From a virus, in the IMG/VR virus record IMGVR_UViG_3300031839_000368, positions 1 through 20,458 of that record: 20,458 bases of DNA. One strand, 5' to 3'. A program made the translations under genes and the position numbers. This document shows positions 1 to 20,458 of the stretch, piece by piece. Numbering within the stretch: the stretch's first letter is position 1; each line of letters opens with the position of its first letter. The notes below the pieces were generated by a model. The model was not told where the DNA came from and ran no database searches. It saw only the letters and a list, made by a program, of their open reading frames with translations.

Positions 1-163
1 TGCCAATCAATGCGGCATTACCAGCCGAAAACAATCGCTCGACCTCGTCCGGGTCTTGCGTTGCTGCTTTGAACCCGCCTTGGCAGACAGGTCTCTTCTT
101 AGTATCGCACGGGAAAACTGGATAGTCTTCCGCGACTTCTAAAGCTTTATCAATTAAACTCAT
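1..163 (-). CDS. Prim-pol type DNA primase, N-terminal part only
   Basis: Only the first 54 codons are inside the window; the gene continues beyond base 1. It starts at ATG 163-161, preceded by GAGGG with a 6-base gap, and its ATGA overlaps the methyltransferase stop by 4 bases. The visible residues resemble the start of the bifunctional primase/polymerase (prim-pol) domain: an N-terminal helix (ALEVAEDY), then VFPCDTKKRP, GFKAATQDPDEVERLF and GNAALIG. These match the family pattern 'vfP...kKrP...GfkdAT.Dp..i...f....n.aig'. Such proteins make primers, and often carry a helicase, for phage replication. The position after nuclease, SSB-like and methylase genes fits a replication module. The catalytic residues lie outside the window, so activity cannot be judged. 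Family moderately confident; full architecture unknown. Confidence 0.65.
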   Translation of the reverse strand, partial: MSLIDKALEVAEDYPVFPCDTKKRPVCQGGFKAATQDPDEVERLFSAGNAALIG

Positions 164-897
164 ATCAGTCCCTCAACTTCTAAAATTATTCTTCCGATTT
201 GTTCTGGGATTTGCGGGACGACCGCGTTTCCCAATGCTTTAATTCGGTGTGACCTTCTGGGAACCCCATTAGCCACTCGCCCCACGTTGGGTTCAGTTGG
301 CCAGACGTTTTGCTTGTTCTCGCCGCTTCCCGCAGGTTGCCGCGATACGTTTTCGACCCCATATACCTGTCCAACACAGCCCCCTTGCAGTCGCTCGCTG
401 TTGGTGTCGGCCACATTTTTGGCGACAATCCACACTCTGTCTCGTCTGTGCGGGGCATCGACACCGCAAGCTGGAATAACAAACGGCCTTGCGGCGTAGC
501 CTTCGGCTTCCAAGTCAGATAGCACCTCGTCGAGACCCATTGTGATGTGTCCAGCAACATTCTCGAAAATTCCCCAAGCGGGTCGGATTTCTTTAATAAG
601 CCGATACACTTCTGGCCAGAGATGGCGGTCATCTTCTGCGCCTCGTCTGACCCCGGAATAACTGAATGGCTGGCACGGGTATCCGCCGACGATAACGTCG
701 GGAAAAATTCCGTCTGCTCTGAGCCGCTCACCTGTGAGTTCTCTGACATCATTATAGATTGGCGTGTCAGGCCAATGCTTTCTGAGGACTGCTTTGGGAT
801 ATTCTTCGATTTCGCAAAACGCGACTGTTTCAAACCCTGCTTTTTCGAGGCCAATACTAAACCCTCCTATGCCGCTAAATAAATCTAATACTTTCAC
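160..897 (-). CDS. DNA (cytosine-5) methyltransferase
   Basis: This 245-residue protein has the conserved C5-MTase blocks in order. Motif I is DLFSGIGGFSIGLEKAGF (residues 5-22, SAM binding). Motif IV is GGYPCQPFS with the nucleophile Cys75. Motif VI is ENV (112-114), motif VIII is RRDRVWI (151-157), and motif X is ALGNAVVPQ (221-229). It transfers a methyl group from SAM to carbon 5 of cytosine. The segment between motifs VIII and X, where target recognition sits, is only about 60 residues, so the enzyme is compact compared with bacterial R-M methylases. The start is GTG at 897-895 with GGGAG six bases upstream. No cognate restriction enzyme is adjacent, so protection of phage DNA from host restriction is the likely role (inference). 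Its stop overlaps the primase start. Confidence 0.93.
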   Translation of the reverse strand: MKVLDLFSGIGGFSIGLEKAGFETVAFCEIEEYPKAVLRKHWPDTPIYNDVRELTGERLRADGIFPDVIVGGYPCQPFSYSGVRRGAEDDRHLWPEVYRLIKEIRPAWGIFENVAGHITMGLDEVLSDLEAEGYAARPFVIPACGVDAPHRRDRVWIVAKNVADTNSERLQGGCVGQVYGVENVSRQPAGSGENKQNVWPTEPNVGRVANGVPRRSHRIKALGNAVVPQIPEQIGRIILEVEGLI

Positions 898-931
898 GGA
901 ACGCTCCCACGTTTATCTCCCTCTGAAAGTC

Positions 932-967
932 GGGTCAGCACGGACGAGGGAGGAACCGCGCTGACCC
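932..967 (-). promoter_or_regulatory. Stem-loop after the SSB-like gene
   Basis: Arms 932-943 and 956-967 pair over 12 bp around a 12-base loop. The single non-Watson-Crick position is A.C on the plus strand but G.U in a minus-strand transcript, so the full stem exists only in the sense RNA. It sits between the SSB-like stop (983) and the methyltransferase start (897). No U-run follows, so it is not a classical intrinsic terminator. It could protect the upstream mRNA from 3' exonucleases or reduce downstream expression. Confidence 0.5.
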
Positions 968-982
968 TTCTTCACCCAGTGC

Positions 983-1555
983 TTAGAACTCGTCGTCCGC
1001 ACTAGCTGCTGGCTGCGTCTCGGGAGTAATAGACGCGCCACTGTCCGCACTATCATCCAATTCGGCTGGGCGGTCAATCCACGAAACAACCTTTAGGGTC
1101 GGTATTGTGGTCGAGCCTTTGCCAACTTTAGTTGGCACAGCACCTGAAAACTCAACGACAGGAACCTGACCAGCATGGTCGGCACTTGCCGCCTCGTATT
1201 CGCCATAGAGCGACTGGATGCCCATAGTTGCACCCGCACCGTTTGTCGCCCACTCCGCGACTGGTTCTTCGTCACCAAAAGCAGACTTGCTAAAGATGTT
1301 TACTTTGAACCCACGCTTCCACTGGCCTTCGCCAACTGGTCGCGCTGCGGGCGCATCGAGGCTGGCGTCCATCACCCATTCTGGTGCGCCACCCTCTGTA
1401 AACAGGCACCAGCCTGTCTTGATTTGTGCAAGGTCAAAAACCGCCTTGCTCAACTTCACCGCACCATCGCGGTTTTCCCAACTGGATGTTGAGGCCATAT
1501 ATTTGACATAGGGTTTGTAATTTCCTGTGCCACCATTTCCAAAACTTAAAGGCAT
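983..1555 (-). CDS. Probable phage single-stranded DNA-binding protein
   Basis: This protein has 190 residues. The first 165 look like a beta-rich domain with many aromatic and basic residues (YKPYVKYM, WENRDG, KTGWCLF, QWKRGFKVNIF). It is followed by a low-complexity acidic/Ala/Ser tail from about residue 166 ending in SADDEF. A flexible acidic tail ending in a hydrophobic residue is the hallmark of SSB proteins, where it contacts partner enzymes and competes with DNA. I do not recognise a strict family signature in the core, so the call rests on architecture and position between a RecB-like nuclease and the methylase/primase genes. The start is ATG 1555-1553 with a modest AGAGAG ribosome site. 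A stable stem-loop follows its stop, as is also the case for the capsid gene. Alternative: a phage protein of unknown function with an acidic tail. Confidence 0.55.
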   Translation of the reverse strand: MPLSFGNGGTGNYKPYVKYMASTSSWENRDGAVKLSKAVFDLAQIKTGWCLFTEGGAPEWVMDASLDAPAARPVGEGQWKRGFKVNIFSKSAFGDEEPVAEWATNGAGATMGIQSLYGEYEAASADHAGQVPVVEFSGAVPTKVGKGSTTIPTLKVVSWIDRPAELDDSADSGASITPETQPAASADDEF

Positions 1556-1587
1556 TTACATTTCTCTCTTTTTGCATGAAGCCATGA

Positions 1588-2352
1588 TTAAACCCCGAAT
1601 ACGCGCTTGGCTTCGCTACGCATAATCGGGTCATTCCAATAAAAACTGGAATAGGATGGGGCAAAGATGCTGGCAAGCTCAGTCGCGTCATTTGACAGCG
1701 ACAGGAACGTTTCCATTTTCTTTACCGTGACTTTGTATTCTTCGAGCAACTCCGCCGCCTCGTCTTTGTCGAGGTCGTATATTGCGAATTTCTTCGGCGT
1801 GACGTAGCAGAATTTGATGTCGTAATCGGGGCGCATCGCTTGATATAACGCGCCTTGCCGTTTGTGGTTGTCCATGATTTGACTTGGCATACGGCCAGTC
1901 GTCTTGAGGTCAATGGACAGGTTCGGGTCGGTATAGCTAAAGTCGTCAAAGCCCATAATCTCGACCGGGCAATTGTCGAACCGTAAACTCAACCGCGTCT
2001 GCGTTGCGGCTGGCCGGCCAAATGGTTTCATCGCCTCAATGGCGTTGGTGACGTAGCCTTCTAAATCGGCCATCGCCTTGTCGCGCCCATTGTCTGTCGC
2101 CATCAGTGCAGTCTCTTTAGCGAACCGCTTGCGTGCTGCTGCGACCGCGTCCTCGACTGACATCGTGCCAAACTCGTCGGTCAGGTATTGCTCCAGACCG
2201 TCTTCGGCTGCAATGCCGCGCCACATGTTTGAGTTACTGCCGCCGCGCACACGCATCGGGTAACGCAAAAGCCATGCGGCTGGGTCGTTGCGGAACATAT
2301 CAATGGCACTATAAGAAAGATGCCTAATTCCGTGTTGTTCAAATGCACTCAT
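1588..2352 (-). CDS. PD-(D/E)XK exonuclease, RecB/Cas4-like
   Basis: This 254-residue protein has nuclease motifs in the usual order. RGIAAEDGLEQYL (45-57) supplies the upstream Glu helix. GFDDFSY (134-140) and IDLKTT (147-152) form the catalytic D...DxK core. QGALYQ (166-171) is the Q..LYQ helix typical of RecB-family nucleases (PDDEXK_1 type). Expected activity is metal-dependent exonuclease on DNA ends during phage recombination or replication. The start ATG has GAGGG seven bases upstream, directly behind a strong promoter (2386-2414), so this is the first gene of its transcript and is followed by SSB-like, methylase and primase genes. No single-strand annealing protein of the Beta/Erf/RecT type is visible beside it. 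Fold call is strong; the exact polarity and partner are unknown. Confidence 0.82.
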   Translation of the reverse strand: MSAFEQHGIRHLSYSAIDMFRNDPAAWLLRYPMRVRGGSNSNMWRGIAAEDGLEQYLTDEFGTMSVEDAVAAARKRFAKETALMATDNGRDKAMADLEGYVTNAIEAMKPFGRPAATQTRLSLRFDNCPVEIMGFDDFSYTDPNLSIDLKTTGRMPSQIMDNHKRQGALYQAMRPDYDIKFCYVTPKKFAIYDLDKDEAAELLEEYKVTVKKMETFLSLSNDATELASIFAPSYSSFYWNDPIMRSEAKRVFGV

Positions 2353-2354
2353 TT

Positions 2355-2414
2355 TAAAACCCTCGTTTCAATTTGTTACTCTTTATCTATATTCAATGTC
2401 ACGCTCTGCGTCAA
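2355..2414 (-). promoter_or_regulatory. Sigma70-type early promoter and leader, copy 1
   Basis: On the minus strand the -35 box is TTGACG (2414-2409) and the -10 box is TATAGA (2391-2386), with a perfect 17-base spacer. The predicted start is near 2379. The leader runs from 2375 to 2355 and contains the ribosome site GAGGG for the nuclease gene. A T-rich tract lies just upstream of -35. This 60-base block is repeated without gaps at 4901-4960 with 48 of 60 identical positions. Confidence 0.85.
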
Positions 2415-2446
2415 CACAAAAAACGCATTTACTTGTGAAGAAGAGC

Positions 2447-2809
2447 CTACATGTTCACATCTGCGGTGGAGATGGTAATCTTGCACCCCTCAATATCGTG
2501 CGTCCAAAGCATCGTGATGCGCTGCGCGTGACAATCATCTGCCAGAACTTTGCAATGCTGCAACACGTCTAAAATGGGCTTTGCCAGATTATCCAAATCG
2601 CGGCGTCTTTTGTCGGGACGCCCAATTATAATTTCGATATTGAACGGATAGTCAATCTCAGGCTTTTGCTCTAGCTCTAAAGCCAGCGCAGCTTCACCTA
2701 GCCATTCTGTGTATTTTTTCGAGCGATACATCCGCCGACCCGAAATGCGCCACAGGGCGTTCACACTGGGCGGAAACGGCAAGTTGTAGCAATAAATGTT
2801 ATTTGCCAC
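2447..2809 (-). CDS. rusA: RusA-type Holliday junction resolvase
   Basis: RusA cuts four-way DNA junctions to resolve recombination or branched replication products before packaging. With start GTG 2809-2807 the protein is 120 residues, the normal size for RusA. It shows the N-terminal PFPPSVNALWR motif (11-21), the catalytic loop RRRDLDNLAKPILDVL (68-83, with Asp71 and Asp73) and LADD (89-92, with Asp91/92). This spacing matches the three essential aspartates of E. coli RusA. A longer in-frame start at 2866 exists, but it would lie deep inside the preceding regulator gene and lacks a ribosome site. GGGG seven bases before the GTG supports the short form. It overlaps the regulator stop by 11 bases. 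It is the last gene of the upstream early transcript, just before promoter copy 1. Confidence 0.9.
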   Translation of the reverse strand: MANNIYCYNLPFPPSVNALWRISGRRMYRSKKYTEWLGEAALALELEQKPEIDYPFNIEIIIGRPDKRRRDLDNLAKPILDVLQHCKVLADDCHAQRITMLWTHDIEGCKITISTADVNM

Positions 2810-3002
2810 GACGCAACCCCATGGCAAGTTCGAGCGGGCTGACTTCGTTGTCAGTCGCCGCAACAAGCCGCAGCATTATCTCAGGTCTTGGCATACGGTC
2901 GCCCAGACGATACTGAGTTACCGCCGACCGGCTGACGCCAATCTTTTTCGACATCGCATCGTCGGTCACGCCTTTGCCGCGCATGTAATCATTTAAAGTC
3001 AT
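2799..3002 (-). CDS. XRE/Cro-like helix-turn-helix regulator
   Basis: This is a 67-residue DNA-binding protein. A helix-turn-helix of the Cro/CI (XRE) family spans about residues 13-34 (VTDDAMSKKIGVSRSAVTQY), followed by the usual basic stretch RLGDRMPRPE and a closing helix. Its small size, with no dimerisation or cleavage domain, resembles Cro rather than a CI repressor. The ATG at 3002 is preferred over 3008 because GGGG lies exactly six bases upstream of it. It overlaps the previous gene by 14 bases and the next by 11. It sits inside an early operon, not divergently from it, so a simple CI/Cro switch is not visible here. The two near-identical early promoters are candidate targets (inference). 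Confidence 0.8.
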   Translation of the reverse strand: MTLNDYMRGKGVTDDAMSKKIGVSRSAVTQYRLGDRMPRPEIMLRLVAATDNEVSPLELAMGLRRGK

Positions 3003-3177
3003 TGCCATCCCCTTTATAGCCGATGATTTCTTCGAGCTTCCAAGTTAGTTTCTCGACCAAATCTTCGTCTGTTGTTTCCCCACGCATTCGGTGAGCATAT
3101 TCAACCACGCTTTTAACCTCGGTAAAGATTTCCGCGAAAGCCTCTTTGTCTGGCAGGCCGACCCACTTCGTTGTCAT
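2989..3177 (-). CDS. Small unknown early protein (62 aa)
   Basis: I do not recognise this 62-residue protein. It is acidic overall, mostly helical by composition, with a Trp near the N-terminus (TTKWVGLPDKEAF) and a middle segment YAHRMRGETTDEDLVEKL. No membrane segment or cysteine motif is seen. Its ATG overlaps the stop of the previous gene by one base (TAATG) and its end overlaps the regulator gene, so it is translationally coupled in the early operon. Coding assignment rests on the tight packing and ribosome coupling. Confidence 0.65.
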   Translation of the reverse strand: MTTKWVGLPDKEAFAEIFTEVKSVVEYAHRMRGETTDEDLVEKLTWKLEEIIGYKGDGNDFK

Positions 3178-3446
3178 TATTCCACGTCCATATTTTCGAT
3201 AGGTCGCTTGTCAAATTGGCGCAGCAATGTTGTGCCAGCTTCTAGCATATTCATAAGCTGATTTCGGTTCAGCGCGACAACAAAATAGTCGTTGCCATGT
3301 TTTACCGCAAGCTCGCACGGAAAGCCATCGACAGGGCAATTGCGCAGGTATGCCAAATCGGCTGGTGGTGCGTCATTGGTTTTGCTGACCGGGCTGTCGG
3401 TCGAGATGGTTGTTACCTCGCCGTGTTCATTTTTAAACTCTTGCAT
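3177..3446 (-). CDS. Unknown early protein (89 aa)
   Basis: Unrecognised soluble protein. The open frame can extend to a TTG at 3458, but ATG 3446 has GGAG six bases upstream and is the better start, giving 89 residues. The N-terminus is hydrophilic (QEFKNEHGEVTTISTDSPVS). The middle contains two cysteines spaced C-x6-C (RNCPVDGFPCE), which could form a disulfide or part of a metal site but has no partner pair. A C-terminal helix follows (LNRNQLMNMLEAGTTLLRQF). It begins 2 bases after the stop of the preceding gene and overlaps the next start by one base. Confidence 0.65.
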   Translation of the reverse strand: MQEFKNEHGEVTTISTDSPVSKTNDAPPADLAYLRNCPVDGFPCELAVKHGNDYFVVALNRNQLMNMLEAGTTLLRQFDKRPIENMDVE

Positions 3447-3447
3447 C

Positions 3448-3735
3448 TTAAACTCCAATATTTTCTAAAAAAGCAAATGTGCCAAACAAGATTACACCAA
3501 GACAAAACAATTCTGGTAACATTTTGACATTTTTGCCGACAGGCTTGGCTTGGATAACTTCAAGCTGACCGTCGTCGTTAACTATGCCAATGGTAAACTC
3601 TGGCTTGTCGCGCTCCTCACGCTCAAGCAAATCGATTTGGCGGCGCATCTTTGCCGCCGTTCTGTCGCGCTGCTGACAGACCCGATAGTCTTCGGCAAGC
3701 TCGTCTGCGCTTCTAAATGCAATTACCTCACCCAT
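3448..3735 (-). CDS. Small early protein with C-terminal membrane anchor
   Basis: Using ATG 3735 (GGAAG just upstream) the product is 95 residues. Residues about 10-48 are charged and heptad-like (RSADELAEDYRVCQQRDRT then KMRRQIDLLEREERDK), suggesting a coiled coil. The last 24 residues (MLPELFCLGVILFGTFAFLE) form one hydrophobic helix, so it is probably tail-anchored in the inner membrane with the coiled coil in the cytoplasm. I recognise no family. It overlaps the preceding gene by 13 bases. A membrane protein in the early region might affect the host envelope or superinfection, but nothing in the sequence specifies this. Confidence 0.65.
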   Translation of the reverse strand: MGEVIAFRSADELAEDYRVCQQRDRTAAKMRRQIDLLEREERDKPEFTIGIVNDDGQLEVIQAKPVGKNVKMLPELFCLGVILFGTFAFLENIGV

Positions 3736-3968
3736 TTCACTTCCCTTCCGTTCTCCATCATGTTCATCAACCGCGTCATCGACTGCTTGCTGTCTGGGTG
3801 CCAAACATCCACACGCTCAAGCGGACAAAGCTGCTCATACTCGGCACGCTCTTCCTTGTTCATATCAAGCCCTTGCATATACCGAGCGCGTGCGACCTTC
3901 CCTTCGGAGTTTGTCGCGTAATAAATCCAACCACCGTGGATTTCATCCATTTGTCGCCATAAAATCAT
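3723..3968 (-). CDS. Unknown early protein (81 aa)
   Basis: Unrecognised protein of 81 residues counted from ATG 3968, which follows the previous stop by one base with GGTGG upstream. An in-frame GTG nine bases earlier is an alternative start. It is rich in aromatic and charged residues (ILWRQMDEIHGGWIYYATNS; RYMQGLDMNKEERAEYEQL; VDVWHPDSKQS) and has no membrane segment. The WIYYATNSEGKVAR part looks like a beta hairpin. It is part of the overlapping chain of early genes. Confidence 0.6.
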   Translation of the reverse strand: MILWRQMDEIHGGWIYYATNSEGKVARARYMQGLDMNKEERAEYEQLCPLERVDVWHPDSKQSMTRLMNMMENGREVKWVR

Positions 3969-3969
3969 A

Positions 3970-4176
3970 TTAGCCACCGTCCTGTGCGCGACGGTCAATG
4001 TCGCAGGTCAAAGATGTTTGATTGTAAGGCACGCCAGCATCGTGGAAACGATACAGCCCGCGATAATAATTGATAGCGTCAATCAACGCGCCTTGCGTCT
4101 CGGCCACGATGTGCGCCGTGATTTTGCGTCCGCACTGCGAACGTCTTTGAAAAATTTGATAATCTTTAGTCTTCAT
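3970..4176 (-). CDS. Unknown early protein (68 aa)
   Basis: Unrecognised 68-residue basic protein. It opens MKTKDYQIFQRRSQCGRKIT and contains a predicted helix (AETQGALIDAINYYRGLYRF). Two cysteines are far apart. Its ATG overlaps the stop of the 33-residue membrane peptide (ATGA), indicating coupled translation. No conserved catalytic pattern is visible. Confidence 0.6.
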   Translation of the reverse strand: MKTKDYQIFQRRSQCGRKITAHIVAETQGALIDAINYYRGLYRFHDAGVPYNQTSLTCDIDRRAQDGG

Positions 4177-4274
4177 GATGCTAGTGCCTCCAACACTGTA
4201 AATAATGCAACCACGCCAGCCATCGTAATAATGAGGCCGACCAAATCCAATACGTCTTTCAAAATGTAATTCAT
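4173..4274 (-). CDS. 33-residue single-pass membrane peptide
   Basis: This small gene runs from ATG 4274 to TGA 4175-4173. A good ribosome site (AAAGGG, seven bases upstream) overlaps the end of the previous gene, and its stop overlaps the next start by ATGA. After a short hydrophilic head (MNYILKDVLD), residues 11-32 (LVGLIITMAGVVALFTVLEA) form one transmembrane helix. No family is recognised. The close coupling on both sides and the clean membrane segment make it likely to be real. Confidence 0.6.
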   Translation of the reverse strand: MNYILKDVLDLVGLIITMAGVVALFTVLEALAS

Positions 4275-4278
4275 TTTA

Positions 4279-4512
4279 TTACCCTTTGTCCCAAGTTTCT
4301 GGCTCAATAGCCATTGCTTCGTCAGCAATGCACTCGTTAAGTTCAGCCCACGCTTCGGCCTCGCATTCTTCTAAGCCAAAGAATGTTGTCGATGCGCTTG
4401 TTGTGCTGAATATATACGGGCGCTTAAGATACACGCCAATATCGTCGTGAGAGACAATGACCTCTTCAACCATGTGACGCAGGTTCTTGTCTATTTTCGA
4501 AATGTAACCCAT
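4279..4512 (-). CDS. Unknown acidic early protein (77 aa)
   Basis: Unrecognised 77-residue acidic protein. The first half has mixed strands (VEEVIVSHDDIGVYLKRPYI) and a Thr/Ser-rich patch. The second half is a strongly acidic Ala/Glu helix (EECEAEAWAELNECIADEA) that could mimic nucleic acid charge or mediate protein binding; this is speculation. Its ATG overlaps the previous stop by one base (TAATG). Confidence 0.6.
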   Translation of the reverse strand: MGYISKIDKNLRHMVEEVIVSHDDIGVYLKRPYIFSTTSASTTFFGLEECEAEAWAELNECIADEAMAIEPETWDKG

Positions 4513-4901
4513 TACTCTTCCCCTCTTAAAACAGTTTGACCATCGACATGCGTGCCAACTCGGTCGCGATATATTTTCATCAAAGCATCAGCAAAGTCGC
4601 TAGCTTTTCTGACCGACGTGTTGCTAGACACCCCCGACTGCTCCCGTGCAAGTGCTTGGTTTTTTGCCGCATACGCCAGCTCAACAATCTGATGGTTTGT
4701 CATACTCAAGAAATGGCCGACGCGTTTGTCGATGCTTTCTAACGTGCGACAATTATTGTCGATAACCACAACACCTTTGATTTTCATAACCCACGCGCTG
4801 TCCCTGTCGCCCCACATCTGTCTCGCGACTTTTGCTTCTGGCAAGTCAGGGACGTAATAACAAGCAAACCCTTGCTCAATAGTTTTTTTAATATGTTCCA
4901 T
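4512..4901 (-). CDS. Unknown early protein (129 aa), first gene behind promoter copy 2
   Basis: Unrecognised 129-residue soluble protein. The N-terminal half suggests an alpha/beta fold (GFACYYVPDLPEAKVARQMW, AWVMKIKGVVVIDNNCRTL). The C-terminal half is helical (MTNHQIVELAYAAKNQALAR, SDFADALMKIYRDRVG). It is the first gene of the upstream early transcript. The GAGGG ribosome site sits only four bases before ATG, because its leader is the same repeat as in promoter copy 1 but three bases shorter at the 3' side. First position in an early operon often holds host-takeover or regulatory genes, but no function can be assigned. Confidence 0.65.
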   Translation of the reverse strand: MEHIKKTIEQGFACYYVPDLPEAKVARQMWGDRDSAWVMKIKGVVVIDNNCRTLESIDKRVGHFLSMTNHQIVELAYAAKNQALAREQSGVSSNTSVRKASDFADALMKIYRDRVGTHVDGQTVLRGEE

Positions 4902-4960
4902 AAAACCCTCGTTTCAATTTGCTACCCCCTATCTATAGCAAACGTCACGAAACGCGTCAA
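4901..4960 (-). promoter_or_regulatory. Sigma70-type early promoter and leader, copy 2
   Basis: On the minus strand -35 is TTGACG (4960-4955) and -10 is TATAGA (4937-4932) with a 17-base spacer, the same spacing as copy 1. The leader 4921-4901 is identical over 21 bases to copy 1 (2375-2355). Between the boxes both copies share CGTGAC(A/G)TT, a candidate operator. A T-run lies upstream of -35. The block drives the operon 4901 to 2447. Confidence 0.85.
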
Positions 4961-4961
4961 C

Positions 4962-5134
4962 CCATTTTGCAAAAAATAATTACTGCCATGAAGCCAGCGA
5001 CACCGCCTGTCAGAAAATAAAGCAAACTAGCGACCGAACCGCTTTTGCCAAAGTTTCGAGTTTGTCCTGCTGATTAGCTTGGCAAACAAATCCATCAGCG
5101 TGCTGTTCCAAAACCAATGGTTGTATCTCATCAG
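4962..5134 (-). other. Intergenic stretch with two or three tiny overlapping frames
   Basis: This stretch lies between the M15 gene stop and promoter copy 2. One frame (ATG 5132, TGATG overlap with the M15 stop) encodes 34 residues, MRYNHWFWNSTLMDLFAKLI onward, basic and Trp-rich. A second frame, without ATG or GTG, reads like a soluble protein (EQHADGFVCQANQQDKLETL then AKAVRS) and stops at TGA. A third frame then reads LLYFLTGGVAGFMAVIIFCK, a clear membrane helix. Frames two and three differ by a -1 shift, so this may be one frameshifted tail-anchored protein. No convincing terminator hairpin is seen. Confidence 0.3.
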
Positions 5135-5526
5135 TAAGACCACACGGTCGGGCGTGGCCAGCCCTCTTTCTCGGTCAGGTCGTCGAGATGCAAAAAGCGC
5201 CCGTCGCCCTTCTGCTGCACGCCAATGCCTTGCCACCCAAGTTTCAACGCTAGGCGCATCAGCACATAAGCCTCGTTGCGCGACACAGCGATGTCAATTG
5301 CGCGGCCACTTGCGTGTGCGCCTGCCTTTGCCTTGCGTGCTTCGATAGGGTGCTGCGGGCATCTGTATGCACTCGTTATCTTCATGGGCTTGCCATAGGC
5401 ATCGCGCAATTCTTGCAGCTTCCACATCGTGTCGCTGTCCATCTCCGCGCGACCGCAATGGCTGCACGCCATTTCGCTTCGCGAAAAGTTTTGAAACTCA
5501 TCCCAATCGGGTTCAATTTTAGCCAT
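5131..5526 (-). CDS. M15-family peptidase, likely endolysin
   Basis: This is a zinc peptidase acting on peptidoglycan peptides (D,D- or L,D-type), placed at the end of the lysis genes. With ATG 5526 it has 131 residues. CSHCG (21-25) matches the short Cys motif often found before this fold. KITSAYRCPQHP (49-60) leads to the core. His71 and Asp78 in GAHASGRAIDIAV and His113 in FLHLDD are the zinc ligands of the Peptidase_M15_3/M15A type. There is no signal peptide, so it needs the holin to reach the wall. A longer frame to 5583 would sit inside the preceding gene; ATG 5526 overlaps that stop by 8 bases and is preferred. Endolysin role is inferred from the context. Confidence 0.85.
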   Translation of the reverse strand: MAKIEPDWDEFQNFSRSEMACSHCGRAEMDSDTMWKLQELRDAYGKPMKITSAYRCPQHPIEARKAKAGAHASGRAIDIAVSRNEAYVLMRLALKLGWQGIGVQQKGDGRFLHLDDLTEKEGWPRPTVWSY

Positions 5527-5944
5527 CTCGTCTTTTCCTAACCTCGTTAAGTGCTTCATTAAGTTGCAAATCTTCCTGCACATAAAACTCGCTTGCCTTC
5601 AAAGTAGTTCGTTTTTTCGACACGCTTGTCGCGCACCTTATAACAATCCGACGGATATCCAAAGCCACATAGCAAACCAAATCAGTGTCGTCCGGCGTGA
5701 TTGCTCTTTTTGTTTTTGAGCCACTGCACGTCATAAACTTGTATCGGAAGCCTGCGTCTTCTGCTGACTTGCTAGCACTCTTTACCTCGACGCGATAACT
5801 GTCGCCCTTGGCGTCAAAGATTATCAGGTCGAAACCGTCGTGGTTAATTCTCGCGGTTTTAACGTATTGCTCAAGAATTGACTGCGCGAGTAACTCGCCG
5901 ACGCGACCGATATGGTGCGCGTTAGTTACAGGCGGGAACGCCAT
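5519..5944 (-). CDS. PD-(D/E)XK nuclease-fold protein in the lysis cassette
   Basis: This 141-residue protein has the minimal nuclease core: Glu17 in GRVGELLAQSILEQ, Asp39 in GFDLIIFDAKGD, and Glu53-x-Lys55 in YRVEVKSAS. The pattern E-(21)-D-(13)-E-x-K is the PD-(D/E)XK signature. The small single-domain form resembles archaeal Holliday-junction resolvases and PDDEXK_5-type endonucleases. It would cut DNA with a metal ion. Its position between a membrane-anchored coiled-coil gene and the M15 peptidase, linked by 1- and 8-base overlaps, suggests late expression, perhaps in DNA maturation or debranching. No HNH or methylase partner is adjacent. Fold confident, role unknown. Confidence 0.7.
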   Translation of the reverse strand: MAFPPVTNAHHIGRVGELLAQSILEQYVKTARINHDGFDLIIFDAKGDSYRVEVKSASKSAEDAGFRYKFMTCSGSKTKRAITPDDTDLVCYVALDIRRIVIRCATSVSKKRTTLKASEFYVQEDLQLNEALNEVRKRRDG

Positions 5945-6171
5945 TATTCGTCCCTGTCCTCAAGGCGGTCGAGTTTATCTAAACGCCGCCGCGTCAGGTC
6001 GTTAAAGAATGTGAAAAGCTGAGTAATCTTTTTTGTGTTTTCTTCGATTTGGGTGTCTTGCTTATCGTTGTGAGACTTTAGCTCACTGATAGACTTAGAC
6101 ACCCACCACGCCATCACCGCCAAAGCAGTGACGACAGGCCACCATCGCAACAATGTGTCGCCAAAATTCAT
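5944..6171 (-). CDS. Membrane-anchored coiled-coil protein, spanin/Rz-like candidate
   Basis: This 75-residue protein starts at ATG 6171 (GAGGG upstream). Residues 8-24 (LRWWPVVTALAVMAWWV) form an N-terminal membrane helix. Residues 26-73 are a charged coiled coil (ISELKSHNDKQDTQIEENTK, then DLTRRRLDKLDRLEDRDE). This topology matches inner-membrane spanins (Rz) and Mu gp25-like DUF2730 proteins. It lies directly after the holin-like gene and before nuclease and endolysin, which supports a lysis role. No lipoprotein outer-membrane partner (Rz1) with a lipobox was found nested inside it, so the spanin assignment is tentative. It ends with TAATG overlap to the nuclease gene. Confidence 0.6.
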   Translation of the reverse strand: MNFGDTLLRWWPVVTALAVMAWWVSKSISELKSHNDKQDTQIEENTKKITQLFTFFNDLTRRRLDKLDRLEDRDE

Positions 6172-6176
6172 CGAAC

Positions 6177-6335
6177 TTAACCCTCGCGGATTATTCGGTA
6201 AAGCCGCCACGATACGATGACCAGAGCAAACGCAGCACCGAGGAACTGCATCCACTCTGTTGCATCCGCCATCCAAACTGGTGACGTGATTACACCAGCC
6301 CCGATGACGAGGTCATGTGCGACCTTGGTTTCCAC
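6177..6335 (-). CDS. Small holin-like membrane protein
   Basis: I choose GTG 6335, one base after the preceding stop, with CGGAAC upstream, giving 52 residues. The frame can also begin at TTG 6359, but that start lacks a ribosome site. Two hydrophobic stretches, HDLVIGAGVITSPVWM and WMQFLGAAFALVIVSWRLYR, are joined by the short turn ADATE, and a basic tail RIIREG follows. A very short protein with two membrane helices and a charged C-terminus fits class II holins, which form membrane holes that release the endolysin. The setting beside a coiled-coil membrane protein and M15 peptidase supports this. The neighbouring 61-residue membrane protein is the alternative holin. Confidence 0.7.
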   Translation of the reverse strand: METKVAHDLVIGAGVITSPVWMADATEWMQFLGAAFALVIVSWRLYRIIREG

Positions 6336-6336
6336 C

Positions 6337-6522
6337 TTATTTGTTCCGCGCCCGGCCAATGTTCAACGCCAATACGTCGATGACTTTATAGCCGATGTTG
6401 TAAGCCTTCTGGGCTTTCTTGACGACTTCGTCATCTTTCGGGGTTTTGGTTACAGCCGAGATGGCCGCAGCGAATGAGATGAGGTAGGGAATGTTTTCGA
6501 TAATTGCCATGATAGTCTCCAT
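6337..6522 (-). CDS. Small phage membrane protein of the lysis region (61 aa)
   Basis: The start ATG 6522 has an ideal AAGGAG six bases upstream. Residues about 4-24 (IMAIIENIPYLISFAAAISA) are hydrophobic. The remainder, VTKTPKDDEVVKKAQKAYNI then GYKVIDVLALNIGRARNK, is a soluble helical tail. The pattern 'sAi.AvT.TPkDDe...k.y.....dvLALN.GrAk' recurs in small membrane proteins of many phages and GTA-like elements (recognised from memory). Its function is not established; a holin or antiholin role is plausible from its place just upstream of the holin-like gene. The open frame extends upstream to 6630, but that part overlaps the broken gene at 6533-6716 and has no ribosome site. Confidence 0.7.
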   Translation of the reverse strand: METIMAIIENIPYLISFAAAISAVTKTPKDDEVVKKAQKAYNIGYKVIDVLALNIGRARNK

Positions 6523-6532
6523 TGTGTTCTCC

Positions 6533-6716
6533 TTAACGAACGAGCCATTCTTCGATAGTGACATTGCCACCGTCATCGGTTGCAGTGTCGCGCATTTTAA
6601 TCTAATTCGAGCCAGTTGGCTGTCCAACACGCAAACGCAGTTTACCCATCAGCCGTGACCGTGCCATCAACTTCTAAACCGTCTAAGAGGTCAGATATCT
6701 GTCTTGCGTTACTCAT
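6533..6716 (-). pseudogene. Broken small tail-associated gene
   Basis: Translation starts at ATG 6716, overlapping the tail-fibre stop by 8 bases, and reads MSNARQISDLLDGLEVDGTV TADG before a stop. In the next frame the protein continues as KLRLRVGQPTGSN, meets an in-frame TAG, then continues IKMRDTATDDGGNVTIEEWL to TAA 6535-6533. Removing one G from the GGG run near the first stop and changing the TAG would restore about 60 continuous residues. The MSNAR...VDG(T/K) opening is typical of short tail-fibre-associated phage proteins. I read it as a decayed gene. Alternatives are a sequencing error or a 24-residue functional remnant. Confidence 0.55.
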
Positions 6717-7773
6717 TGTTTGTCTCCAATGCGGTTAGTCGTGTTTCAAGAGTTTCGATTTTAGCGATTGCCTCTTGCAGTGCTGCGGTCAGCAACGGCA
6801 CAAGTTTGGATTGGTCGATGCCTTGATAGTCAGGGTTGCCATCTTCATCAACAGCATCCCTTTCGCCACTAACAGCTTCTGGGACAACTGTTGCAGCTTC
6901 GTGTGCAAGAAAGCCATCGACAGTAGCATCAGCATCAGCGATAAAGTTAAAACGTGACGGGTTAAGCTGCTTAACACGCTCAATACCATCTGTAATGCCA
7001 GTGACGTTTTCTTTCAGGCGGTAGTCTGATGATGTAATGTATGCAGTAGATGAGCCACTTGTGCGAATTAAGCCGACTACCCCATTAGGATTATAAAATA
7101 CAACTTGATTTGCGTTGCTGGTTGTATTTGTTGACTTTAGAATGTCCGAACCTCTTAGGCTTGTTCCAGCTACAGTTGTTCCAGCCTGTAAACCACCAGT
7201 GCCTATATGCACATAACCCGAACTGTCGATACGCACACGTTCTGAGCCATTTACATGAAACAGCATAGCATTGTCGCCATGAAGATATTGAATTTCACCA
7301 ACGTCACTGTCGTCTGTGTCACCAAACTCTATTCGAGAGTTGCCACCACTAACGGCTAATAACTGTATATTCGGAGAGCCAGTGCCATCACCAACCGATA
7401 AGTCTCTGGCTGGAGAACTCGTGCCTATGCCGACCCGATTATTTGTGCTGTCAACGTATAGGGTGTCGGTGTCAACAGTCAGGTCGCCAGCAAGAGACAT
7501 ATTTCCTGCACCATCAAGCGTAATCGTCGCCCCAATAGTTGCCAAGTGGTCATTCGCTTGGTCGAATGTCAAAACCTCAACCCATGAATCATTATCCTCG
7601 TTTCGGATATATAGCTTGTCGGTGTCGGTCTCATACCAAAACATGTTCGCGTATGTCGTCGTCGGCGCGTCCGCGCCCGACTGCAAACCACCAAGGGCTT
7701 GCAAGGCGTCATTCAGGTCTTGGCGGAACGCGGCAAAACCTTGGTTGGCAATTTCTAAATCGTGCTGGCTCAT
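6709..7773 (-). CDS. Tail fibre with C-terminal S74 self-cleaving chaperone
   Basis: This is a 354-residue receptor-binding or fibre protein. The N-terminus (1-30) is helical and probably attaches to the tail tip. Residues 85-245 are repetitive beta structure with motifs such as NNRVGIGTSSP (111-121) and VHIGTGG, typical of trimeric fibres. Residues 246-330 form the intramolecular chaperone (Peptidase_S74): TSSDYRLKENV, with expected cleavage between Ser249 and Asp250, then FNFIADADATVDGFLAHEA (275-293). The C-terminal heptad helix LVPLLTAALQEAIAKIETLE is the chaperone trimer stalk. After trimerisation this part cuts itself off. The start overlaps the end of the J-like gene by 4 bases (ATGA). 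The fibre is short, so the host receptor specificity may be shared with the J-like protein. Confidence 0.88.
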   Translation of the reverse strand: MSQHDLEIANQGFAAFRQDLNDALQALGGLQSGADAPTTTYANMFWYETDTDKLYIRNEDNDSWVEVLTFDQANDHLATIGATITLDGAGNMSLAGDLTVDTDTLYVDSTNNRVGIGTSSPARDLSVGDGTGSPNIQLLAVSGGNSRIEFGDTDDSDVGEIQYLHGDNAMLFHVNGSERVRIDSSGYVHIGTGGLQAGTTVAGTSLRGSDILKSTNTTSNANQVVFYNPNGVVGLIRTSGSSTAYITSSDYRLKENVTGITDGIERVKQLNPSRFNFIADADATVDGFLAHEAATVVPEAVSGERDAVDEDGNPDYQGIDQSKLVPLLTAALQEAIAKIETLETRLTALETNNE

Positions 7774-10694
7774 GCTGAAACTTCTCCATAGCCTTTTGCT
7801 ACATAATCAAATGTTCGGTCAACCACCGTGCCACCGCTATTCTTAAAGCGTATCGTGAACCCTGTGGCGTCTTTGCTTACTATATCATAAAAATCACCTG
7901 TTGCCATATTTTCTGCAACAATGGCCAAACCTTGTGCCGCCTTAAACGCTGGGCTGAACGTAACGACCTTACCGCCAGCCGCCGTGCCGCTTGCGATGTC
8001 GTTGTCGGCTGTGATGCGGTCAGGCATATCAACTTCGACCGCCAGTGTTTTTATCGCAGGAGTTGCCTGCTCGTCGGTTGTGGTCAAATCGGCCTTGAAC
8101 TTTAAGGCTCGAGCCGTGTAATCACCAACGACAAATTCTTTCCAATCCGACCAAGTTGGTGTGGCAGACGGGTCGTCGTCGGTCGTCGCCACAAACAGCG
8201 TCACATTGGTGTCGTCGTAACTTGCCGGGTCGCCATCAAACAGACCAGAACGGTCGTCGAAATTTCCTTTTGCATCGTCGAACTGGTTCACATAGTCGAC
8301 ACGCACAACGTCGAGCAGCGCGGTCACGCGACTAGTAAACTTCGAACCTAACTCGACATAGTTATCAAACTCATATGTGCCTAGGCCATCCACCTCACCG
8401 CCGCCGCCATCAAAGGAACCATCGGCGTCATCGAAATTACCTGTCTTGGCGTCAAATAATATGGTTGTCGCCAGCTTTAGAACTGGCACCTCGAAACTGT
8501 CCTCGTCAACCACGCAGTCGGTTTTGGTTCCTGCGAAAGCTGGGTTCTGTGTTGATGTCTCAACAACATTTAAACCAGCTATGCTTTGAACGCTCGTGCC
8601 GATGTTGGCCGCGACCAGAGAAGCATTCCCGCTTGTGTCGTATGCTCGGACGAAATATGTGCCAGTTCTTGCAGGCACGGCAATGCTCGTGGCGGTAATC
8701 TTTTGGATTAACGTCGAGGCGTTTTGATACGATGGAGATGTCGTGTCTTTTGAGAAGCGGATTTGGTAATGGCTCAAGTCTAAATCGGCCACTGCGTCCC
8801 AAGATAAATGCGCCTCGCTACCCACCACGTTAACGCGTAGGCCAGTAACATTGGCAGGCGGCGCAGTCTTTCCGACCGCTTGGTGCGAGATGTTTGTGAA
8901 CGCGCTTCTAACGCCAAGGCCAGTGATGGAGCGAGCGCGTATGTCATACGTTACGTTATCTTCCACGTCTAATATGTCAAAGATTTTGGCATTGGAACGC
9001 CCGAGAGATGTAAACTCTGTGTCAGTGCTTTTCTTGAACTGCACCTCGTATTGTTCGCGGAAGTTTCCGCCGCCGCTCAAAGTTGCGGTAATCACTGCGA
9101 TTGCTTTTTGGTTCGCAATTCTAAGCTCTTCGCTAATAGCAATCCCTACGCCAGAGGTCGAAAAGGCCGATGGCAGTGTGGTGTTAGGCGCAGGGTCGAA
9201 CGCGATTTGCTCGTTGCTTGCCCATGTGTAAACGCCAGCAGCAGTCTCACGCAACACAAGGTCAACGCCATATGATGTCGAGCCATCACCTTGATTCACC
9301 GCCAGCGACCATTCGATAACCTCGAACACTTTCGACGAGAACCCGAACCGTGCGTTGGTCACCATTACGGTGTCGCCAACCTGCAAAACAAACGCGGTCA
9401 ACTTGGCTGGGTAGGAAATAATCAACTGTTGCCGACCGCGCTCCAAATGTATCTTCGCGATGCGTTGCGCCATTGTGTTGCTGCTCGTGAATGGCAGGTC
9501 TAGCTCGGTCGATACCTTTTCGCCACTGTCTTCGGTGACATAAGTGGCGTTTGTGATTTCAGGGTAATCGGTCGGCTGGAAATTGTCCTGCGGCGAAACA
9601 AATATGCCCTTCACAGTGTTGAAACTGTCCCGGCGGCTGGCACGAGTTTGCACCGATATAGACCCTGCCAAATCGTCTTCGTCTAGCGTGATGGTCGGGC
9701 TTCTGTAAGCACCCGCCAGCATCACCCACTTGCCATCTGTATATATGCACTCACCAATCATAGATGTCAGCAGACGTGGCAAAACCGTGTTTGGTGCTTT
9801 GTCCGAATCTATCACACCATTCGCCTCAAAACGCTTCTCTGTGCCGCTCTCAAGCGTCACCGTCTCGTCGCATATATTTGCGGCGGCTGTAACGGCATCG
9901 TCGTCAATTTCTGCGGCAGTTGAGCCAAGCCCAATGTCTGAAGTCAGGTAGTCGCGCAAAATTAGTGCTGGGTTCTCTGAATAAGCAGTCGTGTCATCGC
10001 GTGGGTCAAAGACCTTTTTGCCTTTGACTATGGTCGTCAGGGCTGGGATGCCATTCGGGTATGCGTCCACATCCCATTCATACCGAGCATAGATATAGGC
10101 AACGCCATTTAGCACAAAGTTTTCGTCGGCACTTGTTTCCGCCACTAGGTCAGCGTCAGCGATTGTCTGAGTTCCATCGTGATATTTAAACCGCGCAAGC
10201 GGGTTTGTGCCATCCCAAAATGGGCTATCATTCCTCGGCTGACCAAACAACGTCCAATCAAACGAAAAAGGAACGTAGCGAGCAACGAGGTTTGCATCAT
10301 ACCCGTTGATGGCAACCCCAACGTTAGCGTCATTTAAATAGAGACTGGATGGAATGAACTCAACCTCGTGGTCGGCGATAGCCAGAACCATGTGCAAATA
10401 TTTGTCGTCGTCCGATGTCTCGAGAAACACCACAGTGCCGCCGACCTTATTCTGGCCATATATTGTGCGCCGTGCCTGCGTTGGCAGCTTGATGTTTCTC
10501 TCTCGGCCTTCGACCTCGCCTGTCAGAGACTTAGGCGCATCAATACCATCGTAAGCTCCACCAGCATAACTAATCGCAGTCAACGCAGACGCGCCTGCAA
10601 AGGCGGTTCCCCATGATGCTGCGCCGCCAGTAAAGTAAATCGACGCCGCCGTGATAACAACGTCCTTGACTACATCTTCTACCTTATCGCCCAT
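7770..10694 (-). CDS. Tail tip / host-specificity protein, J-like
   Basis: This is the largest gene (974 residues). The N-terminal region contains a Gly/Ala hydrophobic stretch (residues 12-48) and then the conserved part of J-like tip proteins (LTGEVEGRERNIKLPTQARR, YLHMVLAIADHEVEF, residues about 58-115). The middle carries the hub-like region. Residues about 520-605 and 608-700 are fibronectin type III domains (PPANVTGLRVNVVGSEAHLS, ...YFVRAYDTSGNAS). Residues 747-764 and 805-822 are two copies of an Asp-rich motif (DAKTGNFDDADGSFDG / DDAKGNFDDRSGLFDG). The C-terminal beta region (880-974) may contact the fibre. It forms the tip hub and helps recognise the host. It follows the NlpC-like tail assembly gene, as in lambda K-I-J. 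Confidence 0.88.
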   Translation of the reverse strand: MGDKVEDVVKDVVITAASIYFTGGAASWGTAFAGASALTAISYAGGAYDGIDAPKSLTGEVEGRERNIKLPTQARRTIYGQNKVGGTVVFLETSDDDKYLHMVLAIADHEVEFIPSSLYLNDANVGVAINGYDANLVARYVPFSFDWTLFGQPRNDSPFWDGTNPLARFKYHDGTQTIADADLVAETSADENFVLNGVAYIYARYEWDVDAYPNGIPALTTIVKGKKVFDPRDDTTAYSENPALILRDYLTSDIGLGSTAAEIDDDAVTAAANICDETVTLESGTEKRFEANGVIDSDKAPNTVLPRLLTSMIGECIYTDGKWVMLAGAYRSPTITLDEDDLAGSISVQTRASRRDSFNTVKGIFVSPQDNFQPTDYPEITNATYVTEDSGEKVSTELDLPFTSSNTMAQRIAKIHLERGRQQLIISYPAKLTAFVLQVGDTVMVTNARFGFSSKVFEVIEWSLAVNQGDGSTSYGVDLVLRETAAGVYTWASNEQIAFDPAPNTTLPSAFSTSGVGIAISEELRIANQKAIAVITATLSGGGNFREQYEVQFKKSTDTEFTSLGRSNAKIFDILDVEDNVTYDIRARSITGLGVRSAFTNISHQAVGKTAPPANVTGLRVNVVGSEAHLSWDAVADLDLSHYQIRFSKDTTSPSYQNASTLIQKITATSIAVPARTGTYFVRAYDTSGNASLVAANIGTSVQSIAGLNVVETSTQNPAFAGTKTDCVVDEDSFEVPVLKLATTILFDAKTGNFDDADGSFDGGGGEVDGLGTYEFDNYVELGSKFTSRVTALLDVVRVDYVNQFDDAKGNFDDRSGLFDGDPASYDDTNVTLFVATTDDDPSATPTWSDWKEFVVGDYTARALKFKADLTTTDEQATPAIKTLAVEVDMPDRITADNDIASGTAAGGKVVTFSPAFKAAQGLAIVAENMATGDFYDIVSKDATGFTIRFKNSGGTVVDRTFDYVAKGYGEVSA

Positions 10695-10695
10695 A

Positions 10696-11109
10696 TTATA
10701 TCCGCCACGCTTCTTCGATTGTGTTCATCGGCACAAAGACCGCACCCACATCATGCACGAAAATCACTGCTTTGTCGCCTGCACAAATACCCAACGAGGG
10801 AATTATGCGGTCTGTTTGCGTTGCAACTATGTCGCCGCGCCTAGCCTTGCTGGCTGCGACCCGTCCATCCGTTACATTGTCCAGCCAGTGAACCGCACTT
10901 TCGTAGCTTGCGGCTTTGATAATCCTTGCGGCTTCCTTGAGTGTCTTATAGTCGCCACGCCAATCCGCCATAATGTCTTCGCCTGTTACCGATTGAACCA
11001 CGTTGGCTGTCGATAAAAAGCAGTCGGTTTTGCCCATGATGTATGGCTTCGATGCTGCGTCTTGCAGGGCGTCTTCCAGCTTAATTTCCCAACCGTCAAC
11101 GCGTTGCAT
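10696..11109 (-). CDS. NlpC/P60-like tail assembly protein (DUF6950-like)
   Basis: This 137-residue protein corresponds to lambda K in position. The N-terminal helix is followed by GKTDCFLSTANVV with Cys30 at the place of the NlpC/P60 nucleophile. Then come the family patterns ADWRGDYKTLKEA and ARRGDIVATQT, and a final VPMNTIEEAWRI. The block that normally contains the catalytic His reads IPSLGICAGDKA, with no His, so peptidase activity is doubtful. As I recall, this loss is usual for the DUF6950 branch, which may be purely structural. It overlaps the upstream tail gene by one base and ends one base before the J-like start. Confidence 0.75.
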   Translation of the reverse strand: MQRVDGWEIKLEDALQDAASKPYIMGKTDCFLSTANVVQSVTGEDIMADWRGDYKTLKEAARIIKAASYESAVHWLDNVTDGRVAASKARRGDIVATQTDRIIPSLGICAGDKAVIFVHDVGAVFVPMNTIEEAWRI

Positions 11110-11663
11110 TACCTACCCCACTGAATAGCCACGTTCTGAATAGTCGGCACGAAATCCATGCCAGTGTCATTTGGGAAGTTGGTCTTCTGGTCTTCGGGCG
11201 TGTATCGGCGCAACCTTGGACGCTCTAAGTCAATCAGTCGGCTCTCGACCGAGATGCTAACGGTGGCGGTGGAGCCACTGTCGTCGATGGTCATAACATC
11301 CATGCGACCGTCAAAAATTAGATAGGGGTCAGCGACAACGGCATCAGACGACATTGCGCCAAAGCGTATCTTAACTGGCTGGCCTTGATAAGCCTCAGAG
11401 AGAGCGATGGATATGATTTCGGCAGGGAAGCCCGACATCGTTAGAGTAACGCCCACAGCGCGAACCTCGGCGGTCTCAGCTATCTGTGAGATGCCGATAA
11501 GGTTTCCCGCGCCGATATACTCGTTGCCATTCCATGTTAGCGGTCGAATGCCTGTCCAGAAATAAAGTGTGCCGCCATCAAACTCTAGGTCGATAAGAAA
11601 GAACGGCTCAAGCTCGATTGCTGTGAGTTGGTTGTTTAGGGCGGCTGTTACACTTCTGGCCAT
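11109..11663 (-). CDS. Minor tail protein, lambda L-like
   Basis: This 184-residue beta-rich protein is a tail-tip component. The start MARSVTAALNNQLTAIELEP, then FFLIDLEFDGGTLYFWTGIR and WNGNEYIGAGNLIGIS, match the conserved opening of DUF2163-like and L-like minor tail proteins of siphophages and GTAs. The later segment FDGRMDVMTIDDSGSTATVS followed by ESRLIDLERPRLRRYTPEDQ is also characteristic. Lambda L carries a C-terminal Fe-S cluster; no four-cysteine domain exists here, so this version is shorter. It lies between the M-like and K-like genes with one-base overlaps on both sides. Confidence 0.75.
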   Translation of the reverse strand: MARSVTAALNNQLTAIELEPFFLIDLEFDGGTLYFWTGIRPLTWNGNEYIGAGNLIGISQIAETAEVRAVGVTLTMSGFPAEIISIALSEAYQGQPVKIRFGAMSSDAVVADPYLIFDGRMDVMTIDDSGSTATVSISVESRLIDLERPRLRRYTPEDQKTNFPNDTGMDFVPTIQNVAIQWGR

Positions 11664-12289
11664 TACAGTGCCTCAATAGCAGCGAATGTAATTCCAAAAA
11701 GCTCAATCTCGTTGATATCGACGCCGATTTCGTTTGTTGATAGGCGGAAGTTTCCAACCGCATCTGAAACCACGACTGCGCTGTCGTCGTCAGGCGACGA
11801 GCGTAGGTCTGGCCAAATGTCCAACGTGGCCTCGCCCGACCCGTTTGTGTCGACATCGTTCAAAACCTTGTGCAAACGAGCCGTTGCGCCAGAGCCTAGC
11901 TGGATATAGTCGCCAGCTTTTAGGTAGCCTGTGGCACTGGCTGGCAACCCGTCAACCGCTAGGGTCGAACCGACTTGGCTTGCACCGTTAACAACTGGCG
12001 TGCCGGGCGTTGATGCTGCCGAACCGCGTGGTGCTGCGTGTGGGTCGCCTAGCAAGAACGTGCCATATTGACCGTTCAGCTTAACCAAGAACGAGAACCA
12101 CTCCTCGGCCTCGGCGCGGGTCATGGGCGGCAAAGACGCCTCCGCTTTCCAGATTTGGCCTTGATGCTTATAGACCTGCTGCGAAAATGTGAAAGGGCTT
12201 GTGTTTACGCCAACCGAATTTTTTGCAACCAGACGTATAGCGCGGATGCCTTTGGTCGTTGGTAAAGCTAGTGGGTAAGTGATAGCCAT
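11663..12289 (-). CDS. Minor tail protein, lambda M / distal-tail-like
   Basis: This 208-residue protein follows the tape measure gene, in the place of lambda M or a distal tail protein. Residues 1-90 carry ITYPLALPTTKGIRAIRLVA, FTFSQQVYKHQGQIWKAEAS, EAEEWFSFLVKLNGQYGTFL and LLGDPHA, a pattern common to tail proteins that cap the tube. The central part (108-175) looks like an inserted beta domain with GYLKAGDYIQLGSGATARLH. The C-terminus NEIELFGITFAAIEAL closes the core. It should join the tube end to the tip hub. It starts directly after the tape measure stop (TAAATG). Confidence 0.72.
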   Translation of the reverse strand: MAITYPLALPTTKGIRAIRLVAKNSVGVNTSPFTFSQQVYKHQGQIWKAEASLPPMTRAEAEEWFSFLVKLNGQYGTFLLGDPHAAPRGSAASTPGTPVVNGASQVGSTLAVDGLPASATGYLKAGDYIQLGSGATARLHKVLNDVDTNGSGEATLDIWPDLRSSPDDDSAVVVSDAVGNFRLSTNEIGVDINEIELFGITFAAIEAL

Positions 12290-13780
12290 TTAAAATGCGC
12301 TCCCGTATGCGCCGCCGCGCTTTTTAGCGTCGAGAACGCCAGCTTTAGCAGCGTTGACGACCTGTGGCAGCAGTTGAACCATCTCGGCACGAACAGTCTG
12401 TGCAACACCCGTGCTGATGTTTACCGTTTGATTTACAGTGACACCGCCGCCGCCGCCCATTTTGTTGTTTGGCACGATGCTGCCCGATGACGCTGGCACG
12501 AATAACTCTGCGCCGCGCTCGCCGACGATTGTGGGGACGCCGCGTTGGACTGAGCCGCCGATGGCATTACCCTTTGGGGGTGTAGCTGGTGCGCCGCCAA
12601 ATAGTTTTGTGGATTTAAGGTTACCCGCAATGCTTTGCACCATTCTCTCAACAACCAGAATATCGAAAAGGCGTGAAATTATAGTGCTTGCCATGTCAGT
12701 AAAAGCAGCCGAGGCGGTTTTCGTTCCCTCCGCGATGGCTTTAAACGTGTCGCCAAAGCTAGACGCCACAGTTTTTGCCGACTTCTCGCCAGTTGTCTCT
12801 GCTGTTTTAGACAGTTTAGCAAGAGCGTTTTCGGCAGGCGCGGCTTCTTCGCCAACTTTTTTGACATTGTCTGCCAAGTTGCTTACCTGACCAGATGCAA
12901 GTGCGTAGCTCTCGGCAATCTCACGCAACCGCGCAGATGTGCCTTCGTTGATTGCTGACCTTTGGGCGTCTTCCAAGAACCCAAGGTTTTGACCTAAAGT
13001 GATAAGACCGTTGCGAAAAGTCTTGACCTCATCTATTACACCCGCAATAGCAAGCGAACCCAGAACCGTGAACGCCTCTGCAACGTGCTGGATGCCCGGC
13101 AAGACCGTGGCAGTGATAGACTGTCCAAAGGAAACAAACGTCTTTCCAAGTCTGTCAAAGCCATCGTTAGCTTGCTCGACCGCTTTGGCTTGGTCTTCTG
13201 TCAGCGCAATCGTGATGTCATTAAATCGGTCGCGCAGTTCTGTAAGGCTATCAGACCCACCCTTGAGCGTGTTGATTAGTTTGACACCAGAGCGACCAAA
13301 CAGGTCGAATGCGATACGCACGCGCTCGGCTGGGTCACTTACATCTTTAAGGCCATCAGAAACCTCGTTCAGCAGGGTCGTGGTTGGTTTTAGTGAGCCA
13401 TCTGCGTTCTTAACGCTAATGCCAAGCTGTTCAAATTCTTCTTTGGCAGACCCGATGCCTTGCGCGGTTTCGCCAATGCTTCGGCTGAAACGCTCAAGAC
13501 CCTTGGTAAGCTCGTCGGATGAAACGCCTGTTTGACCCGCAGCGAACTGCAAAGACTGCAATTCGTTAACAGTAAGCCCAAGACGCCCACTGGCTTTAGC
13601 TAGGTCGTCAATTTGACCCGCGAACTGTTTAAGGGCAAGCGTTGCGCCAAGTCCGACGACAGCGTTGCGGACGTTAAAAACAGATGATTTGACTTTGCCA
13701 AGCCCAGCCCGGACAGACGCAAAAGCTCGCTGCGTCTTGTCAAAGGCTGTGATATTTACTCTAAGATTTTGGTCTGCCAT
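12290..13780 (-). CDS. Tape measure protein
   Basis: This 496-residue protein sets tail length and is ejected with the DNA. It is helical and rich in Ala, Lys and Glu. It opens ADQNLRVNITAFDKTQRAFA, then has the conserved TMP region LGLTVNELQSLQFAAGQTGV (72-91), DPAERVRIAFDLFGRSG (about 148-164) and TLKGGSDSLTELRDRF. The C-terminus contains GVPTIVGERGAELFVPASSG and VTVNQTVNISTG, typical of lambda gpH-family ends. There is no obvious long membrane helix and no muramidase or peptidase domain. At about 1.5 angstrom per residue the tail would be near 75 nm, short for a siphovirus (inference). Its ATG lies inside the frameshifted T extension, overlapping it by 20 bases. Confidence 0.9.
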   Translation of the reverse strand: MADQNLRVNITAFDKTQRAFASVRAGLGKVKSSVFNVRNAVVGLGATLALKQFAGQIDDLAKASGRLGLTVNELQSLQFAAGQTGVSSDELTKGLERFSRSIGETAQGIGSAKEEFEQLGISVKNADGSLKPTTTLLNEVSDGLKDVSDPAERVRIAFDLFGRSGVKLINTLKGGSDSLTELRDRFNDITIALTEDQAKAVEQANDGFDRLGKTFVSFGQSITATVLPGIQHVAEAFTVLGSLAIAGVIDEVKTFRNGLITLGQNLGFLEDAQRSAINEGTSARLREIAESYALASGQVSNLADNVKKVGEEAAPAENALAKLSKTAETTGEKSAKTVASSFGDTFKAIAEGTKTASAAFTDMASTIISRLFDILVVERMVQSIAGNLKSTKLFGGAPATPPKGNAIGGSVQRGVPTIVGERGAELFVPASSGSIVPNNKMGGGGGVTVNQTVNISTGVAQTVRAEMVQLLPQVVNAAKAGVLDAKKRGGAYGSAF

Positions 13781-14254
13781 CCGCTAGAACTTCCAAATAT
13801 GCTACCCACTCGATTAGTTCAGTATAGGGTATTTCTTCGATTTCGCCAATGGTCTTACCTAGACGGTCGGCTAATGCGATGACCACAAAGCGGTCGGGGT
13901 CATCGCTTAGTCCTTTTTTGCTTCTTCGACACTCGCCACGTCACCCATAAGCTGACCAGCTACGTTGCTGATAAGGCCGACAGGCTGGCGCATAAGAACT
14001 GGCTTGTCGCCAAGGTCAAACGCCTTATTGCCTTCACCGTCCATGGCTTTCATGATTAACATATCAATCAGCCCTTCGACCGTCATGTTATTCAGAAAGT
14101 TTGGGTGCTTCTTTTGCAGGCGTGTAAATTCGCCAGCGTTAAGCGGCGTGGCGAAAAGAACCATAGGCTCGTTTTCGTCACCCCACTCAGCAACCTCAAC
14201 GCGGATTGTGTTTTGCTTAGTGTTCGCGCTAATGCGCTCGCCAAATGCAGACAT
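13761..14254 (-). CDS. Tail assembly chaperone GT, -1 frameshift product
   Basis: If ribosomes slip -1 on A AAA AAG (13919-13913), the 115-residue G protein is extended: 114 residues of G plus 50 more, 164 in total, ending at TAG 13763-13761. The extension reads GLSDDPDRFVVIALADRLGK, TIGEIEEIPYTELIEWVAYL, EVLADGRPKS. This is plainly protein-like and resembles the T domains of siphophage chaperones, with a helix after 'DRLG' and a Trp-containing 'EWVAYL' helix. The zero-frame alternative is only a 10-codon ORF. In lambda the T part recruits tail tube subunits to G bound on the tape measure. The extension overlaps the tape measure start by 20 bases. Confidence 0.88.
13876..13919 (-). promoter_or_regulatory. 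Programmed -1 ribosomal frameshift signal
   Basis: In reading direction: the heptamer A AAA AAG (13919-13913) in the correct phase, a 6-base spacer GACTAA that contains the zero-frame stop, then GCGATGACC (13906-13898), a 13-base loop and its perfect complement GGTCATCGC (13884-13876). Slippery site, spacer and stem meet the known requirements for efficient -1 slippage in bacteria. Confidence 0.87.
13907..14254 (-). CDS. Tail assembly chaperone G, zero-frame product
   Basis: This 115-residue protein follows the tail tube gene, as lambda G follows V. It begins MSAFGERISANTKQNTIRVE and contains LNAGEFTRLQKKHPNFLNNM and GLIDMLIMKAMDGEGNKAFD, which resemble the 'f..L....Pd.........i..lv..a.d.eG...F' pattern of phage tail chaperones. 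It coats the unassembled tape measure and keeps it soluble. Its last codons run through the slippery sequence, so most ribosomes make G and a minority make GT. It probably is not part of the finished tail. Start ATG 14254; the gap to the tube gene is 25 bases. Confidence 0.85.
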   Translation of the reverse strand: MSAFGERISANTKQNTIRVEVAEWGDENEPMVLFATPLNAGEFTRLQKKHPNFLNNMTVEGLIDMLIMKAMDGEGNKAFDLGDKPVLMRQPVGLISNVAGQLMGDVASVEEAKKD

Positions 14255-14279
14255 AGTGCCACCCCCTGTCTGTTAAGTG

Positions 14280-14666
14280 TTAAGCAGTCGCCAAAGTCAG
14301 TGCGCCATTGCCTTGAACTGTGATGGCTGCTTCAACCATACCATCAAACGACGATGTGACTGTGCGACCTGTTACAATAGCGGAGCCACTGTAGTATTTG
14401 TCGCCAGTTGTTGCGCCTTCTGGATACACTTTCAAAGTAACTTCCGCACCAACGTCCAGAGCAATCTGCGCCGTGTCAGTTTCGTCCCAAAATACTTCGA
14501 CCGAGCCTGTGAAACTTTTCAGACCAGCTTTAAAGCTGCGGTCTGTGTCGCCCATGCTTGTGTCTTCGATTACTTCCGAAGTCGCTTCCAAGGAGAACGA
14601 GCGGATTTCTGCGATGGCATCGGTTCCAACGTGAACTGTGCCTTCTGAGCCTGTATGTGTTGCCAT
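14280..14666 (-). CDS. Major tail tube protein
   Basis: This 128-residue protein is the subunit of the tail tube. Its features fit a compact tube fold: N-terminal ATHTGSEGTVHVGTDAIAEI, then SFSLEATSEVIEDTSMGDTD, FKAGLKSFTGSVEVFWDETD, EVTLKVYPEGATTGDKYYSG and the closing strand ITVQGNGALTLATA. The ending 'f.G.G.lt' is common in this family. It lacks the extra C-terminal Ig-like domain found in lambda V. It is placed between the small basic-tailed protein and the G chaperone, the standard position. Confidence 0.87.
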   Translation of the reverse strand: MATHTGSEGTVHVGTDAIAEIRSFSLEATSEVIEDTSMGDTDRSFKAGLKSFTGSVEVFWDETDTAQIALDVGAEVTLKVYPEGATTGDKYYSGSAIVTGRTVTSSFDGMVEAAITVQGNGALTLATA

Positions 14667-14669
14667 GAT

Positions 14670-14831
14670 TTATGCCTCATTCGGTTTGGTTGCAACTTCA
14701 GTTTTTGGCGTTTTTTTAGCCTTCGCCTTTGGCTTTTCTTCCGACCAGCCGACTTCAGCTAGGCGTTCAACTTTACCAGACCAGACTTCCATAGTCTCGC
14801 CATCTTTGTATAACTTAACACGCTTTTCCAT
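14670..14831 (-). CDS. Small basic-tailed structural-region protein (53 aa)
   Basis: This gene runs from ATG 14831 to TAA 14672-14670. The first 30 residues (EKRVKLYKDGETMEVWSGKV, ERLAEVGW) form a compact beta/helix unit. The rest is a Lys/Pro/Thr-rich tail (EEKPKAKAKKTPKTEVATKP). It sits between the tail terminator and tube genes, six bases from the former. Many siphophages have a comparable small protein here, but its job is not known to me. Its shape echoes the 75-residue protein at 15592-15819, which also has a lysine-rich tail. Confidence 0.65.
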   Translation of the reverse strand: MEKRVKLYKDGETMEVWSGKVERLAEVGWSEEKPKAKAKKTPKTEVATKPNEA

Positions 14832-14836
14832 GCTCG

Positions 14837-15280
14837 TCACCTTGCAGTTTCAATATCGTTTTCAAGTGTAGCATACATTACCTCGATGGTAAAACGTCCA
14901 ACGCCAACTGGCTGGTCGCCATCGCCCGAGTAAGACGCCTCGAATGCTGTGATTTTTGTGTCTTTAGCGTTGCCGCTTCGCGTAACGTCTGCGGCCAGTG
15001 CTTCTTCGACTTCGACCGCAATCGTGTCGAGGGTGTTGTCGATGTTGGTTGTGCCTTTGACATAAGCCTCGACCATAACCTCAAGCGTCCGCAACTGCGT
15101 GCGCGGCACAGTGATAGTGCTGGTCTCAGTGCTTTCGCTGTTGGTATATACGCAAAGGCCAGCAAGCTTCGCTTCGGCCAAAGGATAAAAGCGCGTCTGG
15201 TAAACATTAGAACCAGTCGTCGTCAACCCGGTCAGGGTTGTCGTGATGTTGTCGCGGATGGTCTTGCGAACGTGTGCCAT
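14837..15280 (-). CDS. Tail terminator protein, gpU-like
   Basis: This 147-residue protein caps the tail and joins it to the head. The opening MAHVRKTIRDNITTTLTGLT, TTGSNVYQTRFYPL, then LAGLCVYTNSESTE is the familiar 'hvRk.Ird.v...LtgL.tTg..Vy.sR.ypl....lP.l.iyt..e' signature of HK97-like gp10/lambda U terminators. Later segments TLEVMVEAYVKGTTNIDNTL, DTIAVEVEEALA and VGVGRFTIEVMYAT fit the same alpha/beta fold. The start overlaps the stop of the joiner gene by one base. Position after an FII-like joiner and before the tail tube gene agrees with lambda Z-U-V order, with no clear Z protein. Confidence 0.88.
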   Translation of the reverse strand: MAHVRKTIRDNITTTLTGLTTTGSNVYQTRFYPLAEAKLAGLCVYTNSESTETSTITVPRTQLRTLEVMVEAYVKGTTNIDNTLDTIAVEVEEALAADVTRSGNAKDTKITAFEASYSGDGDQPVGVGRFTIEVMYATLENDIETAR

Positions 15281-15591
15281 TACTGCTCCTCGATTACCAA
15301 TGTGGTGACGCCTGTGCCATCGTCTTGGACAACACGCACGACATAGCTAGTGCCTGAGATGGTGATGGCATCACCCTCGGCTGCGTTAGATACGTCAGAT
15401 GTGGCGCACTGAAAGCGTGGCTGATTAACTGCAAAAGCTACAGTGCCGCCGCTATCGAGTTCAAGATATTCTTTGTCAAAGATGCCTTTGACATCAGCCG
15501 CCGCACCGCCCGATGGCGTATAGCTGGCCGTGACCGCAAAGTCGTCGGTCTCAAAAAAGACTGCCAATTCTGTGGCGGTTTCGACTGCCAT
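15280..15591 (-). CDS. Head-tail joining protein, FII-like
   Basis: This 103-residue protein belongs by pattern to the lambda FII/Phage_H_T_join-like connectors. Conserved elements are VFFETDDFAVTASYTPSGGA, DVKGIFDKEYLELDSGG, and the closing strands GDAITISGTSYVVRVVQDDG, TTLVIEEQ. 'FA..v.y....g....v.gifd..y' and 'v....Y.V......g.g...l.L' are the typical family landmarks. It binds the portal side of the filled head and forms the tail docking site. It starts one base after the preceding gene ends and overlaps the terminator gene by one base. Confidence 0.82.
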   Translation of the reverse strand: MAVETATELAVFFETDDFAVTASYTPSGGAAADVKGIFDKEYLELDSGGTVAFAVNQPRFQCATSDVSNAAEGDAITISGTSYVVRVVQDDGTGVTTLVIEEQ

Positions 15592-15819
15592 TTACTTGGC
15601 TTTCGTTTTGCGGGTGCGCTTCACCAATGGCGCAGCGTCTTCTGTGTTCAGGCCGACCGAGCGGTCAATTTTTGGGGCTTCGTAGCCCTTGGCTCGACGC
15701 ATTGCAATAAGTTGCACCGCGTCTGTTTGAGAAACTTCGACCACATCGCCTTTTGCGTATGCGACACCTTCGATGCCAACGCCAGAGGTAACTTCAATTT
15801 TAACTTTTTGTTCGGCCAT
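15592..15819 (-). CDS. Small basic-tailed head-region protein (75 aa)
   Basis: This 75-residue protein lies between major capsid and head-tail joiner genes. Residues 1-50 look like a small beta domain with the pattern VKIEVTSGVGIEGVAYAKGD, VVEVSQTDAVQLIAMRRAKG. 'G..y.kGdvv.vs..dA..Li..g.A' is found in many short phage head-region proteins (DUF7210-like, from memory). The end is a lysine/arginine-rich tail LVKRTRKTKAK. In lambda this place holds the decoration protein D and packaging factor FI; whether this protein does either job is unknown. ATG 15819 has GGAG seven bases upstream. Confidence 0.65.
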   Translation of the reverse strand: MAEQKVKIEVTSGVGIEGVAYAKGDVVEVSQTDAVQLIAMRRAKGYEAPKIDRSVGLNTEDAAPLVKRTRKTKAK

Positions 15820-15845
15820 TGTTTTCTCCGTAATAAGAAAGAAAT

Positions 15846-15870
15846 GGGGGACAGGGCTGACCCGCCCCCC
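15846..15870 (-). terminator. Stem-loop directly after the major capsid stop
   Basis: In the minus-strand transcript 15870-15861 pairs with 15855-15846 over ten positions: eight G-C and two G.U pairs, with a five-base loop. It lies six bases past the capsid stop codon. The following bases are pyrimidine-rich (ATTTCTTTCTTATT) but not a clean U-run. It could be a leaky terminator or an mRNA-stabilising structure that keeps capsid output above that of the downstream genes. Confidence 0.55.
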
Positions 15871-15876
15871 ACTCGA

Positions 15877-17160
15877 TTAGGCGTTGATGTCTTTGATAGC
15901 AGCGAACGATTGAGCGTTACGAACACCCAAGTCCATTTCCTGCATAACCCGGACGCGCACAGCACCAGTCGCGCTGTTTGTGTATGGGTCAACCAGAACG
16001 TCAGCAGACGAGAACATGCCGATGATAAGTTGGCTAAAGTCGCCAAATACCAGAGCAGACAAGTCAGAGCCAGTGCCTTTGGTCAGGTCAGACGGCACGT
16101 TGTTCGTGACGGCCATGTTGTAACCATAGAGGCTCGACCATGGGTCGTTCAGGATTTGAACGCTGTCGGTGCTGCTTACTTTGGCAGTTTGAGCCAAGTG
16201 AGATTTCACTTTGCTGTTGGTCAGGTATGCCATCGAATCGGCAGACAAGCCAGCGTTGTCGGCTTCAACTTCTTTAACCAAGTCAACAACCGATGCCCAA
16301 GTGGCTGCGCCACCGTTGGTTCCGATTGCAACAGAGCCAATGCCTGTTGTGCCAAGGATACCAGTCGGCTCGTTAGAACCACCGCCCTGAATTGCAACTT
16401 GCTCGATTTTTTGAGCGATTGCGTTCAGAAGGTCGTCACGGATGATGGCTTCAACCGATGGGTCGCTTTGAATCATAAGCAATCGCGACATATCCGTAAA
16501 CGCCCCAAGCGACTTGGGGGAAAGTTGCAATTGACCGAAAGTCTGGTTTTGCTCTGCAACGGCGTTGTTTTCAGCAACGAAAGCAGCAGTGGCAGAAGCA
16601 GTCATTTTCGGAATAGCAACGTCACCTTTGAGGCCAGACAAGAAGCGTGTGCCGAGGTCAGAGAATACCAAGCGCGAGCGCAGGGCGTCAATGAACTGGT
16701 CGCCACGGTGGTCTGTTCCAACAAGGAAACCGCCATCGGCGCCTGTGCCAGCAATCAGGTCACGCTTGCCCGTCCAGAAGGTGTCAGGTGCGTAGAAGCC
16801 ACGGGCTTCTTTACCATTTTTGCGAGCGATTTCGTCGGAAACTTCCAACTCAAGGCCATTCAGGCCAGAACCGTTAACAAGACCACGAACAGCTTTCATG
16901 AAGCTGTAATCGCGAACTTCTTTTTTGCTCATGTCAACTGCACCAGCAGACTGCTCAAGAGCAACGCCTGTTGGCAGGCTGTCCAACAAGATGCCACGGA
17001 ACTGGTCAACGCTCATGCCATCGGCAATCGCTTTGTCAGCTAGGTCGCGCTTGTTGTGCTTAACGGCAAGAGCAGTAATCTCTTGCGCGGTTTTTTGAAA
17101 TTCGCGCTTGGCAGCTTCAGCAGCTTCCAGACGGATTTCGTCTTTATTTACTTCAGTCAT
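15877..17160 (-). CDS. Internally initiated scaffold plus major capsid precursor
   Basis: Inside the fusion gene, ATG 17160 (Met351) is preceded by AAGGA with a 7-base gap, one of the best ribosome sites in the window. The product, MTEVNKDEIRLEAAEAAKRE onward, would be 427 residues, the normal size of an HK97-type capsid precursor with its N-terminal delta domain. In this reading the fusion is a minor product carrying the protease, and the free precursor supplies the hundreds of copies a shell needs. This is inference from the ribosome site and domain boundary. Confidence 0.6.
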   Translation of the reverse strand: MTEVNKDEIRLEAAEAAKREFQKTAQEITALAVKHNKRDLADKAIADGMSVDQFRGILLDSLPTGVALEQSAGAVDMSKKEVRDYSFMKAVRGLVNGSGLNGLELEVSDEIARKNGKEARGFYAPDTFWTGKRDLIAGTGADGGFLVGTDHRGDQFIDALRSRLVFSDLGTRFLSGLKGDVAIPKMTASATAAFVAENNAVAEQNQTFGQLQLSPKSLGAFTDMSRLLMIQSDPSVEAIIRDDLLNAIAQKIEQVAIQGGGSNEPTGILGTTGIGSVAIGTNGGAATWASVVDLVKEVEADNAGLSADSMAYLTNSKVKSHLAQTAKVSSTDSVQILNDPWSSLYGYNMAVTNNVPSDLTKGTGSDLSALVFGDFSQLIIGMFSSADVLVDPYTNSATGAVRVRVMQEMDLGVRNAQSFAAIKDINA

Positions 17161-18210
17161 TTTAATGTCCTTTTTGACAATAATAGTTTCAGGTGTGGTT
17201 TCAATAATTTCAGCACTGCGGTTCACACCAACGCCGGCGTCAGCAGGAACGGATACAATGCTTGCTTCATATGGTTGCCACGAATTAACTGAAACCGTCC
17301 CGCTTCTGTCATTCTTTGCTTCCATGTTTTTGACAACATAACCGATGCTCACATTGCTTCGGATGTTGTCTTTAATGTCATCATAGATTTCTCTAGCAAG
17401 TGGGCTATTACCTAGCCGCACAACCGCACGCAACCTGCGCTCGGCTTTATCAAGAGAAGCTGTTTCGATGACACCAATCTGCTTGGTCATGTCGTGGTCG
17501 AGCAATAGCGGCGCGTGACCACTTGCAAGACGCGACAAGTCAATGGCTTCTTCAGTATGCTCTAGCACTTCCATGCCGAAAGAACGCTCAACAGGTTCTT
17601 CGCTCGACAGGCTCATGCGAACACGGCGGCTCTTGTCGTCAGAGCCAGTAACCTCGGCGGCGCGGAAAGTCAGCGCAGAACGGTCAAACCGCTCTTCGGC
17701 TTCGGCCACTTCAGTTTCTTCGGTCTCGACTTCTTCGTCGTGATGCTTTTCAAAAGTGACCGTCACTGTTTCGTCAGTTTCTTGGACAGCAACAATGTGA
17801 CGCTCTTGCGTCTCGGCCACTTCTTCGTTTTTAATTTCGTCAGTCATAGTAACCTCATCGGTTTCAGGTTCTTCAATCATACGCTCACCGTCTTCTTTTT
17901 TCAAGCGTTCTACAATCGCACGCGACCAAGAGAAGCCAGCATCGCCGCCCCATAATGCCCACGCGATGCGACCGTTGGACGGATATCCATCGCCACTAGG
18001 CGTAAAGCCTTCGCCCTTTTTGTCTACTTCGTGGCGACTGAAATAGGAATACATCCGCTTGACGGTATCTTCTGACAGGTTTTTGCCATTGGATATATCA
18101 CGCGCACGAGCAACGCCAACAGCAGTGCCACCGCGTCCGTGTTCACGCCGCCATTCAAGACCGCGCTTTGCTTCTTCTACCATTCCGCTCGTTGGCTTAT
18201 AGCTCGCCAT
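15877..18210 (-). CDS. Fused prohead protease, scaffold and HK97-fold major capsid protein
   Basis: This 777-residue protein has four parts. Residues 1-105 form a head-associated domain (YKPTSGMVEEAKRGLEWR, RGGTAVGVARARDIS, SYFSRHEVDKK, WALWGGDAGFSW). Residues 106-175 are a very acidic linker. Residues about 178-335 are an HK97-type S78 prohead protease with His239 (LLLDHD), Ser288 (NVSIGYVV) and WQPYEASIVSVPAD. Residues 351-470 are a helical scaffold-like delta segment. Residues about 480-777 are the HK97-fold capsid (DGGFLVGTDHRGDQFIDALR, AFVAENNAVAEQNQTFGQLQ, GSNEPTGILGT, MQEMDLGVRNAQSFAAI). Most HK97-like phages keep protease and capsid as separate genes. An internal ribosome site at Met351 probably makes the capsid part alone. 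The start overlaps the portal stop by 14 bases. Confidence 0.9.
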   Translation of the reverse strand: MASYKPTSGMVEEAKRGLEWRREHGRGGTAVGVARARDISNGKNLSEDTVKRMYSYFSRHEVDKKGEGFTPSGDGYPSNGRIAWALWGGDAGFSWSRAIVERLKKEDGERMIEEPETDEVTMTDEIKNEEVAETQERHIVAVQETDETVTVTFEKHHDEEVETEETEVAEAEERFDRSALTFRAAEVTGSDDKSRRVRMSLSSEEPVERSFGMEVLEHTEEAIDLSRLASGHAPLLLDHDMTKQIGVIETASLDKAERRLRAVVRLGNSPLAREIYDDIKDNIRSNVSIGYVVKNMEAKNDRSGTVSVNSWQPYEASIVSVPADAGVGVNRSAEIIETTPETIIVKKDIKMTEVNKDEIRLEAAEAAKREFQKTAQEITALAVKHNKRDLADKAIADGMSVDQFRGILLDSLPTGVALEQSAGAVDMSKKEVRDYSFMKAVRGLVNGSGLNGLELEVSDEIARKNGKEARGFYAPDTFWTGKRDLIAGTGADGGFLVGTDHRGDQFIDALRSRLVFSDLGTRFLSGLKGDVAIPKMTASATAAFVAENNAVAEQNQTFGQLQLSPKSLGAFTDMSRLLMIQSDPSVEAIIRDDLLNAIAQKIEQVAIQGGGSNEPTGILGTTGIGSVAIGTNGGAATWASVVDLVKEVEADNAGLSADSMAYLTNSKVKSHLAQTAKVSSTDSVQILNDPWSSLYGYNMAVTNNVPSDLTKGTGSDLSALVFGDFSQLIIGMFSSADVLVDPYTNSATGAVRVRVMQEMDLGVRNAQSFAAIKDINA
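17158..17172 (-). promoter_or_regulatory. Internal ribosome binding site in the protease-capsid fusion gene
   Basis: The site is AAGGA (17172-17168), spacer CATTAAA, ATG (17160-17158). It lies exactly at the boundary between the protease domain and the scaffold helix. The preceding bases C AAA AAG also form a weak -1 slip site; a slip there would stop at TAA four codons later, just before this ATG. Confidence 0.6.
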
Positions 18211-19684
18211 CGTCGCCGCCTTCTACACTTGGTGCGGCTGGCAACTTGTTGCCAAACGGTTGGAAGGCTGTTTCGATTTCGTAACGTGCCGCCAAATCCT
18301 TCTCGCGTGCCACTTGTTCGAACACCTCCTCGGTGTCGCGACCGTGCTGGCCGTGAACATCCTGCAAGGTCATGATGCCGCTATTGATAGCAGCGATGTT
18401 TGCGTTCACTTCTTTTTGCGGGTCAATGGCTGGGTAACCACGCGGGCGGTAAGTCACTTGGTCGGCGAACAGGTCATATTTTGCCATCGGCAAAGTGACC
18501 GCGTTATAGGTGATGGCCTGTTCGAGCCACGAGCGGTAAACCTCGTCAACAAAGTTCTCAATCATAAACTGTTGCAGCATTTTAAAGTTATCGCGGTCTT
18601 CCATCGTGCCTTGGCGAATGCTGCTGTAGCTGACGCCCTCAAGGTTGTTCGATAGCGACACATAGCTGACGCCAAGACCCGATGCGATGCCGCGCAAGAT
18701 TGCTTTTTCAAAGTCTGCAAAGTCTGCACCGCCGACACCTGATGGGTCGAAACTTTCGAAAGACATTCCGTCAGGCAACTGGCTGAATGTGCCGGGGCTT
18801 GCGTCCATAAGAGGCGCAGCACCTTGGTAGTCGTCGCCGACAAACTCGTCGCCTGATGGCGATGTAAAGAAACCCATTTTGGATGCTGCAACGCGAGCAT
18901 GAACCAAGCTGGCTTCTTCAAAACCGTCTAGCATCTTCAGGCGACCCAAGACGTTTGCCATCATCGGCACGCCACGGGTCTGGCCAGCGCGTTCCTGAAT
19001 GAACGAGTGAATGATTTCTTCGGCTGGCACACGGATGCGTTTGCGTGCGCTGGTGTTGCGACCAAAGCCATTCGTGTGGTTTGGGTTGTCTTCGAACAGC
19101 CAGTAAGCTACAGGCTTGCCCTCTTTGGTAATCTCGACACCCATACGCACTTCGTTGCCGCTTGGCGCAGTGTTGTTGTAGTTCTCGTCGAGATAATCGG
19201 CCTCGATAAACTGCAAAGAAAAACCAAAGCGGTTTCCTGCTGGGTTTTTAATTTTGCGAATTAAGACCTCGCCATCACGCGCAAGCGTTTCGATGAACAA
19301 GCGTTGGCACTGGTTCCAAGACATCCGACCGTCGATAGAGCAACTATCTTTGCGACCCCAAGCCGCCCACGCGGTCTCGACAATGCGATTGCCGGGCGTA
19401 TCAAGCGAGCCATCGGTATTGCGCTTGCGAACCTGTAGGCGGACGCCAGCAGACCCGACGACATTACTGTTCAGGATTTGGATGTAACGCTTGGCATAAG
19501 GGTCGTTGCGGGACAATTCGCGGCAACGGTCGCGCAAGATGCGTAAAGATGGGCTGATTTCGCTGTCAGCAGACAGTGATTGCGTGATAAAATCAGAGAA
19601 AAGTCGGCCTGTTTCTGCGCCGTAATATGACCTTTTCATGTGTTTTGGCTGCTGTTTTGTGCGTAAAAAATCAAAAAATGCCAT
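18197..19684 (-). CDS. Portal protein, lambda gpB family
   Basis: The portal is a 12-subunit ring at one vertex through which DNA enters and leaves. This protein has 495 residues. Landmarks of the Phage_portal_2 family are LRDRCRELSRNDPYAKRYIQ (residues 50-69), ILNSNVVGSAGVRLQ (70-84), LARDGEVLIRK (about 134-144), FSLQFIEADYLDENYN, RVPAEEIIHSFIQERAGQTR with GVPMMANVLGRLKMLDGFEE, and GVSYVSLSNNLEGVSYSSIR. Lambda B itself is processed by protease C; here the protease is encoded in the next gene, overlapping by 14 bases. The start ATG 19684 lies just after the preceding stop, with GAGG upstream. The C-terminus is acidic (VEGGDDGEL). Confidence 0.93.
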   Translation of the reverse strand: MAFFDFLRTKQQPKHMKRSYYGAETGRLFSDFITQSLSADSEISPSLRILRDRCRELSRNDPYAKRYIQILNSNVVGSAGVRLQVRKRNTDGSLDTPGNRIVETAWAAWGRKDSCSIDGRMSWNQCQRLFIETLARDGEVLIRKIKNPAGNRFGFSLQFIEADYLDENYNNTAPSGNEVRMGVEITKEGKPVAYWLFEDNPNHTNGFGRNTSARKRIRVPAEEIIHSFIQERAGQTRGVPMMANVLGRLKMLDGFEEASLVHARVAASKMGFFTSPSGDEFVGDDYQGAAPLMDASPGTFSQLPDGMSFESFDPSGVGGADFADFEKAILRGIASGLGVSYVSLSNNLEGVSYSSIRQGTMEDRDNFKMLQQFMIENFVDEVYRSWLEQAITYNAVTLPMAKYDLFADQVTYRPRGYPAIDPQKEVNANIAAINSGIMTLQDVHGQHGRDTEEVFEQVAREKDLAARYEIETAFQPFGNKLPAAPSVEGGDDGEL

Positions 19685-19687
19685 TGG

Positions 19688-20272
19688 TTAGAACCTCACC
19701 AGAATTGTTTGCCCTGTCGCCTCGCCATTCTCGGCAAGCTCTTTGTTGATTTCGCGCTGATACTCGCCGCGATATTTCTCACGCGCTTCCATCAACTCAG
19801 CAAACGAGAATTTGGTCAGGCTTCGACCGTTGATGCTGTAATTGCTTACATCGCTGTCGGCCTTGCCAGCCAAAATGCTTTCGATTTTAGTGACCATGAC
19901 TTCGGCATGACTGCGTGGGTCTGCGCCGTTAGTGTCTAGGTCTTCGGCAACGTCGAAAGTCCCCTTGTCAACGACAATGCGATTGCCCGACGAGGTCTGT
20001 GTAATTTCAAGCTGCCAGTGATAGTGACCCGCCGTGTAGTTGGCAGTGACAGACGTTTCGGCGGTGAAAAGATAATACTCAGCGTTTTCGGTGGCTGCAA
20101 TTTTGAACTCAGTCGAACCAGCGTGCGTCGAGCGTGCAACGTATTCAGCAGAATAAGTGGCGACTGGATAGTCATCGACTAGGTCGCTGCGCTTCCATTG
20201 GATGTAATCACCGACGACAAGTTTGTGCGGTTCGCCCTCTGGTGCGTTTGCAACGTCGAATAGATTAGCCAC
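19688..20272 (-). CDS. Head protein with gpW-like C-terminal segment
   Basis: This 194-residue protein precedes the portal gene, the place of lambda W. The start is GTG 20272-20270 with AGGGG seven bases upstream, overlapping the small basic gene by 8 bases. Residues 1-120 form a beta-rich domain (KLVVGDYIQWKRSDLVDDYP, STEFKIAATENAEYYLF, AGHYHWQLEITQTSSGNRIV) that resembles Ig-like or decoration-type domains. Residues 125-185 contain AEVMVTKIESILAGKADSDV, NYSINGRSLTKFSFAELMEA, REKYRGEYQREI, which resembles the helix-hairpin-helix of gpW head-completion proteins. A gpW-type function fused to an extra beta domain is my best reading; the N-terminal half is unrecognised. Confidence 0.55.
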   Translation of the reverse strand: MANLFDVANAPEGEPHKLVVGDYIQWKRSDLVDDYPVATYSAEYVARSTHAGSTEFKIAATENAEYYLFTAETSVTANYTAGHYHWQLEITQTSSGNRIVVDKGTFDVAEDLDTNGADPRSHAEVMVTKIESILAGKADSDVSNYSINGRSLTKFSFAELMEAREKYRGEYQREINKELAENGEATGQTILVRF

Positions 20273-20396
20273 GGCAAGACCCCTGTGTAAAGAACGACTG
20301 CTTCTTATCGCGCCGCTTGATAACTTTCGAATGTCTGCCCCTGCGGCGTATCTTGTTTACGACACGGGGTTCAGCCACATTTGATTTCTTTGCCAT
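20265..20396 (-). CDS. Small very basic protein (43 aa)
   Basis: This short gene runs from ATG 20396 to TAA 20267-20265. The sequence begins AKKSNVAEPRVVNKIRRRGR and continues with HSKVIKRRDKKQSFF, about one third Lys/Arg. GGAG lies ten bases upstream of the ATG and the end overlaps the next start by 8 bases. It could bind DNA or RNA, or the negatively charged head interior, but no family is recognised. Small basic genes between terminase and portal are common in lambda-like phages. Confidence 0.5.
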   Translation of the reverse strand: MAKKSNVAEPRVVNKIRRRGRHSKVIKRRDKKQSFFTQGSCRG

Positions 20397-20402
20397 GATA
20401 CA

Positions 20403-20458
20403 TCATCTCCATGAATTTGCAAAGCCCGACCGTGGCGGTTGCCGCCTGACAGTTCTTT
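20403..20458 (-). CDS. Possible C-terminal end of the upstream gene (terminase large subunit?)
   Basis: One open frame enters from the window edge and reads RTVRRQPPRSGFANSWR before TGA 20405-20403. Its stop sits on the ribosome site of the next gene, as expected for packed phage genes. The basic ending '..R..FaNsWR' resembles ends of GpA-type terminase large subunits, and terminase is expected here before gpW and portal. With only 17 residues visible and two other open frames over the same bases, this is a guess from position. Confidence 0.3.
   Translation of the reverse strand, partial: RTVRRQPPRSGFANSWR

What the first reader, a model, noticed from the sequence alone, without database searches (positions are those of the whole stretch)
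13761..14254. Complete -1 recoding signal and hidden T extension in the tail chaperone gene
Seen directly: A AAA AAG in zero-frame phase at 13919-13913, a 6-base spacer containing the stop, a perfect 9-bp stem (13906-13898 with 13884-13876), and 50 protein-like codons in the -1 frame ending at 13761, overlapping the tape measure start. Gene order (tube, G, T, tape measure) is the lambda order where G/GT frameshifting is established. A simple ORF finder misses the T part. The hairpin with this near-ideal spacing is more elaborate than the lambda site.
Basis: partly seen in the sequence, partly recalled or inferred. Interest (0 to 1): 0.72.

Follow-up and report, generated by a model that had tools for sequence, protein, structure and literature searches.

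The report
Frameshifted tail chaperone of a roseophage-like virus
A marine phage makes a longer version of a tail-building helper protein by making ribosomes slip back one base at a run of A's next to an RNA hairpin; the trick is a textbook one in phages, but comparing 213 related viral gene junctions shows that the signals that assist the slip differ from lineage to lineage.

Summary
On the minus strand, gene G (13907-14254) ends with A AAA AAG in zero-frame phase (13919-13913), a 6-nt spacer holding the stop, and a perfect 9-bp hairpin. The -1 frame codes for a 50-residue T part ending at 13761, inside the tape-measure start. Of 213 distinct related junctions, 213 have an in-phase heptamer (A AAA AAG, A AAA AAC or G GGA AAC) and an open -1 T frame, mostly 45-60 codons. 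The hairpin exceeds what the T protein forces (synonymous recoding: P about 0.001 for energy, 0.006 for stem) and carries compensatory changes. G's predicted fold matches the HK97 tail assembly chaperone; relative RcRhea is annotated as a joined frameshift gene. This is the known lambda G/GT system, in a lineage whose T part was left unannotated in the cultured relatives checked (CRP, HTVC, R4C). New here: the stimulators are exchangeable. The window's clade has slip site and hairpin but no Shine-Dalgarno-like element; most A AAA AAC relatives and most HTVC111P-type pelagiphages hold GAGGA exactly 6 nt upstream, by a synonymous choice; the cultured CRP-821 group has GAGGA but no hairpin above chance. 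Slippage and its efficiency are inferred, not measured.

The parts
13907..14254 (-). gene G: tail assembly chaperone, 115 aa, zero frame, stop TAA at 13909-13907
   Evidence: 52 homologous viral loci in the first scan; AF2 pLDDT 78.9 and Foldseek best PDB hit 2ob9 HK97 tail assembly chaperone, prob 0.98, TM 0.52/0.57, E 0.11
13913..13919 (-). slip heptamer A AAA AAG in X XXY YYZ phase
   Evidence: in-phase canonical heptamer in 213/213 distinct relatives
13907..13912 (-). 6-nt spacer GACTAA containing the zero-frame stop
   Evidence: spacer 4-6 nt throughout the window's clade
13898..13906 (-). 5' arm of stimulatory hairpin, GCGATGACC
13885..13897 (-). 13-nt hairpin loop (3-11 nt in several relatives)
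13876..13884 (-). 3' arm of hairpin, GGTCATCGC, inside the T codons for V-V-I-A
   Evidence: in A AAA AAC sister lineages the 3' arm is instead the L-A-D-R-L codons further on
13761..13913 (-). T part, -1 frame, 50 codons plus stop; GT fusion would be 114 + 50 = 164 aa
   Evidence: AF2 three helices, pLDDT 81.9
13761..13780 (-). overlap of T stop with tape-measure start (20 nt; 1-26 nt in the relatives measured)
12290..13780 (-). tape measure protein, 496 aa
   Evidence: PF10145 E 5.5e-9; PHROG tape measure families, e.g. phrog_8462 E 1.1e-37
14280..14666 (-). major tail (tube) protein, upstream of G
   Evidence: phrog_1407 major tail protein E 3e-14

Best explanation
This is a programmed -1 ribosomal frameshift that makes two tail assembly chaperones from one gene. 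Most ribosomes stop at TAA and make G (115 aa). A minority pause at the 9-bp hairpin with AAA and AAG of A AAA AAG in the P and A sites, slip back one base, and make GT (164 aa). By analogy with lambda, many G and few GT coat the tape measure protein, and the T domain brings in tube subunits. Shown here: slip site in phase, hairpin, T as a conserved coding frame, gene order, chaperone-like fold of G. Inferred: that ribosomes slip here, at what rate, and the roles of G and GT in assembly.
For: 213/213 distinct junctions from 380 loci keep an in-phase heptamer (A AAA AAG 86, A AAA AAC 102, G GGA AAC 25) and an open -1 frame. T is coding: in the window's clade the variable sites fall 10/5/22 on codon positions 1/2/3 of the -1 frame, and A-D-R-L, E24, E26 and W36 are invariant at 38-92% identity. 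The hairpin beats the synonymous-recoding null (window P 0.001 energy, 0.006 stem; at least 90% of distinct clade members at P<=0.05) and has compensatory pairs (95.8% of cells paired, 10 double-changed cells against a shuffled mean of 4.7, 0/500; for the sister lineages, 3 double-changed pairs against 1.0, 0/500). The geometry matches E. coli dnaX: AAAAAAG, 5-nt spacer, 11-bp hairpin (PMC8861025). A AAA AAG is among the most slippery heptamers in E. coli (PMC5009743). RcRhea's homologous gene is annotated as a joined CDS. G matches HK97 chaperone 2ob9.
Against: No expression, peptide or reporter data. G has no Pfam hit and only a weak PHROG hit, and the 2ob9 match has E 0.11. The window's T part alone has no Pfam hit. 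The hairpin is not universal: the CRP-821 group shows none above chance, so it is not indispensable for the family. The host ribosome and tRNA-Lys set are unknown.
Confidence: 0.95

Rival explanations
1. T is made as a separate protein by internal initiation or stop-start reinitiation just after the G stop, and the A-run is incidental.
For: Most relatives have some ATG, GTG or TTG in the T frame before A-D-R-L, and one lineage (L037) has ATG ACT ATG after AAGG. In the window TAAGCGATG places an ATG 3 nt after the stop.
Against: The window's nearby ATG is in the wrong frame and soon stops (read from the sequence). Start-like codons in the T frame differ in position and identity between lineages, and some distinct relatives (for example L118, L143, L145, L057) have none. 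It does not explain an in-phase heptamer in 213/213.
Confidence: 0.03
2. Transcriptional slippage on the A6 run makes a mixed mRNA pool, so GT is read without ribosomal frameshifting.
For: The site is a run of six A's.
Against: One lineage uses G GGA AAC with no homopolymer run of that length (25 distinct junctions). The heptamer keeps its frame phase, and the stimulators (3' hairpin, or GAGGA at a fixed distance) are those known for ribosomes (PMC5009743).
Confidence: 0.02
3. The hairpin is a by-product of T's amino acids or has another RNA role; slippage rests on the heptamer alone.
For: The CRP-821 group does without a detectable hairpin, and low-level frameshifting is what lambda uses (PMC5009743).
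Against: Synonymous recoding rarely gives such a stem. The stem keeps its distance from the slip site while its 3' partner sits in other codons in other lineages. Double changes preserve pairs.
Confidence: 0.08

Closest known systems
Phage lambda G/GT frameshift (Levin 1993; Xu 2004, 2013, 2014, cited through PMC5009743)
   Same: Gene order tube - G - T - tape measure; -1 shift near the 3' end of G; short T extension; T part within reach of a family that also matches lambda-type T proteins.
   Different: The window's slip site is A AAA AAG with a conserved 3' hairpin; T is 50 aa; no close sequence similarity to lambda G. Lambda's site sequence was not examined here.
E. coli dnaX frameshift signal (PMC8861025, PMC3711429)
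   Same: AAAAAAG, 5- to 6-nt spacer, 9- to 12-bp hairpin; many relatives also carry an upstream Shine-Dalgarno-like element as dnaX does.
   Different: dnaX shifts 50-80% and makes the shorter product by frameshifting; here the longer one is made, probably at a low rate. The window's clade lacks the upstream element. Signal similarity only, not homology.
Rhodobacter phages RcRhea/RcCronus tail assembly chaperone (phrog_16513) and Dinoroseobacter phage R4C
   Same: G of 114-115 aa plus -1 T extension at the same place; RcRhea annotated as a joined CDS; RcRhea chaperone is among the Foldseek matches of the window's G.
   Different: Heptamer G GGA AAC; different hairpin; R4C has no T annotated.
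Roseobacter phages CRP-821/822/823/831, CRP-811, CRP-406 (PMC12629253)
   Same: Closest cultured relatives (G 39-40% identical, T 55-61%), same junction with A AAA AAC.
   Different: GAGGA element present, hairpin not above chance as a group; T part not annotated, and the paper's text does not mention frameshifting.
Pelagibacter phages HTVC111P/112P
   Same: A AAA AAG, 5-nt spacer, 7-bp hairpin AGCGACC/GGTCGCT, -1 T frame.
   Different: GAGGA present in 112P and in 50 of 57 related distinct junctions; the records list a small minus-strand ORF across T instead.

Membership tests
Lambda-type G/GT tail assembly chaperone pair | Two overlapping frames between the major tail protein and the tape measure gene | tested here: met
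Lambda-type G/GT tail assembly chaperone pair | Canonical X XXY YYZ slip site in zero-frame phase before the G stop, conserved in relatives | tested here: met
   (213/213)
Lambda-type G/GT tail assembly chaperone pair | -1 frame extension under coding selection without its own conserved start | tested here: met
Lambda-type G/GT tail assembly chaperone pair | G has a tail-chaperone fold | tested here: met
   2ob9 HK97 chaperone top PDB hit, prob 0.98, TM 0.52/0.57, but E 0.11; TACs among viral hits
Lambda-type G/GT tail assembly chaperone pair | T part related to known T domains | tested here: inconclusive
   phrog_337 E 1.8e-6, a family that also matches PF06223 T proteins of OS31 and H4907; no direct Pfam hit of the window's T
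Lambda-type G/GT tail assembly chaperone pair | Both G and GT are made, in an unequal ratio, and needed for tails | not testable with these tools
   needs a reporter, proteomics or phage genetics
dnaX-like three-part -1 signal | A AAA AAG with stimulatory hairpin 5-6 nt downstream | tested here: met
   geometry from PMC8861025
dnaX-like three-part -1 signal | Upstream Shine-Dalgarno-like stimulator | tested here: not met
   No Shine-Dalgarno-like motif in the 24 nt before the heptamer in the window; GAGGA at -6 in 0/29 distinct junctions of its clade

The most novel reading that the evidence does not exclude
In this large group of marine phages the same frameshift is kept while its helper signals are swapped: slip heptamer type, a Shine-Dalgarno-like GAGGA exactly 6 nt upstream, and a 3' hairpin whose 3' arm sits in different T codons are gained, lost or re-formed by lineage. 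This would keep the G:GT ratio near a set point. The window's clade is the form with A AAA AAG and hairpin and no GAGGA; the CRP-821 group is the form with A AAA AAC and GAGGA and no detectable hairpin.
Probability: 0.55. Interest if true: 0.55.

Novelty: new member of a known kind. Interest (0 to 1): 0.42.

Why it matters
It identifies a T part missing from the annotations of the cultured roseophage and pelagiphage relatives checked here, so the tail chaperone gene is incompletely described in these marine phages. The comparative set (213 distinct junctions, three heptamers, with and without GAGGA, with and without hairpin) is a natural experiment: it makes directly testable how a frameshift ratio can be held while its signals change.

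Tried and rejected
Rfam search of the window: no family. Pfam on the window's G and T: no hit. Own-record search: one copy only, the record is a 20,458-base virus fragment. Association of heptamer type with GAGGA tested on a tree: at least 4 heptamer changes and 9 GAGGA changes, but only 2 to 4 independent pairs, too few for a significance test, so the link is reported as a pattern. Control for GAG before E/D codons elsewhere in the same loci: background 0.02-0.45, so codon context does not explain GAG at the site. MAFFT placed the loop gap inside the stem for the short-loop relatives; the alignment used for pair counting was re-gapped by me with N in the loop, which favours pairing at columns 22-23. 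Xu 2004 and Xu 2013 are not held in the library, so I could not check whether tail-gene stimulators were described there.

Full report
What is there. On the minus strand of the window a tail module reads major tail protein (14280-14666), gene G (13907-14254, 115 aa), a hidden -1 frame T part (50 codons, stop at 13761) and tape measure protein (12290-13780). G ends ...GTC GAA GAA GCA AAA AAG GAC TAA. The heptamer A AAA AAG (13919-13913) is in zero-frame phase. Six bases later starts a perfect 9-bp hairpin (13906-13898 with 13884-13876, 13-nt loop). RNAfold gives -19.7 kcal/mol, z -5.5.

Is it more than chance? The heptamer alone is not (7 in the window, 6.1 expected). The combination is. Keeping the T protein fixed and drawing its codons at random, a fold as stable came up in 0.1% and a stem as strong in 0.6% of 1000 draws.

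Relatives. Scans of viral contigs with G as query plus cultured phages gave 380 loci with G, 213 distinct junctions. All 213 have an in-phase canonical heptamer and an open -1 frame, mostly of 45-60 codons: A AAA AAG 86, A AAA AAC 102, G GGA AAC 25. In the window's clade the variable sites of T, from A-D-R on, fall 10/5/22 on codon positions 1/2/3 of the -1 frame, the mark of a coding sequence. A-D-R-L, two glutamates and a tryptophan of T are invariant down to 38% identity. T is predicted as three helices (pLDDT 81.9). The T stop overlaps the tape-measure start by 1-26 nt in all cases measured.

What the proteins are. G has no Pfam match, but its AlphaFold model (pLDDT 78.9) has the HK97 tail assembly chaperone 2ob9 as best PDB match (prob 0.98, TM 0.52/0.57, E 0.11) and tail assembly chaperones among its viral matches, including that of Rhodobacter phage RcRhea, which is annotated as a joined frameshift gene. 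T matches phrog_337 'tail protein' (E 1.8e-6); separate T ORFs of Serratia phage OS31 and Halomonas phage H4907 match the same family and also lambda-type Phage_tail_T PF06223.

The hairpin. In the window's clade (19 distinct sequences) 95.8% of pair cells are paired; there are double changes such as C-G to G-C, more than in any of 500 shuffles by cell count, and sliding the partner by 1-3 bases drops pairing to 23-64%. Columns 22-23 depended in part on my placing of the loop gap. In the A AAA AAC sister lineages a stem starts at the same place, but its 3' arm is a different stretch of T, the codons for L-A-D-R-L; there too pairs change on both sides (A-U to G-C, G-C to C-G, A-U to C-G). So a hairpin close to the slip site is kept while its partner differs. 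The HTVC111P-type pelagiphages have a 7-bp hairpin 5 nt after A AAA AAG. The CRP-821 group does not show a hairpin above the recoding null (3-6% of distinct sequences at P<=0.05, against at least 90% in the window's clade).

A third element that the window lacks. In 94 of 102 distinct A AAA AAC junctions (95 if one GGGGA is counted) and 50 of 57 HTVC111P-type junctions the sequence GAGGA ends exactly 6 nt before the heptamer. It is absent from all 29 junctions of the window's clade and all 25 with G GGA AAC. It encodes E-E or E-D, so GAG or GAA would serve equally; elsewhere in the same loci glutamate before E or D is GAG in only 2-45%, and in one lineage it is 12/12 GAG at the site against 2% elsewhere. 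This looks like an internal Shine-Dalgarno stimulator as in dnaX (PMC5009743); the review gives 9-14 nt to the shift site, and here it is 6 nt to the heptamer, 10 nt to its A-site codon. I read the whole as a modular signal. Whether one element replaces another cannot be tested on the present tree, which holds too few independent changes.

How it most likely works. As in lambda, a minority of ribosomes slip on A AAA AAG while the hairpin holds them, giving a 164-aa GT beside the 115-aa G; many G and few GT then escort the tape measure protein, and T recruits tube subunits (PMC5009743). The sequence features are shown; the slippage, its rate and the assembly role are inferred. Measured rates for two other phage tail chaperone sites were 6-7% (PMC3711429). 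Internal initiation and transcriptional slippage explain the data less well: start-like codons differ from lineage to lineage and some relatives have none, and a lineage without a long homopolymer run keeps the arrangement.

Verdict. A sound, correctly read, ordinary member of a known system. Its added value is that the T part is missing from the records of the cultured relatives examined (CRP, HTVC, R4C), and the clear lineage-by-lineage exchange of frameshift stimulators.

Noticed in passing
160-897 and 186-854, minus strand: A C5-cytosine DNA methylase (PF00145, E 3e-42) is overlapped almost completely, in its +1 frame, by a second ORF of 222 aa (phrog_1008, E 5e-34). The same +1 frame is conserved inside the methylase genes of Paenibacillus phages Lily (annotated 'g62 internal gene') and Paisley and Lactobacillus phage Lc-Nu: 35-47% identity, alignment scores 200-326 against a maximum of 115-146 after synonymous codon shuffling. 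It looks like a dual-coding gene pair in phages of different bacterial phyla, function unknown; it deserves its own study.
   Followed up: partly
L002-L386 (related loci), 11 to 7 nt before the slip heptamer: GAGGA ends exactly 6 nt upstream of the slip site in nearly all A AAA AAC relatives and most HTVC111P-type pelagiphages, by a synonymous GAG choice, and is absent in the window's clade and with G GGA AAC.
   Followed up: partly
L113-L141, L037-L052 against window 13876-13906: The 3' arm of the frameshift hairpin sits in different T codons in different lineages (V-V-I-A in the window's clade, L-A-D-R-L in the sisters) while the 5' arm stays next to the slip site.
   Followed up: partly
L057 2861-3013 and L064 1556-1702 (pelagiphages HTVC111P, HTVC112P): The deposited annotation has a small minus-strand hypothetical ORF across the T region, where the conserved plus-strand -1 frame T lies.
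   Followed up: no
15877-18210, minus strand: Prohead protease (Peptidase_S78) and HK97-type major capsid protein are fused in one 777-aa ORF (phrog_617 E 1e-129).
   Followed up: no
L079 junction (same as L015): This relative has a second possible slip heptamer, A AAG GGC, overlapping the end of A AAA AAG one codon later.
   Followed up: no
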